Shown here piece by piece: positions 1-64,000 of a stretch of DNA of 64,000 nucleotides. This DNA comes from Oidiodendron maius Zn (taxonomy: Eukaryota; Ascomycota; Leotiomycetes; Myxotrichaceae). Position numbers and translations under genes: made by a program. Below the pieces are notes generated by a model that had not been told where the DNA came from, ran no database searches, and worked only from the letters and a program-made list of their open reading frames with translations. Position 1 is the stretch's first letter, and each line of letters begins with the position of its first letter. The stretch spans positions 1-64,000 of the forward strand of contig KN832905.1 in the NCBI GenBank assembly GCA_000827325.1, written 5' to 3'.

Positions 1-1107
1 AGGATACGCTAGGGAGGTATTTGATGCTGAAGCTAAGGCTGCCCTAGCTGGAGCTAAGGCCGCACTAGCTAGCCCCGCCTCCCGAACTGCTAAGGACCTC
101 TGGATCTTTCTTGATAACTCAGCAGTAGCCACTCAGCTCCTGGCCCCCTTGATAGGCTCCTCCCAGTCAGTCTTCCATACCTTCTGCAAGCTGGCCTACT
201 CCTGGCCAACCCGTAAGAGGCTCCCGAATACCCCCCCTGGTATAGTCCGGATCCGCTGGGTCCCTGGCCATACGCAAGTCCCTGGAAATGAGGCTGCCGA
301 CCAGGCAGCTAAGGAGGGTGCTGCCCTCCCCCCTCCTAACTCCCTACCTCTCTCCCTAGCCACCCTGAAAAGACAAGCTAAGGCTAAAGGACCTGCGGCA
401 GCATACACGCTCTAGCGTACAGTAGCCCCAAAGTCCTACCAGGAACTAGAGATAACAACCTCCCCCCTCCCACCAGATAAGCTGAAGCTCAGACGCCATA
501 TACTAGGCCGAATCTTAGCTGCTAGGTCGGGCCACAGTGACTTCGCTGATTACCACGAGCGCTTCAGCCATGAGGATGCCTACCTGCTATACAGCTGCAG
601 GACCCGTAAAGGACGACTGCACTTCTTCTTTTGCCGTAGGGCTAAGAGACGCAGCCCTCGGCCCCCTGGGGCCCCCTCACTAGTCCTTCCCACCTTACTT
701 GGCACCCCTAGGGGTATCAGAGAACTGGCTTCCTGGCTAGACAAGACCCGCTTCTTCAAGGATATTTGCCCTCGGTACCCCCTTCCTAGCATAGGCTAGC
801 TGCATAACAACCTCTCTTTTGTTCTATAATATTATTAGTATATCCCTGATATAGGGCGGAGGTTAGGAGCGCTGAAGGACCTACTGCAGCTAGCAGACAC
901 ACCTAACCCTGACCTAGTGCAGGCTACCCTTCTGACTATAGTGATATGGAACACGCACTACAAGTCACGTCATGTATTACTAGTCTTCTTAGATACTGAA
1001 ACCCAGGACTTAACTCCTGGCGGCCTTTGCCCTCTATAGGGATTGGCAGGACCGCGTGCTAGTCACGAGCCTGCAGCCGTTAAATAGCAACACACACACA
1101 CACACAC
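1..1107 (+). mobile_element. Tad1-like LINE, 3' end (RNase H and C-terminal tail), degraded
   Basis: One frame runs from base 2 to the stop at 797-799. Its first part is the end of an RNase H domain: WIFLDNSAVA near 103-132, then IRWVPGHTQVPGNEAADQAA around 248-310, the WxPGHxxxxGNExAD signature of RNase H in Tad1-clade non-LTR elements. The tail downstream of RNase H (LRRHILGRILAARSGH around 490-535) is also typical of fungal Tad1 LINEs. An in-frame TAG at 413-415 interrupts the frame, so this copy cannot make the whole protein. The reverse transcriptase and endonuclease parts lie to the left, outside the window. About 300 bp of 3' untranslated sequence follow, ending near a CA microsatellite. 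The exact 3' end is uncertain. Confidence 0.8.
1091..1107. repeat. (CA)n microsatellite
   Basis: About 8.5 CA units at the presumed 3' end of the LINE. Short simple repeats are common at LINE 3' ends, so this may be part of the element. Confidence 0.8.
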
Positions 1108-2021
1108 GCTCTTTATACTAATATTATAGACTGTATGAATGAGTACATGTTATGTATGCTGAAACCCCTTGATTTGAGTCATCTGAGACTGTATTTGGAA
1201 TTCTAGTCTCATCACGAAGTATAAAGGTGGTGGTTGAACCTACCTCCTTTGGAAGAATGGAGCAATTTTACCTGAAGATATCTGACCCGGGTCCGGACTA
1301 TCTTATACCCAGTTTCGGTATTAGAAGTTCCAGTAAGCTCTTCAAAGCCCTCTTTCCTAGCAAAGCTAAGAGTTTCGAGGCACACCAACATTGCTACGTA
1401 AAAACTCTAGGCCGCAACATTTCGATGAAGTTAATGTCTGTGAGATCGCGAAGAAACAAGTTTAATGTCAAGAACAATTGCGACTGGCGTAAATGGATTA
1501 ATTGCATTGCGGAAAGAGGTATTAATGAACCTCTAGCTTTCAGGAAAGAATTATACATATTCGTGAAGTGATGCAATTTCTTGATTACCGGATCGAAGCT
1601 GCTGACAGAGATTCGTCTCGTGCGAGGCAGTGTAGCATGCAGATCTCGATATAGAAATGCGAACTGTGTCCTATGCTGTCAAAACAATAATAAACTATCG
1701 CGTTATATACTCTAAACTATGAGCGGATATCAAAACAGATTACTATGCGTTATTTGATCCTTGAAGAAATTAAGGAAATGTGCAGAATCATAAATTCATG
1801 AGCCTTACCCTGTATCCGCGAAATCAATGCCTAAGTCACACCAATCTCCTTCACTTCTAGTCACTCTCAGCGTTATCTCGACATGTAGTGGCGAACCATC
1901 ACATTGAGTGCGCCTTCAAGAGCCACTATTTTGGCCTAGTACTAGTCACGCTTGATTCACTCTGCCTGCGTCGTACCGCGACAAAACTGACCGCTTACCG
2001 CCCCGTCTATATATCCTTAGT
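1108..2021. other. Spacer without a recognised gene
   Basis: A 114-codon open frame at 1227-1571 (+) has no motif I recognise and no clear neighbouring exons. I do not call it a gene. The rest is AT-rich and shows no repeat or RNA gene. Confidence 0.5.
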
Positions 2022-2150
2022 CTCAATGATGTCGACTTCTTCGAGCAGGAGCTAGACCTACAGAGGCTAAACTCTATCTTTTCCTGGCAATAGTTGGCGG
2101 GTTGGCCTGGGTCGGCTCGCCCACTGCACAGCCTGCAGAACCTCGGCCGC
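2022..2150 (+). pseudogene. DUF6601-like gene fragment
   Basis: The frame starting at 2022 reads LNDVDFFEQELDLQRLNSIF, then SWQ, a stop, and LAGWPGSARPLHSL. This resembles the N-terminal part of fungal DUF6601 proteins, where a pattern like DLxRLNxIxxWLWLAGRPxPxRPLH is typical. The TAG falls where a Trp-rich stretch would be expected, and the continuation after about 2150 is lost. It looks like a decayed piece of a host gene. The match is from memory and short, so confidence is low. Confidence 0.3.
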
Positions 2151-2509
2151 ATATGGTCATTCGTAACAGGCACATATTCCGAATAAATACACGACTCTGA
2201 ACTTCACAATCCCAATTGCACATCCTACTATAGAATTGGCATACACCCCTGATGTCAGGTCGTTGATAAAAAACTTCAGCCGCTCTGAGTGGTTCGCCAC
2301 CACCAGCCAATCATGGCGGGGTCGCCGTGCTGACCTCGCGACCCATATCACGGCCTGTCGCGCTTCTGCTTGATCCAGGGTCATACCTCCTTCAAACGAC
2401 GCGCATTGTAGCCGGATATCTCCAAGTCTTCGATGATACTCTCCAAGTCTTTCAATGGTACGCCACGCCAGCGTAGTTGGCTTGGCGCGAATGTGCTAAT
2501 CACGTGCAG

Positions 2510-5500
2510 ACCGACCGAGACCAGCAAGTTTTAGGGCTTCAACAGGTCGCCCCCATCAGCGGCGATACTATCGACAACACCACCATCGAGTATGTCCAGT
2601 GCTCTTGCAAAAAATGATCTAGATCTAACTGTGTAGCATCATCGCCATCCATGGCTTGGAGACTGGATCACCGCGCACGTGGGAATATAGGAAGGGCGAA
2701 GGCGAGGCAGTAAATTGGATTTCGGACGGCGACATGCTACCTGCCGCTTTGCCACAGGCGAGGATATACACATACGATTGGGATGCCAGCTGCTTCCAAG
2801 ATGCCCCCGTCCAGACCTTGCTCGGCCATGCCGACAACCTCCTGGCTTGCGTCGCAGGGGAGCGCTCCCGAGTTTCCCAAGACCGCCCGATCATATTTGT
2901 GGCATCCTGTTTCGGAGGGCTTATTCTGGCCGAGGTATGCTAGCTAATGAAGGAGTGAAGTTTGGCTAACCCGGCCAGGCGATCTGTCGAGCGGCCCAGG
3001 AAGGCAGCCGCTACCGCCATGTTCTGCTTTCTATCGTGGGTGCCGTCTTCCTCGCAACTCCGTTTGGCGGGAGCGAGGCGGCTGCGCAGGCCCAGTGGCT
3101 GGTAATCGTCAAGGGAATTATGGGTGATCAGTCGTCGGACCAGCTTGTCCGCGACCTGGAAGAAAGGCACGACTTCGTCCGTCAGCGAGTTCAGAAGTTT
3201 GCCGAGATAGCTAATGCCGACTCCGTGCGGCTGCCTGTCCATTGCTTCTTCGAGACGAGGAAGACGGAACTGCTAAGGAAATTCTTCCCGCACAGCCTCG
3301 CAACTTGGCTATCTTCTCCCCCTACGCACAAGATAGTAAGTTCTCTTCCTCTAGTGCGATAATAGTACCAGTTAACAGGAGACAGCTGACAGAAACAGCT
3401 TGTTTCCGACACTTCTGCCTGCTTACACGGGTTTCCCCGTCAGGGACTGAATGCAACCCATTCAGGGATGAACAAATTCGGTGGCCCAGAAGACCGCAAT
3501 TTTGAGCTTGTCAGAGACTCCATCTATAACTTAGCACAAGAGTCCTCAGGCGTCCTAAAACGTCGGAAGTCAGGTAAGCCAGCCTGCTAAGTCCATTTCG
3601 ACATTTCAATATAGAATTTCAAGAATGTACCGCTAATATTGGCCTAGATGCTAAGCAATACGAATTCATGGTCCCGTTTGGTCGAAATGAAAGGTTCGTA
3701 GGGCGCGAATCAATCTTGCACCAACTTCTCGAGAGGATCCCCCCGAGTGCGAATAAGGATGTATGCCAACGGACCGTCGTCGAGGGCCTCGGCGGCGTCG
3801 GCAAGACGCAGATCGCGCTCGAGGCCGCCTTTCGAGTCCATAACGAGCATCCCGACTGCCACATCTTCTGGGTCCCAGCGATCGATGTAACCAGTTTCGA
3901 GAATGCCTACCGAGATATCGGCAAAAAGCTTAATGTTCGAGGGATCGACGAAGATAAGGTGGACGTGAAGGCGCTTATCAAAGCTGCCCTAAACCGCGAT
4001 AGTACAGGCAGCTGGCTCTTGGTTGTTGATAATGCCGACGACGTGCAGCTACTGTTTGGTGATAGTGGCCTCTCCAACTACCTGCCCTTCAGTTCGAAAG
4101 GGTCAATCTTGTTCACGACTCGGAACAACGAGGTCACCGTGGGGTTAGATGTGCCTAGACCCAATACGATCACTGTGGCAGAAATGAGAAGGACCGAAGC
4201 GATAGAGATGCTGCAGGCAAACTTGAAGGAAAGCCAGATGCGAGATGCGGTTAGCACGGCGAGCCTACTCGACTTTCTAGCAGATTTACCACTTGCTATC
4301 AAGCAGGCGTCCGCGTATCTAGCGAAAACAGGGATATCAACTGCCCAGTATCTTTCCCATTGCCAGTCAAGCAATAAGGACTTAATCAGGCTCCTCAGCA
4401 AGGACTTCGAGGACCCTCGCCGTTACAAAGCAATCCGAAATCCCGTAGCTACTACATGGCTGATTTCGTTTGATCAAGTCTCCCGAGATAATCAACTTGC
4501 GATATACTATTTAAAATTTATGTGTTTTCTCGCCGAGAAAAACATTCCGCAATCGTTACTACCATCTAGGGATGAACTCGAAATGATCGAAGCGACCGGC
4601 GTCTTGAAAGCATATGCGTTTATTACCGAACGGGAAGAACAAGCTTCGTATGATATCCATCGACTCGTTCGGCTGGTAATGCAAAACTGGTTGGAAAGTG
4701 AGGCACAGTTGGAGGACTGCGTTACGTCTGTAATACGACAGCTTAGAGATATGTTTCCGGTTCCAGAGCACGAGAACCGAGATATGTGGGTGAAATATCT
4801 GCCTCACGCATTGGCTGCTTTGGAGTTTCGAGGCTCTTCTACCGACGAGATAACTCAGGTGTATGTCTTGCTCAGTGTAGGCAAGTGCTATACTCTTATG
4901 GGAAAATATGAGGCGGCCGAGCAGATGTACCGACAGGCATGGCAGCTTCAGGAGGAGGTGCTCGGGAAGGATCACCCAATCACGCTCATGAGCATGGGCA
5001 TCATCGCGGTATCGCTTCTCCTGCAGGGCAAGTACGCAGAGGCTGAATCCATGAACCGGCAGACACTGAAGCTGCAGGAGGAGGTGCTCAGGAAGGATCA
5101 CCCAATCACGCTCTTAAACATAAATAACCTTGCTGTGTCGCTTCTCCTGCAGGGCAAGTTTGCAGAGGCTGAGTCCATAACACGTCAGACACTGAAGCTA
5201 CATGAGACGGTACTCGGGAAGGATTACCCAAACACGCTTATCAGCAAGTATGACTTTGCGATATCGCTTCGCCGGCGGAGCAAGTCTGCAGAGGCCGAGT
5301 CCATGCACCGGCAGATACTGAAGCTGCAGAAGGGGGTGCTCGGGAAGGATCACCCAAGCACTCTTAGGAGCATGCGCCTCATCGCGATATCGCTTCCCCT
5401 GCAGGGTAAGTACGCAGAGGCCGAGTCCATGCACCGGCAGATACTGAAGCTGCAGGAGGAGCTGCTCGGGAAGGATCACCCAGACACACTCATGAGTATG

Positions 5501-5821
5501 AGCAACATCGCGGTATCGCTTCGCCGGCAGGGCAAGTTTGCAGAGGCTGAGTCCATGCTCCGGCAGACACTGAAGCTGCAGGAGGAGGTGCTCGGGAAGG
5601 ATCACCCAAATACGCTCATGAGTATGAGCAACATCGCGGTATCGCTTCGCCAGCAGGGCAAGTATGCAGAGGCCGAGTCTATACACCGGCAGACACTGAA
5701 GCTGCAGAAGGAGGTGCTTGGGAAGGATCACCCAGATACGCTCATGAGCATGCGCAACATCGCGGTATCGCTTCTCCTTCAGGGCAAGAACGCAGGGACC
5801 GAGGCCCTGACTCGGGAATAA
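2510..5821 (+). CDS. NLR/STAND-like protein: alpha/beta-hydrolase, NB-ARC, TPR repeats
   Basis: Probable cytosolic STAND ATPase of the kind used in fungal non-self recognition. Exons deduced: an upstream exon ending at 2589, then 2637-2934, 2979-3335, 3399-3573 and 3615-5821, all in phase. The first part is an alpha/beta-hydrolase-like domain: IIAIHGLE near 2638, VASCFGGLI near 2899 with Cys where lipases have the nucleophilic Ser, FLATPFGG near 3050. The NB-ARC region has Walker A GLGGVGKTQ near 3786 and Walker B LLVVDNADD near 4017. From about 4878 come 42-residue TPR units. The start codon was not found: the exon before 2589 has no in-frame ATG and the frame is closed by a TAG near 2474, so another 5' exon is likely. 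The frame stops at 5819-5821 although TPR coding continues in another frame, which suggests recent damage or a variable C-terminus. Confidence 0.8.
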
Positions 5822-6095
5822 TCACCCAAACATGCTCTTCAGCACGGCCAACCTCGCGGTATCGCTTTGCCAGCAGGGCAAGTACGCAAAAGCCGAGGCC
5901 ATGCACCGGCAGGCACTGCAGCTCCTAGAGACGGTGCTCGGGAAGGATCACCTATACACGTTCAAGAGCATGATGGCCCTCGCAGTATCGCTTCACCATC
6001 AAAACGAGTACGCAGAGGCTGATGTTTTACACGCTCAGATATACAAAATGCTTTACATTATCGCTTGCTTGACATGCTCAGATCTCATGGAGGGT
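4878..6095 (+). repeat. Tandem 126-bp TPR (kinesin-light-chain type) repeats
   Basis: About nine 42-codon units with the consensus GKYAEAESMHRQ-LKLQEEVLGKDHP-TLMSM-NIAVSLLLQ. Units from about 5020 to 5790 are highly alike in DNA sequence, so they probably arose by recent duplication or are kept uniform by recombination. Unit 8 (near 5791-5880) lacks about 32 bp compared with its neighbours. This shifts the frame and ends the protein at 5821. The shifted frame then carries another good TPR unit (GKYAKAEAMHRQ near 5878) and a partial one, ending at 6096-6098. Confidence 0.85.
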
Positions 6096-6098
6096 TAA

Positions 6099-6893
6099 GG
6101 GGAAGGTACGCCTTCACAGTGACCTATAATAAATGTTGCGAAACAAATAATAGATAAGACACCATTAATAAGCCGTCATATAAGTTCTTTGCAAGGGAAT
6201 ACGAGGATTAGATTCATAAAAGGCTAACTATAAGGTCTTGAGATCAGAGGTTAATATAAAGTTAGAGCGCTGTAAATAGAATTATATTATTTTGTGCTGA
6301 GATATTTGTGGTTTAGTCGAATATTCAGTGGTACTACAGGACTTTTGCCTCGCAGGGATGTTGGGTGCAGCATGGATTTAATGAAAAGAAGAAAAGTTGG
6401 ATATTGCTGCTTCAGGAGCTTTAGCGACGCATGGCTGGCACAATCTTTCACGCCACACTGTGCATTTGACCTGATATTGTTAGATACATGCTAGAGATTC
6501 CTAATCAATATGATCCAGTAGAACTTTCCTACCTCCAGAAAAGGTGGAGGCAGGTTTGCAAACAACTGTACTGTACTTAGCCACAGTTGCAACATTCTAT
6601 TAAGAAAGGCTTAGTTCAAGAAGATAATTGCTCCTATATTACACCCCATCCATATCCACATCCACACTCTTCAGCAAGAAGAAAAGTCAGAAAGACTCTC
6701 CGACATGTTACATGATAAGATTGTCGATGAGTCATAGTATTCGCTTAACCAGGGAATGCTAGACAATATTAAGTCCCTCCTGATTTCATTAAATTTCCCA
6801 GCCCATCCGTAATGCTGCATCATTCCTAGTTACACAAGTGAAGGAGAATTGCTAATTGAATACAAGTCATAAAGCCCCAAATCTATCTACAAG
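6099..6893. other. AT-rich spacer
   Basis: No gene, RNA gene or repeat that I can support. A 66-codon open frame at 6294-6494 shows no homology signal. Confidence 0.5.
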
Positions 6894-7312
6894 ATGCCAG
6901 GCAACGTATATTTTTCATCTTTGTATCTTCCTTCGTAGTTGATGTGAATTAGGTTGTTTCGCCAGCCGAGTGGCTTACCGCACGGAGACAACTTCTCGCC
7001 AAGGAGAAGGCTGCCATGAAAGCAAACGATGCCCTAAGCGCCGAGTAAGGAAATCCTTCAATTCAAGATATTTCATCACGTGTTCTTGCAATATGAAAGA
7101 CCAACACTTTGATCTATAGGCTCCGTGATCTTCCTATGGTCAAAGTCACCAGTGACTACACATTCACGGGACCCAACGGCGCCGTGAAACTGGCCGATCT
7201 CTTCGACGGCCGCAGGCAGCTCATCGTGCACCATTACATGTTTGCACCTGAAGACGAGACGGGTTGTCCAGCAGACTGCGACATCAGCAGGATGATACCA
7301 TTACATCGGTGA
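6894..7312 (+). pseudogene. Truncated DUF899 (thioredoxin-like) gene
   Basis: Three exons splice in phase: 6894-6905, 6953-7044 and 7120-7312, giving 98 aa. The product starts MPGNVVSPAEWLTARRQLLA, continues LPMVKVTSDYTFTGPNG, then LFDGRRQLIVHHYMF and DETGCPADC. This is the N-terminal pattern of DUF899 proteins (thioredoxin-like fold; usually well over 200 aa). The reading frame ends soon after the GCPxDC region and nothing downstream resembles the rest of the fold, so the 3' half is missing. Introns and splice sites are still intact, which suggests recent truncation. It could be transcribed but is unlikely to be functional. Confidence 0.7.
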
Positions 7313-8068
7313 CGATTTATGACCTAAGGCTGCCTTGTAAAGTAAGCGAGGACGCGGAAAGTACAGTGTTGCAAGGAGGAGAGATATGTAAAATTCTATT
7401 AAGCGCAACTTAACGCTACAGACAACGTGATGGTATTTTTAATCGATAATTTTCCTATATAGTATACTTTTATCTCATGTTCAGATTTAGACTATTATAC
7501 TCTTATTAATATATAGACAGTAGAATGGGCTACATTACGGTATGAATGTGGAGGCAAGGAGTGAATGCTGAAGATATAAAGACCCTCCTTCTCTTATATA
7601 TTGTCATTATACGATTATTAATCCATTGGACTAGGCGCGTGTAATAGAAATCATACAAATATTATAGCAATCGTTTGTACAGTTTCAGTGTGGAGACATT
7701 CTCTTATCTACCCTTGAGCGTCTTTCAAACCCTCTTATAAATATGGAAGTATGTAATTAAGTTAGCCAGTAGGTGAAATCTACTATAAAGTGGTCCAACT
7801 CTACCATCAGACGGAGACTTTTTCCAATGATACCGCTGTCGCCAAGCATCCTTCAAATCCTCCTGATCTAGCTCATTCATTATTTTTGATCTAAACAGGC
7901 AGCCTAAGGTTAGCTGTGACGTCAGCTGCCGGCCACCTTAACTAAGCTTGCTACGACCAACAATCTTGACGAAAGCTTTCTTTCGTTTCGCAAGAATCAG
8001 TTACTAGTTTCCATCGCAACATCATTAGACTCTACTGTTATCGTTATTATCATCATTATCATTAAAGT
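7313..8068. other. AT-rich spacer
   Basis: No gene, RNA gene or repeat recognised. The last 300 bp presumably hold the promoter of the gene at 8069. Confidence 0.5.
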
Positions 8069-8607
8069 ATGGCAGAAACATTGCTTCCTATTCTATGCGA
8101 CACATGGACGTGGGATCCAAATAATTGGTGCACCACCAAGTTCAACAAGAACGGCACAGGCGAGGTGAGATCGAATGTCTCCCTGTTCCGCTGCTCTGGC
8201 TGACCAACACGGTAAAGCTGTACTGTCGCGTGGAATTTAACCTCTTCATCGCTGCTGAGTTCGACTGGAAGGCACAATCGAAACAGCAGATTGAAGCGAG
8301 TTTCCCAGCTACGATTGACATCGACATGACCCTTTCGAAGCGCAATATAGATACCCCGAACCTGATAAAAGCGGAGGTTCTTGAAGATGCGGCGTTTAGA
8401 CTCAAAACGTACAGACTGCAATTAGAGAAAGGCAGTTTCCAAGTCACCGGGCGGACGACGTACGGATCAAATCCAATATACAAATATCGTCTCCTCTGGG
8501 ACAAATCACCATATCCGCCACTTGACGAATGGAAGTACCAACCACCGGCCAAGGCGGGCAAGTACTGGGAGCGCAAAGACTTCTATCAAAGCAAGATTGA
8601 AGCATAG
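8069..8607 (+). CDS. Small conserved fungal protein of unknown function
   Basis: Two exons, 8069-8164 and 8218-8607, joined by a 53-nt intron (GTGAGA...AAAG with a CTGAC branch point near 8199), encode 161 aa. The start MAETLLPILCDTWTWDP and the spliced stretch NGTGELYCRVEFNLFIAAEF fit a family of about 160 aa that I recall as hypothetical proteins in Aspergillus and relatives, with the later pattern AAFRLKTYRLQLEKGSF and LLWDKSPYPP. No signal peptide or membrane segment is visible. The intron choice is supported because it removes an in-frame stop and restores the conserved GTGELYC join. I cannot assign a function. Confidence 0.65.
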
Positions 8608-9495
8608 AATGTTGGGGTAAGGCGGCTGGACGGCATCACTATCCCGAAAACTGTGGCTATGGTAGCGTTTGAAGGATTGCTGAAGCCGTAGCCGCACATC
8701 CACTGCTCGGTAACGGGTTCGTGATGTGGGACCCTTTTTTTTCCAACTTTCAGGACTCGAACGCCACACTCACCAACTCCTTCTAAATACAGATATGCTC
8801 CAGTGTTCTCGCCAAGCCGCGAGCGATGGATTATTAGCTTTAGTTGGTCCCTTCATCTTTCACCCTTGTCAGAGTTGGCTTGGCCACACAAGAAACCTCG
8901 GCCAGCAAATGTCCAACACACCACACCAGAGAATAGTTGACCCCATTTTCATTCAACACGGGAAACTCTTTCGTTCTCTCGTGCGACACAGTCTTATCTG
9001 CCACGCAGACAATGCATTGTTAGTGCCCAATCACACTTCTAATTGTGGGGATAATTTTGGGGGGCGATTTACGTACAGAGCCTCCAACACGTTTACAGGA
9101 TGCCCTTTGGCGGATGGGGCCGACACTTACGGTCGCATCTAATCGCCCATTTTTATCGCGTGATAATCTATCGGGTTCCCTTCTCCGTAAGACTGCCAAG
9201 CAAATTGTCAGCTATCGTTCTGCCACATTTGACCAATCGTACTAGTGATATATCACGTAGCCAAGCAGCTAGACCGGAAACGCCGTTATTGGCCGTGCCA
9301 AGAACTGCCGGGACCTTCCTGTTAAAGGGGTAGTGCGATTTCCAACACTCCATCTGGCAGGCGTACCTAGATGCCAATCCCAGGCAATGGCGTGCAACAA
9401 TAAAAGACAAGGGCGGGGAAAGCTTTAAAAAGCTTCCCTCGTCGCAGAACCCCCTTCTCATCTCATCTGTTGTCATCCCGCCGGAAAATACCACG
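8608..9495. other. Spacer and promoter of the peptide transporter
   Basis: Long open frames here (for example 8726-9142) have no recognisable content. Apart from the GATA cluster listed separately, nothing stands out. Confidence 0.5.
9153..9217. promoter_or_regulatory. Cluster of GATA-factor (AreA-type) sites
   Basis: Four matches to HGATAR or its complement lie within 65 bp: TTATCG at 9153, TGATAA at 9161, CTATCG at 9168 and CTATCG at 9212, about 280-340 bp before the peptide transporter start. In ascomycetes GATA activators of the AreA/NIT2 type bind clustered HGATAR sites and switch on nitrogen-source uptake genes. Nitrogen control of the neighbouring transporter is an inference. Confidence 0.45.
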
Positions 9496-11615
9496 ATGGG
9501 TACGTTTGGCGATCCCTCGTTTTTGTCGCGACGCAACTGCTAATTTCTCTCCAGCCGAAAAAGAGGTTGAAGCTAACTCGTATATCGACGAGAAGGGATC
9601 TCCTCCGTCTGAGGAGGTGGTCGATACTCGTGCTACGAGCGACGAGTACGGGGATGACCCGACGGAGGAGGAGAGACACACCCTTCGTCGCGTACCCGGC
9701 AACCTTCCGATCGTGGCGTATGTGATTTGCGCCGTCGAGTTCTCCGAGCGCGCATCTTACTATGGTGTCTCGGGTCTGATCAGCAACTTTGTCAATCGGC
9801 CTCTGCCAGTGGGCGGAAATGGGTACGGCGCGCCTCCCACCGGCACCCAACAAACTGCCGGTGCGCTCGGTCTAGGCACGGTGAAGGCGAACGCTGTAAA
9901 CCAGTCGTTTAGCATGTTGGCTTACGCTCTGCCCCTGCTGTTCGGCTATATCTCCGATGCCTATACAGGACGATTCAAACTCATTTGCTGGGGTGTCCTT
10001 GTTTTTGGCGTTGCTCACGTCTTGATGGTTGGTTCTACTGCCCCTTCGCTTTTGGCGAATGGTGGTGCCAAAGCTCCATATTTCCTCTCGGTATATATCT
10101 TAGCTGTCGGCGCTGGTATGCAGGTTCTTCCCATAGTTTCTGTATTGATCTGACCCTCGCAGCTATGTTCAAACCCAACGTTTCGCCGCTCCTTCTTGAT
10201 CAGATGCCTCACACCGTACCTAAGACGAAGGTTTTGAAAACTGGCGAAAAGGTCATCGTTGACCCTGAGGCAACGACAGAGAGAGCTATGCTCTGGTTTT
10301 ATCTTCTGATCAACATTGGTGGATTCATGCAGGTGGCTACTTCTTATGCGGAGAAGTATGTCGGCTGGTGGTTGGCATTTATCCTTCCACTGTTCCTGTA
10401 CCTCCCGCTCCCTCTTCTATTGGTAAGTCTTTCTAGCTGTCCTTTGCAAATTTCGTACGGGAAGCGAAATGAACCGGATCAATACTTGTCTCCAACTCCC
10501 GCTTTTGAACCGTATATGTCCAGTGACTGATATCCGCACAGTTATGGATTCGGAAGCGCCTTGTCCTTCACCCTCCAGGAGGCAGTGACTTGCCCAATGT
10601 CTTCCGCGTTTTGGGTATTTGCCTGAGCCAGGGCGGCATCTGGAAAATAGGCAGACACGGCTTCTGGGAGTCAGCCAAGCCATCCGTTATTGCCTCCCGT
10701 GGACTCGATATCAAAACCAGATGGAACGACCAGTTTGTCGAGGATGTTCGCCGTACCTTCCAGGCTACGGGAATCTTTTGCTTCTTCCCTATCCAGTATC
10801 TCAACGATAATGGTATCGGTAATTCTGCCAGCTTCCTGTCTACAATGTTAACTACCAATGGCGTGCCCAACGATGTCATCAGCAATTTCAATTCTCTGAG
10901 TATCATCGTATTCGCTCCAATCCTCAACTACGGACTCTACCCACTTTTCCGTCGCATGAATATCCACTACGGTCCAGTCGCTCGTATTACTACTGGTCTT
11001 GCCATGTCCTCTGTTGGCGGTATCGGATATACAGTCCTCAACTACTACGCGTACAAGTTGGGCCCGTGCGGGAAGTTCGGATCAAGTGCAACTTGCGTTG
11101 ATGAAAATGGTGTCTCCCTAGTTGCTAACATCACAATTTGGGTAAGAGTTACTAATTTTCTACGGAAAAAACGTGTTGTTAACAAATGTATTTAGTGGAT
11201 GGCAATTCCTTACGCCCTCGGCGGTATCTCTGAGCTGTTTGTGAATGTTCCAGCTTACGGCATCGCCTACTCTCGAGCACCAAAGAATATGAGAGGCTTG
11301 GTAGCAGCACTGAATTTGTTTAATACCGCTGTCGCATATGCTATCGGCCTCGCCTGCTCCTCTGTTATCCGGGACCCCTTCCTCACATGGGACTTTGGCG
11401 GTCCATCTATCGCCGGAGGTATCCTTACCATTGTGTTCTACTACATGTTCCGCCACATAGATAAAGAAGAGTACAAGCTCAGCCAGAATGGCGACTATCA
11501 TCTAACCTTAGAAGGTACTGGTAATGTGGTTGCTGAAAATTCTCTGAACAAGACAACCAACCCCACTCCGGCAATTGCCGAGAATGAGGAGTTTGGTATC
11601 ACCCCGAAGCAGTAA
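9496..11615 (+). CDS. PTR2-type di/tripeptide:proton symporter (POT family)
   Basis: Plasma-membrane uptake of di- and tripeptides. Five exons add up to 614 aa: 9496-9499, 9555-10115, 10163-10422, 10542-11141 and 11196-11615. The first exon is only ATGG; splicing gives MAEKEVE. Family motifs: ICAVEFSERASYYGVSG near 9726 (the POT signature with ERxSYYG), GALGLGT before the second helix, FKPNVSPLLLDQ across the second splice, and WFYLLINIGGF near 10293 (PTR2 FYxxINxG motif). About 12 membrane segments are expected, and length is normal for fungal PTR2. The 119-nt third intron is longer than the others. No neighbouring gene shares an obvious function. GATA sites upstream fit nitrogen regulation. 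Confidence 0.92.
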
Positions 11616-11822
11616 ATAGGCACTGTGATTGCATTAGATCTCTAGGTCTATGGCAACAGCGAATTTGCATGCAAAAGCTTCGCCGTGTTCTGGGTAACCA
11701 GTACGATTTTAGATAATATAAAATATAAGCATGGAATACTCCTTTGCCGCGAAGAAATGCTGCTTTCGAACGCGATTGCTGTGAATGCTAGCGACAAGTG
11801 CCTCTAAACATCTCCCTGGCCT

Positions 11823-13751
11823 CTATACTTTGAAGCAGCCCTGTTTTATGTTTTGAAATACCCCTTCTGGATCATATTTGTGCTGAATGTCTCTGAGACG
11901 TGCCTGGTTATCAGAGCCGTAGCTAGCGAATACCTCCTGGCTGAACCCGGCATAATTTTTATAAATGAATCTGTGCCATAATCCCATTTCCTTACCCAGA
12001 GCAATGCCTCTCGATATGATATTCTGACCAGCTTGTCTCATAGTCTCGTCGTCACTGGCATTCTCATACATAATTGTGACGCTGAAAACTACGTATTGAA
12101 GCAGGGTGTTAGGATATTCAATCCTTGAAGTTATGTAGAGGGGTATTCGACTCACTGAAAAGCGGACCGTCCTCTTTATTTATGCCGAGGGCATTTCCAC
12201 CATTCTTGCTGAATATTTCAATCTCATCATTCGTAATCAACTGTAGGTTGGAACTTGCTAGGGTACCAGGGATGGTTTTGATATAATCAACCTCTGACAA
12301 GAAAATGTCCCAAAGTTTTGATATTAAGTATGCGTCAACCTTGAACGTAGCTGTCCTCCATAATTGCCTTCCACAAGTTAACACACATCTTACTGCATTC
12401 ATCCTCTGTACTCACCGCATGCCAGTAGGATTTTGTTTCTCCACCTCTGAAGTGAAATCAGACATATTCGCGAGTCGGTTAGTCGAATATATAGTTTTAA
12501 GAGATGTGAAATTACGAAACACAGGGGGGTTCTCTTCTGGTCGGCTGTAGAAAATAGTTGCTCCTGACAGATAAACCTTCTGGACAGGTAGCCAAGATAA
12601 GAAGGTGTACATATGTGCGGAGGCATCGGTCTGCTCGTTGCTAGCCATCTGTACAAAGGCGTTAATCATATCCGTCGATTTGATGCCGAATCCAAGTATA
12701 CATGCAACGCGCTGGATGGTCTTTGTTAGGTGCATCATGATTGACGGGATTGTCCACTGTAATTTATCCCTTAACCCTAACGCAGACCTTCTTTCTTCTA
12801 GGTCCTCGAGCGTAACAGCACTTGTACCTCCCCATAGCAAGCCATATCGGTACGCTTCGAGGTCAAACCTAGTGACAATGCCGAAATTATTGCCACCCCC
12901 CCGGAGAGCAAAATACAGATCGGGATGCGTGACTTGATTCGCATTTGCAATAGTCCCATTTGGGAGTACAACCTGGAGCATGCTAGCATTAACGGGGATA
13001 TATTACCAGACATCTTGCACATCTCTTACCTCGAAGTTTCGAACATTGTCAAACGCCCAACCATGACGACGAGACAAGAAGGAGATTCCACCTGCTGACT
13101 TATTAGGTATGCCCTGCATGATATACTGACTTACTTGCCTCCTAATATAAAACCTCCAACACCTACAGAGTCAACTCGACCACCAACGGCAAGAAGGCCA
13201 TATTCTTCTAGCGTCGAATACACATCGCCCCATCTACTTCCAGACCCGACAGATACCGTGGATTCATCAGCGGACACCTGGATGCTGTTTAATTTACCGA
13301 GATCAACTACGACACCATCATGAATAGCTGAAGCTCCTGGGCAAGTTGAATGTCCTCCACTTTTGACTGCAAATATGCATCTCTGCTCTTTGAGGATATG
13401 AATAATCTGAGATACCTCCTCGGCAGACTGCGGCTGGGCGATGCACGTAGGGACGAGCTCTTGCTGCTGGATAGAGAAATATCCCTCACGGGGCTCCTTA
13501 AGAGATGTGATCACACCTTCGCTCCGTCCCAGAACACCTTGTAATAAGGCGCACTAATATCGTGTTAGATAAATTATTTCAGTTGACATTGTACGAATAC
13601 ATACTGCATGATGACAACTAACAGAGTCGTTGCCAATCGCTACAATAGGATAATCAAGTGGGGGCTGCGCATTGAGCAGAGTCTGGGCAGCTGTGCAGCT
13701 ACTCGCGATAAGGTATGCAGCCAGGCCGATAAAATAGCGCAGCTGCAACAT
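11823..13751 (-). CDS. Secreted BBE-like FAD-linked oxidase (FAD_binding_4 plus BBE domain)
   Basis: Six exons on the minus strand give 552 aa: 13605-13751, 13139-13553, 13030-13091, 12416-12972, 12156-12367 and 11823-12088. The N-terminus MLQLRYFIGLAAYLIASSCT is a signal peptide. FAVKSGGHSTCPGAS near 13345 is the VAO-family motif whose His is normally bound covalently to FAD (8-alpha-histidyl). GGISFLSRRHGWAFDNV and VVLPNGT follow, then LRGGGNNFGIVTRFDL. The C-terminal BBE domain is in the last exons, including the final YDPEGVFQNIKQG. There is no bicovalent-type Cys. Exon phases only close if the second intron (13092-13138) uses a GC donor, G|GCAAGT, which restores the conserved ILGGGISF. 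Such enzymes oxidise alcohols, sugars or pathway intermediates; the substrate is unknown. The FAD monooxygenase and methyltransferase on the same strand could be partners. Confidence 0.9.
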
Positions 13752-14369
13752 TTTCAGCTTCTGAAAGGAGATTACTGAAAATCTTTGGCACGACAGCCGG
13801 GAACGCCGGGGAGATATATGAAGGATTGGCATAGAGCAAGGATGACCCACCGCCTTCCTGATGTCTGACAATGTCAGCCTCCAACATTTTGCCGGGGCTT
13901 GCTCTGTCGGCTACACTTTCGCAAACACAAATAGGGGTCCTCGGCTTGACGTAAGAAGACTAACAGAAATCCAGTCGGCTTTTCTTCTGCTTCAACTCCG
14001 CATTGCTTCGTAAAGCTGCGGGGTTATATGGGATGTAGATCAAGACTGGAAAGAGTACTTCATCCATTTAGCGACAGGGTATCGAACTCAGGAATATAGC
14101 GCTCGCGTCCCAACAGATTCTCGAGCTTATATGCCTAATTCAAGGGATTCTTCGCTTGGCATGTTCTGGAAATTCGCTGTTTGCAGAACCAAGGTTTATT
14201 AGCTCCCAGGAAACGGAATGAATAAGGACAGGGGAGCGTTTTTTTATACGGGATTATTACACGCTAGATGCAGTCATATATTTCTGCGACCTGCAGCGAA
14301 GAGTCGAGAGTTAATTTGAATATCGTACAAATACAGAATAAACCCATTCGTCATCTCTCTGGCGTCTCC
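13752..14369. other. Spacer between two minus-strand flavoenzyme genes
   Basis: Holds the promoter of the BBE-like oxidase and the 3' flank of the monooxygenase. No further gene or repeat is visible. Confidence 0.5.
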
Positions 14370-15947
14370 TCACGTACCCTTATCTACGCTCACTTTGCCC
14401 TTTCCCTTAGCTGCTGGAATTTCTCCCTTGAGTGCCTTCGATACCTCGGACTTAACGTCCCACGAAAAGAAGCCATCGTTCGCAGAATCTGGCATGATTT
14501 TACACATCCCCCAAATAGCCAAATTACGAACCGCCTCATCCCACCAGGTTAGCTCCCTTTTCATATTACCTCTCTTCTTAGCTTCGGCGACGATATAATC
14601 GCATCGTGGCTTCCGTATCTTCACATATAGGTCACACAGCTTCTTAAGTTTCTGTTCGTCTGTTGTAATTCCTTTTTTATAGGCGCCGTCAGCGGATGAT
14701 GGCGACAAGAGAGCTTGGCAAAGCAATCCGATTGTCATTGCATCCTCGACGGCGCAACTAACACCCTGTCCACTGTCAGGGGGCATGCAATGGGCAGCAT
14801 CCCCCATGAGAAGAATGCGACCGCTGTCGCTTGTCCACCTCGGCAAGCTGGGTGTGATCCACCGTGGAAGTACGAATGTGCCTTTCCCCCTTTTGTCTGA
14901 GCAACTGTTCTCAATCATTGCTGGTATCAATGGCGTCCAACTCTTGTGTTTAGCCATTACCTTGTCTTTAACTTCTGAAAACGGAGTGCGAGATGTCGGC
15001 GCCGGATCCATGGGGAATGTAGACCACCATCCTGCGAATGGTATGGAACTATCCGCGTTTTCATCTGACGGAGGTTGGTCCAACCGCCTACGGTCGATGA
15101 CAGTACCAAAAAACGCCCCAGAGCCGAAGGTCATTGTCATAAGATTTTTAGGAATAACAAGATCCTTCCTTGACTTGATACTTGCAAGCATGTTCCGAGT
15201 CGTTTTTTCGTCCATCATCGCACCGATGCCGACCAGGCCACTGCGTCCCGTCTATTAGCCACCAATTTATATCAAGAAGTTTGTCAGGGCCAGAACTTAC
15301 TCATACTCTGGGTTGACCCCGGCGCACTCAGGAATTGCTTCTCTCGTCCTTCCCCAGACCCCATCAGCGCCAATTACTAGTTCCGCTTCATCACTCTCCC
15401 CGTTCTCAAATTCGATTTTCACACTTCTGGTCCCGTCTATTACATTCTTCACCTTCATATTGAAGCTGATGTCGTCAATTTTAATCTCTTTCAGGACGGC
15501 ATCGTGTATCGCAGCTCGCGCTACGAGAAGTGTGCCATGACCATAACGCTTTCCACCAGCCTTGAAATTTCCGAGCATACGGCCGGATGATATCTGTGCG
15601 CCAAAGACGTCCACCTCCATTGCAGTTGCTTTTATACTTTCATAGACGTCGCGGTTGAGAGACCGAATGACGCGAATGCCGTTTGGACTGAGCCCAAGCC
15701 AGCCGCCAATGGCGGAAGTCACGTTCGGGACTTCGCCAGCCTTGATATCTGTCGACTCATCCACACCTGCTGCAACGGCAGGAGAGACTGATGATGCGGT
15801 TGACTCCTTAGAGAAAGTTGAAAGATACGGCGGTGGTGGGTAGGACTCATAGATATGAATGTCGGTGTCTAGAGGGAGGTACTTCTTAAGGAAGAGGTAG
15901 GTTGTGCAGCCGCCGATACCGGCTCCAATAATGATAATGGATTTCAT
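14370..15947 (-). CDS. FAD-dependent monooxygenase (salicylate-hydroxylase-like)
   Basis: Two exons, 15301-15947 and 14370-15240, separated by a 60-nt intron, give 505 aa. Motifs in order: IIIIGAGIGGCTTYLFLKKY at the N-terminus (Rossmann GxGxxG), ELVIGADGVWGRTRE near 15390 (DG motif binding FAD and NAD(P)H), and RILLMGDAAHCMPPDSGQG near 14790 (GD motif). This is the group A flavoprotein hydroxylase/epoxidase architecture common in fungal catabolism and secondary metabolism. The acceptor CAG at 15241-15243 was chosen over an earlier TAG because only it keeps the frame (PEYDGLVGIGAM). No membrane anchor is seen at the C-terminus. Substrate unknown. Confidence 0.88.
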
Positions 15948-17152
15948 TGTAGTTCCAGTAACGCTAAGCGTATAGATATATGAAACTGGCTGTAGAATGA
16001 AAGCCGATTAGTCTAGGTTAAGAGTGCTAGAACGGGCCGGAAACTGTCTCTTTAACAAATTCCACTCAAAATGTGAATGCGATGCCGATTTGATTGATTT
16101 CAGGATAAACAATAACGAAGTCCTTCGGAGATGCTGTTCAGATAGTGCAACTCGGAAGAGAACATAACTCTCTGCTTCATGCGAACGCTGAGACCACATA
16201 CACTTCTCTATATGTAGTAATTAGAGGGAAGTAATTTGCCAGTCTCTGCCGTGTTATCACATGACTACGGCAGGAAACGCGTAATCTTTCAGCCAGTTAA
16301 ATTAGCGGTTTAACTATAATGTAATGGCAAGTGGGCTGCTGCCTGATTCCAGGTCTGTTTTCTGAATAGAATATTCTCATCTGCCATCACAAACTCTGCA
16401 CCATCAGTCAGTGAACTTGGGCTACCCTCTAGAAATTGCACTGGCATAACGCGTAAGTTTCCCGCCTCCTTAAATTACAGGATTATTTCTATTTCTGTAA
16501 CTGTGATAATAGTCACACCGGCCGACGAAGTGCATTCCACACCGGTCGACTTTTGTGTGGAACGGGTAAAAGTGGCTGCCTGGACTGGCCTTTGCTCCTT
16601 TCGGATGTTCTTTACGCCTTACCCTATGAAGTTTTGCATAATTTGACATTACACCGGCGCTCAGGAAAAATAAATTTTGTAGTGAGTATTTATTGCATAA
16701 TGTCGTGATATTTGGACAAGGAAGGAACCAATTTCATTAAATGAAAGATAGAAAACACTGTTCGCTCTGAGACGCGTCGCTGGAGTTATTGGTACTCGAA
16801 TACAAATAAGGAAACAGCTCACTATACGAGTAAAGATAATTAGAAAAATTAAAATTAAAAAAATAATAATAAATATTCCAACAAGAAGTTGTTATATTTG
16901 TTTCTAATTCGCGATTTTTGTATGGAATCTGTAAGAGGATGTCTTGAGAACATAATGAATAAACTGAAAACCCAAGCTCAAGAAGTTAACGAAAGCTATC
17001 ATCAATACTCACTTCGAGAATAAATGTTTTTGTGTAACACTTTTTTAAATAACGGAGTTTGGACCCAACCTCCCCAAATATAAACCGGTTATATTGATCT
17101 CGGAAAATTATCATCAGCAGCCTGAACACCGCTACCTCTGCAGCCACCTAGT
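15948..17152. other. AT-rich spacer
   Basis: Contains A/T runs around 16835-16880 and two similar words, CACACCGGCCGACG near 16513 and CACACCGGTCGACT near 16540, whose meaning is unclear. No gene recognised. Confidence 0.5.
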
Positions 17153-17947
17153 CTATGTCCCTTTCCAGCATATGATTTCACCGCATTCCAGCATAAATTG
17201 CTTGTCTTCTCCTGCTCTCTCCCACTCCTCCCAGCCTGCAGCCCACACATCTATTTCTTCCTTTGTTGCCATTCCATATTTAATGGCCTGCTCCGCTTTT
17301 TCTCCAGTAACCATGCCTAAGTGGCCTGGCATGCTCATGGGACTTTTGCTTGCAAGGATTTCTCCTCCATCTACTCCGAATCCAGCCTCCTTGGCCCACG
17401 CCTCTATTTTTGATCCCGCATCTGGATTTGAGCTCATTTTCTTCATCACAGCATTCGTCCGGGCCCAGTACTCGCGAATTGATGGAAGGTCGGGATTCAA
17501 CGCCAGAAGGATGGATGGATTTGATTCCCGCGAAGCCAAAAATCCACCGGGCTTACAGATCCGGTAAAACTCCTTGAATACGGCTACCGGATCTGTCATG
17601 TGCACAAGAAGTTGATGCGCATGAACTATATCAAATGAGTTATCGGCGAATTGTGAAAGGTTGTTGGCATCGCCGACTGCGAATGTAACGTTGGGATTTG
17701 AAGAATGTGGGAACGAAGCCTTAGCCTGGTCGATGATACCCTCTGAATTATCAATTCCTGTAGTGTGTCCATCTGGTGCCAGCTGAGCCAGGTCGGCCGT
17801 GATTCTACCCGGCCCACACCCAACATCGAGGATTTTTGCCGTCTTCGCTACATAACGTGTGAAGTAGGCGCAGGACGAATTGGCAGTTCGGTCGCCATAA
17901 AGATCCGTAACTGCCTTATCATCACCTTTCACATAATTATAAGCCAT
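17153..17947 (-). CDS. Class I SAM-dependent methyltransferase (UbiE/Methyltransf_11 type)
   Basis: Single exon, 264 aa. Motif I is ILDVGCGPGRIT near residue 40, which binds AdoMet. The acidic end of beta 2 (TTGIDNSEGIIDQAK), motif II-like NSFDIVHAHQLLVHM and the post-motif RICKPGGFLASRE follow in the expected order. Length fits fungal methyltransferases that modify small molecules or, in the UbiE group, quinones. It starts MAYNYVKGDD with no targeting peptide, so it is probably cytosolic. The orientation matches the FAD enzymes to its left, but a 1.2-kb AT-rich gap separates them and co-regulation cannot be inferred from the sequence. Confidence 0.88.
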   Translation of the reverse strand: MAYNYVKGDDKAVTDLYGDRTANSSCAYFTRYVAKTAKILDVGCGPGRITADLAQLAPDGHTTGIDNSEGIIDQAKASFPHSSNPNVTFAVGDANNLSQFADNSFDIVHAHQLLVHMTDPVAVFKEFYRICKPGGFLASRESNPSILLALNPDLPSIREYWARTNAVMKKMSSNPDAGSKIEAWAKEAGFGVDGGEILASKSPMSMPGHLGMVTGEKAEQAIKYGMATKEEIDVWAAGWEEWERAGEDKQFMLECGEIICWKGT

Positions 17948-18066
17948 TTTCTTTTCTCCGTTTAAAGTGCCTCAAGAGTTTTGAATAGGCGGCGTCTAGA
18001 AACAGTTATTGTCTGATTTTTGAGAAGCTTTGCTTAGGATTATATTGCTGGCAACGTAGCACGAGT

Positions 18067-18114
18067 CATAGTCAGCACTAGCCATAGTCAACACTAGCCG
18101 TAGTCAGCACTAGC
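18067..18114. repeat. Minisatellite, three 16-bp units
   Basis: Three adjacent copies of CATAGTCAGCACTAGC, differing at one or two positions each. Confidence 0.8.
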
Positions 18115-18607
18115 CTAAACTTAGGACAGCTGGATGCCCATTTTTCATTAATTTACGTTAATGTAGTAAATTGAATTGCTGCTTGCATAGTTCATGGTGT
18201 AGGGAAGGATCTTGAGAAATGCATCTCCTTAAGATATGCTGCATGAAGTTCTGCTTCCATAATAGCAAGTGGTAAATTGACCAGGATAGCTGTTTCTTAT
18301 CTAGTTATTAGGGCGACACCATACTGAGACTGAGTCCTAAATTGATGTGCGCTTCAATGTTTTAGGGATTTTTGCGTTGTTGCTTTTGTTTCCGCTAACT
18401 GTACTCACTGTGACAGTAAGTACAATAGCAAGGGTAGAAAGACCTAACATGTCTAAAGGTGAGGTATATATATTATTGCCGATACATTTACTCTCGCTCT
18501 CACTTTTTGGGGTAAGTGCGTCTTTAAATATCTATGCTAAGGTACTAGTATAATTATCTAGCCTTAAATTAACGGAAATAAAGCTTCTTGATCAGAGGTC
18601 GTGTAAC

Positions 18608-18730
18608 GCACAGGTCGTAGTCAGTAATCAAGGTGAAACTCGGTTATATTGACAATAGGCTTTTGGTATTACACTATATAGAAAGCCCTAGGTGGTTGCA
18701 GATAAATTAAGTGATGCAAAGACAACTTAA
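18608..18730. repeat. Dispersed repeat copy A (probable LTR-element relic)
   Basis: Shares GTAGTCAG-AATCAAGGTGAAACTC and AAGTGATGCA-AGACAACT with copy B at 36501. Copy A carries about 50 bp between the two shared blocks. No coding region is attached. A degraded LTR-retrotransposon end is my best guess, but the family is not identified. Confidence 0.5.
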
Positions 18731-20280
18731 GGAACCTTCTTATAGATACAATACAGTCCTTATATAAATGCTTACAGTCCGTAAGACTCGTAAGCTCTAT
18801 ATGCAAGCTTAATGCAAAAGGACTAAGCACTTAATGCATAGGTTCCGTGCGTGTATCAGTGCTGTATCGACTTTCATATGTTTGAGGCCCTGATATCAGT
18901 CAACAATAATTATACGATCTGGAATGTATTGTAATGGTGAATTTAAAGCAAATCTATCCAGTTGTCATATTCCAATGCATTTCTTCAAGCTGTTAACCCA
19001 TTGCAGCTAATGGTAGTCTTAAACTAGCTAGAAGAGGAATCTACTGCGATCGAAATCGGCAATAAAATGAAAGCAGGCCTGAGCGAGCCTGCGCACCATA
19101 TCCTGGAACCTATTTGGGCCTCCTGTGAGCCCCGGCTATAGTTTCCTTGCTGACTTTTGGCCGGTAATACGTTTCTGCTCTATTACAGGCTTCCTGCTGG
19201 AGTAATTTTGGATCCATCTTATCAAAGAAGAATATCTAAATGCAACTAAGAAGTTTTTCGACATATGCCTCAGATTTGCTGTGATGAGGAGCTACAAGCT
19301 GCTGATTACTGAAGCTCTTGCATCGTGAGAGTAGTTGAACGACAGCGACCTCGACCTCAGCAGTAACGGTGACACGCACGCACGGAACGGATTGAATAGG
19401 CTCCTTTTAGCTGAACTCTCGGCCTGTCCCAACACCGGAGCGCGTAGGGACAAGAGCAGCAACATCTGAAGCGAGAAATCGGATACGTGGTACAGAAGAC
19501 TTCGGTTATACCGGAATGAAAAAAGCTCTAAATTCGTCTGAGTCTTGCTTTTGCGCTTTAGCTTGTGAAAGGACATCTTCACAGTCCGTAGGATCCCAAA
19601 TTCCACGTACTTATGCCCGCAGCTTGGCCCTCTTTGCCCGTAAGAGCCGGTGATTACTTCTCCTTTGTAGAAGTTCGTCCTTAGCTTTACAGTATTGCTC
19701 GTGCTTTCGACTTTGACAGACCTCACACGTACTCAGACGATACCCGTTATTGCAAAAAGAGAAGCGTACAATTGCAGGGAAAGACTTGCACCCTGAGCCC
19801 TTGAGTTGATTTAAAGGGAGAGAGTCTATAACTTATTAAAACGCATGTGAGGGTCTGTAAGATTATTAGACATGCACGACTATAATGTTCCGCGCGGGCC
19901 TCCCCACGTGATAGCGTCCGTCTTCTCCGGGAAGTTGGGAAAATGCCAGAGGGGACAGTAGATTAAACACCTTTCCAATACAGCCACCATTATCCTATAA
20001 GTACCCGCGTTGCTTCCATGCCTTTCAATATACTCCTTAGATGTAAATAACCACTTATTCAAAGACCATTATTATCTTAAAAGTATTAAGACGATATCTG
20101 TAAAGGTTATGCGCGATAGATATAACGAGCGGACGAAGCGACTCAACCAATAATATAGTTCTAATTGACAATCCAAATTGCACCCCACATCTCGCTCATA
20201 ACTGGACTGTGCGCTGGACGCTAAGACATGGACATCGACAACGACTGCCCCATGTCCCAAGCACATGCTGATAAGCCCCG

Positions 20281-22588
20281 ATGTCTAATTCACCTAATTC
20301 TTCCGTGAAAGCGGTCAAAAAGAGTGCTTTCTCCTGTGATCCCTGCCGCAGGAGGAAGGTGAAATGCGGGGGAGAGCAACCAAGCTGTAGGCGTTGCATT
20401 ACTCGGAACGAGACATGTCTATATAAGTTGCCTCCTACACTGTCTTACACGCAGACACTTGAGAACAAAGTGAAGGAGCTTGAGCGTCTCGTGTCAGAGC
20501 TCAGGCATGCGCCTGCTAGCTTCATCCAGAACACTTCAATTGAGCCCCCCCGGTCGGCCCAAAGTAGCCCAACACCCGACAAGAAAACAATCTCAAAGCT
20601 AGCGGGAAATTTCGAAGGTCTTACATTCGACGACAAGGGAAGGATTACATACCACGGTGCGACGAGCTTCTTCCAGCTGCCAACGCCTACAGCCCAGGAT
20701 GACAATCCCAAGAGCTGCCCATTAGACATACCTACTGGCCTTGATGACAGGGGATCAAGAAGAGAGCGTCTTGTAAATAATGCCTGGCAGCAGCGCGTAC
20801 TGGAAACTTCGTTCGAAACGCCAGTAAGTTTTCGACAAATATGTATCGACTCATCATGATAACGTCTTCCAGGAGCCTTTTCAATTCCTGCTTGAAGTTC
20901 ATTGGTGCTGGATCCAACCCCTTTTCAATTTCGTATACAGGCCAGCATTTACACGTACGCGTCTCTTCAGCTGGCAATGAGGAGGTGATGCTAACCTAAA
21001 GACAATAGGGGACATGGAACAGCTAGGCCGATACTATTCTCATACGCTGTTGAACGCTATGCTCTCACATTCTGTGCGGTGGTGCAAGAATGACGCTCGA
21101 ATTAGTCAATTACTATCCCGATTTGATGATGGCAATTTATTCTCCCGCCAAGCGCGGACTCTATTATTCGAAGAATTAACGCTGGGCCACTGCACAGTAC
21201 CGACAGTTCAAACTCTACTGTTGCTCAGTGCACAAGAGTGCAGTGCCGGCAACCGAACGCAGGCATGGCTTTACAGCGGGATGGCTTTTAGGTTGATCGA
21301 GGACATGGGCATATGTATTGATGGTCAAAAATATGCGTCCACCGTAGAATTGTCTGACGAGGATATCGAAATCAGACATCGACTCTTCTGGAGCTGTTAT
21401 TTCTGGGATAAGATGATCAGCCTCTACCTTGGAAGACTGCCAACACTGCAGCACTCGACTGTTAGCCCTCCACATATCATGTGTAAGTTCTACTGCAATC
21501 CTTTCATTTCATCGTTTTCTATTAAGCCGTTATTTAAATTTGCTTTACAGTGGATGATTCAGCAGAAAATGAACTCTGGACACCGCACGGAATAGTGTAC
21601 CCACAAGGAATCGAGTACATACCTACACAGGCCCACTCAATATCCTGCTTTATGAGAATGTGTCAACTGTCGGAGATCTTCAATCAAATTCTCATTCACA
21701 TATACAATCCAATGGGTCAGAATTCCGAAATGGAAATCAATAATTGTCTAGCTAGTGAGGGTGAAGCTCTGATGCGCTGGTGGCAGGACTTGCCCGACTT
21801 TCTTCGGATTGATTTCAAGGCGCTCCCATCTCAGTGTCCTCCAAGTCACATCGTCACGCTAAAGTACGATTCTTTCCAGAAAGTAGTAATATATCTAGCT
21901 AACTAATTCTAGCTGCCTATACTTCACCTTTAAGATACTCCTCTATCGCCCAATGCTCTTCCGACGTCTCTCCGGCCAACGGAGACCTGACCCAAGTCAC
22001 CTTGTAGAGTGCATTTCGTCCGCCGTAGCAATTATTTCAATCTTTGATTTATTCCGTCGGACATTTGGAGAAGGTTACTGTGTCCTCTCTCTTTCTTACA
22101 GTGTTTATACTGCCGCCTCGATCTTCCTCCTACAAATCCAAGCGTCAACATATCAAGATGACCAAACTTTAAGAAGGCTGCAATTCTGCACAGGAGTACT
22201 AGAACGGGTTAAAATATTTAATCCTGGTACTGAGCTCTTTTCTATCTTCTATACTTTTGCTGATTCATATTTCACAGTACTTGAAAATTCCTTAACTCTG
22301 ATTATGCAAGCACTGTCAAAATTGGGCATCGATCTGTCCATGTTAGTCGTCTCCCCTGCAGCTGTGGGCATTCAGGACGCTTCGATAACCAAGGACACTA
22401 CCTTAACACCTGCTAACCATTCAACGACATCCGGAAATGAAGATTTTGGAATAGCCGAAGGATATCAGGTACCATATCTGGATAGCTTCAACCTAGACGG
22501 CTTTGAAATATCCACAGAAATGCTCGACGCTTTCTTATCCCTGGAACCCATCGATGCGACAGTCGGAGCACTTCGCGATTTTGATTGA
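20281..22588 (+). CDS. Zn(II)2Cys6 transcription factor with fungal-specific TF domain
   Basis: Nuclear regulator, candidate pathway-specific activator. Five exons (20281-20823, 20873-20954, 21009-21482, 21551-21882, 21935-22588) give 694 aa. The N-terminal DNA-binding domain reads CDPCRRRKVKCGGEQPSCRRC followed by ITRNETC, a C-x2-C-x6-C-x6-C-x2-C-x6-C cluster at about residues 19-46. A short coiled coil (LENKVKELERLVSELR) should allow dimer formation. The middle domain has the features of PF04082, for example LLLLSAQECSAGNRTQAWLY and RHRLFWSCYFWDKMISL. It stands next to the carrier, amidohydrolase and transporter genes whose promoters share a CGG-N7-CCG palindrome, the kind of site a dimeric Zn2Cys6 protein binds. 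That it binds those sites is an inference. Confidence 0.92.
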
Positions 22589-22797
22589 CTTAGATCCCTC
22601 GCTGGAGTACCGGCCCATTATTTGCAACCCGTCTCAGTCTAGTGTCCCTACGCAGTCCCAAATTCTAAATACGGCCGCTTCTGAAACACCTTCGCAGCTC
22701 GGATGACTTGATAGTAGACGGCGAAGGTTATGCTACTTGACAGCTGTCGACCACTCCATGTCAGCCATGCGATAGATAATCGGAACCCTTGACTTCT

Positions 22798-23741
22798 TCA
22801 TACCGTTAGCCGCACCAACCTCGGAGTTGTCCCTCTCCAAAAGACGCTAATGCCTTCATTCCTTAAACAGTCCGCCGCGCAGTGGATTATTCCTTTATAC
22901 TCAGCTCTGCTACTCTGTAGCCTCGTTTTGATGTTGTCAAACGGCATCGATGCATAACTAGAAACATCATTTAGCTAAGAGACAGGCATACAGACGACAA
23001 GGACTTACACAGTCACAACCCCACTCAATGCACCAATAGCCAGCGTGGTACCTACGTTGCCAGCCGACGATGGCCATTTCTTTGCAATGCACTCTTGCAT
23101 GATACCAAAGCTCGTAAATCTCACCGCCGAATTCGTCGCCTGTTTACTTAGCACCGGCAGCGTTCCTCTCCACAAAACACGAATGCCCTCTTCGCGGACC
23201 ACGATCGTGGCGGCAGCAGCTGTCCCTTTACCCGCAAATCGCTGGTGTCCTTTTGAAGCTGCATCCTCAATCAGCCTCGTCTTCAGCGCCTCACCCGGCG
23301 TCACAACCAGCAACGATTCCACCACCCCGGCAGTCAGCCCTGCCAGCACGTTTACCCATGGACTGCGCTGCCCTTGCTTTGTTGCAAGCACCTTGTCGAG
23401 ATAATCTCTTGATGCTTCGAAGGAGAAGAAGCGGATGCCACTTTTGAGTGCATTACTCATGGCGAGTGCCCCGCAACCGGAATAGAACCCTGAGAGACCG
23501 GATGTCCTGTACGTCGACTTGAGGATTGAGAGAGAGGATATGTTGCCGTGGGAGAATTGGGGGAGTTGCCTGCGTGTTTTGACGAATTCGGCGGGGTACT
23601 GAAGGTTGTGGTTAGTTGTTATTTTCATTTGCCGCAAGAAGAGTGGGTTGATATGCTTACGGTGACAATAGTTTCTGATACTCCGGCAATACCTCCGGCA
23701 ATTATCTTGGTAAAAACTGCTGGCTTTTCTCTATTCTCCAT
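22798..23741 (-). CDS. Mitochondrial tricarboxylate carrier (CTP/mttA-like)
   Basis: Inner-membrane exchanger of the mitochondrial carrier family. Three exons (23661-23741, 23009-23598, 22798-22957) give 276 aa. All three carrier signatures PxD/ExxK/R are present: YPAEFVKTRR, TPGEALKTRL and MPFDNIKTRL, each opening one of the three tandem repeats of two helices. The pattern TPGEALKTRLIEDA and WRGTLPVLSKQATNSAVRF is that of the citrate/tricarboxylate transporter subgroup, which also contains the cis-aconitate exporter MttA of the itaconate pathway. It ends shortly after RGTTPRLVRLTV, slightly shorter than usual. A CGG-N7-CCG site lies about 210 bp before the start. Context with aconitase and PrpD-type enzymes supports a di- or tricarboxylate substrate. 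Confidence 0.92.
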
Positions 23742-24337
23742 TTTCGTCACGTTGTTTGTTTGATGTTAAATTATATTGAAGCAAGGTCCGGTCTATTATC
23801 AATCCGAAAAGTCTTCACAGCAAATATCTAATGAGGGAGGCTTGGTAATATGAATGAGCATGTACTCACGTACATATAAGATGTGCATAAAGCTGAAGTG
23901 ATTCCGAGTCACATCTGCCTAGCCTGCATCACAAATGTTTGCTAAATCTCGGAAGTTGACCGAGCGACTTCGCCTCCAATTACAGCGAGGAACGGGTGGG
24001 CCGAGAACCTAACTTTCGCAAATGGCCGATAAAATTTCATGAGTCGGGTAGTCGATATTGAGACTTCTTTATGCGACTACCTTATTTTAGCATGTTGTTC
24101 ATTGAGGAGTGAATATGTTGTAACATGCGCAGTCTCAGCTCCGTTCTAGGAGAATACTGTTCGCAATTAAAGTATCACAGATCAACATTTGAAATCCAGA
24201 GGGATTGGGAAGCTCATTACTAGAGGGGCGGTACGTTGATGCAGTTAGTTTTATTATTGGCATTACCTATCAGAAGCAAGAAATATCCCCAAATGCATCT
24301 TTCTCTAAGATTGTCTAACATGCTACCCTTTCGCTGT
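23742..24337. other. Promoter of the tricarboxylate carrier and spacer
   Basis: Carries the palindrome at 23950. No gene is seen. Confidence 0.5.
23950..23962. promoter_or_regulatory. CGG-N7-CCG palindrome, copy 1
   Basis: CGGAAGTTGACCG, about 209 bp upstream of the carrier start on the minus strand. One of four exact copies of this 13-mer in the window. Spaced inverted CGG triplets are the classic target of Zn2Cys6 dimers. Confidence 0.6.
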
Positions 24338-25345
24338 TTACGCTCTGACATCCCATAAGTCTTCCGCATTGGACCTGAAGAGCCTCTCAATTAAAGCTTC
24401 ATCCTCTCCACACCACTCCAGAACCTTCTCCATAAATGAACTGATATCTAACCCTTCAAACCTCGTGTGCGGCCAGTCCGTGGCAAACACAATTCTTGTC
24501 CTCCCTGCTACCCTCAGCAGCTCCTTCGCCACAGGTTCCAAATCACACAGGTCCGTCTCCTTACTGATTCGATACGGCGCAGACATCTTCACAAAAGTGT
24601 CTTTCTGCTCTAGCAAATTGACAAGCGATTTGAAACCCGGAAGCAGATACGGGTTACTAGTAGTAGAATGCGGCGATACATTCTCTGGGAGGACAGGCCG
24701 TGCAAAATGGTCCAGACAAACTCTGACACCAAGTTGAGGCACGATTTTCTCCAAAGCCGTTGTTGCAGCAATGGAGACATGTAGTTGTAACACCCAATTC
24801 AATGGCCTTATCATATCCGCATATCGGTGTAAAATAATGTCAAGCTGGCTCGCATCCATCGATTTCCCTACAGAGTGCAAGTTGACTCTCACACCACGCA
24901 CTCCGATTGAGTGCCATTCTTGCAGCGTGGAGAGTGTAGTTGTGTTTGGATCAAATGCCACGACAGCACGTGCTCTCTGCGGTCCCAACAGGCGGAGTGC
25001 ATCCAGCATGCAGCTATTGTCATAGTCGTAGATGGAGGGCTGAACCAGCACGATGTTTCGAATGCGTACTGTCGACTCGAATTTTAGCGCTTCAGAGAGG
25101 AGGTGTTGTTTGGGGACGTATTGTGCGTCTTTGGCTAACGGATAATTGACTGGATCAATGACGTGCATATGACTGTCCCAAGAGTTGGTCGGTATTCTTT
25201 CGAGGGGACTGTTTCGTGGGGGCGCTATAGGGTCTGGCTTTCTCGTGACCGTTCGTCTCCATGGAAATTTCGATAGAAGAACAAGAGGATTTCTGAGACT
25301 CTGTAGAAAGACGGTCATGAGAAGCTTGACTGTTAATGAAACCAT
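24338..25345 (-). CDS. Amidohydrolase (PF04909; 2-pyrone-4,6-dicarboxylate lactonase / LigI-like)
   Basis: Metal-dependent TIM-barrel hydrolase, single exon. SWDSHMHVIDP carries the HxH metal ligands, LQLHVS and VCLDHFARP supply further His ligands, and IVFATDWPHTRFEG gives the catalytic Asp near the C-terminus, in the order seen in LigI-type lactonases. LigI opens 2-pyrone-4,6-dicarboxylate to 4-oxalomesaconate, so a tricarboxylate-like lactone would suit the neighbourhood. Three in-frame starts exist: 25423, 25345 and 25318. I chose 25345 because the 25423 start adds only a hydrophobic stretch. From 25345 or 25318 the N-terminus (LLSKFPWRRTVTRKP) is basic and could be a mitochondrial presequence. 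Sites 2 and 3 of the shared palindrome lie upstream. Confidence 0.85.
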   Translation of the reverse strand: MVSLTVKLLMTVFLQSLRNPLVLLSKFPWRRTVTRKPDPIAPPRNSPLERIPTNSWDSHMHVIDPVNYPLAKDAQYVPKQHLLSEALKFESTVRIRNIVLVQPSIYDYDNSCMLDALRLLGPQRARAVVAFDPNTTTLSTLQEWHSIGVRGVRVNLHSVGKSMDASQLDIILHRYADMIRPLNWVLQLHVSIAATTALEKIVPQLGVRVCLDHFARPVLPENVSPHSTTSNPYLLPGFKSLVNLLEQKDTFVKMSAPYRISKETDLCDLEPVAKELLRVAGRTRIVFATDWPHTRFEGLDISSFMEKVLEWCGEDEALIERLFRSNAEDLWDVRA

Positions 25346-25613
25346 CTCAGCCCTTTTCGTGATTTTTCGAATTGCAAATGAGAATGCAGAAAGTTGGAGC
25401 AAAAACAAAGAGCAAATAGACACTTTGGGCAGAGCTTAAGGATCCCGAAAGAGGAAGGTAGGGATTGAACTGTGAATTCGGCATTATGTGTTCCGAGTTA
25501 AAACTAAGTATTTCCATCATTTCAATGCGGATACATACTAGAAAGTCCCGAGGGCACAGAGCTACAGAAAGAACATTGTGGGGGTTGGGATGTTAAGAAT
25601 GTGGGCCTGACTT

Positions 25614-25626
25614 CGGAAGTTGACCG
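25614..25626. promoter_or_regulatory. CGG-N7-CCG palindrome, copy 2
   Basis: CGGAAGTTGACCG, 190-300 bp upstream of the amidohydrolase start (depending on the ATG used). Confidence 0.6.
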
Positions 25627-25736
25627 AGCCTGTCAAACGCCGAAGTTTAGCCAAAGTTCTGGCCGTCCAGATGTGGACGTTTGCACTGCAATTTTAGTGT
25701 AGACGAGGAGATGATGACTACTAAGTTTGACGAAGT

Positions 25737-25749
25737 CGGTCAACTTCCG
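25737..25749. promoter_or_regulatory. CGG-N7-CCG palindrome, copy 3 (opposite orientation)
   Basis: CGGTCAACTTCCG, the exact complement of copy 2, about 290 bp upstream of the quinate-type transporter. Copies 2 and 3 face each other in a divergent promoter and could serve both genes. Confidence 0.6.
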
Positions 25750-26035
25750 CCAAAGATTCTATCCATTCATCTACGGCGGCTTGATTGTGGGGAGCGTCAA
25801 ATGTGGCAGCTGAGCCCTCGAATCAGTCTCGGAGACTTTGAGGGAAGGATTTGCAGACCCGTAAATGTCACAGGCTTTCCCCGCAACGAACAATGACATA
25901 AAGGTGGCCCTCATCCCCAATCTCATCCCCAACCGCGTTCCCATCGACGCTCTGCACAACTATCAAAACCCCAAACAGTTCTTTCTCGGTCTATCCGTCA
26001 TCATATATGACTAATCGCTGTCATGAATCATCACT

Positions 26036-27800
26036 ATGTTTGACATCAACCCCTACTATATTTTTACTATCATTACCATCGCAGCGGGAGGTATCCCAAA
26101 AGGTAATATGACTTCCACGGCCTCACGCAACAGTCGCTGACTTGCAAAGGCTACGATGAGGGTGGATTCAGTGCCTCCACTAGCTTGGCTTCGTTCAAAC
26201 ATGATTACGGCTTGACGGCCTCTCTCTGGAAGAATAATCCCTCCGGCCTTGCTAGCCGCACAGCCAACATCTCCTCTTTCGGCGTTCTTGGGGCAGCATT
26301 GTATGTCGTCAGCACCTTTGATCCTTCAAATTAAAGTAATCTGCTAATTTATCGGTAATTATTAGCGGATCACTGATTGCACTCGCTCTTACTGATCGAT
26401 TTGGTCGGCTGCGCACCTGGCAACTTTTTGTTATGTTGTGGGCGAGCGGTATCCTTATGCAGGTCTTTTCATCAGGTATCCTTGGCTTTATTCTGTTTGC
26501 TCGAATCTGGGGCGGACTTGGCGCTGGCGGACTCACTGTCGTTGCACCACTCTACCTCTCGGAAATTGCTCCCGCCAAATCGCGAGGAATGATTGTCAGT
26601 ATCTATATGGTGCTTCTTCTTTCTTTCCTCACTCTCGGTAAGTCTCGATCTTAACATCTTCATCTTCTCTTAACCAATGGTTGTAGGATTCTTCATAAAT
26701 TACGCTGTCAGTGTTACCATGGCTGCTACCAGCACACAATACCGACTTGTGCAGAGTATCCCTCTAATCCCCGTCGGAATCGCCTTCATCTGTTCATTCT
26801 TCCTGTCCGATACCCCGAGATGGCTAGCGTCTAAGGACCGTGGTGACGAGGCCCTAGAAGTTCTTGCTCACCTCCGCCGCTCAGTCAAGAATGATTATCG
26901 CCTCTCGGATGAATATGAAGACATACAAGAGCAGATTCAGGTGAGACAGCAAAACCTTTCAGGAGTTCCAATCTGGACTATCATCAAGGAGATCGCTACT
27001 GTCTCGTCTTACCGAGAACGCTTCCTACTTGGCATCATCATGCAGACTGTGGCACAATGGAGTGGAGGGAATGGTATCACATACTACATCCCTCAGGTAA
27101 GTCGGCATCAAGTCGTTCATTCTTTGCTTCTGGTGTGCTAACAGCTTGAACGAAGATCTTCACCTATGCGGGTGTGGTCGGATCCAACACCTCCTTAATT
27201 ACTTCGGGAGCGTACGGCGTTTTAAAACTCGTTTTTACGCTTGTTTTCACATGGGGCCTTGTTGATGTTTTTGGACGCCGCCGTTGCATGCTCACGGGTA
27301 TCGCCATTCAATGTATTACTCACGTCTACATGGCCATTTACATGTCGCTCTTTATACAATCGGAAAACAAGTCTGCCTCCGATGCAGCTATTGCCTCAGT
27401 GTTCATTTACGCCGTCGGCTGGTCAATCGGTCTTTGCACAGTGCAATACCTCTACGGGACCGAAATATATCCTACAAGAATTCGCAGCGTCTGCTATGCC
27501 TCTAATATGGCTCTTCACTGGTTTTTTCAATTTGCCGTGGTTCGTGTTACGCCAAACATGTTTGTCAGCTTGAATATTTGGGGTGCCTATGTGTTCTGGG
27601 CAATGGTATGTTTTCTGGGTTTCGTTCTTCTGGGGATCTGGGCCCCAGAGACTAAAGGGGTTCCAATGGAACGGATGGAGGAGTTGTTCGCCGGTCGTTG
27701 GTGGATGGGTTGGAATGCCAAGCTCGCTCCAAGAGAACGAAGTGTTCTTCAGGAGAAAGATAGCAAGGAGCCTAGTTCAGCTGAGGTAGAGAGGGTTTAG
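26036..27800 (+). CDS. MFS sugar/quinate-type transporter
   Basis: Plasma-membrane symporter of the sugar porter family (PF00083). Five exons (26036-26102, 26150-26300, 26366-26637, 26687-27096, 27156-27800) give 514 aa with about 12 membrane segments. Signatures: DRFGRLRTWQL (DRxGRR loop motif after helix 2), RIWGGLGAGGLTVVAPLYLS and EIAPAKSRGM (family signature 2 region), FLSDTPRWLASK (PESPRWL-like), VFGRRRCMLTGI, and the end WAPETKGVPMERMEELF (PETKGxxLExxxxLF). The tail MEELFAGRWWMGWNAKL is what I associate with quinate permeases of the QutD group rather than hexose carriers. An organic-acid substrate would suit the cluster. The start was picked because it alone gives an in-phase first exon. 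Confidence 0.9.
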
Positions 27801-28206
27801 GGTAATTCTTATCTGGGTTAATATCAAATATTATTACGCCATGAAGTAGCCCAAAATCACGTCTGAAGCTTACCTGCAAAAATTCCTGCTCAAGGTGCCT
27901 TTATTTGTCTTTTCATGGCACAATTTGACCTTGTGGCCTAATCCTATTTTAATCCCATCCTCCCTCTCTCGGTGGCGATCGAGGGCCACATAATACAAAT
28001 TCGTGATCTATTCAAGCTCCAGATACAACTTGCCGACTGGCAGATTGAGAACCATTATTCAGTCTGCAGTGTTTTCCAATGCTCCAGTTTCGTCCAAGCT
28101 TGACCAGGCATTCGTCCTGATTCATGAAATTCGTGCTTATACTCATCTCCCCCCACTCCTGCATTGCTCGGTTACTGTCCGAAAACTCAAATGCTCAACA
28201 AGTCCT

Positions 28207-28219
28207 CGGTCAACTTCCG
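28207..28219. promoter_or_regulatory. CGG-N7-CCG palindrome, copy 4 (opposite orientation)
   Basis: CGGTCAACTTCCG, about 260 bp upstream of the Dal5-like transporter start. Confidence 0.6.
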
Positions 28220-28478
28220 CACTCACCCCACCAGATCAATGCCAATGGTGCGATGATGCTAAATTATTATGTGGAGCTTGTTGTTGTGGGGATTATCATG
28301 TGGTGGGCGATGCGGAGGAGGATTTGGGGAAGTCTTGGCATATTTCCCCGACATTTGGTTTCTCACGACTCGCTCAGCTCTATAAAGCTTAATGAATGCC
28401 CATCCAATGCTAGAATTGCGTTGTATTTGCTAGATCAACTTCTATATTCGACTTTTTATTTCTGTTAAAGACACCATC

Positions 28479-30107
28479 ATGGCTGACGATAGGATCACCG
28501 GCTCGCAGGCAGACCGCCAACGAGGCTTCGCTCCAGTCCCAGCTCTCCAACCATTCTACGACGAACTGGATCTCCTGAACATAGAAGAGTATGCAGCGAA
28601 AGAGAAGAAACTCCTTCGAAAAATTGACTTACGACTGATGCCACTACTGTTCCTTATGATAGTGATGAAGTAAGTCTAATACAACCTCGCGACCAGCAAT
28701 TTTACTGAAAAGAGAAGTTATCTTGACCGAAATGCTTTGGCAAATGCACGTATCCAAGGAATCGAAAAGTCTATTCACCTCCATGGAGACCAATTTAATA
28801 CAGCAATCAGCGTTCTTTTCGCCGGCTACATTGCTCTGCAGATTCCCTCGAACATGATCATCACTCGAGTCAGACCATCACTCTACCTCCCTAGCTGTAT
28901 GATTATCTGGGGTTTGGTATCTGGGATGACTTCTGTTGTACATGATTTTAAGGGCCTTGTAATCGTTCGTTTCTTCCTTGGATTTGTGGAGGCGTAAGGC
29001 GCCATCATTGACTGCTTCTCGTGGCAATAGCTAAACAACTCTAGGCCATATTTTCCTGGAGCGCTCTTTTTGCTCTCATCATGGTACACTCGGAAAGAAC
29101 TTGCCCTCAGAACATCTATACTCTACGCCGGCTCACTTCTGTCCGGTGGATTCGGCGGTCTCGTCGGTGCAGGCGTCCAATATGGGCTTGACGGCAGGAG
29201 AGGAATACCTTCTTGGAGATGGCTCTTCATTATCGAAGCCGCAATAACAATCTTTATTGCCATTATTGCCCTCGTTGTACTTCCCGACTTCCCACACACC
29301 ACCAAGTTTTTGTCCGGAGAAGAGAAGGCCATGGCGACTCGTCGCCTTGAGACACACTCTAGACATAGTGATGCTGAGCGTGGGCCCCTTTTCAGTGGTA
29401 CCAAGATGGCTCTTTTGGACTACAAAGTCTGGCTCTTAGCGCTCATCGTCATTACGAAGACTTCCGCCGGAGCTGTAACATCCTTTGTCCCAACATTGGT
29501 CGCCACACTTGGTTACAATAACGTCACCTCCTTGCTTCTGGTAGCACCTCCTTACGTCTTCGCGACTATTGTAGCCCTCGCTGTGTCCTACAGCTCAGAT
29601 AAAAGGGGTGAGCGTTGCTACCACATTGTGGTGCCAATATTCTTCGGTATGGTTGGATTCGTAGTTGCGGCATCAACCCTTAACTTCACCGCTCGGTACA
29701 TTTCCCTGTTCCTCATGCTCGCGGGCGTCTACGGCAGTTATAACGTCGCGCTTGCTTGGATCTCAAGCACGCTACCACGGCCTATCGAGAAGCGCGCTGC
29801 GGCGATAGCTTTGGTCAATACGGTTGGCAACTTCGCTCAGATCTACAGCCCCTACCTGTATCAATCGACTGCTGGACCCCGCTATCTGAATGCGATGATC
29901 GCGAACACTTGTTTCTGTGTTTGCTGCGCGGGTATCACAATTATGCTACGCTTCTGCCTGGTGAATGCGAACAAAGCACTTGCATCTATCGAAGCGGAAA
30001 ACGCGAACGATCTATCAGCAGAGAAGGCGGCGGTGGAGGAAATTATTGATATTTCAAGTCCAGGTGGGATTGTGGCACTTGCTCCCGGTTTCCGATATGC
30101 TCTGTAG
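28479..30107 (+). CDS. MFS anion:cation symporter (Dal5/Tna1-like)
   Basis: Plasma-membrane carrier for organic anions such as allantoate, nicotinate or other carboxylates. Exons 28479-28669, 28715-28993 and 29045-30107 splice to 510 aa. The family pattern is clear: KIDLRLMPLLFLMIV at helix 1, SYLDRNALANARIQG after the first intron, GYIALQIPSNMIITRVRP, FFLGFVEAPYFPGALFLLSSW across the second intron, and WRWLFIIEA. Both introns sit where introns are frequent in this family. The splice at 28714/28715 was chosen because it restores the conserved YLDRN. Cytosolic ends are hydrophilic. A palindrome copy is upstream. It is a second carboxylate-type transporter next to the quinate-type one, so it could move a different intermediate or the end product. 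Confidence 0.9.
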
Positions 30108-30854
30108 ATTTGGTGACCTGGCAGATGTACATCGTGTTCCATCCAGAAATGCTAGTTTTAGTAGTAGAATTCATTGGATCTGAGTATCCGCGGTGTCAAA
30201 GCATGCGTGGTCTATAAACCCATTTCATAGGGCGATAGTACTTAAGACAAGCCTAAAAACCTTCTCCGGTCGATAAGAGACGTTTAGTACAATTTATTTT
30301 CAGACTCCTTGTTCCGATTGTTGCAGCTACTGCACGTATACTCCCCATTAGCTGTGGCACCAGCGCATCCTAACACTTGCAAGCCAGCTTACGGGCCGTC
30401 GGCCATTTATTGTCTGGGGGCACTCCGTGTTCTGATGGGCTATAGCAAAATTGCATGATCTCTTGTTGTAGTGCAGGAGCTTGTTCGTAAGGCATAACAA
30501 ACTAGGCTTGGGGCGAGAAGGTGAGTGTAGCAAGGTCATAATGAGGTGTATGCCGTGGCCCTTTACATATAGGTCGCGCCGTTTACCTAACGCAGAATAC
30601 TCTGTACGGAGCACACTCAGCCTTGGTCGTGGCTTATGTGGATTGGAAGGCTAGAATATGCTTGTACGCACTAAGGTTGTACCCTCGGTTCCACTTTGTC
30701 GGAGCCTCGAACCCGATTTGGGGAACAAAGCGAGCATAATCGTCGGTTTTCATCTTCCCTATTGCTCATATCTCTATTTAGAATTTCCTGGCCTACAATC
30801 ATTTTAATTGACCTCTCTTCTCGATCCTTCAAACACTCTCGCGCAAATCAGACT
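30108..30854. other. Spacer and promoter of the aconitase paralogue
   Basis: No gene is visible. No exact copy of the palindrome is present; TCGGTTCCACTTTGTCGG near 30687 is only loosely similar. Confidence 0.45.
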
Positions 30855-33544
30855 ATGCATAAGGCCACGCTCGCTGCGTTCAAGCCTTCACGCCGACTTG
30901 GAAAATATGTCGCCGATGGCAAACACTTTCCTCAGTATTCAGCCCGCATTCCTATTAGTAATCTTGAAAAGGTTCGCTGTGCTTTCTAGGATGTATATTG
31001 ATGTTCACGAATTTATAGGACATATTTCTTCCCTACGCGCAGCTTCAAAATACGTTAAATTTAGTACGTCGGAAGATCAATCGGCCGCTCACTCTCTCCG
31101 AGAAAATTCTCTACTCCCACCTCTGCGATGTAGAATCGCAGGATATATCACCGGGAAAGTCATTTCTGAAGCTGCGACCCGACCGCGTCGCATGCCATGA
31201 CGCCAATGCAACAATGGCCATGCTGCAGTTCATGAGCGCCGGCATTGACCGAGTTGCTCTACCGACAACCATCCACTGCGACCACTTAACAATGGCCGAG
31301 AAGGGCGCATCACCAGATTTGGCTGCAGCAAGAGTCAAGCATAGAGAAGTATTCCAGTTTCTCGAGTCGGTTGCGGCTAGATATGGTATCGGGTTCTGGA
31401 AACCAGGATCCGGCATTATCCACACTGTGCTTTTCGAGAATTACGCGTTGTATGTCTGCTATCAAACTTAACTGGAAATGCAATTTTAATAATTTATCTA
31501 GTCCAGGAGGCTTGCTCGTCGGTACCGATTCTCATACCCCAAACGCTGCCGGTATGGCAATGCTAGGAATTGGGGTTGGAGGCTCAGATGCAGTGGACTG
31601 CATGTCGGGGCAGCAGTGGGAACTTCCTTGTCCGAAGGTCCTCGGTGTCAGATTAATAGGTCAACTTAATGGCTGGTCAAGCTCTAAAGGTTTGTCAATT
31701 GATCTAGGCGCATGGTGAATGTATTTGCTTATTTCACTCGTCAGATATTATTTGCCATCTGGCTGGAATGATAAGTGTGACTGGAGGCAAGGGGAAAATT
31801 GTCGAATTCTTTGGTCCAGGCACCAAAACTCTCAGTGCTACGGCAATGGCAACAGTTGGAAATATGTCTGCGGAGGTTGGGGCAACATCTTGTGTCTTTC
31901 CTTATTCAGATGCGATAAATCGGTACTTAGCCGCGACCAACAGATCTACTATATCCGACGCGTCTAAGGGAAACATAAATCTCCTTCTTGCTGACGAAGG
32001 AAGCGAGGGGTACTACGACAACGTCCTCGAAATTGATCTCGACAAGCTGGAGCCGACAATAAATGGTCCATATACGCCTGACTTGTCGCACCCAGTATCA
32101 ACATTCGCGCGTGCAGTAAGAGAGAATGCATGGCCAGTGAATTTATCGGCATCTCTCGTTGGTAGTTGTACAAATTCGTCGTACGAAGATCTTGTGAAAG
32201 TTGCTAGCTTGGCTAAGCAAGCTAAAGACGCAAATGTTGCTCTGAAGGTACCATTCTACATCTCCTGTGGCAGTGAAAAAGTTCGGTCAACGGCAGAAAA
32301 GGACGGGATATTAGATACATTACAAGGTGTCGGAGCCACCATTCTAAGTAATTCTTGTGGGGTAAATTTTCTAATGAGCGTCTCCCTGATATAAGCTAAT
32401 GTTTATCATCTTAGGCTTGTGTGGGGCAGTGGAATAGAACCGATGTGAAGAAGGTGAGTGTATTCCCTCAGATGTCAAGCCTACAGACAGCATCTCTTTA
32501 AGCTGACAGGTACAGGGTGACACTAATTCGATCATCTCATCTTACAATCGTAACTTCGTCGGGTAAGCAAACATCTTTCTCTTTGGTCAGGTGCTGTCAC
32601 TGATAACATGATCTTGTAGTCGACAAGACGGCAATGAAAGGACACATTCATTTGTTACATCGCCCGAGATAGCAACAGCATTTGCTTTCTCTGGCTCCCT
32701 CGACTTCAATCCAACAACTGACTCCCTTCTTAATGGGATGGGGCGCCAATTCCAATTTCAAGCACCGGCCGGAGAAGAGCTACCAGAAGAATTTAGTTAC
32801 CCTAGAGGGTCTGACATTTATCAGGCACCTTTGCCAATCACGGAAGCCACCTCAATCTCTGTCAATATTTCTAAGCAAAGTGATCGTTTACAGCTTCTAA
32901 AACCTTTCCCAGCCTGGAATGAGAACAACGCAAAGGATCTTGTTATCCTGCTTAAAGTTAAAGGTAAATGTACCACCGATCACATATCTCCTGCCGGACC
33001 CTGGTATGATTATCGTGGCCACCTCGATAATATCTCAAACAACCTTCTCACCGGTGCCGAGAACGCTTTCCTCCCTTCCCACGAGCGTGGCATGGCACAA
33101 AGGACTTTGACTGGGGTAATTGACTCGACACCTATAATTGCGCGCTCATACAAAGATGCAGGTATCCCGTGGTGTATTATCGGATACAGTAACTATGGAG
33201 AGGGTTCGAGTAGGGAGCACGCAGCTTTAGAACCACGGTACCTGGGTTGCACGGTAATCATAGCAATTAGTTTTGCGAGGATTCACGAGACGAACCTTAA
33301 GAAGCAAGGTATCTTGCCTCTAACGTTTGCCGATCACACTGCGTACGACAGGATCAAAGCGGATGATAAAGTCAGTATTTTAGATATCCCAGGCATGGAA
33401 GAAGGGAAACAGTTGGTTATGAAGATCCGGCAGGCGGATGGAGGCTGTTGGGAGACGATGTTAAATCATTCTTATTCGCGGGAACAAATTCCGTGGCTGA
33501 TGACAGGATCAGCACTGAATCATGTAAAGTCAGTAAGCAAGTAA
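30855..33544 (+). CDS. Aconitase paralogue (aconitate hydratase family, mitochondrial type)
   Basis: Seven exons (30855-30971, 31019-31449, 31502-31689, 31745-32361, 32415-32453, 32516-32562, 32620-33544) add up to 787 aa, normal aconitase length. The N-terminus [18 protein letters not shown] is basic and looks like a mitochondrial presequence. Family blocks: [60 protein letters not shown] and [11 protein letters not shown]. The three [4Fe-4S] ligands are kept: Cys in [12 protein letters not shown] and two in SNSCGACVGQW. The swivel domain has [12 protein letters not shown] and the substrate-binding [15 protein letters not shown]. It looks active. Its place between a tricarboxylate carrier and a PrpF-PrpD fusion suggests a pathway copy making or using aconitate, or an AcnD-like alkylcitrate dehydratase, rather than the housekeeping enzyme. 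Confidence 0.93.
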
Positions 33545-33993
33545 TATTAATAGGACAAGTTTATGAAAGTCCCTGAACGCGTCTTTCAATTGAATCTACA
33601 ATGCTACCGCAAATTCGAAGTGTAACATCAACCGCTGATATAACTATTCACATCGCTGCAAAATGTGCTGGGTCTGCAGCGTACGAGTGATAGAACTCAC
33701 AAAAGTCTCCATATAGGTCTGAATAAACCAAAGTTACTTCTAAGCAGCGAGAGGTTAGTACTACAGTAAATCCGTCAGTCACGGCCGATCCCCGGCATCT
33801 TATCCGACCTTCGGCTCAGACTTTGATCCGCTGTAACCGAATATACGTCCGACCATAGTCCGACCACAGCTATATATTTGTCTGATAGCCGCGCAATTAC
33901 TTAACTCCAATGCGTATAGGTACAGGGCATATACTCCGTCGAAATATAACTCTATTTCATTCATCGACTTCGCAAAGACTCGTTTCCCCAAGT
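33545..33993. other. Spacer and promoter of the ATP-grasp gene
   Basis: Contains several TCCGACC words (33801-33880) but no exact palindrome copy and no gene. Confidence 0.45.
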
Positions 33994-35231
33994 ATGTCAA
34001 TAGCCCGTGTCGCAGTGCTTTATCAAGCCATTGAACCACCAGTCGTGAATGGGGTCAGAAAGCCGCCAAAACCAGGAGGTGAGTGAGTTCTTAGTATTCC
34101 TACAAATTTCACCTTATGGTATATCTGATACGGAATCACTGGAAATTAGGATATCGAGACTCGGGCGCAGATATTGCATATTCACTTCAGTTGCAGTCTG
34201 ACATAGACGTCCTCACGGCCACACCCTCGTCTAGTCCAAACGACGAAGATGGTTGGTGCTTTCCAGACACAGAGGAAGGGATCATGTTAGCCCTAAAAAA
34301 GGGAGCGACTCACCTCTGGGCGAATACTGTTCTATTCACCACCCATCCGCTGCAGAGCTCCTCACGAATCGGGAAATACCAGGACCTGGCTCGGGTCTTT
34401 GGGCAACCTCCACCTATGGTTGAAAAATATGACGACAAGGAGTTCGTTAATAACTTATTACGATCGAAGGGAGGATTTACCATGCCTAGAAGCTGGTCAT
34501 TATCTAAATCTGAAGACGTTAAGTCTCGTCTCAGAGCTTTGAACCTCCCTTTCCCTGTCGTAGTAAAACCAATCCGTGGTCGTGGGAGTTACGGCGTGAG
34601 AATGTGTACGTCAGAAGGCGAGGTTATCGAACAAATCAAAGCTCTGTTTGAGGACTCGCTAGCCATCATGATTGAGGAATATCTAGCAGGCGAGGAGATC
34701 ACGATTACAGTCATGCCACCTTCGGAGGAGACTCCACGATACTGGGCGATGCCAATTGTGAAGCGATTCAATCATGCTGATGGCATAGCTCCATACAGTG
34801 GTGTTATCGCTGTCACTTCTAACTCAACGGTTATTCCGAGCGGGCACTACGCCAAATATCCTTCGTACCACGAAGTAACTAGGCAATGTGAAGAAGTGGC
34901 CAAGTTACTGCGTGTGACAGCACCGATTCGGATTGATGCTCGCCGCTTTACTAACGACCAGAACTCTGACTTTGCGTTATTTGATGTAAACATGAAGCCG
35001 GTATGTATTTTTCCTTTCCCCTGAGATTGGTGTATGAGGGCTGCTTGTATTAATACATATTGAACATTTCAGAATATGACTGGACCCGGCCGTCCTGGCA
35101 GAGAGAATCAAGCTAGCCTCACAGCACTGTCAGCTGCTGCTCTGGGTTGGGACTACTCGACCCTCCTCCGCTCTATGCTCCTACGCTCGCACACTTTAAG
35201 AGCCTTGCGTGAAGCTCAGCCAGACCTGTGA
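33994..35231 (+). CDS. ATP-grasp ligase (D-Ala-D-Ala-ligase-like)
   Basis: Three exons (33994-34078, 34150-35000, 35073-35231) give 364 aa. The N-terminal preATP-grasp part has YQAIEPPVVNGVRKPPKPGG and HLWANTVLF. The ATP-grasp fold follows: FPVVVKPIRGRGSYGVRM near residue 170 (the lysine and Gly-rich loop that bind ATP), IMIEEYLAGEEITITVMPP, RIDARRF, and FALFDVNMKPNMTGPGR (metal-binding D/N-x-N region) across the last intron. Such enzymes join a carboxylate to an amine through an acyl phosphate. In fungal clusters they make peptide-like amide bonds. With aconitase and PrpD-type genes nearby, an amide of a di- or tricarboxylic acid is a reasonable guess, not shown. No targeting signal is seen. 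Confidence 0.85.
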
Positions 35232-36500
35232 GAGGCAGATGAAATTACTGTTGCACGTGAGGCAAATATTACAACTCAATCCATATATACTGATTTATTT
35301 TAATGGGGGATCTAGACTGGCGACTTATATTAGGTTAATTTAGAGACTCGAGGACATTTAGTGGAAAACACTTCAGCATACAAAGACTATGAGTAAACCA
35401 TATCACTTTGTCTTGTAAATTGTGCATAGATAATAATAATATGAATGAGTTCTCTTTGGTTTTTTTTTGGACTTATGATATATCAGTCAGGTGTCTGGAA
35501 ATATCCAAATGTCCTAAACGGGATGTCTATCATATTGTTCGCCTCCTTTAATTCTTGTAACACGGCCTATGATTAGTTGACCACTTGGACATTTGTCACG
35601 ACTGGGCATCAACACACCGCTCGCACGGACCGCCGTTACGATTTGCACAGTATTACTCGCACGACAGTTGCAACTTGCGTCGACAGCACACCAAAGCGCG
35701 GATCTGCCAAGTAATACGCCTCAGACCGAGGCAGAAATGAATACCGAGGTGGAAATATACGGGTTGTTCCATAGCCGTCTATATAATAAGAATTATATAC
35801 GTCACCTTATTGGCGTATTAACTAAATTAAATAAAGAAAATTCGGGCCTTTTTAGGTTGGTAACAATCCTGCATAAAGTATACTCTCTAATTTAGTAATA
35901 TATAACCCAATTAAATTTCTCGCTGAACTCCGTATTATTAAGTATCTGAAGAGGCAGAGTGCTGTTCCTGAGTGAAGGGGTTTACTTTCGACCTGTACGA
36001 GGGAACGCCAGCCCAGTTTGTTCTGTACTATCCACCAATTCTACGTCGATGCTGTCTAAATTCAGCTGTAGACTTATAAAGTATTTTATGTCTACTTCTA
36101 GCCTCTTTATGTTCTGGTGTTTGCTCGTCACAGTCCGATGTTTCGCAGTAAGTTATCTCTCGTTTGAAAAGTAGCAATGCAACAGAAAAGGGTTAGACGA
36201 TAAACGACTACCATTGTAGAATTATACTATGATATTCTTTGTTTTAGAGTCTAAAACTTGAATCAGCAGCCTCTAAATGGCTTTTCGTTCCTACTTCCTA
36301 ATGCAATACATAGTTGTGCAATCGGAATCCTAATAATTATTCCTTATAAGAAAGTGATTCCCTTAGTTGGCGATTGGTAAGGTCCTTATTAGGGCTACTA
36401 ACGTATAAGCAGACTTTGTTCTATCTAGATACTCCCAGAGCGGGGAAGATAATTCTGACCATATTCGTAGTAGAAGATCTTGAACTGAGGCAATATAGGT

Positions 36501-36570
36501 GCACAGGTTGTAGTCAGGAATCAAGGTGAAACTCAGTGTTATATTAAGTGATGCAGAGACAACTGAAGTA
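36501..36570. repeat. Dispersed repeat copy B (probable LTR-element relic)
   Basis: Matches copy A at 18608 in two blocks, here directly adjacent (AACTCAGTGTTATATTAAG). No coding sequence is attached. Confidence 0.5.
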
Positions 36571-37164
36571 AGAAGAGATTCAGGAGAACTAGAGCCTTTT
36601 ATGCTCAACACTATACACTCAATTGAGTCACCAAATAGGCTCCCACCTGGTTACCTTATAGGCACCGGTAGGCAGCCTAATAGGCAGATGTGTAGTATGT
36701 GTAAATGTGCCTGAAGCCCTAGGACCTAGTCAATAGAAGATATAATTACAAGATTCCAAAACGACAGCGTTGGCATCACATACAGTATATATATCACGAC
36801 TTCCGATAACAGCATGAGAGAAGACGCAGCAACAGGAACATCACGCAAATTAACAGGTAAATTTCTCGTCATATTGCTCGCAGATTGAATATTATCTAAT
36901 CCGCCTATCCCTTTACAGATCCGCAACAAATGAGAAACAGGCTCGACATTACGAAATCCTGATATAGATGGAAGCAACTCAAACCTAGTATTCTTAGAAT
37001 TGACCTCCGTAGAAAATTTGGCAAAATGGCGATATTTGGGGTTTTTAATTCCTGAGTGAGGGAAATCAGAAAAATTTGACGAGGAAAAGTGGTCCTTCCC
37101 CCTAACGTGGGGTCGTGTAGGGACGTAGAGACCGCTTACTGTATGTTCAGCAAAGTCTCACCGG

Positions 37165-37243
37165 TTCACTGGACAATAAAGAAGCGCCCAAACAATATTC
37201 AGTAAAGGTCGAACCCAAACCGCTTCGCAATAGGCATTCAGAA
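37165..37243 (+). pseudogene. Fragment similar to the 3' end of the GDSL esterase gene
   Basis: About 73 bp (37171-37243) match 46163-46235, the last coding part of the GDSL esterase, with around eight differences. The frame gives KQYSVKVEPKPLRNRHSE against KQYSVKAEPKPLRNRHSE. Just upstream, similarity continues weakly with an apparent 1-bp gap. After RNRHSE the two sequences part: the esterase ends in NYI, while here the frame stays open to a TGA near 37450 without recognisable content. It may be the relic of a second esterase copy or a small segmental duplication. Confidence 0.6.
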
Positions 37244-38216
37244 CGCACTGAAATACCTCTAGCAAACCCCATCCTTCCGTCGGCTAGATTTCCGGTTTGG
37301 GTAGTCCAACCGACCAGCGATTCGCCTCTTCGCTCTTTAGCTAGTCACGGCCGACAGGCTTGCGTAGGCCAGTTTATCAGCTCCGCACTGGATACTGTAT
37401 TGTTTTTGGTGGACCGCTTACTTTTAGTCTCGATTGATATAGTCACCTGACCCAAGCCAAAGGAAATGGACACCAATGTTTTGAGTGCATAGCGCAAGTC
37501 AAGGGCATCACTTGTTCGTGGCATGATGCAGTAAATCTTCCGACGTGGTTTATTCTGTTGGAATTTCTGGCCTAATGGGGTAATACGAAAATATTTCCAG
37601 CTCCTCTATGCATTTAAACACGCCGCAAGATGCCCAAGAATACAACGTCAATGCAAATGAAGTCCTATCGTATAACGAGTGCATACGCAGCCAATTCCAG
37701 AGGCATCTCAACTCACTCTAGCCAATATGCGTAGAATTTTACTATTTATCGAGCAAATAATGACGGGAGCTGTGATTTAAGTATCTCTCCCTGGAATTGT
37801 GCCGTATTAGTTTTCAACATATGAGCCCACTACAGGCGTCAAAGAGGTCTAATTTAGCCAATTGACGGAACCCGGCAACCAGCACTAGTTTGAGTTCACC
37901 AGATTAAAAGCAGGCTTGGTCGCGAAAGCTGGAGAATAATTATTCGATGAATTTTAACAGTTACAGTTAACTCCGCTTCCCACTATGATCCAGTCTGGTT
38001 TATACCCCGGATTGTGGAGATAACGTGGCTTCCCTCCGTATGGGAAAGCCGATCTGACACAGCACTAGCCTATCGAAGCGAATCTGCACGGCCCCTCGTG
38101 CTTGGCTTGCTATCAATCCCACTCTACGTCGCGCCTTGATTGTCTTGTTCTTGGCTTGTCTGTGGCTGGCTCCGCTTCCTATCAATCAATATGATTATAT
38201 CGATACAATACTACAG

Positions 38217-40390
38217 ATGCCTTCCAAGACTGCACGTACTAACAATCGTCCCGGCCGCACGTTCTCTGGCTGCCTCACCTGTCGCAAACGGAAAGTGAAA
38301 TGCGACTCTCAATTATCGCCCTGCGGCAACTGCAAGCGGATGAAGCTCTCGTGCAGGGCTTCCTTTTGGACAAATTTTATAGATTCGGCTCCTGCATATT
38401 CAAGGGCAAGACAGGACGTGATGTCCTCTCCTGTTAGCGAGGGTAACACGACATCTCCGCGAGAATTTCAAAGCCCACAATCGGCGGGGGAGGAAGAACC
38501 CGCTCATGCACCTTCCGCGATTGCTATGGGATCGCAGGATAAGATACCAGCAGAACTAGATCAGAATCCGAATGGGGATGCTGAGGATCCTAGGTCACCA
38601 AATATTCCCTGCGATACGACGCAAGTTGGCCAAGTATACAGCGAAGAGATTTTGGCCACTATTGCAAATGGCTTCTTATTCAACACCGGCTGGCATCAGT
38701 TGGACCTGGATGGTTTCGAGCCGTTCCACAATGAATCCTTTTCAGCACCGACATCGCACGAGTTCACCCTCGGAGAGCGACAATTTGACCCCCGTTTGGT
38801 CGAAATGGCGAGTGGTGATCTGATCCCCCTGGAATCAATTGCTTCTTGGCCACAAGCACCTTGCAATTCCTATAACAAGGTCGCTTCACCAACTGAAATA
38901 TCAAACAGCCAAACGTCGATCATGTCAACGGAGCAGCATCTTGCCAATTCCAATGCCGACATCGAGTTATCCCATTTCCAAGAGATTCCTGCCTCATCTC
39001 TAGACACTCTTATCCTCCCCCATCAATTTCCAACGGCGCCGATGAGTACAGAGTCTCCTCTAATCCGGCACTACGAGGCTTTCATGGCAAAGTTCTTAAG
39101 CGTCAAAGACCCGCAATGGAACTTGTACACCTACATGTTACGATCCCCACAAGGATCATCCGAATCACCCTTACGATACAGTCTCTTGGCATGGTCGGCT
39201 TTCCATATCTCGACCCTTAAAAAGAGTTCTCCGCATGAAGGGGCAAGATACTACCATGCTGCTTCAAGTACTGTTAATGATCTGACGAAAGAATTTACAA
39301 ATCCTAATGGGCGCATTATCCTCTCGGAGAGACTTCGCATGCTACTCTCTGCAACATTCTTCCTCTGCTATAGTGATATTATGGCTTGTCAACCAAATCA
39401 ACTATTCGCCAGGATTCGAGCACTGAAAATCGCCATCTCCAGTAATTGGGAGCCCATATATAGTGCGTTGAGTCCCATCACCTCCAGGCTGTTGATCTGG
39501 ATATCATACCTAGAAATTCGAGCATCTTTATGGGGCGGATTGGAGACGAATCCTGATCGTTGTTCCTCTGAAAAGCTTTTACTGGATATGCTATCTGATC
39601 GTGTCTCACTTACCTCGTTCTACACTCGCAGCGGATCATATTTGCAAGAGTGTTTTGGGGAGCAGTATCCCACAAGTGAACTTAACCATGATCTACAGCA
39701 AGAAGCAGGAAACTTGAAATTACTGGACATAATGTCAGTACTTGGCCAGATAGTTACGTTCGAGAGATGGCAACGCAACATGGACTTAGAGAATTCCGGC
39801 CCAGCCTCTGCCATGATGCATGAGTTGCGGATCACAAAAGTTCGCCTCCTACAGGCTGAAATAGCGAGAATACGTGCGGTATATTTGTCTTATCCAATTC
39901 AACTCTGATCATCAGCTAACGCATATAAAAATGCCAGGAGTGCCATCAAGCTTCTCCGACGTCTCACATCCATGCCACTGACTCTATTGACCGCACATCT
40001 TTTCACTGGTTGACGGTTAAGGCGTTATATCTCTCAGCCACCATTCTCTTATCACGACTTCTCCATCCCAACGTCCGCACAGACCGTGATTCACAGGAGG
40101 CAGCATCAGAACTTCTTCGAATCGCCCGTCGCTTACGCAGGACGCGATATCTCCAGACGCCGCGCAGCTTTATCTGGCCACTTCCGATTTTCATTGCGGG
40201 GATCGAGACGACAGACGAACTCTACCAGGATTGGGTAGTAGAATACTTGAGGGAGATGTCGGGATGGGGTAAGAACATGGGATGGGTGAGACGGGTATTG
40301 AAGGGAGTTGTGGAGCGACAGGGGAGGGAAGAGAGGAGGGTAGGGGTGCGCCATGTCATGGAAGATTTAGGATGCGTGATGGTCGTATGA
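38217..40390 (+). CDS. Second Zn(II)2Cys6 transcription factor
   Basis: Two exons, 38217-39878 and 39938-40390, give 704 aa. The start at 38217 (MPSKTARTNNRPGRTFSG) sits just before the zinc cluster; an upstream ATG at 38136 would add a hydrophobic stretch and is less likely. The DNA-binding domain is CLTCRKRKVKCDSQLSPCGNC followed by KRMKLSC, again C-x2-C-x6-C-x6-C-x2-C-x6-C. A long acidic, Ser/Pro-rich region follows, then a C-terminal helical domain (LLIWISYLEIRASLWGG, WPLPIFIAGIETTDE, VVEYLREMSGWG) of the type Fungal_trans_2 (PF11951). Without splicing the protein would end at 39908 and lose the conserved WPLPIFIAGIET block. It lies midway between the two halves of the cluster. Confidence 0.88.
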
Positions 40391-40756
40391 CCTGGAGCTA
40401 TTGTATTGTTATGGCGGCGCTTTAGTTGGCAGACTGTACATATAAAATACCCCGTGAGGTGTGTCTTAGAGATCTTATATGGAGCCCAGTATACGCTTGT
40501 TGCGTATTTCAACTAAATACGGTCACGCTGAATAGTATACACAACCTCAAAGTATAAAATAGGCTCTTTCTCAACTTGGCCTGAAGGATCCACCCATTTC
40601 AACAAAGGTTTTGTAAGGTCCATTACCATAAGTATCTAAACCCAGGTTGCTCCCAATCAGTCAAGTCCAAAAAGTCTGATTGTCGAACCCTGTGATCTGG
40701 GTTGGCAACTGCTTTTTTGTCTCTGCGGTGGTTCTCCCATGAGAGATATATACTAT
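40391..40756. other. Convergent 3' spacer
   Basis: Lies between the regulator (+) and the transporter (-). No further feature seen. Confidence 0.4.
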
Positions 40757-42691
40757 TCAGAATGTGATGTCAGCTTCAATTACACTTAATTTACGCCGAG
40801 CAGGTCCATTTCTATGGATGGAGAAGAGAAGCAATAATAAACAGAACGGATCTTACATCAAGCCAAATTCGCAAACTATCATTAGGGCCATGCTAACATA
40901 AAAGGACCGGAATCCAGTAGGGTAGTTTGGTGACTCGCTTGACAAGAAGAACTGGGGAGTAATTATCTGACCCACGCAGTACCCAATAAAGATCATGACG
41001 GTGATAGTGCTCTTCTTTGTAAAGCCGGCGAAATTTGAGCTGACAAGACTGAGGCAGAGAATAAAAGAAACCGTATTAGTAAATAGCGCGTAGACAGCCC
41101 CAAGTCGAGAGAGCTTATGAGACTTTGGGAGTGCTGTGCACAGTCTTGGTTAGATTGAACATAAATCTTAAAGGACTAGCACTATAGGAAAGACTAACTA
41201 TTCACGAGAATGGCGCCGATCATGGAACAAATGTTGGACAGAATCATGCATATGCAGCGAGAGTTCGGAACATAAGAGCTAATAACACCTCTGATCAAAT
41301 CGTCAGCAAACAAGTAATTATCGGGTATCTAGTTACTTACGCGATTAAAATCGACATCAGCTGGATTGCATGCTCTGGCATTGACCAAATGGTAGCCTCA
41401 AGATTAGTATACCCCAGCCCAGTTAGAATGATTTTATTGAACTTTCTCTAGTTAGATTTTATTTGAAGAACAGGGTCAACAAACATACCGCAGAAAGTCC
41501 GCCACCAGGAATGCATTGTAGAACGGAGATAGCAAATATTAACCAAGCTTGGGGATCCCGAAGGCACTCTAAAGCTTGGTACAGTTTGTACTTTCGATTT
41601 TCTATACCCGTGTGGTTTTGGATAACCTGATAAACTTCAGCAAGGGAGATAACACAAGCGAGAAGACATCTTACTCTTAACACAGCAATCTTTCTTTCCC
41701 GTTCCGTGAAAAACCAAGCTGTCATCGGCGATGTGGGAACGAAAAGGAACAGGACGATTCCCCATAAAACGGTAATAGACCCCCAAACTATAAATAGATA
41801 CTGAATACACGTTAGGATAGTCTCATAGAGCAAAGATTAAATCATACCTGCCAAGTTTCAAGAGCCCCATGAACATGTCCTAGGCCATATGCGATAATGT
41901 CACCAATGAAGCCTCCTACTCCGGCTCCAGCCCACCAGATACACTGGCGGAGCGGCTGCTCTTTGCGAGTATAATATTGTCCAATGAGGATAGTAAATAT
42001 CGGCCCATTAGTACTTTCAAAAACAGCCAAGAAGAATCGGGCAGTTGCAAGGCCAGCAAAATTCTTTGCTCCTGCAGTGGCTGCGACAGAGATTCCCCAC
42101 AGGAAGACCATACCCCCCAACCACTTTCCAATTGGTAATTTTTGCATTAGGATCGAATTTGGATATTCCCAAACAAGGAATCTGAAACCGTCAGCCATGA
42201 AAGGCCACATTCTTTATGGATCCTGATATTTCTCACCCAAAATAGAATATCGATGACGTCCAGCTATACTGCTGTCCTTGAAGATGCTACATGGTAGTTA
42301 GTTACCGATTACATTTCCATTGCCGCATTCTCAGAACGCACTGTATCTTGTAGAAGTCCAAATACTGATGCATTTGAAAGTTGGCCCTTATCAAGGAAAT
42401 TGAGGATGTAAGTGATAGTCAACTATCTTGGTTAGTAATAGCGACTTATACATCTAAATCGCTGTTACTCACCATGGGTAACAAGATTAAGTCGATTTTC
42501 CAGCAAACCCAATTCGCCTCTTTCTGGGTGTATTCAAAAGATTCCGCATCCCCATCAAAAATATCAAGAGCATCATCGTGGTTTCTGGTGGCGACTTTTT
42601 CAGGGGCGATCTCGTCAATTCCGATGTTCGTCTCTACATGAACGATGCCCATAGTACTCTCCACGGTTTCTTTTGCCCCAGGCGACGACAT
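40757..42691 (-). CDS. MFS anion:cation symporter (Dal5-like), multi-intron
   Basis: Start at 42691 (MSSPGAKETVES), end at 40757, with at least eight introns. Deduced order: acidic N-tail, CWKIDLILLPM, then after the first intron LTITYILNFLDKGQLSNAS, GLLQDTHLQGQQYSWTSSIF, FLVWEYPNSILMQKLPIGKW, ATARFFLAVFESTNGPIF, YYTRKEQPLRQCIWWAGAG, WFFTERERKIAVLRVIQNHT, DPQAWLIFAISVLQCIPGGG, and near the C-terminus TVMIFIGYCVGQIITPQFF. These are the helix and loop motifs of the Dal5/Tna1 carboxylate transporter family. The last exon (LSVIEADITF) follows a short intron at about 40806-40850. Divergent from the Ntn-acyltransferase gene, with which it shares a 700-bp promoter. Likely an exporter or importer of a cluster acid. 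Exon borders inside 40900-41460 are less certain. Confidence 0.82.
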
Positions 42692-43385
42692 TTCCGTTTG
42701 AGATATGTATGAGCTAAGGAATCAACACCAGAAATTGAGTAGAGCTAGTTAATTTTCATCTCAGGACATGCGATAGCTCTATTTGTAGCTTCTTCCTTCT
42801 GTGCGCAAGTAGAGATAAGGATAGGCCTTGCTGAGACGGCCCAGGGACGGCCGCGACGGGCGATTTCCGATCAGTCGCCGTGTGCGGGGTACCGTTATTA
42901 TTGATGGCCACTTTTCTGTTTCGTCGGCATGCCCTCCATATTGGGTTTGGAGCTATCTTCAACCGTGTATCACTTAAGTGGGGTCAATTCGTACTACAGT
43001 AATGCTCTTGATGCTGTCAGCAATTGGACCTTCCCGGATCAAGGCATCGCAGCGACGGCAAGAGACGGCAAAGAAGATCCCCATTTTTGGCCGGAAGCAA
43101 AACCCCACCATGCGCCTGGATTACCAGATACAGTCATCAAAACGACGGACTGTAATAGTGCATCCTGGTCGCACTTGGAAGGGGAGTGGGATGCGACTCG
43201 GTTAGGTGACTATCTCCATCTTCGCCCACTACCTATCTTGATCTAGGAGACGAGACAGCGTTAAGAGACGCGGCATATATAAAGCGGATCATGATGCAGC
43301 CAATATAGATGCTGGACGAAAATTTAGAAAGATAAGATAATCGTTTCTTATTCAACCGCCAGTCCTATAATCGATACCCAATCAA
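42692..43385. other. Divergent promoter region
   Basis: Shared by the transporter (-) and the acyltransferase-like gene (+). A 105-codon open frame (42929-43246) has no family signal and is not called. Confidence 0.45.
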
Positions 43386-44757
43386 ATGGGAGAAGCAAGC
43401 ATTCCGCCACCGGCGCCTCTGCCACCTACCTATCAACATGTTGTAGTTCGCGGTCGACCTTTCGACCGTGGATTTTCACATGGCCAACAAGCTAAATCAA
43501 AAATTGAGGCCAACGTTGCACATTATAAGAAGCCCGGAAAGCTTCCACCATGGTAGTAAATCTTTTTCCTCTTGCTCGAATTTGTGGCTTATAGACTCCA
43601 GGGACATTACTTTAAGCTTCATTAATAATGTCTACATCCCAGGCATACAGGAATATTATCCTACTGCTCTGGAAGAGATTCGAGGCATTGCTGAAGGAGC
43701 CGGCATCCCGTTAGAAGATATTGTAATGCTAAATGCCAGATACGATCTGGGCCGATCTCGCGATCCTTTCCGGCGCTCTAAGAATGTAAATGGGGCCGTG
43801 GCCGTGGTGCCTACCACGCGAATCGACATTGCCCCTGAGGATGATGATGCCAATGAGTGCACCAGTACATACTTTTCGCCAAAGAATACCACAAACGGAG
43901 ATGCTATTACGGCTCAGAACTGGGATATGTCGGCCCATCTCTATCTGGCAGACACCATCCTCTACCTGGAAGTCCACCCGGATCCGTCAGAGAACTTGCC
44001 ATCGATGTTTCTTATAACCGAGGCTGGCCAACTGGGCCGCTCTGGGATGAACTCGGCTGGTTTGGGTGTAACGGCTAACTCGCTCATGTCAACCGACGAC
44101 TACTGCCCCATCCCGTATAGAAATGCAAACGGTGATTTTGTCGATGTCAAGATCAAACCGGTTCTACCAATGTCTCTTCTCCGGCGCAAGTATTTGGAAT
44201 GTTCAAACTTCGCAGAAGCCTTACTTGCAGTTAATAACTCACCTCGGCACGTGTCTAACAATCTAACGGTTTCCACGAGCGAGGGATTTGCTATCTGCTT
44301 GGAAATAACCCCTGATCGCATTTACAAAGTTTTTCCAAACATCGATAGCGGCTATCTCGTTCATACCAATCACTTCACACATTTAGGGTTCCAGGCTCGC
44401 TCTGATGTGCGCGATAGATACCCAGGAGGAAGCAGCTGGTTCCGGCTTCAACGCTATGAGATGGCAATACGCTCGTTTCGCAACAAAGAGATATCTGAAG
44501 ATCAAATTATTGCAGGTTTCACTGACCATTTGAGCTTTCCGGAAAGTGTGTGTCAGCATATCAATCCAAATCCGGACACCGGCTCACTGAAGCACCTGCC
44601 TGGGTACCCATACAAAGGACCCAATGCTACTGTAGCTTGTGTTGTGTATAATCTGACGCAAAGGAAGGTGAAGGCGTGCAAAGGGCCGCCGTGTGAGGGA
44701 GTCTTTCAGGAGTTTCATTTAGATCCAGCGAAGCAGTCAAAGACCGTAGAGAACTAA
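43386..44757 (+). CDS. Isopenicillin-N-acyltransferase-like Ntn enzyme (PF03417, peptidase C45)
   Basis: Two exons, about 43386-43555 and 43617-44757, giving about 436 aa. PF03417 enzymes are Ntn proteins that cut themselves before a Cys, which then becomes the N-terminal nucleophile and moves acyl groups between CoA, amide or amine. Evidence: RGRPFDRGFSHGQQAKSKIE (xGxxYExGxxhG entry motif), EEIRGIAEGAGIPLEDIVML, NARYDL, the cleavage region DANECTST with the candidate nucleophilic Cys, then AITAQNWDM and ITEAGQLGRSGMNSAGLGV. Two donor sites (43553 and 43556) give alternative in-frame joins. Penicillin acyltransferase has a C-terminal peroxisome signal; here the end TVEN is not one. With an ATP-grasp ligase nearby, it could form or exchange an amide or thioester of the cluster product. 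Confidence 0.85.
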
Positions 44758-45135
44758 AATGGTTTGCACGGTTATTTAGAATATGTAGAAATTGTGTTAT
44801 GCGTATGAGGATATCGTAGTAGTTATTTGAATAGATATACTGCAAGGTTTTCACATCGTCACTAAAAATTCCTAGAATAATTGTTACGGCATAATCTCCA
44901 GATAAGTAGTAGTACTCATGAATATATGACTCCTTTTCGTTATCTTAGCTTTATCTACCTTTCAAAAGCATATATATATAACGTGCATGTAGCGAGCCGG
45001 CCGGCTCGTCATACATGCACGTTACCGTGTCAGTCCCCCACTCTTCTTATTTATTCTGCACATCATATTGCTAGTGGCCCGCAACTACATCCTTCTCAAT
45101 CTTCAGAGACACTCGATACTCAAAGTGTGAAGATC
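44758..45135. other. Spacer
   Basis: Promoter region of the GDSL esterase; AT-rich around 44960-44985. No other feature. Confidence 0.4.
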
Positions 45136-46249
45136 ATGAGCATGTCACATTTGTACGATCAGTTCATTCTATTCGGGGACTCGACAGTCCAATTGATGGT
45201 CCGTCACTACAGTGGCTTTTCCCCCCAAGCTGCTCTTCAAGAAGGTGCAGTCCAGACTCCGTAGCCTTTATTACTACTAACTGACATATTGTAGCGTATA
45301 TACGTCGCTTGGATGTCGTTAACCGTGGGTTTGGGTTTGTTCATTACCATTTCACACGCTCCCGCAATGTTTTGGTTTTGTGATAGGGCTGACCGCACTC
45401 TACTTTTCTCCTAGTGGCTACAATACAAATGACGCACTTCAAGTTCTATCTCGGATTATCCCAAATCCGTCCCACACAAGACTAGGCTTCTTTGTATGTC
45501 TTTTGGCTATTCTATTGGTTTTAGAGTGTAGTAGCAATCTAAGAAAGAAACAGCTGGTGGCACTCGGCACGAATGACGCCGTACTTCCGCCATATCCCCA
45601 TCACGTTACGCTCTCACAGTATCGTGCAAATCTCATATCTATTCTCACCCATCCCGCCCTTCTGGCACACAAATCTTCGCCTCTACGGCTAATTCTAGTG
45701 ACCCCGGCCCCTCTCCATGAGTGCCAGAGTCTAGAAACCGATCTCAAAAAGGGTTTTGAAGGAGCTCGTAGGGCTGAGGGTAATACGGCATTATATGCAC
45801 AGGCTGTAAGAGACGTGGGCGGTGAGCTGGGAGTTCCAGTGTTGGATCTATGGAAACTGGTAGACGAGGACTCAAGGAAGAATTGCCAAGGAATTCAAAG
45901 TGAGAATAACGAGAGATTTAGAGCGTACTTTACTGACGGTAAGGCCCATCTTATATGTATTGCTTTCCAGAGCTTGACGCTCTCAAAGCTCGGAGAGTGA
46001 ATAGAGGTCTATTTTTCGACTGACATGTTTATAGGCGTCCATTATAATAGGAGAACATACGAGATTTTCTTCAAAGGTATATTAGATATCATTGAGCAAT
46101 CTTGGCCAGAAAAGGTTCCAGATAAGATAGAATGGGTATTTCCGAGGCGGGACCAGTTGTATTCGGACGAAAACGAAGCACTGAAACAATATTCAGTAAA
46201 GGCCGAACCTAAACCGCTTCGCAATAGGCATTCAGAAAATTATATATAA
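45136..46249 (+). CDS. GDSL esterase, isoamyl-acetate-hydrolase (IAH1)-like
   Basis: SGNH hydrolase cleaving or forming small esters. Four introns are inferred. Block I is QFILFGDSTVQLM at the N-terminus with the nucleophilic Ser. VVNRGFGGYNTNDAL forms across the second intron. Block III is VALGTNDAVLPPYPHHVTL; an intron from about 45495 (GTATGT) to about 45560 (AACAG) must be removed to give GFFLVALGTNDA. LILVTPAPLHE follows, and the block with the catalytic Asp/His is FTDG joined to VHYNRRTYEIFFKGI, where HL or HF is usual for IAH1 proteins; the aligned V-H keeps a His. The tail ends NRHSENYI at 46249. A near-identical tail fragment sits at 37171-37243. The gene converges on the PrpF-PrpD gene with only 166 bp between stops. 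Confidence 0.8.
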
Positions 46250-46415
46250 TTGATACATTTGAAAGAGACGCGCGGTCGGTCAGATATTTTGAAGTTTTGC
46301 CCGTAGGTAGATCCATAAAACATACAGGCAAGATATAGACTCGACCAATATATCATTACTAGGTATGAGATATTGCTATCTGTATCGCATTGTAATCCCT
46401 TCCTTGATTGTATTC

Positions 46416-49115
46416 TTATCGTAAAAGCTTCATAAGCCCTTCAATATCGCCGGGAGTATCAATAAGTTTTACGATATTTGAGATCTGACGAGACCTGTCC
46501 AGGCCGTATACTGGCACTGATAGAGACTCAAACTTCTCTTGGAGTATCTCCCAACTCAAGGAATGTGGTGGCTCCCCTGGTGCCTCTAACAACTCTTCTG
46601 TCAAATTTGTTCCATCACTAAAGGAGACAGTAACTTTTGTCTCCAGGCCCTTGTATTTTAAATCTCCATCCACCGTTATGCGCTTGGTAAGTTCATTTAA
46701 GTCATGGTCCAACAAATGATTGTACATGGTCCATCCGAGGCCACTTCCATGTATCCAAGCTACAGCAGCCTGAAAGTAAATGCTGAACTGGCCTTCTACA
46801 ACATTCGTCGGGTGAACTTTGTTCTCAATGTTTTGTCCTACAATGGGAACACAATGGGGAGCAAGAAGCAACTCTATCTTTTCGACAGAACGGTTTCCAG
46901 CTCGTTTTCGCAAGGAATCTGCGAGAGCAATAGCGGAATGGGTCATCCGACAAGCTGGGTATGGTTTGATTGCCGTTCCAGCAGACGTCCATACTCTGCT
47001 CAATCCATCAACTAAACTTTGTAGCTTCTCGGGAGTCATTTCGGCAGGAGTGTACGCCTGAAGGAGACCAAACTCTCCCTCGATTGCCTGTTCAGCCGCC
47101 TGGACGCCCGCTTCTGCCAGTGCTACACAGATCACCGCATCATGTGCCGCAAAACCTGGGTGTAGCCTTTTATTCCATGCTCCCGTTGCCAGAAACTGCA
47201 TTGAGCCTGCTGCTTTGGAGCCCGCTAAACCATACGCCATCTCTATTGTTTTAGCATCAAGGCGTTTGAGCTTGCATATTGCGGAAACAGCGCCGAATAT
47301 TCCAGCTGTGCCTGTAATATGAAAACCTTGCTTGTAACTCTCAGATCCAAGAGCCCTGCCAATCCGGCAAGCCACTTCATAGCCGGCAGCTATAGAGGTG
47401 AGAAGGTCAAGATTGGATGTAGTATCAGACACGCAGAGCGCTGCAGAGATGACTGACACTCCGGGATGGATAATACCAGGTGCATAGGTATCATCATAGT
47501 CCAGAGAATGGGCAAAGGCACCATTGAGAAGCGCCGCATACTGAGGAGCGAATGCTGTGCCATTCCCAATAACTGTGGACGAGTTATTTGTCACCATAGA
47601 ACAAAGGCTTTTGATTCCTTTCACAAAATGAGAGCTAGATTCGGCATTCTTTGCACCATATGCAGCAACCGCAATGTAATCGAGAAGAAAACTCTTAAGG
47701 CGTTGAACATGGGTATCAGGAAGATCCTTGAATTTGAGATTTGCCACAAATGTAGCCAAGGTCTTTGTTACCGGCACATAGTCGTGCTTCATTTCTCGCC
47801 CTTGTTCACGTTTTAATTGGTTTAAATTGCCCGCAGGGTCATTTTCGGGCAGCGACCCATCCCAGACATCCTTAGGAATGTATAAATGCCCATCCATAAT
47901 TCGCCTTGATGTCCTCACGATTGCCAGAACGCTGAAATTCTGGTTTGCGATAGGTACCCCGGCTATTTCGGAGGTTTTATCAAATGACCGTTTCACCATG
48001 ACTGGGATATGGCCAAGCGGATGTGATATATTGAATATTTCTCCCGGCATAACTCCACCGTCGAGCTGCCTGTTCACCACTGAGCCTGCGACCCATCCAC
48101 AAGCCGCAGTGCAGATTGATCCCGTTCCAGCCATACTGTCATGGCAAGAGTTGTTCAATAGCAGTCTGGAGACGATATGACCTTCGTTTTTGGCATCGCG
48201 CTGAGGAGAAATAAGGACCACCATTGGCAAGCCTGGAGATTGTTCATCTACTTTTTCCCACTCTGTGCACAAACCTACGAGCTGAGATGCCTTCCCTCTC
48301 AATTCTTTGCAGCGAGATATTAGGGCCGAATCTGAGTTGATTTGTTCCGCAGTTTCATCACCGGAGATTCCCATATCTTTGGCGGCCACAAAAACGCATA
48401 TATTGGCAACGTCGCAAATGGTAATATCAATGTCCTTGTTACCGACGCTCACCACATTAATGGCATTCCCCGACGGTATTACTCCTCGAGAGAGCGAAGC
48501 TCCTATTGTCTAGAATAGGGTTAATTAATTGTAATTGTCCAAAGTCTGTCCCAGATGTAGCAAACATACATTACGGAAATCAATAAGAATAGGTGCACCA
48601 GTGCCAGGCGTTCCATCAATGCTTGCTGTGCCGTTGGAGATAGACTTTCCTGTCCTGCTATCAACAGGAACATGAGATATGATGAGTTTCTTCGTTCCTG
48701 TGTTCCAGATCCGTATTTCTTGAGAAATCAAAGTTTTATCGATGCTAGCTCCGACACGGAATCTCTTGACCATGCTCTCATCAATTGCATAAGGACCAAC
48801 AGCAGAGCTAATGTTCCCACAATTTCCGTCATAGCCAATGTCATCCTGATCAATCCCAACTTGAGCAAATTCATAGTCGATGTCAACATCCTCGCGCTCG
48901 GACGGACTGACAATGGCAATCTTAGATGTGACAACACGTGTCCCACCCATGCCGTCGATCTGCATTGGATCTGGGCTGCCCATAATTCGCTTTAAAACGG
49001 CATCTCGCAAAGGTCCAGGTGGCGGAATATGCGCCTTGGAAAGAAAAACGGCCTTGCTAGTACCGCCGCGAATATAGGCAGCTGGTATGCCGTATTGACC
49101 TGCAGAAGAACCCAT
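46416..49115 (-). CDS. PrpF isomerase - MmgE/PrpD decarboxylase/dehydratase fusion
   Basis: Two exons (48570-49115, 46416-48509) give one 879-aa protein. Residues 1 to about 415 are a full PrpF/DUF453 domain: YIRGGTSKAVFL, DGMGGTRVVTSK and YDGNCGNISSAVGP, with the Lys (65) and Cys (99) at the places of the catalytic pair of PrpF; HPLGHIPV and DGHLYIPKDVWDG close it. From about 427 to 870 follows an MmgE/PrpD domain. SLDYDDTYAPGIIHPG (D519, T523, H530), FHITGTAG (H579), WNKRLHPGFAAHD (K629) and RMTHSAIA (H706) match the active-site positions I know from cis-aconitate decarboxylase IRG1. PrpF-type enzymes move the double bond of aconitate-like acids, and PrpD-type enzymes decarboxylate cis-aconitate or dehydrate 2-methylcitrate. 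The fusion could channel an aconitate isomer. The start is the ATG at 49115. The usual separate lengths are about 390 and 480-500 aa. Confidence 0.92.
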
Positions 49116-50188
49116 TGTTATTGGAAAAATAGGTTCTACCAAGAGAGTGATAAAAAAAGCTCAGAAGAATGAATCTTGAACATGCAAGCCACATGAGACG
49201 GGTTTCGGCGTAACTCTTTCAACCCTTTAAGTACAACCGCGGTTCTCTCACGCTTCGCTCAATATTCCGTGAAATATTAGGACCACCAGAGACGGTATGG
49301 GATTTACATAGCGCTAGCTCTACGCTCCCTGTTATTGGGAGGGGTTGTGAAGTCCGAGGCATCGACGGGTGAAGGAGGCCGCTCGCGGCCCGACAGATAT
49401 GGGAGCCAATTGTTCGGCGCGGGGGGCGGAAAGAAATGGTCTATGCGCTTGTTAACCTAACAAATAAACCAATTAACAGAGTCAGCAGGCTTTCTGCCGA
49501 GTGATTCCCTGATCTGAGCCCTGAGTAAATGCATTGACTACATAATCCGTGACAATGTCAATCTCTGATATTTGTTGGTCTCTGTTGATTATCGGCTTGA
49601 CCAAAGACTTGAATATGCCGGGTTGAATTAGTTTGTTTGTGGAGGCTGATCCGAAGCTTGAGGGCGTCGATAGGCGAGCCGACCACAAAACACGTCTGAT
49701 CCAAGCTGCTGGCCATGACAATTTCTGAAGGGCGGATGTCGGCTCTTGAAGGGTGGCATTCGCGGTCACAGTTAGGTAGCCAGGGCCGGTCATCCGATAG
49801 GCATGATGATAGAAATATAGTTATCCTAGACCCAGGGCTTTTCTAGATACTTATCTAAGGTATCTATTCTAAAGTCAGCACCATCCTCGCCACAGACATA
49901 TCCGCGCTACGAAACGCCATCTACAGAGCCGAATACTGTTAAATGTATGTCAACGAGTCAGGTCGAGATGTACTTTCTTTAGTAATCATGTTATGGATAA
50001 ATGCTGCTTATATTAATCGTCATCTGTTCTTAAAACCTTATGTAACATTTCGTCGCGTAATTATTCACGGCGATTTAGCTGGTCCCTAGAGAAGCATTTG
50101 GCGTAGTTATTATCCGGCTATGACTACGGCCACTATGATACGCAACCAAAATCACACCATTTCCAGGCCCGGAACTCCATACCCAATC
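49116..50188. other. Promoter of the PrpF-PrpD gene and spacer
   Basis: No palindrome copy found. A 103-codon frame is listed separately. Confidence 0.45.
49482..49793 (-). CDS. Hypothetical small protein, possibly spurious
   Basis: ATG at 49793 and stop at 49482, 103 aa (MTGPGYLTVTANATLQEPTS at the start, VDYVVNAF-like end). I recognise no family. Its composition looks protein-like, and the phrase SEIDIVTDYVVNAFTQGSDQ suggests a helix, but there are no neighbouring exons to support a larger gene. It may be the remnant of a longer one. Confidence 0.25.
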   Translation of the reverse strand: MTGPGYLTVTANATLQEPTSALQKLSWPAAWIRRVLWSARLSTPSSFGSASTNKLIQPGIFKSLVKPIINRDQQISEIDIVTDYVVNAFTQGSDQGITRQKAC

Positions 50189-52688
50189 CTACGTTGGCGG
50201 CATGAATACCCACTCATGGGCAGGATCCGGATCCGTATCATTCACTGCTTCACCAAACCAAACCCGGGGAATTGAGTCATTTACCACGGCCCCGAAGAGA
50301 ATCCTTCCAGCGGATCCAGTGTTGCCGATCGCCTTTTTGAGGCGGTAGCATGCATAATTATAAATCGGCTTGCCATCATTCAGGATATGCGGCTTCACCT
50401 TCGAGGCCAGCAGCTGTGCCGTATTGCTCTTCTCGCCGGATACATTGCCGAGTGTCTCTGCGTCGCTGAAGAACATGAAGTAATGGGTTCCGTTGTCGAC
50501 GTAGGTATTTTCATCTTGGCGGAAACCCGCGGCGATGGCCATGAGCGTCCCTAGCGCGGGCGAGCCGTGCTTTGATTGCTTCCCACAGATGATGTAAATC
50601 CGAGCGCGGATCAGGTTGAAAAATTCTGCATCAACCGTGGCCTCGGAGCCATGATGGGGGACCTATACGTGTCAGACTTTAATATCTGGAAAGAGAAGAT
50701 ATATCATGCATCCAGTGGAGGGAGGATAGAGAGCACTCTGGACATGATGAATAAGGAAAAATTGGTATCGTTGTGCCAAGGATAGGAGGAGGGTGAGGGA
50801 GCAGCAGGACATGCCTTCATGACATCTACATATGTTATCTGTTGCTGGCCCGTGAATGCCTGCACCGTACCGGAGATGTTACAATCGCGATCATACGCAT
50901 CCCCGGTGAACACCATTGAAAATACCTTCCCTTGATGTACGACGGATGGTCTGGTAAATACGCTGACAATGCTGGCGCGGTTGGCAATGTCGTGGTTCTT
51001 CGGAGAAATCTTGCTACTGTCGGCATTCTTGGCCTTGTAGAAAGCCACCATTGAATTGCCAATGAGGTCATTATAAATACTTTGCGTTGGGCCAACAATG
51101 TGCATTTGGCTTGGCTTGTTGTACCACTGTGTCACAGAATCTGGAAGTAGGGTATTCGTGTGAGCAGAAGGTACCCTAGCGGAAGAGGGTTGGGATTAAT
51201 GGATGTTTAGTTTTTACCTTGTATTGAGTAGAAATTGTACCAAGGATTTGAAACCATAGGTATAGGGAAGGGTGTGTTTTCAGCAGTAGTCTTTAGCTCA
51301 TCCAGAGCCACTCGGATTTGATTGAAGTCCCTGACGGCCTTTAGAGGCGGCGGGGTTGGCGTCAGTGTGGGAAATCCAAGCTCGACCTTGGCGAATTCAA
51401 ACAGGCTGCCATTCTGACTAAACCCAAGCCTGAACGCCTGTCCTATGTGGAAGCTCTGTTGTACATCACCGCTGCCTATCTCGATCGGGAGAGTTGCAGT
51501 AGCTTGCCTTTTGGGACCAACTTTGCGTTGACATTCTAGAGTAATACGGCATGCCACATACATGCCGTCCCACAAATTTCCTTGACCGTCAATACATTGG
51601 CCCTTTTGAATGTCGATTTGTATCTGATTATCTTCGCTGATTTTTTCGTTGAACCGAGGGGTCGCCTCCCATTGTGGAGGCGGGCTATTAGGATTTGGCA
51701 TTTGATAAGCTCTAAAGTGATAGGAAATGCGAAGGCCTGCTTCCTTGAGTGCGTCGGCCCACCGAATTCCTGGATTCATTTCCTCTGCCGCTACCTTGTT
51801 CAGCTTATCTGCTGTGTGAAGCAATTAGCACTACCAAGTTCGATGCAACGGTTGATATTTGCAAAAGTGAGGGAATATCATCGTCCATCACAGAAACTTC
51901 ACCCGCTTGAGAGTGTCTGTTTTAACTGGGTCTTGAAATAAAACAAAAATGCTTACAGAAGGCATTAACTAGCGGCGACGGCTTCAGTATCATATTCGGA
52001 TTCATATCAGGAAATGCATGGTAGAACACAGTCGTCCCGTTAAAGCTCTTACGAAGGCCCGCGTCTGAGCCAACACTTTCTATAAGTTTGACAGCTGTAG
52101 CCCATTTAGTAGATATAACCAATTAGCTATCTAGGGGTAAAAAGCAGTCACCATTTCCGCAATGATCCCCATCCACATGTGTCAACTGTTCCCAGGTTCG
52201 TTAGCTAGCTACAGATATCTGTGTCGTGTTTCTAAGAAGCACTATCTCACTTGAAACCCATGTACAAATGCCTCGTCCCAGTATTGTGGAAAGCTAGGCG
52301 TGCCGCTGTTCGTCTGCACCATTGGTTGTCCATAATTTTTCAAGACATTTACAAGGTTGTCCAAGTTAACCGTGCTATTGGGTCCTGTGTCGATAAGAAT
52401 ACGCATGTACGAGGACTCATTTAGAAATTTAATGTAGGCTCCGGTATTGTCGCGCTGAACAAGACACATATCGACGACATTGCAATCGCCATGAGCTGCA
52501 TCTAGCACCGTGACTTGGGCCCATGGCTATTTGGGAGCGTTTTCTCTCGTTAGCATAGAATTGACAGGTGCAGAAGTGGCGAGGCTGATCATGAAGATAA
52601 CAGAATGATGAAAACTGGAAAAGAGATGACACACTTCAACACATTCAGCGGGAAAAGTGAACGTTTTGGCCGTCCTTGGCCAAGACAT
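50189..52688 (-). CDS. Metallo-beta-lactamase-fold protein, multi-exon
   Basis: Probable MBL-fold hydrolase, activity unknown. The start proposed is ATG at 52688 (MSWPRTAKTF), joined by an intron to PWAQVTVLDAAHGDCNVV near 52520. This GDCN entry with MRILIDTGP near 52400 is the first part of the fold. A short exon near 52115-52200 gives LTHVDGDHCGN, the HxDxDH zinc motif. Middle exons (51207-51800) encode a proline-rich insertion. MVFTGDAYDRDCN near 50900 gives the later Asp ligand, and PHHGSEATVDAEFF near 50640 the final His motif, followed by IYIICGKQSKHGSP. The C-terminus ends EWVFMPPT at 50189. This order is that of ComEC/Rec2-like MBL proteins. There is no clear signal peptide. Exon borders between 51800 and 52240 are approximate. 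Confidence 0.75.
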
Positions 52689-54092
52689 GGTGGTTAATCG
52701 ACAAGAATCTAAACAGCCGCGGCAGTTGAGTAAATCACTTTGGGCGAAGAACAGGCAGCAGCACTCTAGATTCAGGATGTTTCTCTTGTGACGGGTCGAT
52801 ATCACGTATTCTGCGTGGATGATAGAATTAATAACAATCGCGAACGATGATAATAGAAACGTACACAGCTGGCGAGGAGTATCAGATGATGTGCTTCACG
52901 GTCAGTCCTCTGGCGAGGTTAAATTGGTCTGCAGCCCCAAAGCCATCGATGGTCAAGCCTGGCCATATCACGGCGGGGTCTCAGCTACGACATCAAACGG
53001 GCCTGCATCCTCCCCGGCTCTCAGCTCGGCATGGTGTCTGCCTCGTGCGTAGCTGTGCCACCGTTTGCAAGCTAGGTAGGCCGGGTAAATCCATAAAGGC
53101 GCATAAGCAGAGTCGTGATGTGGCTTTAAGCACGCTGTATTCCTACTATATCGGGATAGCTATCTGCATGGAGCTTCCAGCGTCAGCTCGCTTCGATGGC
53201 CTCCTACGTTGCATTTGCTCCTAGTCAGCGTATTAATACTGTGACGGCACGTGCGACACCTGCCAGGAGGCCTGTGCACGCACTTATATTAAACCTCTGG
53301 GCATCTAGTTAGTTGCTCCTTACTTTAGTATTCGCGTGAAATACAGCACTTTACCTGTGATATCTGCTCCAGGGCTGTCACAAATACCACCAATACTATA
53401 GTACTATAATATTTTCTTATTTTATATATTTTAAGTTATACTTACTCTATAATATTACTTGATATGCTATATTTTAAGTACTAATAGTTATGCTTTAAAA
53501 TTTTGAAATTTTAAACTTAGACTATAATTAAAGGCAGTAAAGAAATTATAACCTATAATTATTAGACTATATATATATATATTAAAAGAAAGTATAAATT
53601 AATCATTTGTATTGCATGCATTTGCTAACGCGATGCAGTTACAGTTGCTTATGGTGACTAGGAGTGAATGCGACGTAGGAGGCCACCGAAGCGAGCTGAC
53701 GATTAGCGTTCTGTCGCAGCGAAGCATCCCCTACCCAGCACTGTATGAGCGCCGTTCGATTCCCCACCAATGTCAGTTTGGCCTAACCGTAGATTGCAGC
53801 ATCTGACGGTTTTCAGCTGTGTGCGCCGCCGCCATGTGCAAGCCACCTAAGAACCCCTGCATGCCGGCATGCTGGGATGGGGAACCTGGCATGGAGCGAG
53901 CATATCGAAAACGAATTAATCACCCGAAACGATCCAATCTGTTCCAACCAGGTCCGCCAGACATAAACACGACCAAAGTGCGGTGTTTGCACGGCACTGT
54001 CGTCTTCATAGATGAGAGCCCAGCGTCGCTGAGCTGCCTCTGTGATATGAATCGCCTATGTCCTCTTACTACAACAACTGGCAACAGCAGAC
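52689..54092. other. Spacer with inverted-repeat element and AT-rich block
   Basis: From 53390 to 53600 the sequence is strongly AT-rich (typical of RIP-affected or non-coding DNA) and sits inside the inverted repeat. No gene is seen on either side of it. Confidence 0.5.
53181..53701. mobile_element. MITE-like element with 48-bp terminal inverted repeats
   Basis: 53181-53228 and the complement of 53654-53701 match at about 44 of 48 positions (shared core CGTCAGCTCGCTTCG, then GGCCTCCTACGT). The 425 bp between them are AT-rich and have no coding capacity. This is the shape of a small non-autonomous DNA transposon. No clear target-site duplication was seen at the ends, and the internal part may have suffered C-to-T decay. 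Confidence 0.55.
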
Positions 54093-57000
54093 ATGTCGCA
54101 ACCACCGGCAAACGACCCAGCCGTCACCGCAGAACAGGTCAGGGCGCTCAGCGATGCCCTCGCGCAAATCGTTAGTGATGCACAAACCTATCTAGGGCTC
54201 GGCACTCCAGCAAGCGGCCCTACCGCCCCGAACGATCCGCCGACAACCACGCTGGTGTATGACTACCAAGCCTCTGTCGCTATACAGCTCGATGGGGACT
54301 GGGAGGTTTTCGACTCGTTTGTCTTGAATAGTGCGTATCTCGAGCTGAGTCTCAATGGCTACGCCGGTGTAACCTGTGCGTCTGCTGTCCCATTCTCAAC
54401 TGCCCGGTTTTTATATTGTCGATTTAATTTGAACCTAATGTTGGTGTCTTGCTTGAAGCCGAGATGGCCCTCGCCGCGTATGTCGAGGCAACATGCACTA
54501 TTGCTGGCATCGTCTTCGATGTTAGCGGGGAGCTCCCTGATCTCCAGTCCGACCGCGAGACCGATTTCACCTTTACTCTACGCGTCGCAAATGTGATCGA
54601 GGGCGTATCGGCACAGGATTTTCTTACGGCGTTTCCGGTCGCTCCCAGCTACGCAGCCATGACGGCGTCTCTAGATGCGGACGTGCGCCAGCAGCTGGAC
54701 ATAGGGGATAATAGCTGTGTCGGCCAAGTGACCATGGTGGTGCACAGGAATGCGGACAAGTCTTTCTACCTGCAAAAGATCTCCTTCGACCTCCAGGCCG
54801 GGTTTGACTGGAAACTCAACGATGACATTACTGTGCGTCGAGTGGCATTCACCGCAAACGCCACCCGCCCTACCAACACAGCCGACTGGCAGTTTGAGCT
54901 GGGAGTCCAAGGAACGGTGCTGCTGGGCGAGAAAATCGTGTCTGCGACCGCTCTGGTCAGTCTGGGGGATGCGTCTACGTTGACTCTGGGACTGGATGTG
55001 ACGGCAACTGAAACCATCACTGGCCCGCAGCTCATGGATTTTTTCGTTCCGGGGGCGTCTGAAAGGACATCTCAGCTGGTGGTGGACAGCCTCCCTCCGA
55101 GGATGATAGCATACAAGGGCGAGGTGGACTCTGTCAAAAACCCACTCACAGCCAAGGTGGTGTTTACAAAGGACGCACAACCGGAGGCCTATTGGCAGCT
55201 CTCATCCATTGATCTAAAGATCTTTCTTTCCGGGGTTTTATGGAACTCGAATGCCAAGGACGATAATAATATGTTGAAACTGACCTTGGGCGACCTCTTC
55301 TTCTCACTTCAGGCGCGACTTGTAACAACGCAGTCACTCGCGCTAGTGCCGGTACATGACCCCAAAGACATGAACCGCGACAGAGGCACGCTGGTAACCA
55401 CAAGGAGCTATCTGGTCACCACAACATACGACTATAAGGGAGAGATTGGCGGTGTCCTATCGCTGTTTAACTCAGCGTTTCGACTCGCTGTCCTGGTAAA
55501 ATATGACTCTACCACCGGGTTGACGACTTTTATGGCTTCCCTCCCAGATGGCATCTACGGGCCCTTGAACATGATGGCAGCAGATCCAGCGTTCAATCCC
55601 GCGCTCACAGCACCGGCCAACCTGCTAGACACCGCAGAAGCAGCTCCGGCACCAACCGAATCGACCGTATCACTAGACTCTGTGGTCGATCCTATTGACG
55701 GAACAGAACGTGGCCTGCGCATCATTTTCTCTGAGACAGAACTCAGCAGGGCTACTTTAAAGGCCGATTTTCGACTGGAGTGGGCGCTAACCACGTATAT
55801 CAAATTAACGGATCTGGGAATTCTATTTGATATCAAGAGTCCCCAAGACAAGGCAGCACGCACCACGTCAGGCTATGTCTATGGCAAGTTTCAAATCGGC
55901 AGTGGAGTACAGCTTCTGGCAATTGTGGCTGGGACTAAAACACCTACAGCCGCAGCGTTTTGGGCTGGTATCTCCGTAGCTGCAGCAATTCCCCTGCCAG
56001 ATGGCCCCTTGCAAATAGCTCCAAGTGCGGTGCTCTCCGACCCTGCATTTGTTGGACAAGCTGTACCTTCCGGTGGCTGGGGACTGCCCCCATTTCCAAT
56101 GGATGTGGCTCAAAATGTACTTTCGTCGGTCAACGCATATCTCCTGATAGAGCTCGTTAAGATTGGTGATACAAGCTCTACAAAGATGTCCTCGCTCAAA
56201 GCGAGAGCGTCTGGCGAAGGAACCTGGAACATCTATGCTGGTGTGCAAGCCACGGGCAATCTTACTCTGGATGTTGTTATAAAAACTGACAGCACTACAA
56301 GCCAGTTTGTGGGCCATGCAGAGCTCGGTGGTAGCTGTACTATAGGCACCGCTCCTAATCAGTACACTATCTCATTCACTGGCTATGTAGAGCGAGGCCC
56401 AAATGCTCCCTTCAGCTACAGTCTTAAATTCAGTATAGTTTCGGTGGCATCGGGTACTTTTCCACCTCCAACTACTATAGCTACTCTAGCACCGTTTGGT
56501 GAGAACGCGATTGATACTAGTAAGCTGACGGGAAAGCTTCCAGGTACAGTGTCTCATTCCTTACATTTACATGCTACTCTTCCCAACTAATATATTACAG
56601 ATGGCTATCCAATATCTCCAACTACACTTATAGGAACGGCAAGTAACAGTTTGGTCTGCACGGTGCAAGTACAACAGGCAGCATCTCCCGCAACTGGCTA
56701 TACTTTGGAGAGACTAACCTTTCGGCTGGAGCACCAAAGCCAGGAGTGGCAGATTGTCAAGAATTCATCTTTGGTGGTTCTCAAGTATGCTTCTCTAGAG
56801 CTCAACATAGACAGCCCTGGCTCAAATCCCACGTATGGACTTGTCGCATATGGTTTGGTGAGCATCAGTAACAGCGTGAATCTTGAAGCTCGAATTCAGC
56901 TTCTAACCTCCGTCGATGACCCTAATAGGGCCGGCTGGCTTAAAGTCGCCATGACAGTATCAGCTGGTGTCCAAGGGCAAGGGGACGATCTGCTGAAAAG

Positions 57001-60000
57001 GCTCGTCGGGAGCTCCAGCGATTTCAGCCTCCCTATATCATGGCCACTAGATCCTGTAACAGCAAATGCGTCGTTTGATCTCAATATTTACTTCCGAAAG
57101 GACTCGAATAGTGACTGGCAACTCACCGAGGTGGACTTCACCCTGTATGCAGCGACAGCCTCTCAGGAATGGAAAGTCGGGCCGGATTCGCATCAACTTC
57201 CTGTTGCATCCCTGTGGATAGCAGCTAATTTTACGAATATCGACGTGTCGACGGTCCGAGTGGTTTCATTCAATGGCATAGTTAACCTGTCTCAACGTGC
57301 CTTGGCCATCTCTGCGGTATTGTCTGGCTCGGATTTGAGTATCACTATTGCAGCTGGTAGTGATTTTCAAAGTCTAGTTGCAGTGTATATTGACAATGGC
57401 TTAAATAATTCTTCACTTGCCGCACCAATATTTGAAACGCAGACGACACTGGATACTTACAAGAGCGGCCTTTTCGCGGACGCAGTTTTGAAATTTCACA
57501 CCGCGAATGGGGTTTACTCGGTGGATAGTATCAATGCACATGTCAATGCTGTCGGCGACTGGATCATTGTTGACAACATTTTAAGCTTGACGAAACTCCA
57601 ACTCACATTATCGCTGACCTCAGTTGGGAATAATAAATGGGATTTTTATGCCAACCTCTACAGCGAGATCCGGTATAGGAAACAGAACGGCCAATACGAC
57701 ATAGTCAAGGTGAACCTGAAAGCCACCCTGGATCACCTAACAATGGATGTGGAGCTCAATTGCTCTATATTTGACATCTTCTATATTGCTACAGCTGGGA
57801 GATGGACCCTAGATGTAAATTTCTTCCCTAGGGTCAAGAGGCTCTTCTTTGACATGAACTGGAAGGACGGTCGGGCCCAGTTCCAGGGCCAGACTTTTGA
57901 TTGGAATTTGTCCGACAATTATCCAAATCTCCTTGGTATGCAACTGCCCACACTGGAAGTTAATATTTCTAGGGCATCATCGAGATTGGAAGCATCTGGA
58001 GTGGTCTCTGGTGTGGCGGCTATCTTGAATGTCCACATCCCGATTTCCTATGACTTAGCAAACGGACCGTTGAAGATTTTTAACTTAGACGTTGACAAGA
58101 TCTATGAGATGTGCAAAAAGCTATATGATCTTATCAAAGATATTGAGCGAATTTGCGAGATTATGCTGGATATTGTTGGACTTGGCGGAGCGTTGGAAGT
58201 CGGCCTTGCTGTAAGTTTCACCACTTGTCCATTCTTCTGCTAAATTTCCACGGTGCCTTTTTAACTGTGCTGATCATTATCTCTAGCTCGTGACAATTAC
58301 GAATGCCGTCAGCGCTGTATGGAAAGCTATCAAGAAGGTATTTGGTTACGGCGACGACGATGACGACGATGGCAGCCCCGACAGAGATGGTGACGGCGAC
58401 AGTGACAAAACTGACAGCGACAGCAGCGACAGTGGCAAAGACCATCCTGGTACTTACGCATGGGTCATTGGAGGACCAGGACTCTCTAACGGAATCGCTA
58501 GTGAAGAAACCAACTTCACCATCTATCCCAAAGACAAGCTTGGACTCCCTCTACCTATCAACAGCGCAGATCTGACGGTGACAATCATCCAGAACGGCGT
58601 TGTAATCAGCACTATCAGAACCTTCACCGGCATTATGAGGGGCGGTTATATTGTGTCATATGTTCGACCTGCTAACTTGGGCGACTATACCATCACTATA
58701 TCCTACCCAGTCGCCCTGCCAGGAGCTCCAGGTGGATATACATCAACCCACACCGTAACCGTCACCACAGCCGCCGCAGTCTTAAGCGGCCAAAACTCCA
58801 TCCTGGATGTATCACAGAACCTTCTTGCCGGCGTGATAAACTATGCCACCATTTGGCCGCGGGATAACTTCAATAGGCCCCGTCGTGGATATGATGAGAG
58901 CGAATCCTTTAATGTCGCGTTCGAGCCGCCCTTGCCTGCCCCCGAGACATACACCTTCTACAATGACAGCGTCAAAGTAGGCTTTGTCCTCCCAGAACAG
59001 GTAGGGGCCACATATACAATGACAGCCACGCTGCGGAACGGGGATACGCCTCTATCTGGGTCACCGGCGACTTTTACTTCCATCCTCGTTGTCGACCCCA
59101 ATCGCTGCATTGCCGGTGGACTTGGCCTCTCTTCAGGCTTGGCTGGCGAAGACACTACCTTTAGTGTTTCCGTCAACGACCAGATGGGGAGAGCATGGGT
59201 TGGAAACATGAGCTGCACCGCGACCTATGTAGTACAGGGAGAGGGTACCGTCGTCACGTTGACGTCGACGCAGGCCGGTAATGTGTTCCGCTTCAACTAT
59301 ACCCGCCCAGTGATCCCGGAGACTTTTTATACCCTCCGGATATTTGTCAACGGCAGGCTGTTGCCAGATTATCCTATCATGATACAGACAGCTGTACAGG
59401 CAGTTCATCTTTCCGTTACCAACTCCTTTCTAAGCCTAAACGCTGGTCCATACTACCAGACTTCGAACATTGTGGCGACCATCACGGCATTTGATGATCT
59501 GGCCCAACCCGGTCTTTGGAGGGATACAGCAATTGCTGTTAACTTTGCCCTCACCAGCAAGAATGTTGTCAGCGGAGCCACAACGAACTGGCCACTTGTT
59601 GATAGGGGCGATGGGACATGTGTAGCCACTTTATCGTTACCAGATCTTGTCAAGTATGAGATCGCTGCCACGTCAAGTGATGGGAGGATCATTGTCAACC
59701 CATCAATGAGCCCACTGGTAATCGAAATTACTCTTCCCCCTTATGTGGCAGATTCACGATGCTTCGGTCCGGGTCTATCGCTTCCTGATTCTCAGCCGCC
59801 GGCTGGCACGACTACGTACTTCGACATCGTACCGCTGGACCAGTACGGGAAGACGATGAGACTCTCAACCACCGACCCGACTTCATTCCTCGTCTTCATG
59901 AAGGAAGAAGCCAGACCCGTTATCACACCATACAACGGCAGCCGACGTGTAACATATACTATTCCGGCCTCGAGTCCCCTAGTCCCTGGGGATATCATTC

Positions 60001-62244
60001 GCGTCCAGCTCAATGGAAGCGACGTCTCTGGGAGCCCGTACGCCCTTACCCGGACAACCCCGACTGTGCCAGCCAACTGCCGCGTGTCAGAATGGATTTC
60101 TCACGAGGTAGAGGAGATCTCGAGTTTTGTAATTACGGCCGCCGATGCAAATGGCAATGCTCGTCGCGTTGGCGGCGACCAAGTCCAGGTCACTTCTGCG
60201 GACGCGGACCCTAACTGGCCGTTCGTGGTGCTGAATATCCGCGATCGTGGGGACGGCACCTATCTAGTGCGGTACATTCCAAGCGTGAGTGTGCTGAGGA
60301 TGAATGTCCTGGTCAACAATGTCGCGATCAACGCGTCGCCCTTCTCTTTCCCAGTGCCACCAGTCCGCTTTACAGCTGCAGGGACAGGACTCGACCTCTC
60401 GTCGCTGGGGATTGAGTCGCAGTTTCAGCTGTTTGCCACAGACGGGCACAACCCTATAGACGATTCGGCGTTTTTGCATACGGCAATCATCTATCCAAAG
60501 CCCACGGCGGTATTGACGGCGGTACCCATGACTATCGTTCCTGTGACACCGCCGCCCCTTGGGGTGAGTAACGCCACCTATACTATCCCGACTACCATGC
60601 CAACGGGTGACTATCTCATCCGTCCCCTCATCAACTACCGCGACATTGTCTCCGGAAGCCCCTTTACCGTAGTGGTTGATGATACGCCGGGAGCCACTGC
60701 AGTGGGCATAGATAATGTCTATTTCGCGACATCAAGTGCAGGAGCATTCTCTGGATCCTTTACTGTTCTTACAACTCCTCCGATGCCAGTACAAGTTTCA
60801 GATTTGGCTGTGACAAATGCCGGACAAAGCACTCTGCCAGCGGACCTCCTGCCTACGTACTTGGTTGCTGTGGACCAAACACAAGTTGGCGTATTCACCA
60901 TTCAGACCGGTTTCCGCATTGAAGGTAGCTGGGCAGTATCAATTGTCTTCAAAGGAACGCCAGTGTTGCCCCCTCCTAATCTCGGGTCTCGGTGGGTGTT
61001 TTACTCGTGCGATGCCGGAAAAGCCCTCGCAAGCTATGTGCCCGACACCCCAACGCCGTCCTTCTCTATCGCCCAGCAAACTGGCTTCCAGATCCAAGTC
61101 GGCGTGGCCACGAGGAGCCTGAAGTTCCTCAAGGACCCCAACGTTGTTGCGAATGATCGGTATTCCAGTGCCACCTGGAAGCTGCCCGTACTTGATATGG
61201 GCAGTGAGGTCATCTTTCACTTCCGCACGCGCTGGAATGTCCTCTCCCAGGCATCACAACTACAAATGATCCTTCCGACTGTCACTCAGTTCTCGCGGAC
61301 TGAGGTTGCCGTCTTACGCTATTACCAGGGTACCGTCTGGTGGGCCATTCGTAACTACCAGAAGGACACTTATACCAATGTGACAGCGTCTGCTATCTCT
61401 GCAAACCAAATGTGGCACTTCTTATATTTCCATCTGACACCGACCTCCCTTCGCATTTACGAAGACGGGCATCTTGTCATCGCAAAGGATAGGAGGCTGC
61501 TCAACAATATTCCATCCTATACATTAGGCTTCCAGGTCTTTGACGACGCTGCAGCTTTTGATGCTGATGTGGCAGAGTTTGTAACGAGCCCCGCTGCCTT
61601 GCACGAAGACTTCTCTGCCTTGTCTAGGCCGCTGGAGATCTTGTTCAATAAGGCCTCGCAGCAAATTAACCAGTCATGGTATTCCATCCAGCAGAATCCT
61701 CCCATTCCAATAGCATATACCGACAATGGATCGCTACAGATTGCTACAACAAATCAAGCAGTGTATGTATTACTCCTAGCAAACTACAGCAAAGCTAACC
61801 CACACTCTCCACTCAAATAGTACAAACTCCAATAGCATAACTGGGTTCACAGCGCCCCTCGGGCCATACTGCGCTGTGCAGTACCGCTTCCGTATCAACC
61901 GCTCCGATGGCTACGAAAGCAAAGTCACACTCGTAGCGGCCATTACGATGCGTGTCTTGAGTGGGCAGCCGCAGTGGCAGCTTCCCACTCCCTATAATTG
62001 GACTACCCTCTCCAATACTACGGCCATCCGCGTCGGCAGCGGCAACTACGTAACTGTCTCTATTATCGTGTCGCCAAACTCCTTGATCTTGTTCGAGAAT
62101 GGGGTCATGAATTTCGAGTATACAGCTGGTGGTGGGGGTACTACGAATAGTGCAATGTTTGACGTCCAGCATTATGATGCTAGGTCGGGTGTTGATGTTG
62201 AGTTGTCATTTTTGAGAGTGCTGAGTGGCACAGCCTGGCCGTGA
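54093..62244 (+). CDS. Giant 2622-aa protein: beta-rich N-half, Asp-rich linker, filamin-type repeats, LamG-like ends
   Basis: Five exons (54093-54366, 54459-56543, 56601-58210, 58287-61762, 61821-62244) splice in phase. The first 1290 residues are beta-rich and seem to repeat a loose pattern of aromatic-x-L-x-x-I/V-x-F-x-L followed by W-x-L (for example YLQKISFDL, LERLTFRLEHQ, WQLTEVDFTLY, YSVDSINAHV); I know no family for it. A hydrophobic helical stretch near 1290-1345 (IYEMCKKLYDLIKDIERI) leads to an Asp-rich linker at 58354-58440 with DxDGD-type repeats that could bind calcium. Then come about seven filamin-type Ig repeats, shown by GGPGLSNGI, GGLGLSSGLAGEDTTFSV, FGPGLSLP, DRGDGTYLVRY and SGSPFTVVV. 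Two LamG/concanavalin-like domains end the chain. There is no signal peptide and no actin-binding domain. Function unknown. Confidence 0.85.
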
Positions 62245-63123
62245 CGTTGAGTGTTTAGTATATAGTATGAAATATAGTTTCCCATTCAATACGCCGGTTG
62301 TAATAAGGACTTGGTTACTACGTTGTATATTTTTATTTCTAATTCCATAGCCTTTAATGCATTCTGGACATGTCTGGCACAGACACAGTGTAAACCACAC
62401 ACCTGTATATGGCGTATCCTACGACAGTGCTTTGTGTAGTGGAGAAGCAAGAGTTGGTTACCGAATAGGGGGGGAATGAGGCTGGCTGGACGCAGGGATG
62501 TCAGGAAGTCCGGTAGAGCTTAGCGCCTCTTTCAGCCCTAATGCAGTGAACGGCTAGCTAAAACTACAGCTACGCCTCATGAGAGAATGCAGCTGGGCAA
62601 GTAAACTCGCATGCAATAAGCTGTATGTACAGTGCTTAACTTTCAGCGCGGGGTATGCCGGGAGTGTTGTAAAGCTTAGTTCTTCACAACGTGCTGTGCC
62701 TCAGTAACATTCCTATTCAGGTATTACTTCCGTTACAGCTCTACCCTAATGTAGCCATTATTTCGTGCATATACGAGGCTATACAGTATCGCTGCAGGCG
62801 CCCGCTGTCAGGGTTCCTTCGGAGAATATTATCCTTGGCTTACATGGAGGGAGACATACCTCGTAATGAGCTCCCCTGTACAGTACATAATGCTTACTTT
62901 TCGGCTTTTGGTCATGGGGTATTCGACTATCAGCAGCTGAACCTCCTATGCAACTTGGGAAAGGACGGATATTTCAAATATATTTTTCTTAAAAGGGGTT
63001 TCTCTGCTGCTATAGCACTTCAAAGCGTCTATCTGCTCTACACATAATATTCCAATCAATCTGAATCTCATATTCTCACACAAACATACACACATATACA
63101 CACAAACCTACCATCACCACAAC
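62245..63123. other. Spacer and promoter of the lectin-like gene
   Basis: An open frame at 62691-63047 has no family signal. The last 80 bp before the ATG are rich in CACACA and CATA words, common before strongly expressed fungal genes. Confidence 0.45.
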
Positions 63124-63603
63124 ATGGCACAGCCCAACAAAGTCACCTACCCCCTCCCTGCTAACTCCGAAATAAACATATCCTGCGAAGCCAATGCCGC
63201 CTATCTACAGCGGGTAACCGTTACGATCCCCGGCGATGCGACGAGCCCCTACAGCTTTGAAGGCGTGGGCGAGCCCGGCGATATGACACTGGTAAACCGC
63301 GTCGATGCCATTGAGCTTGCATCTAGCGATACAGAGCGCCCTGCGATATTCACCTTTGAGTTCGACTCGTCGGGCACGGGCACTCAGTTCCAGCCGAGTC
63401 CGACCGTGCTGCAGCCATACGTGAAAGCTACACCTTGGGGTAGCTTAATTACGATTGCGAGCGAGGACGGCGTGGATGCAGATAATAATGATAGCATTGT
63501 TTTTATTAATACGGCGATTATAGCACAGCTAGATGGCGCGGCTAAGGCTAGTGGGATGTGGGAGCGTGGGGAGGAGAAAGGGGTAAGGAAGTTGAAGGTG
63601 TGA
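63124..63603 (+). CDS. LecB/PA-IIL-like calcium-dependent lectin
   Basis: Single exon, 159 aa, with a good start context (CACAACATGG). The N-terminus aligns with LecB of Pseudomonas aeruginosa: LPANSEINISCEANAAYLQR against LPANTRFGVTAFANSSGTQT, with no gap. The calcium loop SEDGVDADNNDS (residues 113-124) keeps every side-chain ligand of LecB (Glu-Asp-x-x-Asp-x-Asp-x-Asn-Asp), followed by VFIN where LecB has VVIN. The sugar-specificity loop is Ala-Ala-Tyr instead of Ser-Ser-Gly; RS-IIL of Ralstonia has Ala-Ala-Gly. About 30 residues follow where LecB ends, so the ligand from the terminal Gly of the partner subunit may be missing. LecB-type lectins bind fucose or mannose. It has no signal peptide, so it is cytosolic or leaves by another route. 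Bacterial origin by transfer is plausible. Confidence 0.8.
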   Translation: MAQPNKVTYPLPANSEINISCEANAAYLQRVTVTIPGDATSPYSFEGVGEPGDMTLVNRVDAIELASSDTERPAIFTFEFDSSGTGTQFQPSPTVLQPYVKATPWGSLITIASEDGVDADNNDSIVFINTAIIAQLDGAAKASGMWERGEEKGVRKLKV

Positions 63604-63749
63604 AAAAGAGACAAGAGTTGATAAAGACAGAGAGGTGAGATGATATAACGTAAAGGAGATCAAGCAAGAGAGGTTGCTGGCGGTATGGTGAAGGAGGGAA
63701 GAATTGGAAGATAACGTTTTCATTAATAACTTAGTCTTTACTATTTTAC

Positions 63750-63890
63750 TCAACACCCGTCATTTAGAAGAGCTTTGTAGAGTACGATGACCTCCTCTTC
63801 CAACTGCTGTAGGATTGATTCGAAAGACTCGCCTCCTATCTCGATGTTGCCCTCATCTAGATGTTCGGTAAGGGCACAATACCAATCCAT
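63750..63890 (-). pseudogene. Fragment of an NLR N-terminal (NACHT_N-like) domain
   Basis: Reading leftward, SRMDWYCALTEHLDEG is followed by FESILQQLEEEVIVLYKALL. Fungal NACHT/ankyrin and NACHT/WD proteins have the pattern SRMxWYxxLxxLLLxxN...LxxxIVxLYKALLxYQMKSVC. Here the sequence leaves the pattern after YKALL (NDGC, then a stop), so the rest of the domain and the NACHT module are missing. The upstream part runs toward the right window edge and is not clearly readable, so the fragment may continue beyond 64000. Confidence 0.55.
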
Positions 63891-64000
63891 TCTAGAGACA
63901 ACATGTGTGATCTAGGACAAGGATGTATATAATTTCGACGAGGCTGGCTTTCAAATAGGGGTCTCCTCAGATGAAAAGGTCTTAGTTCTACAGGATATGT
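63891..64000. other. Window edge
   Basis: No feature beyond the possible continuation of the NLR fragment. Confidence 0.4.

Follow-up and report, generated by a model that had tools for sequence, protein, structure and literature searches.

The locus at positions 46416 to 49115 of a 64,000-nucleotide stretch of Oidiodendron maius Zn DNA (contig KN832905.1; the whole stretch is referred to as the window) raises the question of whether a PrpF-type isomerase and an MmgE/PrpD-type enzyme are joined in a single fungal protein and, if so, what such a protein would do. A preliminary description of this DNA had proposed one fused protein of 879 residues, and our gene model and Pfam matches bear out its coordinates, strand, length and both domains. 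The gene is read on the minus strand from an ATG at 49115 to a TAA at 46416 and has one intron. Its features are as follows:

48570..49115, minus strand: exon 1, ATG and residues 1-182, PrpF half
48510..48569, minus strand: intron of 60 bp, GTATGT...CTAG (GT-AG), within the PrpF domain
46416..48509, minus strand: exon 2, residues 183-879 and stop; the end of PrpF, the linker and the entire MmgE/PrpD half in a single open frame
47874..49088 including the intron, minus strand: PrpF domain, residues 10-394, with Lys65 and Cys99 (PF04303; PDB match 3g7k)
47763..47873, minus strand: inter-enzyme linker, residues 395-431, the gap between the Pfam matches
47043..47762, minus strand: MmgE/PrpD N-terminal domain, residues 432-671, with His516, Asp519, His530, Tyr574, His579 and Lys629 (PF03972)
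46461..46961, minus strand: MmgE/PrpD C-terminal (lid) domain, residues 699-865 (PF19305)

Five splice acceptors were tested: removal of 48510-48569 leaves zero internal stops, while each of the other four leaves 38. At the resulting splice point (residues 182/183) the alignment with 3g7k is ungapped, and the closest gap lies eight residues downstream. The PF04303 match (residues 10-394, E 1.3e-83) covers profile positions 4-371 of 371 and the PrpF domain is, therefore, full length; with the matches to PF03972 (residues 432-671, E 5.4e-63) and PF19305 (residues 699-865, E 1.1e-23), the proposal that both domains are full length holds (PrpF, 10-394; MmgE/PrpD, 432-865). The exon 2 open reading frame alone has 679 residues; when the letters of the window were shuffled 20 times, the longest stop-free runs were 140-216 codons. 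The gene has a GC content of 47.1% versus 47.3% for the window, and genes with short introns are present in the window. As a correction to the preliminary description, the intron is within PrpF, and the junction, at 47763-47873, is in an unbroken exon. Because the intron sits inside the PrpF domain, the domain junction (residues 395-431) is independent of splicing. The fusion of PrpF and MmgE/PrpD in a single protein is real.

As judged from its sequence, the PrpF half appears nearer to methylitaconate isomerase than to PrpF. Its best PDB match is 3-methylitaconate isomerase (3g7k, 264 bits), with LigU at 174 and Shewanella PrpF at 170 bits, and it scores below the cut-off of the NCBIfam equivalogs for both 4-oxalomesaconate tautomerase (282.5 of 440 bits) and PrpF (197.4 of 440.55 bits). 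In a 24-row tree, built without Adi1, it falls into a 7-row clade (100/100) with the PrpFs of Streptantibioticus cattleyicolor, Paraburkholderia caribensis, Cupriavidus, Variovorax (two) and Tistrella. This clade is nested with 3g7k and a further row in a 9-row clade (98/97) that leaves LigU and Shewanella PrpF (2pvz) outside. AU tests rejected direct pairing of the PrpF half with 2pvz (p 0.006), LigU (p 0.0006) and 3g7k (p 0.003); pairing with S. cattleyicolor PrpF, for which the best solved match is likewise 3g7k (315 bits), was not rejected (p 0.246). The columns of Lys65 and Cys99 are invariant in 24/24 rows, including 3g7k. The latter protein, the 3-methylitaconate delta-isomerase Mii of Eubacterium barkeri, resembles the fungal half in the PrpF fold and in these Lys and Cys columns; it differs from the fusion in being a single-domain enzyme and not a direct sister of the PrpF half. 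Mii is described as converting methylitaconate to dimethylmaleate in nicotinate fermentation, with itaconate as a further substrate (PMC4720413).

For the MmgE half, a sequence search of the PDB returned B. subtilis MmgE (‘IRG1’, 7bra), mammalian cis-aconitate decarboxylase (CAD) and IDS epimerase; among the matches listed, which extend to E 10, there is no PrpD. Trees were built without proven methylsuccinate isomerases; matches shorter than 800 bases were left out of the extraction, L048 (32 residues extracted) and L053 (344 residues) were dropped before the trees and L059_10181 additionally before the tree for the CAD/PrpD tests. In a 30-row tree, the MmgE of S. cattleyicolor is the sister of the fungal half (100/99; 43% identity by BLAST), and the two are identical at all 13 positions compared. 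Both belong to a clade of seven rows (100/98) whose second branch is made up of L009, L069 and L067. L009 stands with genes for a CoA transferase, a CoA-ester lyase, an acyl-CoA dehydrogenase and a MaoC protein, and L067 and L069 are beside similar ones; these gene sets are of the itaconate/methylsuccinate kind. The preliminary description had drawn an analogy to itaconate synthesis (Adi1 with CadA/IRG1), which is not borne out. Tested as nearest partners of this half, human CAD (p 2.7e-6), CadA (p 0.004, for a provisional CadA sequence) and E. coli PrpD (p 0.013; 16.6% identity) were all rejected by AU tests. The provisional CadA and the fusion share a 19-row clade, in which CadA is placed beside the MmgEs of Bradyrhizobium and Paracoccus (89/78) and from which human CAD is absent; E. 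coli PrpD and both CADs have long branches. The score against the NCBIfam PrpD model is 44.5 bits versus a cut-off of 950.

The known reactions of the MmgE/PrpD family are 2-methylcitrate dehydration, cis-aconitate decarboxylation, IDS epimerization and (S)/(R)-methylsuccinate isomerization, and the substrates of all four are described as having a 1,4-dicarboxylate backbone in common (PMC12290011). IDS epimerase and methylsuccinate isomerase are reported to use a His and a Tyr (PMC12290011); Tyr145 is the second base in IDS epimerase, and B. subtilis MmgE keeps the corresponding Tyr146 (PMC7347537, PMC12290011). In the aligned columns, the fungal MmgE half has both residues of such a two-base site, His530 and Tyr574, together with the carboxylate ligands His516, Asp519, His579, Lys629 and Lys697. 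Since Tyr574 occupies the column of Tyr145, it is the predicted counterpart of the second base. This residue was missing from the catalytic residues listed in the preliminary description. The listed residues themselves (K65, C99, D519, T523, H530, H579, K629 and H706) are at the positions given; however, the residue that aligns with His277 of human CAD is Cys702 and not H706, and Tyr318 of human CAD aligns to Ile743. According to PMC11814083, A. terreus CAD is also without His277 and, thus, that residue alone excludes nothing. The Tyr574 column has Met in human CAD, Leu in the provisional CadA and Phe in E. coli PrpD. Because 16 of the 30 aligned MmgE rows have Tyr in this column, the residue is not specific. 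The fusion resembles methylsuccinate isomerase and IDS epimerase in the His and Tyr site and the carboxylate-binding residues and, in the case of methylsuccinate isomerase, also in that relatives from methylsuccinate-type gene sets share its 7-row clade; by contrast, both are stand-alone bacterial enzymes. In the methylsuccinate pathway, MmgE is described as giving bacteria use of the (S)-enantiomer (PMC9875883).

The preliminary description had also proposed two linked steps, and this idea stands: relatives of the two halves are neighbors in bacterial operons. On pSCAT of S. cattleyicolor (L003), the gene order is LeuC-like, LeuD/DmdB-like, MmgE, PrpF and a lyase of the ICL/PEP-mutase family. 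The LeuD/DmdB-like protein exceeds its NCBIfam cut-off, and the lyase belongs to the dimethylmalate/methylisocitrate-lyase family. The likeness to the fusion lies in adjacent genes closely related to both halves; unlike in the fusion, these are two separate genes with MmgE first, and the function of the operon is predicted only. Five organisms in a plasmid collection have a PrpF with 49% or higher identity to that of Cupriavidus (among the best 40 of 325 records; the next is at 42%). In four of them (L003, L010, L063 and L065), a lyase and large and small hydratase subunits accompany PrpF. MmgE is within 5 kb of PrpF in three (L003, L063 and L064) and not in the other two, and S. cattleyicolor alone has one operon with close relatives of the two halves; in Cupriavidus (L063) and P. 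caribensis (L064), MmgE is distant from the fungal half (25% and 28% identity, respectively). Nine PrpF loci were also taken from the leading entries of a phylum sample built around an Agromyces genome, a small and non-random set, and all nine lack MmgE within 5 kb. The best solved match of the Cupriavidus lyase is 2,3-dimethylmalate lyase (209 bits, with 178 for 2-methylisocitrate lyase), and the S. cattleyicolor lyase has petal death protein as its best solved match and dimethylmalate lyase as the next. For both operon lyases, NCBIfam gives methylisocitrate lyase as the best name, at a score below the cut-off, and the bacterial operon may have a methylisocitrate-type substrate. Taken with the chemistry of Mii, the gene content lets the operon be read as a putative isomerase-hydratase-lyase set that acts on a substituted itaconate and has MmgE as a partner.

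Other pairings of the two families differ. In Bradyrhizobium and in Paracoccus, PrpF and MmgE are beside genes for a tripartite tricarboxylate transporter, and the PrpF-adjacent MmgEs (L004 8962-10374 and L005 8974-10380) carry Lys where the fusion has His530 and Arg where it has Tyr574. Hence, a PrpF-MmgE pair is not always accompanied by a two-base epimerase site, and these two MmgEs likely catalyze a different chemistry. On two Paracoccus plasmids (L006 5993-11918 and L068 6227-12117), three consecutive MmgE genes are followed by a LigU-type PrpF.

No bacterial fusion was found in the plasmid records or genomes searched. Among 915 matching plasmid records, 16 (H1-H16) match 80% or more of the query in one place; in the six that were inspected (H1, H3, H10, H12, H13 and H16), the two halves occupy separate genes or separate stretches, and nine further rows name two or more genes beneath the match. 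H2 is a second S. cattleyicolor record with scores equal to H1. In the genome search, 68/296 genomes matched and, with up to three candidates scored per genome, no listed match spans both halves. Two candidates were rejected: in Halomonas sp. PA16-9, which matches query residues 7-548 in one piece, inspection by eye gave a PrpF, a stop and a separate MmgE-like open reading frame, with an aconitase-type frame upstream, and in L019 the 838-residue open frame around the PrpF match has an extension that overlaps an open reading frame in another frame. An MmgE close to that of S. cattleyicolor (E 1e-90 or better) is present in one of the 297 genomes of the family of G130 and is identical to it. A scan of genome contigs gave two PrpF loci, and a scan of viral contigs found no relative. 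In the open-access literature, we found no published description of a PrpF-MmgE/PrpD fusion; a single paper there mentions PrpF as well as MmgE, and its sole occurrence of PrpF is in the title of a reference.

Based on these data, we tentatively suggest, from sequence comparison, that the fusion acts as a bifunctional isomerase on branched dicarboxylates whose backbone is C4. 3-Methylitaconate, which corresponds to methylsuccinate plus a methylene group, has a single stereocenter. In the proposed model, the C-terminal MmgE half would invert the stereocenter adjacent to a carboxylate by two-base proton transfer between His530 and Tyr574, while the N-terminal PrpF half would catalyze an allylic proton shift via Lys65/Cys99, as in 3-methylitaconate isomerase, converting an alkyl-itaconate to a dialkylmaleate. 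In other words, the MmgE half would racemize the alkyl-itaconate and the PrpF half would consume one enantiomer, so that both enantiomers of an alkyl-itaconate-like acid could be fed into a single route. In bacteria, this route would continue with a LeuCD-type hydratase and then a lyase of the dimethylmalate-lyase family. We infer the substrate, the direction, the racemase role and any hand-over between the sites. Alkyl-itaconate-like acids, which the preliminary description had named as products, may hold as substrates and not as products.

In favor of a bifunctional branched-dicarboxylate isomerase, we count that the bacterial sister of the MmgE half is beside a PrpF from the clade of the fungal PrpF half, that 3g7k is the top solved match of both the fungal and the S. 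cattleyicolor PrpF, that Tyr574 is present here and missing from the CADs and E. coli PrpD, that MmgE clade mates are beside methylsuccinate-type genes, that four of the five clade organisms have a lyase and hydratase subunits beside PrpF and that, among solved proteins, the Cupriavidus lyase is nearest to 2,3-dimethylmalate lyase. Against it, we count the rejection of direct pairing with 3g7k, the non-specificity of Tyr574 and its replacement, with that of His530, in the Bradyrhizobium and Paracoccus MmgEs, the below-cut-off naming of the operon lyases as methylisocitrate lyase and the restriction of close relatives of both halves to S. cattleyicolor. The window itself also counts against it: there is no lyase match in the window, LeuCD-type hydratase queries matched only a mitochondrial-type aconitase there and an isomerase, hydratase and lyase set of the dimethylmalate type is thus not found in the window.

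The wider gene content of the window is as follows. A candidate run of organic-acid genes at 23005-46000 comprises a piece of a mitochondrial carrier, an Amidohydro_2 protein, two MFS transporters, an aconitase, an ATP-grasp protein (D-Ala-D-Ala ligase-like), a Zn2Cys6 regulator, a third MFS transporter, an AAT-type acyltransferase and a GDSL-like protein. The aconitase (31.0-33.5 kb) scores as the mitochondrial type and, by eye, keeps the Fe-S cysteines. The run at 23-46 kb is a possible organic-acid gene cluster. Elsewhere, an NB-ARC protein with tetratricopeptide repeats, of an NLR-like type, is encoded at 3668-5821 on the plus strand, and three long open reading frames of 713, 530 and 1176 residues are at 54449-61820 on the same strand; the 1176-residue frame has four filamin repeats, and the other two match no Pfam family. 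In its Zn2Cys6 regulators, MFS transporters, mitochondrial carrier piece and short introns, the window resembles the DNA of filamentous fungi; no tRNA was found in it.

If the genes at 23-46 kb were a tricarboxylate cluster, the substrate of the fusion would be a tricarboxylate. The MmgE half would then act on an acid of the citrate or alkylcitrate type, by dehydration or epimerization, and the aconitate so formed would be isomerized by the PrpF half and either exported or built upon. The carrier, aconitase, MFS transporters, regulator and ATP-grasp protein, all 1-26 kb from the fusion, are consistent with this, as are the tricarboxylate transporter genes that adjoin PrpF and MmgE in Bradyrhizobium and Paracoccus. 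We nevertheless regard it as unlikely, given an aconitase that scores as the ordinary mitochondrial type and a PrpF half that appears nearer to methylitaconate isomerase than to PrpF.

The same carrier, aconitase and MFS genes have counterparts in known itaconate clusters, and the preliminary description had read the fusion as an aconitate isomerase joined to a cis-aconitate decarboxylase that makes itaconate or an alkyl-itaconate. U. maydis Adi1 is described as a PrpF-family aconitate isomerase; however, its product, trans-aconitate, is decarboxylated by Tad1, which is of a different family (PMC4720413). CAD has the MmgE/PrpD fold and the provisional CadA is in the 19-row clade of the fusion, but both CADs are without Tyr574 and the AU tests rejected pairing with human CAD and the provisional CadA. 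Ustilago Adi1, an isomerase of the PrpF family, and Aspergillus terreus CadA, an enzyme with the MmgE/PrpD fold, resemble the fusion in being fungal and in these families, but unlike its halves they are separate proteins of two different pathways. Altogether, production of itaconate by the fusion appears distinctly improbable.

PrpF reportedly acts with AcnD in the 2-methylcitrate cycle, and the NCBIfam PrpD model matches the MmgE half weakly; a variant of this cycle, with a PrpD-like dehydratase and a PrpF helper, could therefore be considered. It is very improbable with a score so far below the 950-bit cut-off and with the pairings with E. coli PrpD (at 16.6% identity) and Shewanella PrpF both rejected. 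Finally, a pseudogene or two overlapping transcripts instead of a working fused gene is scarcely credible: an unspliced message would stop within the intron after ~200 residues, but the junction is inside one unbroken exon, the 879 codons have no in-frame stop and the catalytic residues compared are retained.

A more far-reaching proposal is that the fusion represents the first itaconate-type racemase joined to its isomerase and marks a CoA-free breakdown of alkyl-itaconates in fungi and some bacteria, which would pass through dialkylmaleate and dialkylmalate; this is possible but doubtful. The function of the fusion is probably a two-step rearrangement of small branched acids and not the production of itaconic acid and, as a caution, a PrpF and PrpD pair should not be equated with itaconate synthesis. 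The fusion suggests that the two enzymes act jointly, ties the little-characterized MmgE family to the methylitaconate-isomerase family and directs attention to a bacterial operon of predicted function. If the branched-dicarboxylate isomerase model is true, it would add a new reaction to the MmgE family and show a possible coenzyme A-free use of branched dicarboxylic acids by fungi.
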